From Morinoia aosen (lineage: Eukaryota; Arthropoda; Malacostraca; Amphipoda; Talitridae), in the NCBI GenBank assembly GCA_030386875.1, contig CM059567.1:51692020-51756019 (forward strand): 64,000 nucleotides of DNA, read 5' to 3'. The notes below the pieces were generated by a model. It did no database searches, had not been told where the DNA came from, and worked only from the letters and a program-made list of their open reading frames with translations. A program made the translations under genes and the position numbers. Shown here in pieces: positions 1 to 64,000 of this stretch (position 1 is its first letter; each line of letters starts with the position of its first letter).

Positions 1-897
1 CAGATATAGTTTTTACAGCCAAGCTTACAAGCCATGGCGTCACATGGATATTAAAATGGCAGACACAATTCCAACAATCTTACAAGCCACGGCCTCACCT
101 GGATATTGCAATACCGGACACAATTATATTCTTGTAAGCCACGGCCTCACCTGGATATCGCAATACTGGACAAAATTACATTCTTGCAAGCCACTGCCTC
201 GCCTAGATATCGCGATAGCGGACACAATTACATTCTTGCAAGCCACGGCCTCACCTGGATATCGCAATACCGGACAAAATTACATTCTTGCAAGCCACTG
301 CCTCACCTAGATATCGCGATAGCGGACACAATTACATTCTTGCAAGCCACGGCCTCACCTGGATATCGCAATACCGGACACAATTACATTCTTGCAAGCC
401 ACGGCCTCACCTGGAAATCGCAATAGCGGACACAATTACATTCTTGCAAGCCACGGCCTCACCTGGATATCGCAATACCGGACACAATTACATTCTTGCA
501 AGCCACGGCCTCACCTGGAAATCGCAATAGCGGACACAATTACATTCTTGCAAGCCACGGCCTCACCTGGAAATCGCAATAGCGGACACAATTACATTCT
601 TGCAAGCCACGGCCTCACCTGGATATTGCAATACCGGACACAATTACATTCTTGCAAGCCACGGCCTCACCTGGAAATCGCAATAGCGGACACAATTACA
701 TTCTTGCAAGCCACTGCCTCACCTGGATATCGCAATACCGGACAAAATTACATTCTTGCAAGCCACTGCCTCACCTGGATATCGCGATAGCGGACACAAT
801 TACATTCTTGCAAGCCACTGTCTCACCTGGATATCGCAATACCGGACACAATTACATTCTTGCAAGCCACGGCCTCACCTGGAAATCGCAATAGCGG
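1..897. repeat. 52-bp tandem array containing the exon-8 5' splice site (about 17 copies)
   Basis: On the minus (gene-sense) strand each unit is TCCGCTATTGCGATTTCCAG, the last 20 bases of exon 8, then 32 intronic bases starting GTGAGGCCGTGG. Steps of 52 place the CAG|GTGAGG junction at about plus positions 873, 821, 769 and so on down to 41. The copy at about 197 has GC in place of GT, and the one at about 41 has lost the junction. Two main variants alternate irregularly (ggaaatcgcaatagc, identical to the exon copy; and ggatatcgcaatacc), which suggests exchange between units. The edge at 1-60 is degenerate and may not be the true end. Confidence 0.97.
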
Positions 898-1060
898 ACT
901 TCTGCTGGACGCGCTCGGCTGCGGTGATCTCCGGCATGCGGGCGGGGTGCGGAGGAGGGTTCGTGTGCAGCAGCCCCACCAGTGTCTCCAGCCCTCCTTC
1001 TGCTGCCACGGCCGCTGCGCCTTCTTTGCTGCTGCACAGGCTGCACACCACTGTCGCGAT
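879..1060 (-). CDS. insc: Inscuteable homologue, exon 8 (Armadillo repeats; gene continues past the window)
   Basis: The exon is bounded by gtggctgtcag|ATC and TTTCCAG|GTGAGG and is 182 bp (60 codons + 2). It encodes IATVVCSLCSSKEGAAAVAA, EGGLETLVGLLHTNPPPHPA and RMPEITAAERVQQKSAIAIS. The GGLETLVGLL and ERVQQKSAIAISR blocks match late Armadillo repeats of the family. It ends in phase 2, so at least one more coding exon must lie beyond base 1. Reading through the donor meets TGA at once (AGG TGA), so intron retention or use of any later donor copy would truncate the protein. The last 20 exon bases are part of the 52-bp array. Confidence 0.87.
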
Positions 1061-3083
1061 CTGACAGCCACAGAAGGAGGAACTCGTTAAATTCGGTTGA
1101 GCGGGTTGAAAGTGTTCACATCATAAATGACCGTTGAGACAAGCAATGGAAACGTGTAAAAACGTTGGTATTTGAACGCATATGAAAAAATTTAACGTAT
1201 CAGTGGTTACGTAAATCAAAAACTGAGTGCGCCTACGGTAATATCGACTCATATTTAGACAAATAATTTCCGCCTCTGTACAATAATGATGATACAATTA
1301 ATTGAGAGTCCATGACCTCGTCATCTGGCTAACGCAGAAAATTGCCAGCATATCATGCCCTCAACCTTCGCCAGTGAAAAAGGGTTATTTTCGCTAACTA
1401 CGAGGATGCAACAAATCAAATCGATATTTTCAGGACGTACCAAAAAGTTTTCAACTACGTCTTCTGTTCATTTGAGTGATTCCACCTGACATTTCTCCAA
1501 TAAAAAATTAAATGACATTAATTACTTGCACAACCATCAGTTCATTCTGTTTATTTCGATGAGATTAGATAAGTTGATTAAAATCACCGTAACTACAACA
1601 AATATGTTCTAAAGAGAGAAAGGAGGAAGGCGTTATTTGATGTGGTGTTTGGGGAGCAGGAAACAAATGCACAATGTGTGTTACACAAACGATCGCTTGC
1701 AAATGGATACAGTAAGTTGAGATAAAAGTTTATGGAACAAGATCAAAGTTAAAAATAAAGTCAAACAGGCTGAAGAAACGATCGCAATGAACCAGAAAAG
1801 ATAGACCGTAATAAAGTAACACAAAATCTATTCTATTCAGCAAAAAATGGCCTACCTAACTTTCAGCACTGGGCCTCACATCTTCTCCCAGCGAACAACA
1901 ATTCCCATATCTATTTCACTAAAGCAGTCCATATGCATGTATTACATTTCAAACTAACTCACAAAAATCACGAGGTTCATTGAAAGGCTTTAAAACCTTT
2001 ATAACAATAAATTATATCTTCTCAAAAATATTGAGTATAAAATTCTCGAGCGCAGCAGCGAGAGAAGAGAATCCCTGCTTGATCAAGGTCAAGAGCATCA
2101 TTAGAATGACGACCATGTAATCAAATAGAAATTTGAAATAATTCTTGCAAAAGCACTGACCCTGACACTTCGATTAGCAAAACTGACCTCATAAAAAACG
2201 AAGAGTCGTGCGTAATAAATAACAAAGCGATAATTCAGGGCTAATTCATACTCTATTGCAGACATTGCGCTCGTAATTCTCAATCGTCCAGATCGATCAA
2301 AAGAAAATGTGCACTAGAGTGCAGCGCTCTTCAATGAAATATGAAACATTTCGTAGTGGTTACGTCAGAAACGATTCGCTGACTTCAGCTCCAGCACTTC
2401 ATATATCAGAAATTTGAGATTAATTCAGAGAAGTGAGGTAGCTCCAAAATCTTAAACCAGCATTGTAAGCCTTATAGTTGATGTAGTTGTGTTTCATCTA
2501 TGTGATTAATGCGGGCGTGTTGTATAATTCTACGTATGTGCGGCACATTAGCCGAGTAGCTGCGTGGCATGTCGAAGGGAAGAATGAGTAGCTGAATGTG
2601 AATTCATTCGGAGATGAATTAATCTTTTTTTGCTTCTTCTCTACATCGCGCAACTCACGATTTTGAAATAAATGGCGCGGAAAGAGCGAGTTTTTAGTTT
2701 TCTCACTCCCGAGGCTTCGGCAACATGCAGGAACACAAAAGCGACTCGCCTTCACTACCAGTCACTCATGGACGCATCTTTGTTGGTCTCGAGAAATCAA
2801 ATATAAACTCTAGTCGATAAGTCAATGTGCCGACATTATTATTCATTCGGTTACCAAAACCAGAAAAAAAGACAAGTTGCCGTATGGTCCGGAGGTGGAG
2901 TTGTGCTATGTTATACTAACCCGGAAAATAAAAAAGAAGTTTCAACTCCAAGTAACCGAACTAATGCTTCCAAATCAGCGAAGGGGGTTCTACTCTCACG
3001 CAACTGAAGCACATGTTATCAACATCCAGATCTTGGCGAGCGAAACGCCTCACACAGGGATTTCCTTGCGAATAAAATAACAA
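1061..3083. other. Intron 7 body
   Basis: This is intronic DNA between exons 7 and 8. Apart from one decayed copy of the dispersed element (1560-1915), I see no conserved reading frame or RNA gene. Confidence 0.6.
1560..1915 (+). repeat. Dispersed element of about 370 bp, decayed copy
   Basis: The copy shows the ordered family landmarks: gattagataagtt at the start, ggaggaaggc, a hairpin-prone cacaatgtgtgttacaca segment, gtttatggaacaagat, gcctacctaactttcag and ggcctcacatcttctccca. Orientation is given relative to the clearest copy at 15166-15537. Confidence 0.7.
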
Positions 3084-3268
3084 TATTCCGTTGAAAAACT
3101 CAGCGTTGAGCCTTGCTTGCACGGTAGGGGGCGGCCAAGAAATTAGGTTCTATCGAAAAACTCAGCGTTGAGCCTTGCTTGCACGGTAGAGGGCGGACAA
3201 AATATAACGAGTTTCCGTTAAAAAATTCAGTATTGAGCCTCGCTTACACGGTCGGGGCGGCCAAAAAG
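3084..3268. repeat. About 65-bp tandem repeat beside the exon-7 donor (3 copies)
   Basis: Units begin near 3084, 3155 and 3220 and share actcagcgttgagccttgct followed by tgcacggta and gggcggcca. The copy nearest the exon is the most diverged and ends about 10 bases from the exon-7 5' splice site. Confidence 0.9.
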
Positions 3269-3277
3269 GTGTCCCAC

Positions 3278-3456
3278 CTGATCTTTAGTGAAGACAGACA
3301 GGCCGTTGGGGGAGTGGGCTGCCCTCAGCAGGACGGAGGGCGTGCCAGCGGCCAGCATAGCCGCCACGAGGCCCTCCGTGGACAGGAAGGTGAGGTTCGC
3401 CAGCGCTGCGCTCCCCAACAGGAAAATCTCTGCAGATTCGGTCGTCTGGACGAGAC
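3278..3456 (-). CDS. insc: Inscuteable homologue, exon 7 (Armadillo repeats)
   Basis: The exon is bounded by cttgcatcag|GTCTCG and GATCAG|GTGGGA and is 179 bp (2 + 59 codons). It encodes LVQTTESAEIFLLGSAALAN, then LTFLSTEGLVAAMLAAGTPS and VLLRAAHSPNGLSVFTKDQ. The ESAEIFLLGSAALANLTF block is a standard Armadillo/Inscuteable repeat. Both its junctions carry tandem repeats: a 15-bp array forms the pyrimidine tract upstream, and a 65-bp array starts about 10 bases after the donor. Confidence 0.88.
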
Positions 3457-3463
3457 CTGATGC

Positions 3464-4016
3464 AAGAAATGAAAAGCAAAGAAATTAAAAGCAAAGAAAT
3501 TAAAAGCAAAGAAATGAAAAGCAAAGAAATGAAAAGCAAAGAAATGAAAAGCAAAGAAATGAAAAGCAAAGAAATGAAAAGCAAAGAAATGAAAAGCAAA
3601 GAAATGAAAAGCAAAGAAATGAAAAGCAAAGAAATGAAAAGCAAAGAAATGAAAAGCAAAGAAATGAAAAGCAAAGAAATGAAAAGCAAAGAAATGAAAA
3701 GCAAAGAAATGAAAAGCAAGGAAATGAAAAGCAAGGAAATGAAAAGCAAAGAAATGAAAAGCAAAGAAATGAAAAGCAAGGAAATGAAAAGCAAGGAAAT
3801 GAAAAGCAAGGAAATGAAAAGCAAGGAAATGAAAAGCAAGAAAATGAAAAGCAAGGAAATGAAAAGCAAAGAAATGAAAAGCAAGGAAATGATAAGCATG
3901 GAAATGAAAAGCAAGGGAATGAAAAGCTAGGAAATGAAAAGCAAGGAAATGATAAGCAAGGCAATGATAAGCAAAGAAATGATACGTAAGGAAATAAAAA
4001 GCAAAAAATATGAAAA
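3464..4016. repeat. 15-bp tandem array forming the exon-7 acceptor pyrimidine tract (about 37 copies)
   Basis: The plus-strand unit is gaaatgaaaagcaaa. In gene sense it is TTTGCTTTTCATTTC, which runs to within a few bases of the acceptor tgcatcag|GTCTCG. The sense strand therefore has a pyrimidine-rich region of about 550 nt. No AG occurs in sense (no CT on plus) from the acceptor to about 3926. Long open frames across it (MKSKE or FLCFS repeats) follow from the stop-free 15-bp unit and are not evidence of protein. Confidence 0.97.
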
Positions 4017-4796
4017 GCTAGTTTTTATTTGGCGCTTACTCGTTCCAAGAATGCGTTCTAATTTTCGAATTGAAGAAAAATTTTTTAAGTTTCATCAAAC
4101 TGCAGTAACTGCTCTTATTTTAAGTATTAAATACAAATTCGATGATAAAAGTATGCATTTGTTAGTACAATAAAAATTGCTTTCACGAAATTGAACGAAT
4201 ATGTCATTAATTTAAAATAGTAAGAGTGTGAAGTACCTACAGCGTACGTACAAATTTATGTTCTCGGTTCAATGTTTTCAAAATGCAAGATTAGAAACAC
4301 GAATTCGTCAGTTGATTGGCTTGGGAAAGAGTTCTTGAGTTCTTCTTGATTCCAATGGTTTCAATATGGTGGTTTCTATCAGTGTGTTTGGAGCATCCAT
4401 TTTCATGATGACGTCTATTACTTGATGCCAAAAGGGTTCTGTGTGACGCCCAGTAGTTTGCACTCCAGCAAGTCTTCATTCTACACTTTAAATTAGTCAG
4501 GCTAGCGTTCACGCTAAGCTAAACAAAAAATTTCATTCTTGGTTTAAATTGGTAAATCCATTGGTAGAAAAAAATAGACCAAAGTTCATAAATATCTCGA
4601 CATCGTCAATAGACTTCTGGAATACAGTATAAGCAGTGAAGTACTGGCATTGATTTCATGTGAATTTTTTATTTTAGTTGAGAAAGCCAAAGAAACAACG
4701 CAACTACCGTGTTTATCGTACTACTTGGTATGACGATGAGGCGACGATGCACATAAGGTTGATTGCACCATCAGATTTGCAGAATAGATATCTGTT
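4017..4796. other. Intron 6 remainder
   Basis: AT-rich intronic DNA between the 15-bp and 21-bp arrays. Nothing recognisable was seen. Confidence 0.6.
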
Positions 4797-4936
4797 AGGG
4801 CAGTGACGCTACCAGTGAGGGCAGTGACGCTACCAGTGAGGGCAGTGACGCTACCAGTGAGGGCAGTGACGCTACCTGTGAGGGCAGTGACGCTACCAGT
4901 GAGGGCAGTGACGCTACCTGTGAGGGCAGTGACGAC
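4797..4936. repeat. 21-bp tandem array containing the exon-6 5' splice site
   Basis: The plus unit is gctacc(a/t)gtgagggcagtgac. In gene sense it is GTCACTGCCCTCAC(A/T)G|GTAGC, that is, the exon-6 end plus its donor. About six complete units are present. In sense order the first and third carry CAG|GT and the others CTG|GT. Translation of retained units is GSVTALT repeated without stops, preserving the frame into exon 7. Confidence 0.96.
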
Positions 4937-5089
4937 TGGCGCGACGTGTCTGGCGAGGCTGACGATGCCGTGGTTCTCCTCGACCCAAGGAGACGTGATC
5001 TGCGCTAGAACTGCTGCAGCTTCGCTCTTCTCCTCTTCAGGGCTGCTCTCGTCGCACAAGATCTCGACTATCACCTCCATGCCGCCTGC
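4918..5089 (-). CDS. insc: Inscuteable homologue, exon 6 (Armadillo repeats)
   Basis: The exon is bounded by gggctgcag|GCA and CTCACAG|GTAGCG and is 172 bp (57 codons + 1). It encodes AGGMEVIVEILCDESSPEEE, then KSEAAAVLAQITSPWVEENH and GIVSLARHVAPVVTALT. The LCDES-PEEEKSEAAAVLAQITSPW block is the most recognisable part of the gene and is characteristic of Inscuteable. The exon end lies inside a 21-bp tandem array. The first of about six equivalent donors was chosen because its CAG|GTAG is the best and the next exon then continues the conserved reading frame (TALT-G-LVQTTESAEIF). Because 21 is a multiple of three and no copy contains a stop, use of a later donor would add seven residues per copy. 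Confidence 0.88.
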
Positions 5090-5625
5090 CTGCAGCCCAG
5101 CGAGATACAAACGCCAACGTGAGACAAAAATCTTCGCTTCAATAATTCTTTTCGAATTGCTGGTCAGCGTGCACACCAAAACGTATCCATCATTTAAGGA
5201 CATGAATATTGTAGAAAATCCAAGCGCAAAACATGATCGCGAATATTTCGATTCGAGTTCAGTCAGCGGATGTTGGCAGAAAAACTTGCTAACCTATTAA
5301 TTTGTAATCCAGAAACATTTCCATTATTTCATGATTAGATCAATTATATCGACTAAAGAAGAATTTTTCATTTTATTAACGAATTTTACATCATTCGTGT
5401 CGTCGCACACAAAGTCGTAAGAACTCCTAGTCTGATTGAAGCCTTCCCCATGAAAAAACTTAAATCCTAACGAACTGTAATGAACATGAATTCCGGATGA
5501 AAAAGATAGGCATGACTTTGTTAACTTATCGTAAACGTAGCTAAAAACAGCGCACAAATATTTCCTCAAAGGGAGCAATGAAAATCCCACACCGTCAAGT
5601 GAGCCTAATAAGTGCATCCTCGTAC
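5090..5625. other. Intron 5
   Basis: A 536-base intron between exons 5 and 6. No repeat or conserved frame seen. It is one of the few introns of the gene without a junctional array. Confidence 0.7.
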
Positions 5626-5868
5626 CTTCTCTAGGTGCGCGATGCCGTCAGCCACACAGCAGACCGTAGCCAGGGCGCGGAGAGCAGCCACCCGGAGTGC
5701 ACGGGCGCCAGGCTCGACACACAGAGCCAGCAGGGCCCGCACGCCCCCCAACTTCGCGATGAGGCGGCAGATGTGCCCCCCGTCCACCCCTAGCGACGTG
5801 ACCTGACGCAAGGCGCTCCTCACGCTCTCTTCTGAAGAGCAGTCTCGTTCCAGGCAAGCTATCACTTC
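5626..5868 (-). CDS. insc: Inscuteable homologue, exon 5 (Armadillo repeats)
   Basis: The exon is 243 bp, 81 codons, phase 0 at both ends. It encodes EVIACLERDCSSEESVRSAL, then RQVTSLGVDGGHICRLIAKLGGVRALLALC and ALRVAALRALATVCCVADGIAHLEK. The GGVRALLALC and LRVAALRALATVC blocks are typical Armadillo helices 2-3. The family uses this superhelix to dock Par3/Bazooka-type partners. The acceptor gtctcgtgcgcag|GAA was chosen because it keeps phase 0 with exon 4. A second possible acceptor at ctattctag|CG (exon from 5906) would be in phase 2 and would not fit. The donor is AAG|GTACGA. Confidence 0.87.
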
Positions 5869-6269
5869 CTGCGCACGAGACCAGGCTGCTTTTGAGGGAT
5901 ACACCGCTAGAATAGAGGATGAACCAATAAATAGATAAAGGATAAAACAATACATGCTATACATGTATTGGTTCCCACGGAATTATGTCAAAAAAGTTCT
6001 AGCGCAAATGAGTAGAAAATGGGTACACATGGAGATGTAGGCAGCGGCCTGAAACGGTATAAGAAGGAAATTAAGCCTTTAGTATGACAAAGTACGGTAA
6101 CAACTATTGGAGCTAGCGGACTTTACCAAGTAATGGATTAACCAAGAGACTTCAGTGTTTACTTTACAAGCGATGCTCCGATAAGAACACAAACTCTAAG
6201 CCCGTGGTAAGACACACCAAGATCATCATTGACCCAAAATAATTAATCCCTGAGGGTTGCTCATCTCAC
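5869..6269. other. Intron 4
   Basis: A 401-base intron between exons 4 and 5. It holds a short palindrome at 5948-5970 (caatacatg, 5-base loop, catgtattg) about 80-100 bases upstream of the exon-5 acceptor. No other element seen. Confidence 0.7.
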
Positions 6270-6995
6270 CTTAATTTCAAGGCTGAGCAAAATATCGACG
6301 AGTTTAGTGAAGGCGTGACCGAGTGCCGTGACCACCTGGGCGGCTTCCTTCACGCAGCTGGCGGCGCGGCCTCTGCCGGCGCTGCTGCCTCCGTCAGGCG
6401 CCTCCACTGCAGCGCGTGGAGCTGACTTGGCATCTTGTGGCGCGTCCTCAGCACTACGCTGTGTTAGTGTGGTGCCTTGTGATGGTAATTCTGAATTTGC
6501 CTTAGCGTTACTATGCGTGAGTGTGGTGTCTTGGGGTGGTAATTCTGAATTTGCTTCAGTGTTACACTGCGTCAATGTGCCACCTTGGGGGGATTGTTCT
6601 GGAGTAGCTTCAGTGTTACATTGTGTTTGAGTGACACCTTGGGGTGATTGTTCTTGTTTGCCAAGAGATACTCTAGCATCTTCAGAGTTACATAACGTTA
6701 TTTTCACACCTGGTCTGTTCTCGTTTCCACATGTTATACATTTCTGTTCGAAATTTTCGTTACTAATTGAAGAAAATTTTTTATTTTCTTCATAATATTC
6801 AGATTCTTTTCTGGAATCTGTTGAAGACTCGAACATTTTTTGTGTGTTTGTTGCATGTATTCGGTCGTCATCATTTGTACATGAATGATATTCGGACAAA
6901 TCAGGCGTAACAAAGTCGTTTGATTTTGTGGTTGTGATTTCCATTAAACGGTGACAAATTTGTCGAATTACTTCTATTTGCCGACATAGTGTGGA
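6270..6995 (-). CDS. insc: Inscuteable homologue, exon 4 (helical ends, variable repeat-bearing middle)
   Basis: The exon is bounded by ttttttcag|TCC and AAG|GTGAGA and is 726 bp, 242 codons, phase 0 at both ends. It starts STLCRQIEVIRQICHRLMEI and ends AAQVVTALGHAFTKLVDILLSLEIK. Both ends are helical and resemble the start of the Inscuteable Armadillo region. Between them lie about 190 residues of polar, Asp/Ser/Thr/Gln-rich sequence with an imperfect 18-residue repeat (6441-6640) and an Ala/Gly-rich stretch. The middle looks like an expanded disordered loop between two conserved blocks. The open frame continues into the intron on the 5' side, so the exon start was set by the acceptor and its pyrimidine tract. 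Confidence 0.82.
6441..6640 (-). repeat. Coding 54-bp (18-residue) repeat in exon 4
   Basis: Four imperfect units in frame: TQTQCNTEATPEQSPQG, GTLTQCNTEANSELPPQD, TTLTHSNAKANSELPSQG and TTLTQRSAED. Units keep the 18-codon register while residues vary, as expected for a disordered spacer that expands and contracts. Confidence 0.88.
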
Positions 6996-7021
6996 CTGAA
7001 AAAAGATAAAAATTAACAATT

Positions 7022-7196
7022 ATGAACAAAAATACGTGGGGGAAAGAACAAAAATGCATCGAGTAAAGAACAAATATATATCGAGTAAAGAACAAAATTC
7101 ATCGCGCAAAAAAAAAATATCTATCGTTCAAAGAACAAAAATACATGGAGCAAAGATTAAAATACAAAAAAAAACAACAAAAATCTATCGAGTCAA
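7022..7196. repeat. About 22-bp tandem repeat upstream of the exon-4 acceptor
   Basis: About eight diverged units of the form aaagaacaaaaatgcatcgagt. In gene sense they are T-rich and start about 26 bases upstream of the exon-4 acceptor, covering the expected branch-point region. Confidence 0.82.
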
Positions 7197-7213
7197 GAAG
7201 AAAAAATTCAAAT

Positions 7214-7540
7214 TAGATTGTAAGATAACAAGTTAGTTTAGAACTCTCTCACAATAAAATGTGGTCCCGTGAGAGGAAAAGGGAAGGCACCATATAGAAT
7301 AAAATTAAGAGTAAAGGGAATCTATACACAAGGTGTTACCACACAGGATTCCTTGCGCGTAGAAAGAGCAAGACAAAAAAAAGTTTATGAAAAAAAGGTA
7401 AAAGTTAAGGAAGAAAGTTATAAGTGCGTTAAAAAAAAGCAGAGAACCGAAAAAAATTTATAACAAAAAAAAATTCCATTTCATCAAAAGGATGGTCAAC
7501 CTAACTTTTACCTCGGGACCTTTAGCATCAATCTTCTAAC
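7214..7540 (+). repeat. Dispersed element of about 370 bp, decayed copy in intron 3
   Basis: Shows aacaagttagttta, gggaaggcacca, caaggtgttaccacacagga, agtttatgaaa, agagaaccgaaaaa, tcaacctaacttttacctcggg in family order, with many A-run expansions. The remainder of the intron (7541-8044) shows nothing recognisable. Confidence 0.72.
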
Positions 7541-8044
7541 TAGCGTACCTACTCAGTCAAAAAAATAACTCAAAATTCATTCGTGAAAACCTCTATGATT
7601 AAATATATGATGACGTCTGTTTTCTTCCTTCAATTTTTTTCTCTTTGAGATAACTTTAGAATCCATTTCATCAAATGAAAACCTTGAAATTCAAAAGCGA
7701 ATATGGGTTGTCATTACTTAAAACTTGGGCATTCACTTTACAGGATGTTGGTGTAGACAGCGAGACCAATCAAACCAGCAAAAAACTTCGCATCATTAAT
7801 CTGAAGATTTCGAAACCTTCAACTTTTAAACATTTATGGTTCACTTTTACAAATAGCCTCAGTATATCGTATTTCTTGTTGAATTTGTTCCCTAGCGTGT
7901 TCTTTGGAATTCACAGCCGAGTGGCAGCTCCTTCCTCATTCTAATGTCGGTCACTACCTGAATCCAGCGCCAGTCTAATGATTGTGGTTATAGTAACTGA
8001 AATATGAGTGGAAAAATGCTGACGTTAAAGGATTAAAGGCGCAC

Positions 8045-8162
8045 CTTAGGGCCTGCCGCTCCTGCCGACGGCCCCGAAGGCTCCCTGAGGAAGGCGTTGA
8101 CGTGTGCCACAAGCGACCGCGACAGGGCTGGGAGGCGCTCGTGCTGACGCAGCTCTAGGCGT
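8045..8162 (-). CDS. insc: Inscuteable homologue, exon 3
   Basis: The exon is bounded by attcctccag|A and AAG|GTGCGC and is 118 bp. It encodes RLELRQHERLPALSRSLVAHVNAFL followed by a Gly/Ala/Pro-rich tail ending GPK, so it is helical then linker-like. It begins one base into a codon and ends in phase 0, matching exons 2 and 4. The donor is weaker than the others because +4 to +6 (CGC) do not fit the consensus. A 40-bp tandem repeat lies just upstream of its acceptor (8202-8378). Confidence 0.82.
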
Positions 8163-8201
8163 CTGGAGGAATTTAAGTGAAGGAAACATCGAGCATAAGT
8201 C

Positions 8202-8378
8202 TAAATAATTACAATACTGAAGAAAATGCACAGCAAACGTCAAAATTATTACAATATCAAAGGAAATGCTCAGCAAACGTCAAAATTATGACAATAGCAA
8301 AGAAAATGCACAGCAAACGTCAAAATTATGACAATATTAATTAAAGGAAATACACTGCATGTGTCAAAATTATATTAG
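8202..8378. repeat. 40-bp tandem repeat upstream of the exon-3 acceptor (about 4.4 copies)
   Basis: Units at 8202, 8242, 8282 and 8322 share gcacagcaaacgtcaaaatt and a following tacaata segment. The array begins about 40 bases upstream of the exon-3 acceptor, in the branch-point zone. The fourth unit carries a 4-base insertion. Confidence 0.92.
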
Positions 8379-9041
8379 AATAAAACGTTTTACATCTTAC
8401 TACTCCATACTTACTGCTTTGTTGACTAGATGATTCGTACGCAATAACTAGTGGAAACCAAATTCAAACAAGAACTTCTAAATGATGATCCCAGAGACCT
8501 AAACACGATTAATCAAATAATTTGAACAATTTACATAACTGGTAAACCGCAAATTCATACCTTGTCTATTTTTTTCCTTGAAGGTTGAAAAATATGAACA
8601 AAACCATAAAAGTGTTTTGTTCTTCAATAATTTTTACAAACGCATGTCTACGAATTTCATGAAATTCTACGTGTTTTATTTATATAACAAGTAACAAAAT
8701 TTTCATTAAATATCCAACATTATTTGAGCCATGTAGGTTCGGTGACACGATATCCTTTCTGAAATACCTTTTTCCATCGCATATGCGCAATACTTGTTTT
8801 GCTGCTCTCCTATCATACTGGGTAAACAGATTACCCATAAAGGCTCAAAATTCTGAATTTGATTATTTTAAAAAGTCAAAACTGTAATATCAAGAAGCCA
8901 AATTTTTAAATAGTAACAAGAAAAAAAGTCTGGACAGAAAATATTCTATTCTACCAATACTGATTTAGCCCTATATAAGTCAAATTTCAATAATTCTGGC
9001 CAGAAAATCTTGCAATCTATCAAAAGAGATGCTGTACTCAC
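8379..9041. other. Intron 2 remainder
   Basis: AT-rich intronic DNA with no recognisable element. Confidence 0.6.
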
Positions 9042-9227
9042 TGGCAGAGCCTGGCGAACTCTGTGGAGACCGCATGCGCCCTCCTCTGGACGCTCCTGAC
9101 GGCGTCCACGGCGGAGAGAGGGTCAGCGTGAGGCTCGGTAGCGAGGCTCTTGCTCTGGAGGGTGTTCATGCACTCTGTCTCCGCCCTGCCCCGCACCTCC
9201 TGCAGCCACTGGCTCAGCGACCCGTTC
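9042..9227 (-). CDS. insc: Inscuteable homologue, exon 2 (Pins/LGN-binding segment)
   Basis: The exon is bounded by cgccag|G and CA|GTGAGT and is 186 bp (1 + 61 codons + 2). It encodes NGSLSQWLQEVRGRAETECMNTLQSK and continues to STEFARLC. The pattern of a short amphipathic helix (SLSQWLQEV) followed by TECMxxLQSK is the hallmark of the Inscuteable segment that lies along the TPR superhelix of Pins/LGN. This interaction brings the spindle-orientation machinery to the Par complex at the apical cortex. The exon joins exon 3 through a split Gln codon (CA|A). GC content is clearly higher than in the flanking introns, as for all exons of this gene. Confidence 0.88.
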
Positions 9228-9735
9228 CTGGCGGCGGGACACCGACACAGTTAACATCATTTTACAGTAACACAGGAAAGTTAAAGGCCAATCGATCAAA
9301 CGTCTGATAAAACATCGTTAAGTGTGTCGCGTATGGGTGGATGGTGAGGTACACTATTGAAGTCGACTCGAAAAGTAGAACAGCTCAGTAGAGGTCAAGA
9401 TTTTGAGAGAACAAGAAATAATCGTCAGGAAATCGAATAAAAGTAGATATGTTGTTTTGGTCGAAAGGTCATGGCATGGTGAAAACTTGCCTTCTTTCAA
9501 ATTCGATACTACAACATTTTGAGAGATCACTGAGCATGCCAACAAAACCATTCCTCGGATAGTAAACACAATCTTTTTACGCATATTAATGAAGCTATTA
9601 ATCATTTGAGATGATTCTCCAACTTATTCGCATCTGTATTGAATCCAAAGTTCAGCATGAGTCATCTAATTATTTCAATATATTGCTCACGTTCGTGTTT
9701 CGTAATTGCTGATTCTCAAAGTTCAAAAATTTTAT

Positions 9736-9975
9736 CCCCCTGAGAGGAATAAGTTCATGAAACAAGATAAAAGTTCAAGAAATAAAATAACAGTTGCTGA
9801 AAAACAGGACAGCAGTAAAAACAGGACAGAAAGACTTCCGGTAGAAAACAAAAAATTATTTTATATCAACATAAGAAAGGCCTACCTATCAATAAGCTCA
9901 GGACCTCACATTTTCTCTCAAGGATTGCTAATTCCCCCCAAAGACACAATAGTCGTATCTCTCTGAAGGGTTTGT
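9736..9975 (+). repeat. Dispersed element, 5'-truncated copy in intron 1
   Basis: Retains gttcatgaaacaagataaaa, gctgaaaaacaggacagcag, aaggcctaccta, ggacctcacattttctc and the terminal cacaatagtcgtatc hairpin region; the first third is missing. Confidence 0.8.
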
Positions 9976-12375
9976 GTATTAATTACGTAGACCATTTTAA
10001 ACACATTTAAGCAATCGATCTCTGCGCTATATAGTGCAAGAAGGCATGCAGGAGACTTCACACAGCCAGACAAGCATCTTGCGGCGCTCGACACGCGGGG
10101 GGTCCTGGGTTTTATTTCTTAGGATCCTGAGGCTGTGCCGAAATTCAAAGAAAAACGCGCAATACAAACGATGGAAAAGCTAGTCATGAAATCGTGACGG
10201 GAGGTGAGGGAAATAGCTTTCATTGCAGTCACATTAATAAACCGGAATCGGCGGTAGAAACTTTTTGATAATCAGTTTATGAGAGGCATTTCTGAGGATC
10301 AGTGTAACCCATATGTTATTCAGTCGTAACCACTTTTCTATATTAGTCGTATTCTAAAAAATGTGTGAATATTCGGTCGAAAAATCAATATCTTGCTGAA
10401 GGAAGATTTGGTAATAATTTTTTACAGATTATATCACTGATATAAATTATATCATTAAACAAACTAGAAATCCTAACAGCGTATGAAAAAAATTGTCTCA
10501 CGACGCAGAAAAATCTTAAGTTATACACACTAGTTTAATGCCTACAATGCAAATTGATGTTTTCGACGTAAGCATTCCGTTTAAGACAACGAACGTTATG
10601 CTCGCTTGTTCCACACCTCGGACCATCAGTATGGTTTCAGTAGGAAACTTGTAGTGCAATTTGTTACTCACATCTGATACGGCAGTAATGCAAGCGTTGC
10701 AGTTGCCTAACATTACGAAGCTTACAACTGTGTTGACATACAAAGTTGAGGTCACGTTCTACAGCTCGAAGCAGCGGTCATTTTTCTCACTTGGAATAAA
10801 GTTTTCTGACAACACATTTGATGACCGGTCGCTGCAGCCTCGAGCACAATTTCGGTCCGGCATTGCGTGGCATTGCGCTATTTCTCGACGAAGAAGAGCA
10901 AGGTCGACTTCAACCTAAAGCAGATGACGTTTCGAGATTGGAAAGACGCGTTCCATATCTCGAAGGCCTGAACATAAACACGCTAGAAATAAATTCGCAG
11001 CCATCATTCAGCCTTATCTAAATAATGTATTTGTAGCCCTCGATGCATGCTATTGCTCATTTAAATTCGTGATTTTCAACGCACTAAAGATAGCGATTCT
11101 TTCTTAGTTGAATTTTTATTCTGTGGATTCCAACATTTTCAGCCTGTCTTTTAAAATAGAATTTTGCATGTAAAAAATCGCTAGCACTGTCATGCTTCCA
11201 GTGAAACATTTTCATTTCGTTTAACAAGAATTGCAGTTCAACAGTTGCGACAGAATGTCCGGTAAGAAGTATCGTTAAACAAGTCGTTTTCGCATAAAAG
11301 GTCGAGTACACGATCGAAGCCTACTTAAAATGCAGAACAAGCTGAGGTGGTCACGACTTTGACGCACCAAATTAAAGATGACATGGATTCAGGGACGTAG
11401 GTACTCCTACATTAAAATTTTTTAGCTTCTCTGCCAATTGCTTCATAGGTTCAACTTTGAGAAACACGTTGTTGCATGTTACATTTATAATAACTGCATT
11501 CATTATTTGACGGTAAGATGATAAACAAATTAAGCATAAAAATACGCTCTCACTAAACAGAGACGGGTAGGACTGAAGCCAGAAGTGCGATGCGGAACCA
11601 GCTCTCAGTGGACAGAATGTCGACCCCACAAATCTGCTGACACAGCCACTCTTATGAAGTGATGTTATTTGCTAAAAGGAGACTGATTTTTAGAATTTCT
11701 TCCTGGTCAGCTTTGGTGTTTTGGAGCACTGCTAATGCAATAGCTAGCTTGTTTACGAGCGTTGGTGGCAAACAGGAAATTTCAAGCAAGGCGAAAACCT
11801 CCGCATGAGCACGCTCCTGTACAAAGACCACGCCATCAACAGGAAGCCATAAAGAAACAAGTACACGAAAAATAGGAGAAATGTCGGTGGAAACTGGATA
11901 GAGTGCAGCTACGGGCGTGAATTTTCGGAGTAGGTATTTTCTATTTATTAAATACGAGAGAAAAAAGGCCGATATTTAAGCAAATGCATAGAAGTACACA
12001 AATGTACGAAAAGGAGCACAATTTTCAAATTTCAAACGAAAAGCTTTAGAACGACGCGTGCTCCGGCATCTCCTGATCGAAAAGCATCCCAAGAGAGAAG
12101 TCCATCAAATCGTGCTCCAGTCAAATCACGATGTCAGATAAAACTCATAGGACGAATCAAGTAAGGACAACTGAGTCTAGCAGAGTCACGACTCACAGTC
12201 GACATCACGATTCACTCATCCTTGGCTGCTCAATGATTTCACGAGCCTCTGGCAGAAATGACCAGAGCAGGGCTGTCAAGCACGAGAGACCATTCGATTA
12301 CTGTTCTAGTGCAGGCCACTTTAAAATGGGAGTCTGACAGCTGAAAAAATTTGTATTTTGGGAATGAAATTGTAT
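9976..12375. other. Intron 1, unassigned stretch
   Basis: AT-rich DNA with short fortuitous frames only. No conserved protein, RNA gene or array was recognised. Confidence 0.5.
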
Positions 12376-12610
12376 TATTATATAAGTTAGTTTAAGACTT
12401 TCTAGCCGCAACAAAGGCAATCTCAATAGAACGAAGAGAAAGGAAATGATTATTGAGTATGGACTGTAGGAAACGAGGAATTTAAGTACAAGGTGTGTTA
12501 GTACACAGGATGCCTTACAGCATAGGATCAGTAATTTATGAAAAAGAGGAAGAAAAGACAAAGAAGAGAAAGTGGAGAATACGGGAAAAAAGGAAGAAGC
12601 AATGAACGCA
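12376..12610 (+). repeat. Dispersed element, partial copy
   Basis: Begins tataagttagtttaagactt, then aaggtgtgttagtacacaggatgcctta and aatttatgaaaaagag; the 3' half is not clear. Confidence 0.65.
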
Positions 12611-13119
12611 AAAACGATAGAAGTCTCAAAGATCAAGCTAAGGCTAAAGTAATTCAATAGTATCCTCCGAAGGGCTCCTGTACCCATAACACAGGATAGA
12701 CTTAGGATAGAATAAGAAACTAGCAATTCGGCTAATATGTTTGTAGTACGATAAACTAGGGCAAAAGTAAAAATTTCAACGAACGCAAATGTATTAGAAC
12801 TTGAGGATGCTAAGTACATCAATATTTACTTACTCACCTGATCATAGAAACGCATTCGGAGGAATTCTAACAAGCAGAGTGAAGCTCTTCATAATCGCTT
12901 AAAGTTTCAAGTTACTTTTCTCGTTTGCAGTCCGCTTCTTTTGGCAGCGCCTGCGTAATATATTTAACTCTTCCCGAGACGACCGACGCTGGAGCGCATC
13001 TCAGTCTTCAGTCTTCAGATAACTCGAGGTTATCTAAAGCTTTTTCGAGTTTTTTTACCCATGATTGAGGGCGTGCAGTACTTTACTGCAGCTGTAGCAC
13101 ACTCGCAGTGATAATGATT

Positions 13120-13408
13120 GATCATAAGTTGGTTTTACAACAAAAATGTTCAAAGAGCGGAAAGATGAAGACGCCATTTAGAACTGAGTCGAAAGAACGC
13201 GGAATCTATGCAGAAAGGGCATAGAAACAGTAAATTGAGAAAGAAGATTAAGAAACAAGATCAAAGTCAAAGAAGAAAGTAGTAGGTGCTGAAAGACAGG
13301 ACAGCAGTGAACCGAGAAAAGATGGTCCTTAACATAACAAAAAACATTTTATTTCAACAAAAAAAGCCTACCTAACACTCAACTCGGGACCTCTTTTTTT
13401 TTCCATGT
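13120..13408 (+). repeat. Dispersed element, copy in intron 1
   Basis: Contains ggaatctatgcagaaagggc, atagaaacagtaa, ggtgctgaaagacaggacag, tggtccttaacataac, aaaacattttatttcaacaa and gcctacctaacactcaactc, closely matching the copy at 15166. Confidence 0.88.
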
Positions 13409-13579
13409 AGGTGATAGCAGAATTCAGTAGCTTTGCTCTCTTTTGAATCGAAATGAAATTAAATTAAATCGATTGTTAATCGTATGCCATAAAATAAAGT
13501 TAGCTTCACTCTTACGTGAACTTTCGGAAGATTTCCTGTGTGCCTATTTCTGAGGATGGAATCAGAAAGCTAGAATTGA

Positions 13580-14235
13580 TGGTTCTAACCACTATAAATA
13601 AACAATAACCGTAATAAATAAACAACAACCGTAATAAATAAATGACAACCGTAATAAAAAACAACAACCAAAATAAATAAAAAATAACATCAATGAATGA
13701 ATAATGCCCTCAAGAAATAAACAATAACCACAGAAAATAAACAATAACACAGTAGATACAAAATAACCACAGTATATTCAAAATAACCACAGTAGATACA
13801 AAATAACCACAGTAGATACAAAATAACCACAGTAGATACAAAATAACCACAGTAGATACAAAATAACCACAGTAGATACAAAATAACCACAGTAAATACA
13901 AAATAACCACAGTGGATACAAAATAACCACAGTAGATACAAAATAACCACAGTAGATACAAAATAACCACAGTAAATACAAAATAACCACAGTGGATACA
14001 AAATAACCACAGTAGATACAAAATAACCACAGTAGATACAAAATAACCACAGTAGATACAAAATAACCACAGTAGATACAAAATAACCACAGTAGATACA
14101 AAATAACCACAGTAGATACAAAATAACCACAGTAGATACAAAATAACCACAGTAGATACAAAATAACCTTTAGTAGATAAACAATAACCACAGTAAATGA
14201 ACCCCAATAAATGAACAACACGCATCCAATTCCTC
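13580..14235. repeat. Composite minisatellite in intron 1: 21-bp then 20-bp units
   Basis: From 13580 to about 13690 there are about five units of the form aataaacaacaaccgtaata. From about 13740 to 14180 there are over 20 nearly perfect units of aaataaccacagtagataca. The long frames across it (YCGYFVSTVVIL repeats) are by-products of a 20-bp period without stops on one strand. Confidence 0.96.
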
Positions 14236-15165
14236 GGGAAGAAGCAATAAACGAAAACAATGGTCACGATAGGAACTGGTGGTTATAAAATCTGAAGACA
14301 AAATCATACAACGATTCTATACAAGGCAACAAAAATTGCGGTGGGCCAACCATTGAGTTGAGGAGCAAGTTGATAAGGAAACGAGATGAATTGGAGAAAA
14401 GGAAGACGTAAATTGGAAAATAATATTAGAATTAAGCAACAGCCTCGCGCACCACACTCACGGCTGATGCCCACACAAACAGCAGACACGCACACTCTCC
14501 TCAGTTAGTTGAGAGAAACATTTCATCTTTCCCGCAGAAATTTAGCTGGAGATGACGAAACATCTATTCACTCAAAATTCGAGCACACACACTCGTACAA
14601 ATAAATCATCAACCTTGCACCATGGAGGGCAACCATTAAATGATGCAATAAAATTTAAAAAGTGATCGTGTACACATCGTTACTGTCGGAGGCAAATCTC
14701 TGACACCTTATACTAAGTATTTTAACTGAAATCGTTCATCGTATTAGCTGAAGTTATTGAACGAAATATCCTTAATTCCAATTGAAATTTGACAGCTTGT
14801 GCGCGGCAATTGTACGAAGAGCATGAGGAAAAGAGTACAATTACTGGGTCACCATAGGCACGAGACTCATGCAAGTCCGTGCTTTTTCCATGCCCTGATT
14901 CCGATTACCTCATATCCACATCAGCCATTTATTTATCAACGGTGATACGTGAAAAACAACGGTGAAAACAACTTTCACCGAGATCAGGGCGTATTTTGAG
15001 TTACATTTTTCATATAAAATCTTCAGTAAATAGACGCTTTTGTGCAACAAAGAAGGTCGTCAAACATCCCTGAAGTAAAAAATTTAGAAGGAATTGGAGG
15101 TACAACAACGTAAGACAAATTAATCATATTTTAGAATCACGTTCGACAACTTCATTTTGTAGTAA

Positions 15166-15537
15166 GATTAGATTAGATTAGATTATAAGTTAGTTTAAGC
15201 CTCCCTAACCGCTGCAAAAATAGAGCGTATCGAAGAGAGGAAGGAGGAAGGCACCATTTAGTATGGAGATAAGAAAATGAGGAATCTATGCAGAAAGGGC
15301 ATAGAAACAGTAAGATGGGAAAGAAGTTCATGAAATAAGATAAAAGTTGTAGAAGAAAGTCAGAGGTGCTGAAAAACAGGACAGTAGTGAACCGAAAAAA
15401 GGTGGTCCTTAACATAACAAAAAACATTTTATTTCAACAAAAAGAAGGCCTACCTAACTCTCAGCTCGGGCCCTCACATTTTTCCCCTGGGAGCGCTAAT
15501 TCCCATAGATACAATAGTTGTATCCCCCTGAGGGGTT
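15166..15537 (+). repeat. Dispersed element, clearest full-length copy
   Basis: It starts with gatta repeats and ttataagttagtttaagcct, and ends in atagatacaatagttgtatc then ccccctgaggggttt. Internal landmarks are aaggaggaaggcaccattta, ctatgcagaaagggcatag (hairpin), gtgctgaaaaacaggacagt, tggtccttaacataac and gcctacctaactctcagctc. Read on the other strand it ends in a taatc-type repeated tail, which would fit a retroposon 3' end. No convincing reading frame or polymerase III promoter was seen, so its class is undecided. Confidence 0.9.
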
Positions 15538-18500
15538 TTTGTAGTAAGAGAATACTTCAAAAGTCATAGTAAGAAACCACTTGAAAAGAAAAGAATCGCA
15601 ACAGAGGAGCGTTGAGATCGGTCCGGCATGGGCAGGATATGGTTGCCGGCGCTATTCTGAGGTGTAGCGCGATAAATTTGCATATAATGCGGTATGAAAA
15701 CATGTACTCAACTTGTAGCTTGAGAAGAAAGGAGGAGGTCATTTACGTTTGTGTGGATCGCTAAAAGATCCTGCACGACGTGCTCGAACTTTGTCTGTCG
15801 GAGAGCTTCTCAAAACTGGCGCTTACAGCAAGATGAGGATGAAAAATGCCCTGGTAGATAAATTTACTGCCGCGAAACAAAGAACAACGTCGTGAAGAAC
15901 GGCGCACCTATCGATCAAGCCAAGAGATACAGTTAGCAAGGAATTTAAGATCTTTAAACACCGTGAAAAATAGATTAATGGACTTGGATTTCCAGAGACA
16001 TATAAAAACTCTACAAACCCGGAAAACACAAAGCTGGTACTTTGAAATAAAAGTTATTCACAGCCCCTTTGCATGATGTAACAATTTCGTATTGAAGTTT
16101 AAAAAAAAATTAAATCGTATGAGTGTATCAGATCAAAAATACGAGTTAAAAAGAACGATAAGAATGTGAGCAAATGAACACTTCTCTGAGTGAGGAAATA
16201 TGTAGAGCTAATTGTTTGAAACACAATCCAAGCTTCACACCCGGGAGAGTGAACATTTCTATCATCTGACGATCAATGTACGGCAATGTTAAGTGTCAAC
16301 CATTGGGATGAATTACTCAATTCGCTTCCTAAATTTTCTTTTGTTCAGTACTTAATGGAGGATCAGAACAATTGACGTTAAGATCTTCGAACAGAACCAC
16401 CTTGCAGGCATAGAAAGAAACCTGATCAGGAATGTAACGGGAGTGTGTGTCACTTGGTCAACGCGCATGCAAAAACTCTTGCAATGTCTTAGCATTAATT
16501 CGAGGGCTCGAACATCGCGACTGCCACAGCTGCAGCTGCTGCTACCAGCAGAGCCCAGAGATGATACAAAGACGACCAACTCAGGCTGATGGAAGACTAG
16601 AGCGAAGGCAATCAATAATTGCCACTAAGAACTGGCCGACGATATACGCACCAAATTACAAGATGCTGTAAGATTAAATTACGGAGCAATGAACAATAAA
16701 TCGCTCGGCGCAATTTTCATGATGTAATTCTCGCCAAATCACTCTGTTCAAAACCTCAGTGGCTAAGCGACCCCGACTGCCACAGCGAGTTCCGTACATA
16801 GATAAGAATTTTTTAGAGCGAATCGTGCGCGTTTTTACCGTACCCTACTGAGGCTATCGCATATACATGCGCGACACTCAGATTACATGGAACAAATAGT
16901 ACTGAGCTCCAAAATTATGCCGACTATGGAGTGAGATGTAGAGACAAGTTTTTATCGTGTCTGACTAAGTCCTATGAAAATTATTGGGTGCATCGCATCT
17001 GTTTACAGACATTCTCTGGAGGGGGATCTGGTCAACAGCGTGTCTAGGTGTGGAGACAACATCGACGAGCTAATACCTGAGCAACATCTGAGCAAACGAT
17101 TGAATATAATTAGGTATCGGTGCTTTTTTGTGCCATTTCAAATCAGAATTGAAAAAGTCGTAAATAATGTGTTTCATCTAAAACGCACAGCATTAAAAAA
17201 TAAAAATAATTTCATCTAAAACGCACAGCATTAAAGGAAAAGATAGATCATGTCTACTTCTGTTTCTTAATTCATTATCGAAACGATTCTGTATGAAAAA
17301 CAACTAAATTTTGAAGAAAAGAACGTAAATCTGCTGTCAATCAGATACCATGAGGTAAGTCTCCACGACACTGCTCTCTTTTGTCGAGAGAAGATCGGAA
17401 CAAAGGGAGACGTTGTGGTAAAGAAAGGAACATTTCCGCTTTGTGTAAGTTCTCGCACACACTTTTAGGTCTCGCCATATGTTTATTTTGTCAAAGAAAG
17501 GATGAAAAATTTTAAGAGCTTAAAGAAATCGTACTCACAAGAAAATGGCGTGCTAGGTAAGTTTTTACCTTCAGATTTGTAAATTCAATGTCTGCCCCCT
17601 GTCAGTAAATTTGTGATTCAGCAGAAGTTAACTGGGAAATATTTTCCTACATACATTTTCAGCAGGTGCCGTAAAAGATACAAAGATTAACACAGTGTTA
17701 GCCATTTTCAAGTGTTATTCTATTAATAATACTCATGGTACAAAATTTAGATTCGTCAAACTTTACCACTTTTACCTAAGCAATAAAAACGGCCAAAATT
17801 CAAACGGCGGCTACAAAAATACAATTAAGACTATAACAAACTGAAGCAATGTGTACGTTTGTCATTATATACGAAGGAGCCAATGAAGATCGGTGAACTT
17901 GCAGAGTGTTGTTAAGTGCGATGACGGATTTGTAATGATCAAACTTTATTCATATCATGCACCGTGCTATCCTGTATACATTAACAAACTGTTATGAATG
18001 GCATAATGCAGTAAAATTTGACTCGAAACTATACGTTACCATGTCATCGTCACACTTTAGTAACCTATTTACAATAATTGAATTTCAGATGATGATGACT
18101 GTCTGTCACACGTGCGTCATAAGGTAAGCACATCTAGCTATTTATTTTACGATTTTTGTACTCTCAGAGACTGCGGACGATGACGTCTTTTGCGCAGGTT
18201 TTCAATGAAATTATTTCATCGCAGCGGAACCACTGGAAAAGACTGTTCCTTCAAGTCGACTTGAGTGCGCTCTGTGCTACAACACGCAGAGTAGCAAAGT
18301 CCATTTAAAAGAACTTACCCAGCGAGTTGTAGCACTAACGCGATAAAAAAGGTTCTTAGAAATTTCATCCGCGACGCGCAAGCTTCTGGGCCTTGAGCGC
18401 TGGCAGCACATGCCCAATTTCTGGCGCGTCATTTCGTTGAGCCGCGTCGGAAGCGCGGCGACCGCAAGGATCACTGTACTCCTCAACTCCTCAGTGTCAT

Positions 18501-18612
18501 GGTCTCGCATTAAACTTGCTTTCCTGTAATTCTAGCGCACTGCAGTAGCTGTATGCTTGCACTCGCTGGAGACGTAGCGTTGTGGTAGGATTTGCAGGTG
18601 AATTTTGTACAA
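15538..18612. other. Intron 1, unassigned stretch
   Basis: No gene seen. A 27-base direct duplication (ttcatctaaaacgcacagca plus attaaa) occurs at 17172-17198 and 17211-17237. Confidence 0.5.
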
Positions 18613-18842
18613 TTATCACATTGACTGCGATGTTTTAAACTGAAGCTCAATATTCAACTCAAATTTAAAGTAAAAAATTGCTAGAAAATTTCACAGATAC
18701 CAAACATTAACCATGTAAATTAAATATCATTTATTTTAAAAGATTGTTGAGAATTTTCAAACGACCCGTCGAGAGGTCGTTTCGCACCTAGAAATACTTA
18801 AGCACGACCCAAAGATGAGTTGAATCGCAAGTAACGTGTTAA
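18613..18842. mobile_element. piggyBac-like MITE, copy 1 (decayed)
   Basis: Homologous end to end to 27577-27806. The right end is gcaagtaacgtg followed by TTAA at 18839-18842. The left end is cacattgactgcgatg preceded by TTAT, a mutated TTAA. It contains gacccgtcgagaggtcg, a decayed palindrome. Confidence 0.75.
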
Positions 18843-21800
18843 ACTGAGACATATACCTAAACGATGTACTTAAGTTACTGTAATTAAGAAGCACGCAGTT
18901 CTAAAATTCAATCGCTGCTGAAAAATCATGAACAGTTCCTAGTGTTGTACGAATATATTCCATCAATAAAGGAGGTTAATGAATAAATCACGTCAGAGGT
19001 AAGAAGATGCTTTATGAACCTTCACTAAAAAAGATTTGTAGGAGGCTATCGGTGGTCAAGAAAACCAAATCAACATCGGCCCAGAATGAATGAACACACG
19101 TTTCATAGAGTTTAATGCAGCACTTAATTTTCACATCAATGATTAGGTGCTCAAACGATCGAATGATTGTGTAGCGCTCAAAATAACTGAAGTATTTAGT
19201 ATAGATTTACGGTAAGATTCAGTATTTAAGTGTACCTCGTTAATAAACTTGTACCCTAAGTGAAAGGCGATATCGGAGGTATTGGCCTATGCTAAGGAGA
19301 AAAATTCGACGGAAAGTACTAACTAATATTGATGAAAACCTTCAGACTTGACTCAAAGATAAATTAGTTTGACTGTTATATGCGAAGGCAGTAAACGCTC
19401 GCTCTACCTTAAAAAACAACGCGTTTATACACTTCCCAGAGTTCAAACAATGAGAATTTCCACAGAGCAAGATCCGTGCTTCATGTCGTAAACACAAGGC
19501 CCAGCAACAAAAAAAAACAGTGAAAATAGAATTAGAATGTCGTCAGAGCAGCGGCTTTCGCTAAACTCATACTTCTTTCAACGAACGTATCTTGCATTTA
19601 CCATAAATGTGATGCGCCTTTGCGCTTAGGGCTTTTACTCATAGAATAATTTTGCTAAATTCAATTCATCTCTTTCATACTTTCATCCTTCCTTAAATTT
19701 TTAATTCTAGAAGTAGAACAAACGCAATCGTTTCCTTCCTTTCATCCATAACCCTTCACATTCATCTCACACCAAAAAATTGGAACGCTGAAAACAGTTC
19801 ATACTTTACTTGACAATTGAACACCGAAAGATAAGCTTAGATAAGTTAGTTTTAAGCCTCCCTAACCACTTGAACATGGGGAGCACTTACAGTTCCGTAA
19901 CGACCAAATGTTCACCGTTAGATGAAGGATCGAGCTCGATCTGAGGAAGAGGGCATCTTTGCAGCCACGAGCTGAACTGTCGAGCTGTCAATCACTTCAG
20001 GTGACGACGTCGGCAATGGACTGGGTGCCCATCAGTCAGGGACGCTCCCCGCCCGCTTTAGGAACCAGGTCGTACCTTTATGCTAGAGTCGTGGGTCTGC
20101 ACTGCGACTACAGCTACAGTATTTCATATCATGTCAGACCAGCGGCCTGTGGTAGGGAAAGAAGTGACGTTTCTCCGTCCCGTAACGTCGGAATGTTTCT
20201 AAATAACTGAACCACTGTCTAAACTAACGCTTAGCTTTCAGTGGCGCTCTGATTGGAATGAAAGTCCAATGCACTGGCTGACTCAATTGTAGTTTTCCTG
20301 AATTGATGGTTGGACTTAAGTTTCTCTCATTTAGGGTGTTATAAATGAACTCATGAAAAAACATAATTTTGAGAAAAACTTGTAACTGTGATCTAATTAT
20401 GAAATTTTTCGAATGGATGCGCTAAGTCATCAATTTTCAAGAGGCTCAACGTTCGTGAGATTCACACTTTTTTGGTTTGTATGTTACTCCTTAATTAACG
20501 GATGCAACAGCCGCTCTTTCACAACAAAAATGATAATCAAACATGGACACATGCAGGTTTCCATAACGATAACGACAAAAATAAGAATACGTGTAGCTGG
20601 AAATTCAAACATACGTGCTCGTACAAATAAAAACAAACATTCACTTGAGACTTATGAAAAAATCAGTTCGATAAGTAATAATGATTGAGTTTTGAAGTTT
20701 TTTCTTTAAAATTTATTTTGTGTAATCCCAGAATTGGTTACATTCTCTTCGCTAACTTTACAAAGCGGCCAAGCCTCTGAAAAAAATATTCGAAAAACAG
20801 AATACCTAATTATGCACTTGAAAAGCATCCTTTCAACTGATGAAATTGACTGTAAATGATGCAGTTTGCTTTAAGAATTACGCGAATCTCCCATCTTGCA
20901 GTATTCTTTGAACGCCTGCATTTTTGAATTTCTTGTGTTGAACTACACGCTAATTCTAGCATATGTTTGAAAAGCTATCTATATAGTGATGCATCTAACT
21001 CTGCAGTCAGCAGATTTTTCTACCTTCTATAATTGCTTTTTGATTAATGACTTTTGTATGTGACGAGTGGCGCGAGCGACGCCTGTGTTTTGATTCCGCT
21101 GGTACTGGTCGTTTGTCTACATAGCATCCTGTCTCTCGACTCGCATCTCAGTGCGGCATATACGATGCTGTAATAATGCAATTGCTTAACTGAAGGAATT
21201 TCAAAACTGGCTGTATTAATTACACTAATTCCACGTATATTTATCGCTTGAAAAGTAAGAAAAAGGGAGATCAGCCGCTTAAAAAGTAAAATATAGTTTA
21301 TGACACTTGAAAAAGTGAAAGAGGAAATAAAAAGTAGAAACACAAGTATTCGAATACTTGTGCTGAAAGTCATTGGTCTCGTATTCTGGCATGCCTGCAA
21401 GAGAATAAAAAATGAAAAACAGATTGAAAATGAGAATTGATTGAGCTAAGAGTTAACTCACATCAGACCTCAGCAAAGAGCTATGCTAATGATACTAAGA
21501 GCGAGCTTAGGATTCCATTAATGAACGTCCTCTGATAATCGTTTTTGTCTCCTGAATACGTTACAACGTATGTCTTCGGTAGGAACTTGAGAATCCCATC
21601 CACTGCTCTCACATGGTGTTTTCAGCGGTTATTGAATGTAACCAATCTATTAATATTTTTTAGTGAATTTGCAGCCTGAATTTTCACTTTTTATTATTAG
21701 GAGGGGAAACGGAATGACCTCGACCCAATGTTGTTTCAACGCGTAATGAACGAACGCGGCCTCGCCTAAACTAACAATTTTTGATGTTCGCTGCTGGCTT

Positions 21801-24365
21801 CAAAATCCTGGTCTTCAGAGGAGTCCGAGGCAGTCGAAGAGCACATCTGAAGGCCTGTCTCGCAGAACATCAAGCGTTCGATAAGTAGGTAAGCGACAGA
21901 AGAACGTTCTAAAAGTACATTAAACTGCAAGAACTCGGCCACTGCCGATAATCCCATGATTTAATTAAACCTATCTTGTGGTACATGTTATCACTCAGCA
22001 CTTACTGAACACGTCCTCGTATAAACTTTCATCAAAAATCAAGTAAATAATGAAAAATTTTCGGGTCAACGTACGAATTTAAGGGCAAATAAGTACACAA
22101 GCGAGGCGACAAAAACGTGCCGGTCGTTTTTCCTCATTACGGAACGCGCCCGAGGAAACACGTGCCGGACAAAGCGCACTTGACACGCGCAACAGCCCTG
22201 CGAGCGTGCTTCGTCACACGATACCCGACCTGAGGGGAGTGCTCGGTGCGGCGGTAAGATGCAAGCGCCAGTGAGGCAACGCATGACGTAACCTTTGTTT
22301 GTTAAGAGGCGTTGTATCAGCGCACAACGCGTGCGAAGTTGTGTAGCGCGAGTGTGTTAGGAGTTGGATCCTAATGCAGGTAAAAATTAAGAGTCAAATT
22401 AGGTGCGCAAATATTCTACGGGGTGCTTGAGCTTTCATTCTATTTACGTCGAATGTATGGTATAATATGAGGGAGTTTTGCGCAGAAAATGAAAGCGTCA
22501 TCGCGGGAAACAGCGATAGCATTTATTAACCATACATTACATGACATAATGATCAGTTTCCCGTTAATATAATTAACCTCCACTGTGGGGGTTAAAGAAG
22601 AAAAAAGTTGGTCTAATGTCAGGATGGAATCCAAAAACCTAGGAAGGATGAACTCAAGTATTTTTGAGAGTTAATTTTATCATATTTACGGTCTCCGTTC
22701 TTCTCCTTCCTTTCGTTCGAAATGCTTGAATGTCAAGAATACTGACCTGATGGAATGCTAACTGACCTGTTTCCTTGAACGCCCGTGCCGTCGGTCAAAA
22801 AGAGAAGGCACTGATACTTTACACCAAGTTACAAACGTTGGGAAAGGAAGAATTAAATAATAATTGAAGATGTTTGAGTACTACACGCTCCCAGGGGAAA
22901 TGTTAAAAACAAATAATTACAAATGTCCTTAAACAAGAGACATTGAATGACGTTACTGGACAGGCAGGTTTTATTCAACGGCGCCTTAAATATCAATGAA
23001 ATCTAACAAAAAGGAATATTTGCAAGCGTGAAAATTTATTCTAAATTTAAAACTAAAATTTGTTATTATTGTTTTGGTATTAGCTACACACGAAAGTTTC
23101 AAGTATTATATATACTTGACCAAGCCACATATTATCAATTCAAGTCATCAACACAAATCCATGGAAAGATGCACAACCCTTTTTCAGAGAAAGCATAATA
23201 CAACGTGAAAATTTTTAAAAACTATATGGATAAGTCAAAATGTTTATATTAAGAGACCGATTATCGTGTATGCCAAGAACGTGACAAGTTGTAACCACCC
23301 CCGAGATTAATCAACAAACTTTGGCCATAGGTTGGTAGCGTACCAGTGGCAGATATGTCAAGTTTTTCTCACTGAGGAAGAAGATAATCAAGACGAATTA
23401 GACTTGAAGGAAGATGATGTGTCTATTCAGCTGACAAAACAAGGTTAAACAGAATTAGCTGAGTCTGGCGACTCAAAAGGTCGCTAGGGAGTGGCCTTAC
23501 ACCACACATACCGCATGTAAATATTATTCTCGCTTCCAAGAAAACTCATCAGAAAGCATGGATCAATTACAGAACTGGTCATTAAAATAAAAGCCATTCT
23601 CATCAAATAAAAGGCCATCCTCATGAAAATAAAGGCCATTCTCCTGAAATTAATTCACTGAATGCCCGTGAGATTTTTGCTCTTTTCGTAGCAAGGTATT
23701 TTGACTCCTGAATGCTGGGTAGGACTTGCAAAGCAACGTTCGTCAGGAAATACATGGTACTATATCAGGACTCCTAATTTAATTCACAAATATCACCCAG
23801 GTCTACTGCTCCTCCAGCTAATTAGAATCACTGAGTAAGTGACAATTTCTTTTAATTAACAGAACGGAAATTGCGTTCGATGTGAAATAATAGTCTTTGC
23901 TCAAAACGTCAGCATCAGAGTACGCGTGATTTCAGACGAATTATTTCTTAGTCACAAAAGTTTGACTGAAACGAATACTTCAGTAGTTCCTATATACTTT
24001 TAACATACTGGAGTATTATAGTAATTTTTTATTCTTTTGGTGACGCTGATAATGAGAAATCTTTCCCGAACGTTTTCTTGATACATGCTGTTATTATTGC
24101 CGTTAAGCAGCACAAACTTACGAGTAGTTAAACCAAAACCTGGTTGATTGTTGAAATGCGAGCATCTAGCTCATTAACGTGAACAAAGTACTGAATATAG
24201 CGGTTAACATTGAAATTCTCATAGTAAACAGTGAGTTAGGTTAAAAACATTCATTAAAATATTTTACCTAGCATGCTGTGAAGAATTTCAAAGAAAACTA
24301 TCGACGGATTTAAAACAACCACTGAGATGATTTATTGTTGGGCTGAATTAACCCTAAGATTTTAA
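18843..24365. other. Intron 1, unassigned stretch
   Basis: No gene recognised. It contains a short fragment of the dispersed element (19835-19890: agataagttagttttaagcc), GC-richer patches near 19940-20180 and 22060-22360 without a convincing frame, and a 26-bp triplicate (23578-23650, aaaataaaagccattctcat type). Confidence 0.5.
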
Positions 24366-24740
24366 ATTAGACAAGTTAGTTAAAGCCTCCCTTACTACAG
24401 AAGGAAAGGAAAAAAAAGGAAAAAATGAGAAAGGCCCCATTCAGTGTGGAGTTTAGAGAACTGGAAATTAATACACAAGGTGCCATACCTTCCCTCAAAA
24501 GACCCCATACGCACAGACACAGAAAGTTGTAAAGTTCATGGTACACGCTAAAGGCTGATGAAAGCAGTAGGTGCCTACACATGGGACTGCAGTAAACCGA
24601 AAATTGACGGCCTGTAACATAACCAAAAACATATGTTTCAAAAAGAGGAATACCTACCAAACCTTCAGCTCGCAACCTCACATTTTTCGAGTGGACGTGC
24701 TTATTCCTATAGACTCAATAACTGTACCTCCCTGAAGGTA
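24366..24740 (+). repeat. Dispersed element, copy A of an adjacent pair
   Basis: Starts acaagttagttaaagcctcc and ends tcaataactgtacctccctg; contains atacacaaggtgccatacct at the hairpin position. It abuts the next copy directly. Confidence 0.87.
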
Positions 24741-25108
24741 CTAGATTAGATAAGACATTAGTTTAAGCCTCCTTAACACCAAAAAAAAACGTTCCGAAGA
24801 GAGGAAGATGGAAGGCACCATTTAGTATGGAGACGTGGGAACGCAGAATCTATGCAGAAAAGGCATAGGAACAGTAAGTTGAGAAAGAAGTTTATGAAAC
24901 AAGATAAAAGCTGAAGAAGAAAGTAGGGTACCGAAAAACAGGACAGCAGTCAACCCAAAAAAAGGTGGTCCTTTACAAAACCAAAAACCAATTTATTTCA
25001 ACAAAAAAGAATGCCCACTTAACTCTCAGCTCTGGCCCTCACACATTTTCCTCCTGGAAATGCTAATTCCCGTATATACAATAGTTTTATCCTCTTAAGG
25101 GTAGTAAA
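24741..25108 (+). repeat. Dispersed element, copy B of an adjacent pair
   Basis: Starts tagattagataagacattag, contains ggaaggcaccatttagtatg, ctatgcagaaaaggcatag and ggacagcag, and ends tatacaatagttttatcctc. It lies head-to-tail with copy A without a gap. Confidence 0.88.
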
Positions 25109-27576
25109 CCCTAAGATCTCATTATGTGTTTTTGATTCAGATTATGTGTTTGATTTGCTTTCGTGCCAGTAGGTATAAAAATCCAAAACAGCGACCTTTT
25201 CATGACTAAGTAAAAAATCAAAAAAATTATCGTTGTTGCGAAATCGAATCTCACAATTGAGTACGGTGTATGATTATAAGGTGGGTGCAGTCCGAGAATT
25301 GCGCGCGGTGGAACCTCGTTTGATTACCTTGCATTTATTTTTGATTGTAATTACAATAAAAAGTACGGAAAGCCAGCCCGTTACGTCAATGTAGGTCTCG
25401 TACCTAAATACAGTAATACAGTAGAAGCGAATCCCGGTCACGGTGAAACACTCGCAGATCATCTGCCTTGATTCCTACAGTGTCAAATATTCCATCCAAT
25501 AAGAACTATTTCTGTCTTTTCAAAAATTTTAAAGCTATTTTTTTATATTTTTTTGGAGCTATCTTGTAATGCTCACTGATAGCAAACGCCCATTAGAGTA
25601 AACAAATTTTGCCCCAATTTTCGGATCCAAGATAATACAGAGAGTAACAAGTTTTCTTCAAGACCTACAACCTGTGCGATTTGTTATCACAAAAACGATC
25701 TATCTTTGTATTTTTAGTTATTCCTGAGGGAATAGTTCTACCGAATTTTTCGTGTATAATTACCTCATAGCTGAGAGCATGTATTTTCTGTCAAAGTTCC
25801 AACCATTAATTTTCGTGCGCTCCGCGTGAGTGCAACTGACATTGTAAAGGTCAGGGAAAAACAATAATTGGAAAGGTATATTTTTCGCACATCGGACACT
25901 AATATCTGAGAAAAAATAGCGCTCAATTAACGTCAAAACTTCACTGATGTTGTTCAAGCGGGATGCTGTTGAGTTGGGGGTCAGTAGCTGCGTTACTGTG
26001 AAGGATGAACAGGATTTAGCCATAACGTCGAGTTTCTATTAGCTATGTCCCATTGGCGTGCAGGTCAACTCATGAAAAAAATTAATTTAAAAATTCCTAT
26101 ATGCACTAAAAGTGTCGGATTCCAATTCTGCCTCTAGTATAACGTCAAGAATAATTTTTCTAAAAAGGGATGATACTCTAGGCCGTATTGCCAACTCGTC
26201 GATATTTCCAAATACGGAGAGCTAACACAACATCAACTTTTCGCAGCCCCCAAAAAATAACAATTCCACTCGCAGGTCAAACGCAAACGTAACACATTCT
26301 CGCAAATTGACTTGTGTGTTCCTCAAAACAGACAAAACTTGAAAGCCTTTATTTTGCTCTCCCTCAAGCCTGAATAATTTCAAGGTTGACTCCAAACATC
26401 AGCCTCGAATGGGCCATAAAAGCCATAAACACGGGGCATCCGTGAAATTCTCCGGGGGTTTAAGGAGGAAAAAACAATAATGTCTATAAGATTACACTTT
26501 CACCATGTTCAATGGGCAGGAGAGGTGGCGCAGCAGCAAGGTCAGGCGATGCCTGAGATACAAGGAAACTGAAAGTTCAATGTAGTAAATCACTTGTAAA
26601 TTTCTTTGTTTTTCACTGGCGTGAAACCAAGAAAATTGTTCAGACCACTAAAGACGCGCCGACAATTGGCTCTGTCACGGGCTGTTCTGATGAGCACGAA
26701 ACCTCCGCTAGTGCGTGGGCTGATTTTGTATGGCATGGCGGCTTATGGCTCAATTTTTCTACTACTTCTGTATTTTCACTGGAGAGGAATAGGAGCGCCG
26801 TACTACTAATTGGCGTTACAGTTGAAACGCAATAGGCTTTCTAAATTAAAGAAAAAATTCTGATCTATTTACGCATATATCAAGATTTAAAAGTGCTAAC
26901 AGAATTTTAAATCAGAAAAAAGCTTCAAATCATTTACTGATTGTACTTGTACGCAGGAATTTCTAAGCCAACAGTACATGGTTAAGTATTTTCCCAAATC
27001 TTTAGCTTATGCATAAGCAAAACCAACCACAGCACACCCACTTCTTACAACATCATTTGGCAAGAATTTACAGACACATCACCACGAGACGAGCTCCAAA
27101 CAAAACGTTCGATCTTATGTTAATGAGGAAGACGCTCCAGCGGTCTCACGTCTCTACATCCTCGCTCACAGAAGGACACTTCACGTAATTTTTATGCTAC
27201 GTCTCAACAAGGGAGAGTTGGTAATAAAACCACCTGTTTACGTGGCCCTCTCGGTCATTAGTTGCACGCGGGTTGAACATTTTGGAAGTCCTTCATTGCA
27301 GTAACACCATCCAATGCTTCTAGGAACGAACACTGCAATTTCAAATGTTGTTTGTGGCACTCAAAAATTCTTCACCGGTAATTCGAACGAAGACTAAATA
27401 AGCACAATCAATTTAAGAACACTTTCTTTCACCCTGAATTTTTTTGAAATTTTCCTCCTTGAATGCAGGTTTCTTTGTCTTGCACTGCGGGTCAAACTCA
27501 AAATTGGCGCTCAACCCTCTTGTCGAAGAGGAAAGTTCTGACTGCTTTTTTCGACGCGCGTGAACTCGTTTATTTC
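25109..27576. other. Intron 1, unassigned stretch
   Basis: Only short fortuitous frames. One of 67 codons at 26606-26809 (+) has a hydrophobic segment (LYGMAAYGSIFLLLLYF) but no recognisable family or splice context. Confidence 0.45.
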
Positions 27577-27806
27577 TTAACACGTTAGTTGCGATGGGTT
27601 AAACTGAAGTTCAATATTAAAATTAAATTTAAAGTCAAAAGTGATAAGCCAGTTTGTAAATATCAAACATTCACTGGACCTGTTAAGTGCCATTAATTTA
27701 GAAAGGTTGTTAGAATTTTTCAAAATGACCCATCGATGGGTCGTTTCACAGCAGGAAAAACCTAACTACGACCCACCGGTGGGTCATACCGCAATGAATG
27801 TGTTAA
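27577..27806. mobile_element. piggyBac-like MITE, copy 2 (intact termini)
   Basis: It is flanked by TTAA on both sides (27577-27580 and 27803-27806), the target of the piggyBac superfamily. The inverted ends are cacgttagttgcgatggg and, on the other strand, cacattcattgcggtatg. Inside are two perfect palindromes, gacccatcgatgggtc and gacccaccggtgggtc. It has no coding capacity. Confidence 0.85.
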
Positions 27807-28319
27807 GAGAGGTACGCGTAACCACAAACATGACTAGTACACACTTATTACGTTACAGCTTACAATACCAATTATAAAAATAGCTTTATTTCTTCATAAC
27901 AACTGTATACAACGCGATCAGTTTGAGATGCGACAGCAAAAAAAAGCCCGACTAAATCGTTCTCATTTTCATCAAGAAAGAAACACAACTCACGTTTGGT
28001 TTCTCGGACAGAAAGGAGACGGAAGTGTAGCATGCAGCATCAGTAGCCTTCGTATGTACAGCACAGCACCCAGCAGCCCCAGCTTCAAGTGACCACCGCC
28101 GCCGCAGAACAATGCCAGGAAATACTCGTATCGCAGAGAAGGCAGTGTGTCCTGGGCAACCTAACAGGGCGTGACGCTGCCCTTAGCGTTCCGGGCAGAA
28201 TTTTATAACTCACGTGGTTTTAGAGGTACAGCAGGCAGCGAAAATTCTTCTTTTGACTTGGTTTCGCTAAGTGAGGCTTTTTTCGAGTCAAAGTGCTATT
28301 TTTTGTGGAATGTCTGTCA
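27807..28319. other. Intron 1, unassigned stretch
   Basis: Includes a GC-richer patch near 28010-28190 without an open frame that makes sense. Confidence 0.45.
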
Positions 28320-29682
28320 TTAGGATTGAAAATCGATTAAAACTGTTCACCCTTCAAAAGCTTGCGTATCTGGGGGCCTATGAATATCCCCTGTTTTGAT
28401 CCTTACCGTACTTCGGCTTGGAAATTTTTGGCAGAAGAATTCAAATGCAAGGGCATTTTTGTTAAAGGCCTTCGCAAATTGCTTCATAAGTCCGCCTTAT
28501 GAGCAACGGTTGCAGAACAATACTGTTAGGGCTCATTAGAGGTTCATATAAAACATTTTTAGTGCCATGCATGTAAGCTGCTCGTACAGGCTATCCTTCT
28601 GTTTGTAATGGGCATGCCTCGCGCGGCTGTCCCACCCTCATATACAGTACATCTAACAACAGCACTTTGTGTACCCACCTTGTAGACCCAGCATAATAAA
28701 CATTAATTTGAAATCACCACATACCCTTTGTGTTGATTGTAGTTTATACGATCCAGAAGGCGTTGACACATTGGATAACTTTCTTTACCTAGGGCTGTAT
28801 AAAAAAAGGGATTCATGATGATATTTCAGTGCTGTTATGCAATAGCACAGCCATTAGTCTTGTTTTCGGAGCGTCTATAAACAATCTCCAATCGTCAGCT
28901 ATGTACAGAATTTCGAGTTTCAGCATAAAACCTTCAACATCATTGCAGACTAATAAGTCATCGTCACAGAGGAAAATATGTAAAAATATCTTTTTGACGA
29001 TCCCAACGAGTAAATATTTCAACTTTATCCTCCATGAGTTTCCAGTGCTGCAATCTGAGTGCAAAGAGTTCAGCTTTATTCTTTGGGCGTTCTAAAACCT
29101 TAAGCAGGTCATGAAGTTCACCTTGTGTGAGTCTGTATACGTTACAGGAGGTACTTGTCGGTTCAAATGAGGTATCAGCATTACTGGTGCTTTGAACACT
29201 TTCTAGCACAGCAAGTTCAGTTCCATAATCTTTCACATCACTCTGTCAGAACGTTAGCGATGGGATCGGGGACTCGCTATCCTTCTCTATCCTTCACTGG
29301 CCGAATGACAGGTGGTGTCACTGGGTATTCAATATTCCTCTTCTTCTGCGTATTAATTACTTTCTTCAAGCACGGTGTCACGCAGAAATAGAAATCGGTG
29401 TTATGGTTTGCTGGTTTACGCCAAATGGCGAGCTCATCAAAACGCATTGAAATTTTGTTCCATGCATCCAAACATTTAGGGTTAATTAACTCTTCGAACA
29501 GCAAACGTAGGAAGCCCAATTTTTCTCCTGGTCTCCGACACAACACTCAAAGAATATGTAGTACATATGCTTTCCACTGCGGCAGTCAATGATCGTTTTC
29601 TGGAACCACAAATTCCGTCAGCGCAGGCGTAGCAAAAGTTGTCCGGTGAATCGACACAGGAGCAGGCCCTGCTGCTGCGCAT
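28320..29682 (-). pseudogene. Decayed copy of a multicopy arthropod protein family, probably transposon-derived
   Basis: Shifting frames on the minus strand gives an ordered series of blocks. The start MRSSRACSCVDSPDNFCYAC is followed by VGDQEKNWAS (frame change), IWRKPANHNTDFYFCVTP, YPVTPPVIRPV, LTQGELHDLLKVLERPKNKA, LLVCNDVEGFMLKL, DDWRLFIDAPKTRLMAVLLH, then GKESYPMCQRLLDRINYNQH, CGDFKLMFIMLGLQGGYTK, GWDSRARHAHY, NVLYEPLMSPN, GLMKQFAKAFNKNALAFEFF and GIFIGPQIRKLLKGEQF. I recognise these as a family found in many copies in ticks, crustaceans and insects, usually labelled uncharacterised. At least six frame changes plus in-frame stops show it is dead. It lies within intron 1, in the same direction as the host gene. 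The family's C-terminal end was not found below about 28320. Confidence 0.82.
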
Positions 29683-32600
29683 TCAATGGACCACAAAACT
29701 TATACGCGATGTGTCAAGTCACTCATGCTGTAAGTCACTGTTAAACAAAGCAGTCAATAAAATTACGAAACACAAGGCAAGATAAGGTTATTCATTCTCT
29801 AGCACGTACAAGACTGAGGTCGTTGGCGCCGGTAACCGCTTTTTACCGCAAAATTAGGTGATTTATGAGACGAACGGCGGCAGAAATGAATGGCAACGAG
29901 TTTAATTTTTCTTTTCCCTTATTTTTATCGTCTGTCAAGTATACCTGATCTTTCGTAATTATAACGTCCCATAGCGTTCTGTGTAAGTGAAATTATTCAA
30001 AAGGCTGACTGAAGCAGGAGATAATTTAATGGTTGTTATCGTGTTCAGATACTCAAGATTTATAAACTTATTTATTAATTACTTAGCCAGAACTCCTAAA
30101 ATATTTTGCTCCGCGTCTTGCCGACTTACAGGGAGGTAAAAAGGCTTGCTGACTCAGACGTAGGTAACAAATCAGGTGCTGTGGTCTCGAAGGAAGGACA
30201 CCGAGGGTAACCTTCACTATGAAAAATTTTCATCTTTCCCTTACCTCATTAGGGCTTTAGAACAAAGCTATCTTCAAGCCGAATATAAAGTTTTTTTCAG
30301 CCACCTACTTTAGTAAAAGCACATTAGAAACGGTTAAAATAAACAGACGTTGCAGAGAAAGTTTGTCACAGTCTTGAGTGCAAACCAAGGCGACTTCCCT
30401 CAGTCTACGCTGCAAACCAAGGCAGACGTCCTCACACACTATCAAACATTGCATGAAAGGCAAATACCCTTACACTTTATCCAACACTGAGCGAAAAACA
30501 CACGGTGGAAGCCAAGTACAGAAAAAGCCCACAATCAGTTTTTGCAAGGGGCCAAAGCTGGTGGTGGTGGCGAGCTCATTGGCATGCGAGGCTGGATTCC
30601 AGGCGAAGAAAGAGCTAATTGCTCGCGGTCACGACACGCATGCACGCTGCTGTCGTACTGGTGGCATTTGCGCCTCACCGCCGTCACGTACGTTACTGCA
30701 AGCGTAGCGCGTGGTGGAGCGCAAGGAAACCTTCACAAACGGGAAGGCCAAGTGGCAGAGCTTGGTAAAAGTTAGGCTCATTTGAGTTCATCACCAACTT
30801 GACATGAATAGGGCTGACCTCCTGGAAATGCTAATGCGGGGAAAATGCAGAGAGAAGGAACGCAGAAATCTACACGTATGTCCCTTGTACACGATATTCA
30901 CAGAGCTGAGCAAATAAGTCATTGTAGTCCAACTTGGCTATAAATAGGACTGTTCTTATGAAAAGGGGGCTAGTACCAAAAAAGCAGCAATCTAGGATTT
31001 GAGAGTGTACAGATGTTTTTAATAAAGTGTCTTGACATGACCAACAAAAAATTAAGATAATAAACATTCTTACCTTGATTGGTTTTTACAAACACATTTC
31101 ATTCATTTTAAGCTCAGTTATGGTGAACTTTTTCCAGTGAATGACATAACATACAATCAAAATATCTACGCTACACCATCGTTTTTCTGCTTTTAATTTG
31201 AAGTTAACTTTGGGTAGGTTAGTTAACTTCGCAAATAGGTTGAGGAAAAAATCTTAGGTATCCATATAAGATGAATCAGTCATACTTACGAGCTTAACTT
31301 GACGCTTGGTACAAAGGAAACATGCAATTGTTCATGGTTGCTTGGACACAGAGTAATGCAAAATAATTCACTGTGAAAAACTTAAATGTGAATTCTGAAT
31401 TATCACTTATGCAAATTGGATTGAATTACACTAAGAAATAAGAGTTTTTTTCATAAGGGGTAGACATAAATAACTTTTACTGCAATAGTTGGAATCGTCT
31501 ACAGGTTTGGTAATGCAACTACAGAAACCCTAACATGAATACGACGAGTTCGCTTTCAATGGGCTAGAGACTATGAGTTTCAAAAACGTACTTCAGGGCG
31601 AGTGGCTACATAAAGGCTTCAATGAAAGAAAACAAATAAAAACCCTGAGACTCGTTGTCAGATGGCGTTGAACTCTACAGAAAACTTCAGGGCTTGGGCT
31701 CTCTTTCATTCTTGTGAAAAAATCTTAGACGAAGAATGCCTAATTTTTTCGGAGGACTTCATTCTGAATGGCGACCATTCTCGTCAAACGAAACGTTGCT
31801 CGAAACAGACGCACGAATCTACCGCCACGACGAGAAGAAGTGTAAGCGCAATGCAGGAAATGCACACCTAATCGCGTTTACTCATCGGCAAATGTGTTTC
31901 GAATCATTTGCTCAACAAACAGACAGGGACAAGTCTCCGGAGCACCTAAAGTTGAGGTCCGTCAATCTCCACCGACGGTCGGGGACGCGCGTAGCAGTTG
32001 CATCTACCACAGCAACACCGTCTGTCATTCTAGTCGATGGTTACCGAAACTATTCTTCATTGCATATTATGAGTAAATTTAACTGCCAATGGAATATAAG
32101 TAGTGAAAATTAAATTATAGAAGATGCTGCTGCTCGAAGCGGATATTATTTATTTTTTGAGATTGATGTGATGCATGATTCGCCTTAGTGTATTTATTAA
32201 TGAATTGTCCGCCAGCGTTTTTTGGCCGATGACGTGTTTTTAATATCTAATTTATTTTATGAAACTATTTAGTAACGTTTATGAAAATCTTCGGAAGTGA
32301 TCTGGGCCAGGAAAAATGTGAAAAAATAAGTACTATAACACTCACGATTAAGAGAGTTTTTATGGAACAATTTCTACGATGGAAGGCGCAGAATAGACTA
32401 GCTGCAGGAAGGGTGTTTGTTCAGGTATTTTTCGGTTACAACTCGCTTATTATTTTTCTGGTATTGCAACTCTGATTTTTATGAACAGCCTATCAGTAGA
32501 CATTCTAACTCGTTATAAACATGGACAGAGCCAAGACAGAATGGATGTCGCAACCCGAGATCAAAAACCCGTCATGCACGTAAGTGAAATCGCCCAATAA

Positions 32601-35600
32601 CATGCGCTTTTCGTGTCGAAACAGTGCCGCAGAAGTTGGAACGTGGGGTCACACTATCAAAAGTAATCCAAATATTTCAAACCCCACGAGGGTGCGTACA
32701 AATATGCTATTGGATGTGATTAAGCACAGAAGTAAATGAAATTGAAGTTCAATACCACGTAACTACAGAAATGCAATCAAATACTTTGTGGTGATTTTAC
32801 GACTTCGCATGCATGCACTTCGGCACGAATACCATGCAATCAAAAGGTTCGTTAGTCCTTTCTTTGAAGACACTGCGATTCATAACCCAGTGTAGCAGGC
32901 GTTATTTTCAGGCACTTTCTGCCGACAACGCTCACTGCTTTGCATTTCAAAGAGCTGAGAAGACGATAAAGTTCAAATCGTTAAAACTGAAGTGTTCTAA
33001 GCAGGACCTGCAGCAAGTATACTAGCTGGTGTATTTGCCTGTAGACAATTTTTCTTTCTCACACTAAGTACTGAAGTTGCGAGCAGCAATTTAGTCGTCG
33101 GAAATTTGGAAATTAAGGAGAGCTTCTACCTGAAAGTTGAAGCAGGTTTGGAGTTACCCATTATTTATAGCCAACTCTCCACTGCAGTCACTCAACCATG
33201 CCAGTTTACGCTCCCCAATGCAGTCACCCGCTTCAGTCTCCCAATGCATCAAGTGGGACAGCCTGGTTGGTCTTGTATCTGAAGGTTTGATTACGCTTGA
33301 AAGACTTCATTGCGCAGATGAGATTCATGTTCTTCGAAAAAAATTCTCGAGGGATGCTACCGTCGTGCTTTTTCTGCACATTTGTGTCCATTGATGCGTT
33401 GAGTGAGGCAGAGCGATGCGGTCCAAAAAACAAGGACCCCCTCTGGAGCCAAGGCATAGCAAGGTGATCTAATTGAATGCTAGTGACAAATAACTACCCG
33501 GAGAACTGAGCTAAAATATAAACCAGCTAAGCGCGAGCATCTCACTGTAATATTTCATTACTTAACCAAAAATAAACTAGCGATAGGGAAATCAAAAACG
33601 TCAGCCAGAAATGATGTCACTGAAATTTTGGACTGAAATATTTAAAATTTACATAAGTTTAAAATTCCCCCAACACAAATGAACTGGAAAAAACGACTTA
33701 AAACCTATGCCAAACTAGTATTCAGGGTAATGCTACAGAATAAGCAATTACTTGAGACATGATAGTCCGGGAAAACCAGTTGCAAAGAAGTTTTCAACTG
33801 GAAACGAATAAAATACTGTCTTGTAATAAATGCGGAAATAATTTTGAGCAAATATTTGTTTTTCATACATCGCGCAAAGAATAGTTTCGCCCTCATATCG
33901 GCAGACATCGTTTGTAGAATAGTTGCTTACTACCTTCTTCAGTAGATAAAAATTACTAGAAAAAGATGGCAGCTGCAAAAGAAAACTGAATGCAACAGAC
34001 ATGCAAGAACATGGAACGCAACAGGCAAACCAGGCCCAATGCTAGACCCAATAACACAATCTTTTAAGCCTTCATTACATTGGAACAGCAGCGCAATTCA
34101 CTACACATGGATCTATTGACATTAAACAACGTTAGAATACTGGCCTGCTCCAGCTGGCAGATCAATTTATAAAGTTACCGACTAAAAAGAAGTGCCCACA
34201 TGATTATATTTGCTTATAAGGTAGCAAAAAAAAGTTAATGCGCTCATCGTCCTGCAACTGAAAATGTTAACTAATTCTTGTTTTGAGAAGTCACCTATGA
34301 CCATGGTTTTCAAAGAAAGAATCTGTAGCAGCGTGGGTCTGCTTCATTCGCTCTGAGTTTTGCACGTCCCCAGCAGAGTAAGTGGACTAGTAACACTGGA
34401 GAAAATTGATGATCAGTGAGATTGAAGCAAGATGTTCTTAGATATCTTTGTGTATTAGGAAAGAATATGACTTAGTGAGAGCTTGGATTGATCACAATTT
34501 GAAAAAAAGGGAAATAGCCAATAAGAATGTAGGCTTCTTGACGCTCGATGACGAAGGGGGATCAATTCTTGTACACCCAATTAGGGCAAGCAAATATGGG
34601 AATATTGAGAATAAAAAAAATTAAAGATAAACCAACGTACAATAGCTAAAATTAGATAATTGAAAAAAAATTACATAACAAAATGGAAGAAGACTGAAGG
34701 AAATCAAACTTCTTCTCTTGTGGCAGGATTTTACATATAGAATGCAAAACAGCAATGAACATCGTGAGTAATTGACGTCTGTTTGTCCAATTCTTGGCAT
34801 TCCAATGACCCCACGGAACGCAGCTGCTGCCACACATGGCAAAGTTGTAGGGCTTGAGATTTATTCTTCCTGATGTTCATATTTACTTGACTCTCACGTA
34901 CGACTATACTGTGGACACGTGTACTATAAAATATTGGTCATATTTTGTAATCTTTCGTAACATGGGTACTACATTTGGACATTTTCCTTTATATTTTGGA
35001 TAATTGTTAGCAATTTTATTTAAAGGAAAGTCTCGCAAGTTTTGGTTATACCTTGTAATCTTTCGTAACATGGGTACTACATTTGGACATTTTCCTCTAT
35101 ATTTTGGATAATTGTGAGCAATTTTATTTGAAGAAGTGATACAGCATCACGGGTTTTTCTTAGTTTTCTTACTACACTATTCATGGTATCTGCATTGTGT
35201 CATCCAGGGTGATTGGCGTGTATCTGTTCGAGGGAAAGCATTCAAAAAGTATTCAAAAACAACTTTTACTAGGCAATTTTAAGTTAATTTGCGATTCAAA
35301 CGTTGTTCTTACATTTTTAGCTCACGCTCAATTCAACAGGAGATTTAATTTGTTTTATTATCATTTTGAGAGATTCAACCCCTTCGAGATTTAACATTTA
35401 GCGTTAAAATTCCAGTATTCCAATTCGTGAAGGTTTAAATTAAAATATTTTGATTTTCAGAGATTTAAGCATCAATATTTCGATTTAAGGTCTCTACAAA
35501 ATTTAGTTTTGGTCGTTGAATTTTCTGTAAGAAGCTTTATATAAAATCATTCCGTACTTTTTGCATTTTAATACTTTCCCGCATTTCCTTCACATTTTTT

Positions 35601-38600
35601 AGATTTTTTAGATATCTTTAGGAGTATTTTTAATTTCAAGTATCACATGACGGATAGCCATTCAGTGTCAGATCCGTTGTTAGTGTTCTAGAGCTTCTGA
35701 ACTCCTTACTTGTTTCCACAGGTTCTTGTAACCAAACGTTTGAAGACCGTAATTTATAATAGATGAAGATATTCACATTCATTTCTAGTTTCTGTCAGTT
35801 TTTACACTGATTGCTCGCAAATATTTCGATCCTCGTATCTCTGTGCACCCACAGCAGCAAACCACCTCATAAGAAAGGATGAGTTGATCGGGAAACTTGT
35901 AAAAATCTGCACTAGGGGAGGCACAAAGTACTTCAAAATACATTAACAAGTCAACAGGTCACCTGATTTGCACACTAGGGAATAAAACATCAAAGTAAGT
36001 TGTTCGCCTACTGAGGGCAAATCTATAAAGTATATCCTCTTTCAGTTAGTTTGTTCTAAGGCTGGAAAAATAAACACTTGTGACAAGAGAAAAAAAGTCG
36101 AGGCGTTGAATCGCACCAAGATGGTGGTCACTTCCCGGACAAGAGAAAAATGTACACAGAAATAACTTCAAACAAAACTTACTACAACCTCTTGCGGTAA
36201 GTTTGCTGGCTGTGATGTGTGTAGCAACTACCGTGAGGAACGTTAAATCCATCGAGCCGTGCTGACAACACAGGCCCATGAGCAGATCTTGCATGTTGAT
36301 GAAAACAATCCTGAGGAGTGCAAGTTCCAGAGGCATGATCACGGTTTATTTCGGATCAAGAATGCACAAAAATCGAATGTTCCTAGTAACAGTAATTTTA
36401 TACAAATTACTGGTAAGTTTCAATACCGAAGTTTTCAGATGTGGGCATCTATTCGTATAATGAGTCAATGATCATGTACACTGCAAAACAAACCGTGTTA
36501 AGATGTCATTTTCCAAACAGCTAATTGTTCGAAGACACTGCAATATTTTGAATTAATATTCAAAGATCGTGAGTGTACCTATTCAAGGTGAAACACCAGA
36601 AAAAACATGGGTCCATACTCATAAAATTGCAATAAAAACCGCACAAATGCAACGAAACGTATAATCACAACGAAAATCTTAAAAATGGAGCAGAAAGCAC
36701 GACAAGGGGGAACACGAGCTCCAGCTATGCGTGCGGCGCCTCTCTCACCAAACACATCAGTGTTTAGCGTCGCAACTCAGCGCCTACGTTGGAGCAGCTG
36801 CTTGCAAGACGCCTTATTTTTCCCTGAGTTTGCCATTAGTAAAGTTGCCCTCTCGTGATGGGTCAATATTGACGCACGGTTATTCACCTCAATTGTGCAA
36901 GGTCAGACTTAGGACAGTCCTCGCAATGGGCGTGCAAGCCGTGAAACGAGAGTCTTCAAACAGAAATGCAATTCACCGCAAAAATAGAGCAGGGAAGAAC
37001 GAGTGCTTCTTATCCTAACTTGAACTCATGAGAGGGAAAAAGAAGGATTTGAAAGAAAAAGGTTGTAGTAAAAGCTTTAGGCGAGGTGAATGATAGCAAC
37101 TTTCTGAGTTTGAGTGAATTAAAACGCAACTCGTTATGTATCAGGTAATTGATTGAAAAATTTACTAATGCTATTGTACCGGCTTGCTTATTTAGGGCAG
37201 ACAAATTGCTGGTGACGAAGAAATAAATGAGTACGCTCTAAAACCACTTTCCTAAATCAAGATCATCTTTCGCATAAAAATTGAAATACAAATTTGAAAT
37301 AATAAACACTTGTATTAAGCACCCATGTACCACCATCACCCGTTTCGTTTTCACCATCGTTTTCATGTGTCTTCACATTGCAGAATTTATTCGCGTTTTT
37401 AATAAATCTCTGAACTTTACTGAAATGGAACGAGAAGACCTCAAATACGCCGATAAAGACAAACCGTTCAGAAATATTACAGACCTGGACTAAGCTCTTA
37501 TATCCTAGAGAGTTGAGAGGAAAATCTGCGATGAGACTCGCTCTTGCATAGCGGGCTGGACTAAGAAGCTGCAATAATTAATGGGCTATGAAAATCTTTA
37601 ACACAAAGAGTACACACAGTACGGTGCCTGCATGAAGCTAGCATGAAGGCTAAGAAACACGATGCAGTCAAGGGCAATTGGAGCCGCATTCTGGTTGGAA
37701 AAGTCATCTCTTACACTAAGAGGTCAATATGATCGGTTTCGATTCCAAGTGAACTGAAACCTCGGGTCTGGCATTTTGTATATTCAAATCAGACATTGCA
37801 AAATTTACACTCGGAGAGCGATTGGCGGCTGCAGGCGTTTAGGAAGGCGTCTGAATCGCGTGACGTTTTTAATCAGTTTCTGTCAGCCGCGCCAAGACCG
37901 AGTGATACATCACTTTTCGAAGAGCCTTGATCTCGATGGTGACAAGCGTAATCTGCCGCCTTAGATGCATGCATCCAACGGGGAAGGAATTTTTGTCGCC
38001 GCAAAACTTTGAGCATATCGGGAGCAGGTTCTTTTCTTTGCATTTTATGCAGCCGAAGTCATTTCATTTACGCGCCGCCTTCAACGTGAATGATGATGAG
38101 ATTCTTGAGCTTTCTGGGTCGTTTGAATGGCTTTTCGAAGCGCGAAAATGCCATTACGACGCACTGATGGAAATGCTGATGCTTTGACAGGGCCCGTTAG
38201 GATGAACTCTAGAAGAGCCCTCTAGCTGCCCAATACGGTGCTAAGGATGATCTTCTACATGAAAATATGTAAGGTACAAAAGGACGCCAGATGCACTGGC
38301 CAAAATAGAACCAGTACACCAGCTTAGTATCAACATCACGCCGTTAGTAGCGCGAAGCTTAAAGCCAGGTGCACATGTGAACTCGGAATTGATCGATTGC
38401 AATGCATGATTAAAACACAATTTTAGGAGTTAAAAACACGCGAGAAAAAAATGAATCAGAGGAAACTCAATGAATCGGGTACACGAGGCAGGGGCAAATG
38501 AGAAACCCCATAACTTTTGTAGAAAAGGCTTCATGCTTCATCAATTTGATTGTTAAATTGCTTGGATTAAGCTAGTTCATTTGAGCATAAATCTTCATCT

Positions 38601-39348
38601 GAGTCGTGCTCAATTTTCAAAATTTACTCCTAAAATTCAACTCTCGTAAAGCACTTAGTCTTTACTGACAGTGTATAGTTTCTTTTTTCGTAGCAATTGC
38701 ACTGTTGCTTGTACTTGTTCAAGATTATAGAAAGCAATTTCGAGCAAAATTAGGAATAAGCTCTGCAAACCATTTTTTTTAGCTCATACGACAATAGATC
38801 AATAATGGCAATTCTTTGTGTTTCGACATTTCGACATTTCCACAAAAAAGTAAATTTAGCCTCTTGCATTGCATAAATGAAACATATCCGGTTCCGTTTT
38901 AATATTTGGTAACGATGTTTATTCAGCTGAGAGGCGGGACAAATCAACAGATATTCCCACTTTAAAGTAAAAGGCATGCCGCACAAAATATTCCGATGAT
39001 AAAATTAATAAAGTAACCATTATCACAAGGAAAATTAACTACACCCGAGGACAATTTCCATAACCAATCATTCACATAATAGTTTGTCACATGCATTAAA
39101 CTTCACTTACATCTGATTCGTTGTAAAAGTATTTTAAAAATATGTTATAATGGAGTACTAGCTGTAAGCTTACAACTGTTTTTGTTTTTATCGTATCAGT
39201 TTGGTCATTAAAATTAGTAATAAAAGTTCAGTCAACAAGAGAGAATCCTTGTGAGCAGTGCAGTGCGTTGAACAGAATAACAGAAAAGTTATACAAAACC
39301 GAAATAATTAACAGTTGAAGAGAAAAGATTCAGAGAACGGACACTCAC
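29683..39348. other. Intron 1, long unassigned stretch next to exon 1
   Basis: Nearly 10 kb with no firm gene. A direct duplication of about 90 bases occurs at 34938-35022 and 35041-35131 (shared gtactacatttggacatttt). A GC-richer patch at 30540-30770 and open frames at 31662-32113 and 37927-38187 have no recognisable similarity or splice signals. Confidence 0.5.
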
Positions 39349-40451
39349 TTCATTTCGGCGGCGAGTGCGGTGGGATGGATTCTGAGCCTCTTGACGTTAG
39401 TTTTTTTGGTGATCGCGCCTCCTAACGCACAGGGCTCTGTAAGGATGGGCTTGAGAGGAAGGTCTTGGTTAGGGTGGTCATGTTGCTGGTGTTCGCTGTC
39501 TCGACATTCACTCATAAATGACAGAGATAAAGGGCCACTGCCTTGAGAGTGTGAGTGTTTAACGTCCACAGTCGACCACCGACGACGGGCTTTCAATATA
39601 CACGGGCGTCTTGGTTTGGGATCGTCTAGTAATTTATCGGCGCTCGTGGAACGGCGAGGGCCTTTTCTGTGACAGCTTACATAAGAGGCTTTCCTAATGG
39701 CTCCTGTCTTCCTGCTGGCTTGCTCGTCGTACGAGTTAGATGATATTTCAAGTAAACTCTTGCATTCCATCTCGTATTGAGGTTCGTCTGAATCACAAAT
39801 AGAGGTTGGACTCGATCGCAAGCTGCTCTCCGCGTCTGGAGTGTCAGTCGGACCGTTTCGTAGCAATTGTGTTCGACTTTGGAGGCTCTTGGCTCCATTA
39901 CTAGATATTCGAGGCGTGATTGGTAGGGACATTGGCCCGCTTGCCACAATTGTGTCTGAATACAAGCGGGCTCTTCCTGAACCTGAACTGCCACCGAAAA
40001 ACACGCGTGAAATATGCTTCACTCGGGGAGCAAATTCTTCTGCGTCTATTTCCGGTGACCCGCCGCAGTTAGATTCGCCAGAATCGGAGTATCCTGAATC
40101 TTGGGATCCTCTGAGAGAACCCCCAACTGAGCTCCTGAGGGAACCGACTGGAGACCGAATTGCGCAGCTCGTAGGAGAACTAGCTTCATCTCCAGAGCTC
40201 GAGGCTTCGTTAGCTTCTTTGCACGTGCCCAAAGCAGGGCCCCAAGGAGGGGCTTCTACTGTCAGGCTCTTTTCTTTGTGGTTCCCGAACATGGTTGTGG
40301 TCTGCGCTGCTGGCTCGTGGGAGGGAATTCCCGATGAGAGTTTGGGGAGCGAGGGATCCTCTGACGCATAAAAGACCTTTGAACGGCCCCGCTTGAAGGC
40401 GGCCGACAGGGGAGAGGGAGAAGTGCGACTCTTCAGCGTCATCGTCGCGTC
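39349..40451 (-). CDS. insc: Inscuteable homologue, coding exon 1 (Ser-rich N-terminal region)
   Basis: Coding starts at the ATG at 40442-40440, which has A at -3. The frame stays open for 364 codons and ends in a good donor (AA|GTGAGT, phase 2). A 3' splice site (gaattttcag) at 40452-40453 shows that at least one upstream, probably non-coding, exon exists. The product is low-complexity and Ser/Pro/Arg-rich, with SQDSGYSDSGES near residues 113-124, basic stretches near 262-290 (RRSTSADK, KARRRWSTVDV) and a basic end (VKRLRIHPTALAAEMK). The link to the Inscuteable exons 30 kb away rests on same strand, exact phase match (AA+G = Lys, giving ALAAEMK-NGSLSQWLQE) and the fact that insect Inscuteable proteins carry a long N-terminal region before the Pins-binding segment. 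I do not recognise a folded domain here. An alternative is an exon of another minus-strand gene, which I consider less likely. Confidence 0.72.
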
Positions 40452-40869
40452 CTGAAAATTCGAAGAAAACTTTTATTAGTTGTCAATATTTATTTAACTA
40501 AGATAAAAAGAAAATTTTACTATTTCATTAACACATACCAAGGAAAAGTAAGCCTAGTCACCAGCAAAACTTGTAAAAAATCAACTACGAAACTGATACA
40601 AATGCTGCTGGATGTTTTAGTACCTTAACTTATTCATTTCTCATTGGAATCAAGCCAGGGAATCTAATAAGAAATGAAATCTATTAAAATATCTCTCAGA
40701 AATATTTTCCTGAAGGCAAAATCAGAATCCAATGAGAAGTGCAACATCAGATAAATGGAATACCAGGAAAAAACCTGCAACATCAGTACATGCGCCTCAT
40801 GAAAGCTCCTTAGAGAAATGGGGAGCGATTTTTAAACACATTCCTTTACTGCAGCAGTGGGCCGGTTAA

Positions 40870-41190
40870 TAATAAGGTATTTTACGCTTTTCTAACCCCT
40901 AAAAATTAAGGGAACGGGGTATTTATGTACAAGGTGAGTTTCTAAACTCTTGTACATAAATACTACGCTTGAAAGTTTAAAAAGGTAAAAAACAGGTGAA
41001 ATTTTAAAACAACGTTATAGGTGCTGAAAAAACCTGTAGCAGACCGAAAACGAGATGATCCCGAGTAAAACAAAAACGCAATTCAATTAAAACAGAAGCG
41101 AGACTTTATAACATTCAGCTTGGGACCTCTCACCTTTCTCAAGGGAACGCTACGTTTTATGAGTACATAAGTTGTATCTTTCCTTGAAAG
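40870..41190 (+). repeat. Dispersed element, copy upstream of exon 1
   Basis: Shows the family order (ggtgctgaaaaaacctgtag, gatgatcccgag, attcagcttgggacctctca, acataagttgtatctttcc). At the hairpin position it has a perfect 14-base stem, tatttatgtacaag and cttgtacataaata (40919-40961). Confidence 0.75.
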
Positions 41191-41920
41191 AAATACAGCC
41201 TGCAGCAAAAGATCTTCTCTAAACTCGGCTGCCCTATGTGCAGTTTTTTTAGACCAAATTCTTAAAGCTTAAAGTTATTCCAAACGAAATTTGAAAATTT
41301 TAACCAAACAAAAAGAACAAGTAGAGTTGCCAAATCACATAAAAACTTTCGCTACCGATTGTACTCCTACAATAATGTAAGTTTAAAAATCCTGCTCTAG
41401 GACAGCGTCTCCTTCACAGCACATAATTCCCAATTAGGGCGAGCTGTCGCACAAAGCTGCTGCTGCGTCGTCGCGATAAGCAAGCCCCAGCCAGGGATCT
41501 TCAAATTACTGTGCCATTCACCCCCGAGTCTTTCCTAATCAATTTCATTCGCCCCTTAATATTCAAAAGTGTCTATGCGTCGAATCGAGTATAATATTCC
41601 TTATATTTAACTTCATGCGTGTTCATATGTTAGCCGCTGAAAAAATGGAAAAAATATGCTGGTGTGCCATCTAGAATGCGAAGACACTCATGGAGCAGGT
41701 CACATCTGTATAGGCAGCCAAGGCCTCCTTTATCTATTTCAAAACCAGCCTCTGCTACAAACCTACAACCTTGACACACAGAGACGATCTGGAGTTGAGG
41801 TGCTGGCGAGCAGCAGCAAATTGTGGAGCGTGTGCACAATTGCAGGCCTCGGAACGAATTGTAGCGACTGCAGGCGTCGGATTCCATGCCTCCAAAAATA
41901 CAACGGCGCTTGCTTAACAA

Positions 41921-42220
41921 AGATAATTTCCAGGATCTTTACGTTCCTTTCAAGGAAAGTGTTTTTTTTTATGTGAACCATGATTCTTGGTGATGATAGT
42001 TAAAAGTCTTTAAGATTGGAATGTCGTTACACCGCAGTCAAGTTCGTGCACGTACAACAGCGCTTGAAAATGTGCATTTACAGGATCTTTATGTTCCGCT
42101 CAAGGAGAGTGTTTCTTTTAACGTGAACCGTGATTCTTGGTGTTGATGGGGGAAGGTCTTTAAGATTTGAGTGTCGTTACACCATGCACAGTCAAGTTCG
42201 TATACACGTAGAAAGTTATT
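41921..42220. repeat. Tandem direct duplication of about 140 bases
   Basis: Two diverged copies (about 41921-42058 and 42071-42220) share caggatcttta-gttcc, gtgaacc-tgattcttggtg, gtcgttacacc and agtcaagttcgt. No function is apparent. Confidence 0.8.
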
Positions 42221-43486
42221 AAAATATTCCATGAAGCGTGAAGTTGAAGTAGCAAGGTTTATGGAGCTTAGGTTTTAGCTCGCATATGAGTACGAAAAAA
42301 GCGTCAGCGTCACGTGGGGTTGAAATTAAGCGAAAAAATACGAGGTTCTTTTCGTTACAAAACTGAATACGCAACAGATTTCTACAAACGTGCTTGCCTC
42401 GACATGGCGAAATTTAAAATAGTTTTCTGTCATGAACAGAGAGCCTATAAAGAAATTAACGTTCGTACCAATGCAATCATGACAAAAATGATTTGTAAAA
42501 TTCAAGGATTTTGAATTTTTGAAAAAAGTTTCAGCTTTTGCAACAAGTTTGCAAGCCAAAGACTACTACAAATAGTGAGGAAGAGATTTCGGCCGGTTCA
42601 AGTCGGCCCGTTCAGCAGTACATGCAATTTTAATGTAGCGCGGACCACTACTGCATGCATGTTTTGATGCAGTTTGTATCCACTCATAGCCTAGCTTTGG
42701 ATAAATATCACCGCTCACTGTTCCATAAGTTCGTAAGAGTACTTGCAGCTAGGTGAATATACAGTCATGATTTAAATAGGACCCCTAGTATGGTGACACA
42801 TTTTTCGCGCACAACATCTCAAGTCTTACGATGGTATAAGTAAATCTGCATGGTAAACTGAAATTATTCGCAGGTTAAGCTGAAACTAATCTACTGAATT
42901 CTTCAAACTGCGGGCAGTAAAAAAATGCATAGAAGTAATTTTTTCTCAATGACGTTTAGTGTATCCATTGTAATAGCCCACGAAGAAATTTCATTGCTCC
43001 CCTCATTTCGATCGCAATGCCGTCTGGCCACAAATGATATACGCAAGTTTATCCACAAGATACCTCCAAATAGTGATCACAAAAAAAAATCCAATCACAT
43101 CGGGCAATAATGATGTCACACCTGGAAGCAACTGGAGAGAATTTCTTTCCTGGTGGCGGACTTAGGCTTTAATGGGTAAAGTTCAACGCACTAAGGAAGC
43201 CGAGCGAAGTGGAATATAGCTGCACCTGGGATCCACGCTACCTACCATGCTTGCGTTGTGCAAACGGAGCGCCAGACGAGCAGGTGTGCATAAGCAGGTG
43301 CCGATCGCCGCTGTTTTGAGACCAGTTTACGTCAACACAAAAGCTCAGGCTTTGCATACTGAGGATTCCGTTGTAATTGCACGCTTATGTGAACGCAGGA
43401 GATCATCCCTGAATGGGTAAATAGATTTGAAAGCGCATGAAAAAGTATCAGAATTATCTTTGAAATAAATGTTGTGAAAGTAAATG
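42221..43486. other. Unassigned stretch upstream of exon 1
   Basis: No gene, RNA or array recognised. Confidence 0.5.
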
Positions 43487-44112
43487 TATAAAAGGTGTTT
43501 CAGAACAAGAGGTACAAAATTGCACACCAAGTAGTAAATGGCTTAATAAGCACTTTTTATTCTATGAAATTGTCTGAAAAAAAATCGTTTTTTGAGATAT
43601 TAGCTGTTTGTTTTTTTACAGAATGAAATTTAATTACACAATTGTTGGCAATATTTATTTTGAATTTACGTTACAAACACTTCTATTCTATGAGAGTTTA
43701 CAATGATAAAATTTAGTTTTAGTGATATTTGGCAAAAAGCTTTGTAGCCTTGTTTATGCTACACCCATTGGATCTGAGGAAGATCTCGTGGCCAGAATTG
43801 CTGTGGCTGCTGGTAAGATTTCTGAAATACCAGACGTGTTTCCGTATATCGATCTGGTAGTCGTTAAGGCTAAGATTTGATAAGTGCATTGATGTAGGTG
43901 GAACATATTTTGGACAATTTTTGTAAAGTGAAATCAAAATGAATATTGCGAGTAATTATGTAATAAAATTTCATCTTTTAAAACTATAAACAGCTAATGT
44001 CTCAGAAACCAGATTTTTTTTAGGAAATTTCTCAGAAGCAAAAGTGTTTATTTGGCCATTTTCTGCTTGGTGTGCAATTTTTTACTTCTTGCTCAGAAAC
44101 ACCCTGTATATA
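43487..44112 (+). mobile_element. Tc1/mariner-like element remnant with long inverted repeats
   Basis: The right end reads gaaacaccctgtatata; reversed it is the tacagggtgtttc type of terminus. It pairs with the left end tataaaaggtgtttcagaac. Pairing extends for about 170 bases on each side (43491-43665 with 43935-44108), including aattgcacaccaag, tagctgttt and gcaatattattttga-like blocks. Flanking TA/TATA fits a TA target duplication. The interior holds only a small transposase fragment, so most of the coding region is deleted. Confidence 0.85.
43737..43926 (+). pseudogene. Tc1/mariner-like transposase, C-terminal fragment
   Basis: The plus strand reads ATPIGSEEDLVARIAVAAGKISEIPDVFPY and then, after a frame change, RLRFDKCIDVGGTYFGQFL and a stop. 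The order (S-EEDL--RI, then a short Arg-rich stretch, then CI---GG-F--L-stop) is the usual end of mariner-type transposases that lie in elements with this terminus. The catalytic domain is missing. Confidence 0.8.
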
Positions 44113-44169
44113 ATTGTTCTCAAGTAAGGCATTGGAATAATACAGTTGTTTTTATAGAAGATTTAATTC

Positions 44170-44510
44170 GTAGATTATAAGTTAGTTAAGCCTCCCAAAC
44201 TGCAACAAAGGCGCTCAAGAGAGAGAGAGAAAGTATGAACTTACCATTAAGTTAGGAGTCAAGGGAAAGGAGAAGCTATGCACAATGTGTGTTCCCACAC
44301 AAGAATGCAACAGCAAGGTAGGCAAGAATTTCACGAAACGAGATAGAAGGTGAAGGGGAAAGTCAGAGGTGCTGAAAAACAGGATAGCGGTGATCCGAAA
44401 AAGATGGTCCTTTAAAGAAACCAAAAAAATCTGTTCTGTTTCAACACAAATAAATCCTACGTAATTAACATTTAGCTCGTGACCTTCCATTTCGTCCTGG
44501 TAGGAGAAAT
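44170..44510 (+). repeat. Dispersed element, copy
   Basis: Begins gattataagttagttaagcc, then ctatgcacaatgtgtgttcc at the hairpin position, ggtgctgaaaaacaggatag, atggtcctttaaag and ctcgtgaccttccatttcg. Confidence 0.87.
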
Positions 44511-44975
44511 GGGTACAATGTTCATGCTTGTGGTAGAAAAATTTTTCGAAAACTTCGATGCATATCAAAATTTTACTCAAAATTGTTGCAACGAAAGTAT
44601 TTGTAAGTACATGCACCAAAAACAAGAGAAATAAATTATAGAAAGGAAAGAGAACACTGAAATTGGTATTTACTGGTTCAGATAACTTAAAAAATGCTCT
44701 CAAATCAAGAAGACTGGAGCTCTATTCGCAACTCAATATATGAATGCCTTAAGATTTATATTTTTTTTTTAAAAGTAAGTATGTTTTATTATGTCAATTT
44801 TTATTGTTTCAACTATACGGGAAAATCACCGTTTCTAGTTAGATCTGAAGCCATTCAAATAATGATATACCGGAGGTACTATATAAGTGTGCAGTTATTA
44901 AATATTGTCGGCGTTAATATCCTGCAAAGTCATCCTTTCTGTGACTTTAGCAAACACATCACAGCCGAAACATCC

Positions 44976-45430
44976 AAGCAGAAGCATCCAAGCACACACA
45001 CACATCCCAGCAAGCACATCCTAGCACACACAAACACATCCCAGCAGATACACATCCCAACAGACACACATCCCAGCAGACACACATCCCGGCACACATA
45101 CATCCCGGCACACACACATCCCAGCACACACACATCCCAGCACACACACATCCCAGCACACACACATCCCAGCACACACACATCCCAGCACACACACATC
45201 CCAGCACACACACATCCCAGCACACACACATCCCAGCACACACACATCCCAGCACACACACATCCCAGCACACACACATCCCAGCACACACATCCCAGCA
45301 CATAATCATCCCAGCACACACACATCCCAGCACACAAACATCCAAGAACACACACAGCCCAGCACACACACATCTTAGCACACACACATCTTAGCACACA
45401 CATCCCAGCACACACACATCCCAAGAGACA
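44976..45430. repeat. 14-bp minisatellite (about 30 copies)
   Basis: Near-perfect units of cacacacatcccag, with variants at both edges (cacacaaacatc, cacacacatctt). The overlapping open frames on both strands (CVCWDVCVLG, HIPAHTHPST) result from the stop-free 14-bp period in every frame and are not treated as genes. Confidence 0.96.
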
Positions 45431-47399
45431 CAATCATTTGCCACTGACGTGGGCGCGTTCAGATGACGACCGCAAATGGAAGTACCTCCCACAGTTCAGC
45501 TCTAATCGAACACGAGCAGTCAATAAACATTACCCAACACACCCGGCTTCCCTTAACAGCAATTGGCTTTAAAATCAAAAGTAGATGCACTGGAGGAGTT
45601 CCGCTTCAGTACTGATGCTCGGAGGAAGCTTTAGCGCTGTTTTGCGGTCGCTTTAGGGGCGATTATCTCCCTAATTTGGTCGTTGAGAGTTGTTGCTTTG
45701 GTTGGTATCCTGGCCTGCAAAGTGTGAAGAGTTGCGTGATAACCTCTGCATGCAGTTACGAGAGATGAACGAGGCATGCGTTCAATTAACTCCAAGTATT
45801 AGGAGGAGCTCAGCATGATCCCGCAGACCTCGTAATGGTTCACAAAAACACGGCGAGTGGTTATTTTACGTTTTAAAACTCATGCCAAACACTTACTCGT
45901 ACACTACAGAACTTATAGAAATGTGTTCATTTCCCAGCCGAATGAAAAGGCAGTTCAGAGCTGCGAGTGTGGAGCGATGAAACGCAGAAGGAAAGGAATT
46001 GTTACCCAAACTAGCCATATTAACAGCGTTATTCAAGGAATTTTATTAGTTTAGAATAAGTGATTAGGCGAGGGTTACTACTCGAGTTATTAGCTCAGCA
46101 AAGCAAAATCACCATCTTAAATTTTATGCTTGTGGTTCAAGCGTCGCCCATGACGCCTTCCTTTCAAGAGACAATTTTTTGGGCGCTGGAGGTGTGTTGT
46201 CTCTGCTCTAATTCGCTTAGCTTTTAAGTGGCCAGACCAAGCGTGACAGAAGGTGACTGGAGGAAAATTCCCACCCCTAATTCATACACAGCCCTTAATA
46301 CCAAGAGCCACAGGCAGATACTAGTCACGCATGAATATTTCAAAAGCATCTTGTAAATAAGCGACCCAAATTTTAGAAGAAGTAAATGATAATGAAGATA
46401 CAAGGAAAATTTCGGGAAACTAGCGAACACGCCGGGCGCAAACGACAGCAGCAGGCTAGAAGAGTTAGAAATAAGCTTGTTGCTCGCGATGGTTTAAAAC
46501 TCGGAGTATTTTTCGTAGCAGGCGTCAAGTTCCACTTCATATCAAAGATATAAAACAAATGACCCAATTGTGTGCATGAGAACACGCGAGACACAGGAAC
46601 AAACGTTCACAAATCTCCAGAAATAAATAGTGCTCACTGAAATTTAGAGAATCTTTACTATTTCCCAAAATTTTAGTCGAGATGAATCTTCCGAAGCAGT
46701 AAACGAGCTTTAGCAGATTTGAATTTCCGTCATGCATTGAAGCACGAGTGGCATTAGGAGTATTTTTAATCACCATATCCACCAGTTCTTAAATCAACAA
46801 CGATAAACGAAACGGGTAACAACAGTGGGGATATAAATACAAATGTTTCTTAACGAGTCAATCGTCAATTATATATATTTAAATTTGAGATTTACATATA
46901 CATAATTATGTTTTTAGCAACATTTTGGTTTAATTTACTGGATGTTAGACAATGAGCTACAATATTTTCGATTTTAACAAAAGGAACTTTTTTACATAGT
47001 TTGACATTTCACAATCGCTAAAAAGACTGAATTGAGTACGAAGAATATACAAAGGGCAAAGAACAAGGAAAAATTTTTTCCGAAATGGCCCCTTGCGTTT
47101 CAATTACGTGACAAATTAAGACGCCATGTTTCATCAAAGTGAAGGCACCAAAGGTCGAAAATCCTCCAAGTACAGACATCAAAGGCTGCAAATAGATGCA
47201 TTGCGAGCGCATTATTTTAGGGGCAAAAACTGCAACGCGACGCATAGAACACAAGCCCAACACCCGCTTCCCATGACACCGCCGCCCTCGCGCGCCAACG
47301 GCCCGGCATACTCCGTGTTGCAGGGCATGTCACATGCCTGCACGACATATTCCAGCTGCTGGTACGCCAACATATTCCAGTTCCTGTCAACCAACACAA
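45431..47399. other. Unassigned stretch between two minisatellites
   Basis: No firm gene. The last part (47220-47360) is GC-richer and open on both strands; see the observation on the 30-bp array. Confidence 0.5.
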
Positions 47400-48715
47400 T
47401 CCACAGCTTGGCCAAAACATTCCAGTCACTGACACACCAACACAACACATTCCAGTCACTGACACACCAACACAACACATTCCAGTCACTGACACACCAA
47501 CACAACACATTCCAGTCACTGACACACAAACACAACACATTTCAAACACAGACACACAAACACAACACATTTCAAACACAGACACACCAACACAACATAT
47601 TTCAAACACAGACACACCAACACAACATATTTCAAACACAGACACACCAACACAATATATTTCAACACTGACACACCAACACGACATATTTCAAACACAG
47701 ACACACCAACACAACATATTTCAAACACAGACACACCAACACAACATATTTCAAACACAGACACACCAACACAACATATTTCAAACAGACACACCAACAC
47801 GACATATTTCAAACACAGACACACCAACACAACATATTTCAAACACAGACACACCAACACGACATATTTCAAACACAGACACACCAACACAACATATTTC
47901 AAACACAGACACACCAACACAACATATTTCAAACACAGACACACCAACACAACATATTTCAAACACAGACACACCAACACAACATATTTCAAACACAGAC
48001 ACACCAACACGACATATTTCAAACACAGACACACCAACACAACATATTTCAAACACAGACACACCAACACAACATATTTCAAACACAGACACACCAACAC
48101 AACATAATTCAAACACAGACACACCAACACAACATATTTAAAACACAGATACACCAACACAACATATTTCAAACACAGACACACCAACACAACATATTTC
48201 AAACACAGACACACCAACACGACATATTTCAAACACAGACACACCAACACAACATATTTCAAACACAGACACACCAACACAACATATTTCAAACACAGAC
48301 ACACCAACACAACATATTTCAAACACAGACACACCAACACGACATATTTCAAACACTGACACACCAACGCAACATATTTAAAACACTGACGCACCAACGC
48401 GACATATTTCAAACAAACACACCAACACAACATATTTCAAACACAGACACACCAACACAACATATTTCAAACACAGACACACCAACAAGACATATTTCAA
48501 ACAGACACACCAACACGACACATTCCAGTCACTGACACACCAACACAACACATTCCAGTCACTGATACACCAACACGACACATTCCAGTCAATCACACAC
48601 CAACACAACACATTCCAGTCACTGACACACCAACACGACATGTTCCAGTCAATCACACACCAACACAACACATTTCAGTCACTGACACACCAACACGACA
48701 CATTCCAGCAGCTCA
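47400..48715. repeat. 30-bp minisatellite (about 43 copies) with variant borders
   Basis: The core unit is cacaacatatttcaaacaca then gacacaccaa. At both borders (47425-47530 and 48505-48710) the unit has cattccagtcactg in place of atttcaaacacag. Older-looking units extend left to about 47340. A 2-base deletion near 47665 and a few shortened units (47785, 48410, 48495) break the frames. The predicted decapeptide repeats (TFQSLTHQHN or LKYVVLVCLC) are by-products of the 30-bp period. Confidence 0.96.
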
Positions 48716-51700
48716 TCAGTCTGGGCCAGTCGATGGAGCGCTTCACGCCTGCTTTCAGTCGCCATCGAAGGTTGCGAGGCGAATACACTCGCCCACCCAC
48801 GCGCTCAAGGAATGACTGCGTAACCATCGACATTCAATGCTAATGTAGAGAATAAATTGCTCAGCTCGCAGACTAATGCATCAACGTTAACGGCTTAATG
48901 AAGTGTCTCTTTAAGACACACAGCGCCTCGTGATTCCGCTTAAATGCTGCTGGAAAAACATGAACGTTTAGTTTTAATCAATTTTCAATATGCATCGATA
49001 CTTCCCTTCACCTATGGCTTGCGGAAATCATAGATGGGACAATTATAATTGTGAGTCTGTGTAAGCGCTGGTGGAAGTTTAGAAATATAATAAATATTTA
49101 TATTTATAGATCCCAAAATTAGCATAGCGAAGAGGAATACAACTTCATTGCAGATAAGCATTTCGAAATTTCTTTCACAATTACACCATCACAATCACTC
49201 TTTTACCTCAATAAAATAGATTTTGAATATCTCAGCTGACAAAAACTTTATGTACATGAAGAACCTTTGGGTAATTACTTCAGATCAAGTTGAGATTGAT
49301 CAAATTTTAAGATAACTGGGACAATTTGGATTCCCTATATAACGTGAGTAGGAAATTGAACTTCAGAGGCCATAAACACAGACACTAGGATAAATATTTA
49401 CATTGTGCAAAACATAATCCACCTGCGTGATAGGCAGAGCGAGAGAAAACCGAGAAATAGACAAAGAGAAGACTAAATTGACTGCGAAAATAGGCATTTC
49501 CTAGATCACTCGTAAGTTGACAGGGATATGATAAAATAAAAATTACAAGAGCGAGAGGTCCCACAATTTCTTATAAAAGAGTTTACGTTTTAGCACATCT
49601 CCCAAGGGTATTTAACATCAAACACGTACACCCAGCTCTTCAAAAATGACCCCATTGGACAGTGTTTGCCGAAGCCCATTAATTACTTGATGAGATTAAT
49701 GATTGCATGACAGTTATAGACGGATACTTGCACTTCTAATAGTGAGTGAGATGCGTATTTGTGACAGGTTTGACTACTTTTCAAATTTTTCATGTGTTAG
49801 TTATTGATACGTGAACACAAAACCCAAATATTTATCTTGAAAAGAACGAGAATTAAATGTTTTAACACCCATGTACAGGTGGAGCCTATCTCCCAGTTAC
49901 GCTCATTTTGATATTCAAGCTATTCCACGACAAGAACTTGAGGCTAGAAATGAATACATACACACATATGCTCAGTTATATACGAATATGTAAGCATAGG
50001 AGAACCGCTATTATTATGGATGGTAATTACGTAACGGAAAAGTATTTTAACTACTTTTTTCCACCTACACAAAGAAAAGAAATTTCGAAATAATATGAAG
50101 GCTGTAAACTGCAAAGAGACGAGCATTGGAGTTGAATCTGTATCCTAAGAAAACCCATGAATATTTACCCTATAAAGTGAATTTCAAACCAAGTCATTTT
50201 CGATCTTCCAAACAGCTAAACAGAGTTCATCATTGAGAATTCACGGAAAGTTGCGGGGGAGAATTGAAAGGTGTAATGCGCTCATGGGCCATCACGCCTT
50301 GGAAAAATCTCGATAAAGTATGAAGTGGAACGCAGTACTGCGGAACAGAGGCTCGATATATTAGAACACAACTTATTATTTAAAAACAACGATACTTCAA
50401 TGCATTGAATGACATCCTTATCAGTGAGTATCTCAAAACCAAAGCCTTTAAAATAAACAACTCGCCTCAAGTGTACGATTTAAATGCACAATCCTATGTG
50501 AAATAAGAAAGGAAAACACATCGGCTGGCGTCCTTGAGAGCAGTGATGCATTATGAAGAGAACAGAGTACAGAGTAGGACGGGGCAGAGCGAGCGTAGGA
50601 GAGGCCCCTGCAATAAATAAGATAACGTGAGCAGTGCGGCACCGCAAAAACCAGGAACACCTCCGGCACGACTGACCGTCTCAGGAGAACATGACATCAC
50701 AGCTACGTACTCTTGACCACTCCACACTTAATAAGATGAGCAAACTAAGGAATCATATGACTTCCAGGCGCTGTCTCGAGTGCGTTGTATCCACCCAAAA
50801 AAAAAACTGTGCCTATTTGAGTGTGCTTTGGCTTGTAACCGGTGTCGTAAATGCTTGATTAGGTGTTTTTAAAGCGAATTTTTGGCTTCCGTCGTTAGTA
50901 AACTGAAAAGTGTAGAGGAATTATCCTATCAGTTGGAGTGTAGTGAATTAAGCCGCACAATGAGTCTGACAATAGTTGTAAAACTAAATGGAGTAAATCT
51001 CTACACGCACATGACCCTGTTTGCTCGATGATGTGAAATATTTTAAACAGTAGGCAGAGAAGCCCTTTATTTAACACACAGCTCGGACTGAGGAGGGCTT
51101 TTCACGATGAGAGAAATTCAAGATTGATCGTCCAAGAATGAGCGGTCAAGGGTTTCTGGAAGATTAAAACTCGCCACGCACAGCATTAAGTTGTCAGACA
51201 GTAAAATTAGTTTCAGAAATGTTAATTCTCAGAGGTCTATTGCCTCGCAGATTGAGCAGTCACGAGAGAATGTTAGCAATTCACGAACACAAAACATGAA
51301 AGCTTCGGACACTTCAAAAGTGACTTTTTAATATATTTTGATGATAGACACTGTCAGCGTAAGTGAATGCCAAGAAGGAAATTTATCACACGAATATAAA
51401 TAGGCGTATACATCATAGGTCAAAGTGGATTAACAAAAACGATTAGAAAACTAAGTTAGTGGCAACTTCGTCAGCGCTGCTGCATTTGGAAACATTAAGA
51501 ATGAACTTGAAATCCCAACCTTCAAGGTGTATGACAATAAGTTGGAGATGCATAAATTCAGAAACAAAAATTGATTTTAATCCGGGGCATTTCTGAAGCA
51601 GGTTTATCAGAACTATTCAAAATGACGCAGGACAACTTCAGATGAAGCGGTGTTCCGTGCATTTGGATGCAAACCTTAGCGTTGTGTTGCAGTGTCCTGC

Positions 51701-52072
51701 GTTATGATTGCATAAAAGTGGGAAATAATAATGAAGGTACTATTGCAGGACCCTGCAACTCAACTCTTCACTTGGCATCCACTGAAACGGCCTTTACTTA
51801 AAAAAAACTTTGACGAATTGTGCAGCACGAGCAGGATTCGTGCGCAAGGTTACCTATCACTGAGTGAATGTGGTGTCCACGTCAAGTGTTAACTTATACA
51901 GACACGCGCGGAAATCCTGATAGAAACGTCATATTTTGAGCTATTCTGAGTAGCGCACATCGCACGTAGTTAGAACATTAATTGTCGGTGAGCTTGGCCA
52001 GCTTACAAAAATGAGCCCTCTAAGCTAATGCGGTCATTTGAATCTTGAGTCAGTAGAAGCAATTCTTTTGTA
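48716..52072. other. Unassigned stretch
   Basis: Apart from the short open tail at the array edge (48716-48843), no gene, RNA or array was recognised. Confidence 0.5.
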
Positions 52073-52253
52073 AGTATGGTTGTGAAAAACATTTCCTACT
52101 GTTTTGGAAGATTTCATGAGTATGACAGGAAAAACGCATCCTACCATGGCGAAAGATGGCATAAGTAAAGTTGTGAAAACGTCTACGGCTGTAGTGGAAG
52201 ATTACACGAGTAAGATTGTAAAAACGTCTTCTTCAATAGTGGAAAATTTCACC
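52073..52253 (+). repeat. 45-bp tandem repeat with coding-like substitutions (4 copies)
   Basis: Units begin at 52073 (46 bases), 52119, 52164 and 52209. The last three read in one frame as SMTGKTHPTMAKDGI, SKVVKTSTAVVEDYT and SKIVKTSSSIVENFT. The last two differ only by synonymous or conservative changes (V/I, T/S, D/N, Y/F). The frame continues to a stop at 52314-52316. No gene model could be built around it. Confidence 0.75.
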
Positions 52254-52316
52254 ACGGATAAATTCAAACGAGGCTCAATGCAAGAGCGCGACACATGCAC
52301 TGTTCGGGGTGTGTAA

Positions 52317-53109
52317 GTCAGTAGCTGACACACCAACGGAACCCGAAAACATTGACGTGTAATTATAGTAAGATCAACGTTTAATAATTCCACACATGTC
52401 GTCTAACGACAACAAGGCACCAGAACATTCAACGGGCGGGCCAGTGCTAACATCACACGCACTTTACCACTGCAACGGACTGAACGCGGAAACGAAAGTT
52501 ATCAGCATAGTCTTGCAATACGGAGGAGTCGGTCAGTTTTACGCTTAATTACTTCACAGTTAGAATAAAATTTAGCGTGCTCAACAAACCTATTAAGCGC
52601 TAATTTGCATACAATGAAAGGCTAGAAGGGTTCCATTGAAGATTAGGTAATTTTATATTTTACGACCACAGCGACCCAAGAGTATTTAAACAGTACCCTT
52701 GGATGCACAAATTACCAGGACTCCCAAATGACCATAACAATTAACTATATAGAAACATATTAAATTGACATCAGCATTCTTATGCATCAGGCTGCATCAT
52801 TTTTTATTCTAAGAGAAAAAGCGCGCAGAAAATGATGGATCTGAACCCATAATAACATATAGAAAATATCGCCGAAGTTAGACAAAGATTAAATAGGTTT
52901 TACCTGTATCAAAACTATGTTTAGACTACGATAAACGATAAATTCCCATCTGCGAAGAACTTAAAAGTCTCATTTATGGAACTCCAAAGACAATTCCCAA
53001 AAATACTCCTCACTGCAAGGATGTTCCAATTTTCTGGTCGTAAATTATACAGACAGTTCAAAGTCTGAAAGCATCTCAAAATTCGAATAAATTTATTTAA
53101 GAACCTACG
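52317..53109. other. Unassigned stretch
   Basis: Nothing recognisable. Confidence 0.5.
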
Positions 53110-53421
53110 ACGAACGACAAGGAAAGAAAGGAAGTCACCATTAGGTGTGGAATAAGGTAACAGGGCATCTATGGACAATGTGTGCCGTCACACATTGTCC
53201 ATAGAAACGGTAAGTTTCAAACGATCTTTTAGAACACGGTAAGAGTTGACGAATCTCATGTGCTAAAAAAAGAAAGTAGTGAACCAGAGAAAGATGATCT
53301 GTAACAAAGCAAAATCCTACTTCATCATAAAGGAGGCGTTTCTAACTTTCAACATAGAACCTCACACCTTCCTCCTAGGAACGGATTCCCACAGAAACAA
53401 TGCTCGTACCTTCCTGAGGGG
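53110..53421 (+). repeat. Dispersed element, copy with a perfect hairpin
   Basis: Family landmarks (ggaagtcaccattaggtgtg, agtgaaccagagaaagatga, aacctcacaccttcctccta, cctgagggg) surround a perfect inverted repeat at 53169-53204: ctatggacaatgtgtg, loop ccgt, cacacattgtccatag. Confidence 0.8.
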
Positions 53422-56400
53422 ATCACAACTGAAATTGAAATCTAGTGGAGCATTGAGGCTACCCAACTCAGTCTCTCACACAGCATTACTCGACACACAC
53501 TAATATATTCACAATTTCGTAGTCCAAATTCGCACACAACGCAAGCAGTACATAGACACTACAGCTAAACGTCATACCTCAAGTCAATATTTCAACGACC
53601 TTCGATCACGCAAAAATCTTCAACACGCATGGAACGCAGAAACGTAAACACACACTGACCAAGTTTGACGGTCACAAAACTCGATACGCAATGCCAAACA
53701 CGGCGCAGCCACAAGAGGACGATGTCAAGACGCAATGAGAGTGCACAGTGCGCTAACACAATGCGGTGTCTAATGACTGCTCAAAGGGCTATTGGGCAGC
53801 AAGAAAACTATTCAAATGTTCGAGGCGATTTGAGGAGATAAAGGAGGAGGCGCCCGATGCGGGCACAGAGGCACCTTAATGGGCACAATCTACGGCACGG
53901 TGACAACTTTTTGCGCCATGGACACTTGCAGAGTAGGGATGCATTCGCGGTCGTGGGCGGTGCAGGTGAGCAACTCTCCTTTATCCTTCAGGTATCGTGC
54001 GTTAAATGAATTTATTTTCTAGTGTCTACGAAAAATGTCGCACATGTTCCACAGGTTCCGAAGCAAATGCTAATCAGAAATCTGGTTTCTAAGAATGAGA
54101 GCTGCGTTATCCTGCGATGTAGAACTACTTGCACACAAATAGTAGGTAAAATTCTCGCTCAAAATGATATAGATTCTACTTGGCAGGTGTTGAGATGTAT
54201 TTGTTTTAAGAAATTAACTTTTCTAATGAGCTAGGCAAGCTGAGGAACCGCAAATGAAATTCGCACAATGGAGCTACTAAAAAACAATAAAAATGGGACA
54301 CTCAACTAGGGCCGTCGAAAGAGGTTTCGTTCAATTGAAAAATACAAGTTGAAATCAAATTGAAGCATCTTCCAAGAACCATATTATTAAAACCTTTAAA
54401 GCGAGCCAAGCTTCATTAAACAGTTACCTAAAATCTCAATTAAACGTAATTTCAAACGTTTCGGCCGGACGCAATGTGTGTTAGAACGGAGTTACAATGT
54501 GGTAAAAAAAATTAGGACACAAGGGAATTTTAACCGTCCTCTTCACCACGTTTTACTGTAAATTCAATCACTGATAAGGGTAAGTGACCGAAACTATTGA
54601 AACTGAGATTTGTCTACAGGTTTTTAAGGTTTTACTGACATTTTTGGTGATAGGTTTATTGGTTTTTGTTTTATTTTAATTTTTATAAATGTTCAGTGTT
54701 GTGCGCTAAAAACAAAAACAACGTTCTTATAAAAACAAAAACAATGTTCTTTTGTTTTTAATAAAGGATGTTTCATCTCATGTACGAATCATACTGAGCA
54801 TTTATTTTCGTGAGTAAATGTTATTTTCTACACGGCAAATAAATAGAAACAAAATAGTGCACAAATAAGGGAACGTGGTTGTGAAATTATTCAGTACATT
54901 GCTTTCAGCATCATAACGCAATACTGAAGTAATGACAGACTGGTTCAGAAATTCAACAATCTAGCGCATTTTAATACAGGAGTTTGTTGCAACAACCGCT
55001 GAGTTTCACGTTTCAAACCATGTTTTTTTGCTGGTATCATAATATAGAAACACGGAGAAAAAAAAGCATTGAAATAACTAATCCTCAGAAATGACTACGG
55101 TGCGCACGTGCAGTATTTGTAGTGCCCATGTAAAGTAATAAGTGGCATTCCAAATAAAATTTGAGAACACTCACTTCACCTGAAATTACAGAATTGAGCA
55201 ATAAAATGCGAGGATTTTTCATTTCAGCACTCGGGCTAGCACAGGAAGCAGAAAACATGTAACAAACTAATTAAAGGCGAATTTCGAACATCAAAACTCG
55301 TAACCCAGAATGGGATGGGAGTTATCAGAGAACTTATTTTTCCTCAAAAGTTCACTCCAGCTGACTCACTCTCCTCGAATGATTCACTTCTCAGCCAAGG
55401 CGCGAAGTCGTCCGAAAGAGCAGCAAACACCCGAGTTAGATCATGGAAACTGAGACATGCAGAACAAATTAACGCCGACATCAGCCAAAAAATCTCCACT
55501 TCAATTCTCTAACGAGCTCAACAGTTGCAATTAGCTCACTCTCGTGTGCTTAAGAAAACTGGGCAAAACACTCTTTCCGTTCAAATTTAGGCGGCAACTG
55601 GGTGATATGATCTGATACCTCCTTAAGGGAAGTCAGAGACATGAGCAATTGCCGCCATCTCTTCATCAGGCGCGCGGCAAGACGGAGGAGTCATGGATGA
55701 AGTCCTCAGTCTCATCACAGCGCTGCCGCTTCTGTCGGGCTGCTAACAGAAATTTTCCACGACGAGTTTTCCCGCATCGTCTTCACGTGTTTGGTTACAC
55801 ATACGCGAGATGAGGCGTGCATAAATGTATAAGAGTAAATATACACATTTTATAGGTGCCTTTTGACTCAGTTTCGAGATTCGTCCGCTTTGGCGACCCT
55901 AATGAAGTCGGGCCTCATTCACGCCATCTCACATACGGCGCCTCAGTTTAGGAGGGTAACGCTTCTGTTCTCGCTAGTATAAAGGCGCTTATTGAGCGCC
56001 TGTGGACGAAATAAAACTATTCTCAAAACAATGAGCGCCTCACAGTTTGATAATAGCGAAAATCCGCCTTGGTTAAATAAGAGTCAGAATGCGGCCATTA
56101 GTTTTGGAAATATTGGCGAGTGGTGCCTAAAATTACCTGCGATGTCGCCCACATAATCGACCACTCTTTTTGGTAACACATAGAAATTGTAGATGATCTG
56201 ATTAGTTTGGTTTCCACAGTGTAAGCTGTGTGGAAACGTGTAAAATCTCTCTTTCATGGAGTGAATACTTTCAAAGATTTATCACTTTAGATCACTTCAC
56301 TTGCAATGGCTCAGGTTTTTTTAATAGTATTTTCTGTGAAATTTAATGTTAAGTATTGCTTTATTACAGCCGAAGATAAATTTTGCAATACACTGAAATA

Positions 56401-59400
56401 CGTAAATTAGAAGAGATTAGTTTTGTCAAAGCGCTCCATTTGTGAAAACGTGATTTGGCAGCTTTCCTTACATTCCGCATTGCAGGAACCATACTAACAA
56501 AAATATTTAGTCTTTTTTTAATGTGTTTCTAAGAAAAAAAAACCATCAAACTGAACGAAAAACTGAAAAAATGCTTCTGTATAAATTAGAACATTATATT
56601 TCTCCGAAGAAAAGGTTTGAATTTTTTGTACGACGCCCTAAAGCATAATGGAATACATCGGATTTATTGGAAACCCAGACCAATGGCCAATAGATTATCA
56701 GAAACAGATGTTGAAGCTCTAACAAGAAATCATACAAGCAACACAATGGTGCCATAATTCAGAAAAACATCGCGAAACTATTGAAAATATTTAGAACATC
56801 ATGAATTCAAGATCTGATACCTTAAATCTGCAAGCATGACATGAAGAGAAAATTTAAAACCCACCAATATTACGAGCGTCATCAAGTTTCTGCCCCGTCT
56901 CCAAACTCGATCAGCGTCTTCAGTTGCGACAAAAGTAAAAACCTTGACAATGTTAACAGAAGGCCCGACATCAGCAGCATCATGGATACCAACCGCAGTA
57001 TTAACAGCAACAGCATTCAACAACGAAGACAGTCGCAGGCCTCTGAGGTGTTGGTTTCGAGCACCGCTGTCAATGAGAAAACACGTCTTTTTCGAGATCA
57101 GATGGCTCTAGATGGCGCCAGACAATACAGTCAATTAAGCAACAATGTGGACACCGCTTTCGCTACTCGACCATGCCACCGCTCGGTCAGTGCTCACCCA
57201 GGGATGAAAGAGACTCGGCAAAAATTATGAAATGGCCCGGATGAAGGTACACGAGGGCTGATGAAAGATAAACTACAATTTGTTTGGTAACTAGAAGGCA
57301 GATAAACAATACTAGATAAAGGTCAGGAGAACAGTGTACGACCGTGGGGAGAGGCTGTGAGAGACATAAATAATACTGAAGATATCGCAAGGTCAAAGGC
57401 TTAAAACGCGGTATATAGTACTAAAGAAAAACGGAGAATTGATGAGGAATAAATAAACAATAAGAAGAGCATAACTGAAGGATGAGTTATAATTTGAGAA
57501 TTTTAAGGAGCTGACATGGCTCCAATTAATGTCAATAAAAGTACAACATAGTAATTGCAGTTTTTGAATCTTGGGTAGCGTACAACAGACCATAAAAATG
57601 TAGGAACAGCATAGAAGATGCTGAACAAAGAAACAATTGCTTAGTAATATTAGCCAAAAAGCAAATTGGTTAGAAGAGCTTACGATGGTTGAAAGCTATA
57701 TTGAAAGATCGCTGGAAGTATCTAAAAAATGAGGAAAACGTCGATGACAGTAGGAACCTGCCGTGTTTCTAACTTACATCAAGTTACATGACTACCAAAT
57801 AACACAAGAGATCGGAAAATTGGACGAAGACGATAACTGAAATCACCCATGAGACATTTGAAGCTAGTGAAGCTTTCGAATTATAATGAAAAGCATTGAG
57901 ACACTTGGATGCCGATAGAAATGCAGTAGTCATTCACACTTGAAAATATTTAACCTCACTTCGAAATTTAGTAAAAATGTATAAGTAGGGTTCGTCCAAG
58001 CTCTACCAACATAATCTTATACGAAGGACAATTATTCTAGGCAGACCGTACACTTAATGAACCAAAATTAGCAAAATAAACTAGTCAAATGACTTAAATC
58101 CTCCGTGCACAAAGAACAGTGCAGCAGCAAACATGACAATGAGCTCAGTCCCGTGGGCCCAAGACTAGTTGCTGGCGTCCGCCTCGATTCCGACGAACAA
58201 GCCAAGCCTGCTGTAAATCGGCCTCACCCAGATTACCATCCGAGACAATCGCTAAACGATCGCTTCACTCCTCCACATCCAATGTCTACACGCGTTACCA
58301 AGACGGCTGAAAAATGCCCGCCGCTTAATTTACGTACTGTCGTTCATGCTTACGACATCTAAGGGGAGCTATACCAATTCGTTCTGCTAGTCATTACAGC
58401 AACTCAAAGAGGAAGCGGGGAATCTTCGCGCACACTGGCACCTCATGACACGCAAACATGGTGTTTTTTGTTCGTGTAAAAAATGTTTTGATAACGGTTT
58501 TGAGGAATTCTTCTTGGATCAACGGCGGCGTGGACGAATACATGCGAATGATGAATGCAAAAAATGCATTAATATTAATACTCGAAGAAGGCATACTCAA
58601 TCTTATCTGTGCAACAATAGGAAATTATTTACTGATGCGAAACATCTCACCTTTGCAAAATGATGTGTGATTTGCTTAACTTTTATTGACAGCATGCGCA
58701 TACAAATACGTCTTCAGATACACATTGGCTTACAGGTGCACAGCATACCGACGTTCACGCCCACATAAATGCCAAAATCTCTTAAATCTATCCACTGCAT
58801 CTTTTCTGGTCGCTTTTGATGTGTCAACTGGCTGAAGGTTCTCCGTGGTCCTCAAAATGAAGGTTGGCTCTGGAAGCCAAACAAGAGCAGGCAGCGGCGC
58901 AGTTTGTCCAGCATCGGTAAGCAGGAGATAGCAGGAGTAGCTCGCGCAGCAGCCAAGATAACGGAAATATCAAAGGAGCAACAATCTTGACATGACGGGA
59001 CAAATGTTGTGATACAAAACACGGAAACTTCAAACTTCATTTTATATGCACTCAACGGGGAAACATTAGTTGCCGAAGATAGCAACTCACTGGAATGTCA
59101 TATAAACATTGAACTTGCCAAGTTATGACGCAAGAGGTGGAAAATAAAAACAATTTGTATAGATTTCATGTTAAGCGAGTTTCAATCGAAATTCTTGAAC
59201 GTAATGAGAACGGAATTTAACTTTTGAACTAACAATCCGAGTGATTTTGAAACTCCTCAGTTCTTATGATTAACATCCACCAAGCATGGGACGCTTGGTC
59301 AGATTAAGAGCTCAGATAAATATGGCATTGCATATGAAAGAAGAAACATCTCAGGTCTATTGTTCCCGAGTTTTGACTTTTGGTGGCTTACAAGTGCTTT

Positions 59401-61124
59401 AGGGGCGGACGCAGCTGATATCCTCATTGTCGTCTTCGCGGGTTCCTTTTCGCTAAGCTCTATGGAACATGCATGAAGTAGATGAAGTCAGCACTAGTGT
59501 CCTATGTCCACATAACCAATAAGAGACAAAATCTTCAAAACCAGTAATCTTTATGTTGGCTCAAGTCCTCATATCATAAATCATGTCCAATCGTTCATCG
59601 TTAGAACAGTGAATATAGAGCATGAAAGTGACAATAAAATGAGTGCTTCTCCTTGACGATGAAAAACCTACATTAGTCTCGCAGTGACGAAAGACGTGCC
59701 CAATTTTTTTGCAGCGCGGTGCAATGGACGGCGAAGGAAGCTGACGTATAACACTGCTGCAGCCAGAGCTCCATGCATAGATGACATCCAACTCCCGAGT
59801 TTCTTTATCCGGCGCAGGGATAATTCGCGGTGCTTCGTTGCTCCGAGACGTTGCAGGGAGTTGCTTTTGCACACATCTTATCGGTAAGTTGTGTTCGTGT
59901 TTATTGAAGACCATTCACGGGAGAGCATGATAAGCACAGGTACGGTCCATAGGAATGATCAGCTGCCAATGCTATAGCTGATCTATAGCTGAGCGGTGCG
60001 TTCGTTTCAGGAATATTATTCCTAGGTCCTATAAAAGCCTTCGAGTTACTGACTGCAGCAAGTACTATGATTAAGGCTAGAAGATACAAGTTTTCTCTGC
60101 AATTTTTGCCATAAAAACGGGAATGAACTGTGGGTTCACCTTCATAAAACATTCGAAATAGAGCGAAGCAAAATACGCATTTCTCGGCTCCAGAAAGCAT
60201 GCAAAATCATGAAAACGATTTTTTTCAGTTTGATAATGAAGTATAGCGGTTCTCTCACGTAAGTGTGGGGCAAATGAAAGCAACTAGCGTGAAATTTTAA
60301 GCAACATTCTGATGTATACTGCACTAATGTCTCACTCAATTTAGTCTCACAAGGACGCAAATGAGGATGCCACCAATTTTGTGAACACACTTCATCTGAA
60401 TAAAAAGACGTCCACACAGATGCCAATACTTAACGGTAAATTTACATGCTTCAAAATGCCCTCTCCTGTGACTGATGGATTAAACAACGCATGGTTTCAA
60501 AAAACAACCCACCCACCTACAGCGCCTGTTCGGAATTCGCGATGAAACATATACATACGTTGGAAACATAAATCGCTGGCTTCGCGCGGTTACCTAAATC
60601 GCCTCGGAAATAATGAAAGACTTCCTGTTGTAAGAATAACAAGACTGAAGATCGATTGCTAGTTTCCTTTTCTAAAGCTCATGTGGAGCGAAAAAATTTC
60701 CTCCTCCAAAATGCAAGCTACAAAACATGTGCGGTTCTCACCGTCATAATCCTCCGTGCATTGAAACCAACAAAGAAGTCTCCAAATGAAGGCATTGGAA
60801 GCGGACAATATGAGCACGGACATCTATTTACTTCCTGAGATTCGTCCGTTATATCAGCCGGGATCAGCAACCACACGGCTGTAGGTTCCGGCAAGAGAGG
60901 AACAACTGCAAAAGGTTCAGTGAGACGGTGATGCCACATGATGATTAACTAGAGGTGTACTTGTATAACATGCAGCATCAAAAGTGGATACGCACAGACA
61001 CTGAAGAATAATTTTATCAGCATATACTCTGTTGTTTTTATATTTTTCCATTCTCCCTGAGCGAAATACCACTATAGTATCCATGAAAATTAGCACTACC
61101 ATGGGGAAAAAGAGAAGTCCTGAG
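53422..61124. other. Long unassigned stretch
   Basis: No firm gene. Open frames of 129 codons (56841-57230, +, polar and Ser/Arg-rich) and 85 codons (58105-58362, +) are the longest. Neither has recognisable similarity, so I do not call them. A 21-base direct repeat (aaaaacaaaaacaa-gttctt) lies at 54710-54760. Confidence 0.45.
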
Positions 61125-61445
61125 CTGGAAGGTGGGTACGCCTTTCTTTTTGTTGAAATGAATTGTTTTTAGTTTGTTACAGACCATCTTTTATCGGTTC
61201 ACTGCTGTTCTGTTTTTTAGCACCTACTATTTTCTTCTTCAATTTTTATCCATCTTCAGAAACTTCCATCCTATTTTACTGTTACTATTTATGTGCAGGG
61301 GATCTTGAGCGAGAACTTACCTTGTGCATAGGATTCCCGTTCTCTTGGCTCCATACTAAATGGTGCCTTCCTCCTTACTTGCTGGGGAACTCATTTGTGG
61401 TGGTTGAGGAGGCTCGAACTAACTCACCTACTCTATTCTAATTTG
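61125..61445 (-). repeat. Dispersed element, only clear copy in reverse orientation
   Basis: Read in reverse it shows ggttgaggaggctc-type start, ggaaggcaccatttagtatg, ctatgcacaaggtaa, gtgctaaaaaacagaacagc, agtgaaccgataaaagatgg and aacaaaaagaaaggc in the usual order. Confidence 0.85.
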
Positions 61446-62799
61446 CCGAGTAATGCTTAAAATTAGAGCACGAGGACATTTCTTTTACGTCTTCCACGAC
61501 ATTTATCACTACTGCTTAGAGATTGAGGAATTTACCGCATGCGTGAATATGAAAGCAGCAAAGAAAATAGAAAGACCACCTTCAAGATTTATCGAGTCTC
61601 GGCTTTTGTGGTAGTAACAGAATTCTCATGGTTCACGACAGTGAACGATGCCGGGAACTTTCAAAGCGAGAAAGGCCTCAATCTTTCAATAGGTCGTAAA
61701 GTGACTTGCAGCTGCAGGCGGCACTGCTAGAGTCATGCATCTACGTAGCTTTCAGCTCATACATCAATTAGTGAGAGGAAACATCTGATTCTTAAAGCGA
61801 TCACGTCAAAAGTGATTGACATCGAACAAACACATTAATTTTCTTTCAAACTGAGGGAAATGCGGTTGTTAGAAACTTTCGTTGATCTTCCGCCTTTCCA
61901 TGACATGGAATAGTTTTGCAGGCATGCGTGTGACTTACAAACTCAGTCTACCGGTTGAGCCACACCAGAGCAATCGAAGAAAAACATCGTTTTTGTGTGA
62001 CCAGAAGAGTTCCACAACTTTCTAGAACGGAACAGCTGAAGGGGACGGCGTGGACCCCAAAAACGACGGTTCGCCAAGATTGATTTCACATCAATTAAGC
62101 GAGGTGTGTGTAAAACGCTTGGCAGCAGAGAAGCGCTTAACAAAACGATGAGCTGCGAGCAAAAATGCGGTCCCTGAAGTCGCGAATTAGTTTCGCACAA
62201 GTTTGGACTTAAAATTAGTTTGGTAAACATATCGGACTTCGCACCAAGGTACGAATAATCACACTGGCTGGAAGTCACCGATTTTGGCAGAAGGCCGAAA
62301 GATCGCAGGACTCACTGCAGGTCACAAAACAATGCGTAAAGGGTCCACGGCCCCTGCGAATTAGGTTGTGCGAGCAAAGAGTTGAAGAAAAGATCCATAA
62401 AAAGGTAAAGAAAATGGCAGCTACAACGAGCGGGTAACGATGCATGTGAAGATTCCTCTATTGAGATGAAATTACAAAGGTCTTTGTTAAAACCTGAATC
62501 TTGAAAAAGTTTAAAAACTGAATTTAAAAAAAAAGTTAAAAGCCTGAAGGGAATAGAATTTATTTACTTTAAGCAAGACATTTGATTTCAATATATCAAC
62601 TCACGATTGGTTACAACTATTTGATAAACTTCAATAGAATTATAATAGTGTCAAGAGAAAATATTCCTAAAGTATTTACATGGCTAGGGCTTTGCTATAT
62701 GGTCAGTAACATATAAACGCTATAAATAAATCATTGATTTACTGTTGCAGTTGTCTTCTGAACAATATCACCTAAGTAAATTTATTCTCGGTTAAATTA
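61446..62799. other. Unassigned stretch
   Basis: Nothing recognisable. Confidence 0.45.
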
Positions 62800-62960
62800 G
62801 AGGGGTTAATTTAAACGCATTTTTCTACAACAAAGGTGTTCCCAAGAGGGGAAGGCGGGAACCACTATTCAGTTAGGAATTAAGAGATCGGGAAATTTCT
62901 GCACGTTCCTAACGTTAACATCAAATTTCTACTTCCCAGCGTCTTTAGCAAGGGAAAAAA
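62800..62960 (+). repeat. Dispersed element, partial copy
   Basis: Contains ctacaacaaaggtgttccca, gaggggaaggcgggaacc and tcagttaggaattaag, matching the first 150 bases of the family; the rest is absent. Confidence 0.6.
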
Positions 62961-64000
62961 CAATTTTAGTTCATACAATTAACAAATCACCTTTCCAATA
63001 CAATTTAAACAATCCAATACAATGTGTACTATCTCAAAAACATTTTCACGAAAACAAATGACATGAAATTACAGTGTAATTACAGTGTCATGGCACTAAC
63101 GTTCTTCTGAACTTCAAACAACACGACTTGGTTCCTCCCTGTATCCTCGATGCATCTTCACGAGGTAATCTTCACGGATATTGTGTAATATTGTACGAGG
63201 TCAGCAATGGCGTCTAATATAATCGTGTCTTGAAGAAAAAAGCTCTGAAAGTGTAATACAAATGTGATTTTTGAATTCCTTATTTTATGCAAACAAAACT
63301 ATCCACATTGCATCGCTTCATTTCAAGTTTATACAATAATGAATCACTGTTCACATTTTCATCATAATCGCCAATGCCGAACATATGTTCAACACAGTTC
63401 ACAAGCACTTACAGATTAGTTTTAAATTTTCCCTTCAACACTCTGCACGCATTGAAAATGAAAGTAAATTCAAGGCTAAAACAGTCAAGAAAGATCCACG
63501 GGCCTAGCTAGCGTGGTGAACTGGAGCGTCGCCAGAGCACAAAGCGGTGGCAGATTTATTGAAAACCGTTAGCGTAAATTGCAGACGAATGCATGTTGAG
63601 CGACGGGTGCCTCGCATTCAGGGAGATTCAAAAGGCATCGCTGTAACTTGCTGTAGAAAGACGACCTCTCGGAATCTCGTATCACAAATTTCAAAAGAAT
63701 TCAATAAATATACGATTACCGTGGAGTCGTTGATATTGTAGAATAAAGACTCTCAAATACCAAAGATTAGTTCTAAAGCCCAACGACTGTCTTCATGACA
63801 AGTTTCAGCCGACACTCTGTCACTTGCAGCAAGTACGAACGAGTTTCCTGAAAAGCATTCAAGTACAACTCTCGCGCGAGACTAATTCAAATCCAAGCAG
63901 CAAACTCTATATTTAGGCTTCAAAACACGTGCGATAGCATCTTGGTAATAACGTTAGGCGCACAGGAAGCGTTTTCCAGTTATAAGGTGATAATTCTTGT
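62961..64000. other. Unassigned right end
   Basis: AT-rich DNA with no recognisable feature. Confidence 0.45.

Follow-up and report, generated by a model that had tools for sequence, protein, structure and literature searches.

The inscuteable locus

The window (the whole stretch of DNA analysed, 64,000 nucleotides) contains a gene on the minus strand which, on protein similarity, is an ortholog of arthropod inscuteable (Insc); all the exons and arrays located below lie on this strand. The predicted protein holds the Insc_C domain (Pfam PF19427, E = 1.9e-57), the best-matching Insc was that of the amphipod Hyalella (63% identity over residues 360-969), and similarity to the Insc family was present along the predicted protein in an alignment of eight sequences, seven of them arthropod homologs. 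The exon ends were predicted from GT/AG sites whose phases are consistent and which leave a 969-aa frame without a stop, and the predicted boundaries agree with the alignment to the seven arthropod Insc proteins. Exon 1, the first coding exon in the window (39349..40451), was delimited by its open frame, with TTTTCAG/GAC as acceptor and GAA/GTGAGT as donor (a slash marks the junction), and aligned to Insc of Hyalella and decapods. Splice sites, phase and homolog alignment placed exons 2 (9042..9227), 3 (8045..8162), 4 (6270..6995), 7 (3278..3456) and 8 (879..1060, taking the exon-proximal donor as its end). Exon 5 (5626..5868), which encodes ARM repeats within Insc_C, was assigned by Pfam PF19427 together with splice sites and phase, and exon 6 (4918..5089) was likewise ended at its exon-proximal donor, the first of several, from which the exon 6-7 join is gapless against the homologs. 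Moreover, exon 4 carries a low-complexity insertion of ~200 aa, found at the same position in Hyalella and absent from the remaining six aligned sequences, with a shorter stretch in Oratosquilla. Intron 1 is 30 kb long and introns 2-7 are short (401-2,217 nt). No structured RNA was found in the window at Rfam gathering scores, and no tRNA by ARAGORN (bacterial code).

Tandem arrays beside the splice junctions

A total of 16 arrays, amounting to 8.0% of the sequence, were found in the whole window by Tandem Repeats Finder (TRF, score of at least 50), adjoining TRF rows being merged by hand for this count. Seven of the 16, one of them coding, are concentrated in a region making up 14% of the window's length, a local enrichment (binomial p = 0.0045). 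All six junction-adjacent, non-coding arrays of the initial annotation were recovered by TRF and are real; they lie 0-29 nt from six of the 14 junctions that flank exons 2-8, with gaps of 0 nt at the exon-8 donor, 10 nt at the exon-7 donor, 7 nt at the exon-7 acceptor, 0 nt at the exon-6 donor, 28 nt at the exon-4 acceptor and 29 nt at the exon-3 acceptor, in keeping with the distance of about 45 bases originally given. The unit lengths reported there (52, 15, 21, 22 and 40 bp) were reproduced, except that the exon-7 donor unit measured 62 bp by TRF instead of 65 bp. It had also been claimed that every non-coding array around exons 2-8 touches a junction, which holds at a TRF score of at least 50 if touching is taken as lying within 30 nt, but not at a score of 30, where a trivial repeat of two 8-bp copies appears outside the arrays at 4329-4344, away from the junctions. 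At the higher score, the single further array in 1-9227 is coding, an in-frame repeat of a 54-bp unit (3.2 copies; 6475..6646) within exon 4 and not at a junction. In intron 1, none of the four arrays lies close to a junction (distances of 523-14,351 nt). Arrays in introns are to be expected, since tandem repeats are abundant both in the window (8.0%) and in the genome of the amphipod Trinorchestia, for which available excerpts of PMC7062882 give 6.18%.

The six arrays fall into two classes, those spanning the junction (exon-8 and exon-6 donors) and those that are wholly intronic (the other four). The exon-8 donor array (24..899) has a 52-bp unit in ~16.8 copies, and TRF gave it the same extent under four scoring schemes. 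Its unit consists of the last 21 nt of exon 8 and 31 nt of intron 8, and 14 of the copies have the exact CCAG/GTGAG, that is, 14 potential donors. The junction copy is the same as intronic copies 5, 7, 8 and 10 over all 52 nt, as would be expected from recent duplication or homogenisation. The exonic part of the unit codes for SAIAIS(R), of which at most two of the seven residues differ in each of the seven homologs, and a TGA would precede each of the 13 downstream donors listed. The exon-6 donor array (4797..4934, TRF) has a 21-bp unit in 6.6 copies that contains the final 17 nt of exon 6, offering six potential GT donors, in frame and free of stops, two of them CAG/GT and four CTG/GT. Its exonic part codes for VTALT, as in Hyalella, with one or two changes in five residues in the other six homologs. 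For either unit, the match to its own exon was equalled by none of 500 shuffled versions, and the exonic parts of both read as authentic coding sequence. The internal identity of the spanning arrays was 95% and 99%, compared with 82-94% in the four intronic ones, a weak contrast in that the exon-7 acceptor array already reaches 94%.

Regarding the intronic class, the array on the exon-7 donor side (3086..3267, TRF) starts 10 nt into intron 7 and has a 62-bp unit in 2.9 copies, and the one on the exon-7 acceptor side (3464..4018, TRF) lies 7 nt upstream of the acceptor and repeats a 15-bp polypyrimidine unit (sense strand, TGCTTTTCATTTCTT) in 36.9 copies. Upstream of the exon-4 acceptor, at 28 nt, there is a T-rich 22-bp unit in 8.4 copies (7024..7205, TRF); loose scoring extended this array to the junction, an extension that was rejected for its 67% identity over A-rich sequence. 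The exon-3 acceptor array (8192..8336, TRF), 29 nt upstream of the acceptor, has a 40-bp unit in 3.6 copies and extended to 8180-8373 under relaxed scoring, an edge at 8180 being plausible (85% identity). An exon origin was discarded for the four intronic units, as 294-500 of 500 shuffled exons matched them no worse than the real neighbouring exon did.

The units are essentially unrelated, as initially described, since only one pair of the seven consensus units has an 8-mer in common, both members being T-rich. Duplication of AGGT-containing segments had been put forward as a shared cause. AGGT as a common seed was rejected: of the six non-coding arrays, the exon-8 array has it in its unit and the exon-6 array, with TGGT as consensus, in copies 1 and 3, but it is absent from the sense strand of the four intronic units. 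A point in favour of the initial proposal is that the unit of the exon-4 coding array, not at a junction, also contains AGGT. Furthermore, the three acceptor-side consensus units lack AG, with chances for random intronic units of 0.44, 0.31 and 0.12. An AG exclusion specific to acceptor-side arrays was dropped, given that the mid-intron array at 13586-14220 has only 3 AG in 635 nt of sense strand and AG is also scarce on that strand in the arrays at 44963 and 47427.

Placement and origin of the arrays

With uniform intronic placement, all six arrays fell within 30 nt of a junction in 0 of 40,000 trials. Stricter controls gave much weaker results. Placement of each array within its own intron yielded a Fisher p of 0.0054 for the six arrays and 0.0019 without the window-edge array, and circular shifts of the junctions, counted with the unshifted case included, equalled the observation in 22 of 9,227 at 30 nt and in 52 of 9,227 at 45 nt. 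At a limit of 10 nt, for which four of the six arrays qualify, the result was not significant (1,470 of 9,227 shifts). It should be considered that the gene was picked for showing the pattern, which makes every one of these tests post hoc. Moreover, for five arrays the own-intron chance of lying within 30 nt is 5-13% each; for the exon-8 array, which occupies almost the whole visible part of intron 8, it is 100%. Overall, the placement is locally unusual and hard to ascribe to chance alone, and the arrays are also enriched locally, as noted above.

The arrays probably result from minisatellite turnover of an ordinary kind, in a crustacean genome rich in repeats, and would be tolerated at the junctions; two of them are of the type known in amphioxus as mirages. 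In the 3' half of this inscuteable gene, most likely that of an amphipod, the minisatellites are mutually independent and unusually dense. At exons 8 and 6, tandem duplication of a short segment straddling the border would have been followed by expansion through slippage or unequal exchange, as the structure of the arrays suggests, so that the last 21 (exon 8) and 17 (exon 6) coding bases, together with the donor, were put into the intron. These spanning arrays would be viable because the exon-proximal junction copy is intact, so that normal splicing can continue, presumably from that proximal donor and with neutral effect. It is with the exon-proximal donors that the reading frame and a gapless alignment to the homologs are obtained. 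Splicing from a downstream donor would lead to an immediate stop in the case of exon 8, and each downstream donor of exon 6 would add 7 in-frame residues. The remaining four are expansions confined to introns, one near a donor and three upstream of acceptors. That all six lie so near to junctions probably reflects local repeat richness, short introns and the choice of a conspicuous example, to which a small genuine junction bias may add.

A mutational process focused on junctions would be an alternative, in which splice junctions are hot spots of tandem duplication in this lineage and unrelated arrays arise there repeatedly, for example through R-loops or transcription-coupled breaks at the exon-intron GC step repaired with short duplications. 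There is indeed a compositional step, with GC peaks of 66-74% in exons 2-8 (90-bp windows) against ~38-44% overall in 1-10000; none of the six non-coding arrays around exons 2-8 is more than 30 nt from a junction, a result equalled by 22 of 9,227 shifts; two of them span the junction itself; and units unrelated in sequence would follow from a process that is not sequence-specific. However, we regard it as unlikely, since none of the four arrays of intron 1 is close to a junction, the exon-4 coding array lies away from one, significance is lost at 10 nt, four of the six arrays are wholly intronic, their units being unlike the neighbouring exon and lacking AGGT, and the gene was chosen because of its pattern. 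Another account is coincidence combined with the reader's selection, by which some genes in a minisatellite-rich genome must look like this one and the spanning pair would be chance overlaps. With 8% of the window made of tandem repeats, introns 2-7 short enough to offer little junction-free room and own-intron chances as given above, such an outcome is conceivable, but the joint local probability of ~0.002-0.006 under the conservative controls makes it quite improbable.

Selection for splicing would instead have kept the tandem donors of exons 6 and 8 and the expanded polypyrimidine tract of the exon-7 acceptor as regulators of how Insc is spliced; one outcome could be stepwise in-frame insertions of 7 aa in an ARM repeat. 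The six stop-free, in-frame donors of exon 6 agree with this, as do the T-rich, AG-poor arrays on the acceptor side. The exon-7 tract has 37 copies, and the next AG lies 470 nt upstream of its acceptor. Nevertheless, the scarcity of AG is shared by the mid-intron array and those further upstream and so is not acceptor-specific, a premature stop precedes all the downstream exon-8 donors, the high identity between copies suggests that the arrays are recent, and amphioxus mirages are said to leave normal mRNA undisturbed (available text of PMC3087553 and PMC3902484), all of which leaves selection as a very unlikely explanation.

Relation to known systems

In the open-licence literature searched, as far as its accessible text goes, boundary-spanning minisatellites were represented by lancelets and, in a related form, by primate segmental duplications. 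A junction case was not found in the available portions of PMC3152781 (tandem repeats of Daphnia), PMC7536079 (prawn lectins, with repeats within exon 2), PMC3039753 (human DDX3Y, with a minisatellite upstream of the gene) or PMC5111886 (Parhyale genome). Their occurrence in a crustacean, if real, would mean that such arrays are no peculiarity of cephalochordates and recur in minisatellite-rich genomes, and the origin of tandem splice sites, perhaps of introns, would become directly testable with long-read genomes and RNA-seq. A further-reaching and doubtful view would be that splice junctions are preferred birthplaces of minisatellites here, where duplication that is not sequence-specific seeds donors and acceptors, mirage-type arrays thereby being convergent, possibly widespread and a running source of splice sites and introns.

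The model of Rogers, as presented in excerpts of a review (PMC3443670) and of a study of Drosophila cases (PMC2891723), derives newly gained introns from AGGT segments that have been duplicated in tandem in the genome. A segment bearing AG/GT is duplicated in tandem at inscuteable too, but in the model the duplication supplies both the donor and the acceptor of a new intron, whereas only donors are multiplied here, beside an existing exon end. The exon-8 and exon-6 arrays carry donors, four of the six non-coding units have no AGGT, and exon 9 with its acceptor is beyond the window. The variable internal tandem repeats of human segmental duplications (PMC2812944) are also minisatellite expansions located at exon-intron boundaries, able to create or shift splicing; those, however, concern primate paralogs, and no multi-junction cluster in one gene was found described in the accessible part of that source.

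The initial annotation knew of no described system of this kind, which does not stand in view of the amphioxus mirages, minisatellite-like duplications of exon-intron boundaries in Adh, globins, TnC and PGBD5, with units of 10-72 bp in Adh3 and of about 150-160 bp in globins (excerpts of PMC3087553 and PMC3902484, on which the following comparison is based). Unlike in amphioxus, the host here is a crustacean, and only two of the six arrays have a unit with exonic and intronic sequence across the predicted boundary, the other four being intronic near junctions. Moreover, the amphioxus work covered length polymorphism, somatic instability and mRNA, whereas the sequence analysed here is that of one haplotype. 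As in mirages, the exon-8 (52 bp) and exon-6 (21 bp) units straddle the junction, splice signals (AG/GT) occur in many but not all copies, the identity between copies is high, the normal exon end is kept and several loci within one genome are involved. By its structure, this pair of arrays is of the same kind as the amphioxus mirages.

Tandem arrays in the inscuteable gene

The DNA analysed is of animal origin, and its minus strand contains the 5′ and central portions of an inscuteable (Insc) gene. In the conceptual gene model, eight exons with GT/AG borders and matching phases (exon 1, 40451-39349; exon 2, 9227-9042; exon 3, 8162-8045; exon 4, 6995-6270; exon 5, 5868-5626; exon 6, 5089-4918; exon 7, 3456-3278; exon 8, 1060-879) joined into a single 969-aa frame without stops, and the protein matched the Pfam domain Insc_C (E = 1.9e-57). 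Among 46 homologs returned, the amphipod Hyalella azteca was the top match (63% across the 610 residues used as query), with decapods ranking next, and the exon joins were backed by an alignment of eight sequences (the query and seven of the 46 homologs). The source species is thus likely to be an amphipod itself. Judging from Hyalella, the gene runs past the left window end, with exon 9 and later exons. Intron 1 (9228-39348) was 30 kb long, compared to 0.4-2.2 kb for introns 2-7.

Between positions 1 and 9227, TRF found six non-coding arrays, all scoring at least 129, plus a coding one within exon 4. The former were located at the exon-8 donor (24-899), exon-7 donor (3086-3267), exon-7 acceptor (3464-4018), exon-6 donor (4797-4934), exon-4 acceptor (7024-7205) and exon-3 acceptor (8192-8336), with gaps to the nearest junction of 0, 10, 7, 0, 28 and 29 nt, respectively. 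The observation of arrays at six junctions made in the initial annotation is right, and its unit sizes matched too, except for the exon-7 donor (62 bp by TRF, not 65). Exons 2-8 have 14 junctions; arrays were present at six of these and absent at eight, and neither junction of exon 1 had one. The coding array (6475-6646) was an in-frame minisatellite (54 bp x 3.2 copies, with AGGT in the unit) within an insertion of about 200 aa, whose position is common to Hyalella and which was missing or represented by a shorter stretch in the other six aligned proteins.

Junction-spanning and purely intronic arrays

Two of the six arrays, those at the exon-8 and exon-6 donors, duplicate the exon-intron boundary in the manner of mirages, the name given to minisatellite-like duplications across such boundaries in amphioxus. 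Both units matched their own exon better than 500 out of 500 shuffled exons. The 52-bp unit at exon 8 opens with GTCCGCTATTGCGATTTCCAG, the 21 exonic nt reaching the junction, followed by GTGAGG and 25 further intronic nt. Its exonic part codes for SAIAIS(R), in which at most two of seven residues differ from the seven aligned homologs; CCAG/GTGAG was kept in 14 copies, and the junction copy was identical over 52 nt to intronic copies 5, 7, 8 and 10. Two 52-bp sub-types, TCCGCT...ATTTCCAG and TCCGGT...ATATCCAG, were interspersed and often alternated, hinting at a higher-order dimer, and the coding sense of exon 8 was kept only in the first. The 21-bp unit at exon 6 holds the VTALT codons (identical in Hyalella, changed at one or two of the five residues in the other six homologs) and the donor, with GT in six copies (CAG/GT in two, CTG/GT in four).

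Scored against the donor consensus MAG/GTRAGT, the exon-8 donor was among the best of the eight (8/9), while that of exon 6 was the weakest (6/9). The 13 downstream donors listed at exon 8 would each come after an immediate TGA, and therefore only the exon-proximal donor is predicted to be productive. The five donors further downstream at exon 6 were all computed to be in frame and stop-free through exon 7, with a predicted gain of 7 to 35 residues; a gapless exon 6-7 join with the homologs was obtained from the proximal donor alone.

The remaining four arrays, at the exon-7 donor and upstream of the exon 7, 4 and 3 acceptors, were purely intronic, and 294-500 of 500 shuffled exons matched their units as well as the neighbouring exon. 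Internal identity was 95% and 99% in the spanning arrays versus 82-94% in the intronic ones under the strict scheme, a weak contrast. The exon-7 acceptor array forms a polypyrimidine tract, the next AG lying 470 nt above the acceptor. AGGT-containing duplications, proposed initially as a source of the arrays, could explain the two spanning ones at most: all four intronic units lacked AGGT on the sense strand, whereas the exon-8 unit, the coding exon-4 unit and two of the exon-6 copies had it.

Chance and possible junction targeting

A novel junction-targeted process is a possible but less likely origin of the arrays. Under a liberal null (arrays placed uniformly in introns, overhang up to 21 nt), none of 40,000 trials had six of six within 30 nt. 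With each array kept in its own intron, the Fisher p was 0.0054; leaving out the window-edge array (24-899), whose visible intron allows nearly no freedom of placement, lowered it to 0.0019. Circular shifts of all junctions, which preserve array clustering, equalled the observation in 22 of 9,227 cases at 30 nt, 52 at 45 nt and 1,470 at 10 nt (four of six arrays), and mirrored junctions had six within 30 nt in 0 of 9,227 shifts. However, all these tests concern a single gene picked post hoc, for which the local probability is a few per thousand. Two observations speak against targeting: the four arrays of intron 1 (30,121 nt) had junction distances of 523, 4,358, 14,351 and 4,215 nt, and the coding array within exon 4 was away from any junction. 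The arrays were locally dense, as 7 of the 16 in the window (coding one included) fell into 14% of its length (binomial p = 0.0045). Because tandem repeats make up 8.0% of the window and a reported 6.18% of the genome of a related amphipod (PMC7062882), ordinary repeat turnover that is tolerated at junctions is the favoured explanation.

Other repeats were a 108-bp tandem duplication deep in intron 1 (34934-35133; 1.9 copies, 93%) and two large minisatellites lying upstream of exon 1, the first coding exon identified (47427-48704, 30 bp x 42.8; 44963-45423, 16 bp x 26.9). AG was far rarer on the minus (sense) than on the plus strand in arrays 3464-4018, 7024-7205 and 8192-8336, and also in 13586-14220, 44963-45423 and 47427-48704, so this asymmetry extends beyond junctions.

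Comparison with described systems

The initial annotation knew of no such system, but boundary-spanning minisatellites of amphioxus have already been published (PMC3087553, PMC3902484). The globin paper cites Adh3 mirage units of 10-72 bp and adds mirages in BflGb6 and BflGb9 (PMC3087553), while the PGBD5 paper mentions TnC and, as imperfect repeats, PGBD5 (PMC3902484). These mirages show AG/GT in many copies and unstable length, and the regular mRNA is said to stay undisturbed (PMC3087553, PMC3902484). Intron creation through AGGT tandem duplication (PMC3443670; in Drosophila, PMC2891723) and, in humans, variable repeats situated at exon-intron boundaries (PMC2812944) have also been reported. 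In the open-licence literature, surveyed largely by listings, no report was found of boundary-spanning minisatellites in crustaceans or other arthropods; a crustacean tandem-repeat gene is described with its repeats inside an exon (PMC7536079). Judging from that literature, the exon-8 and exon-6 arrays are, to our knowledge, the first of mirage type in an arthropod.
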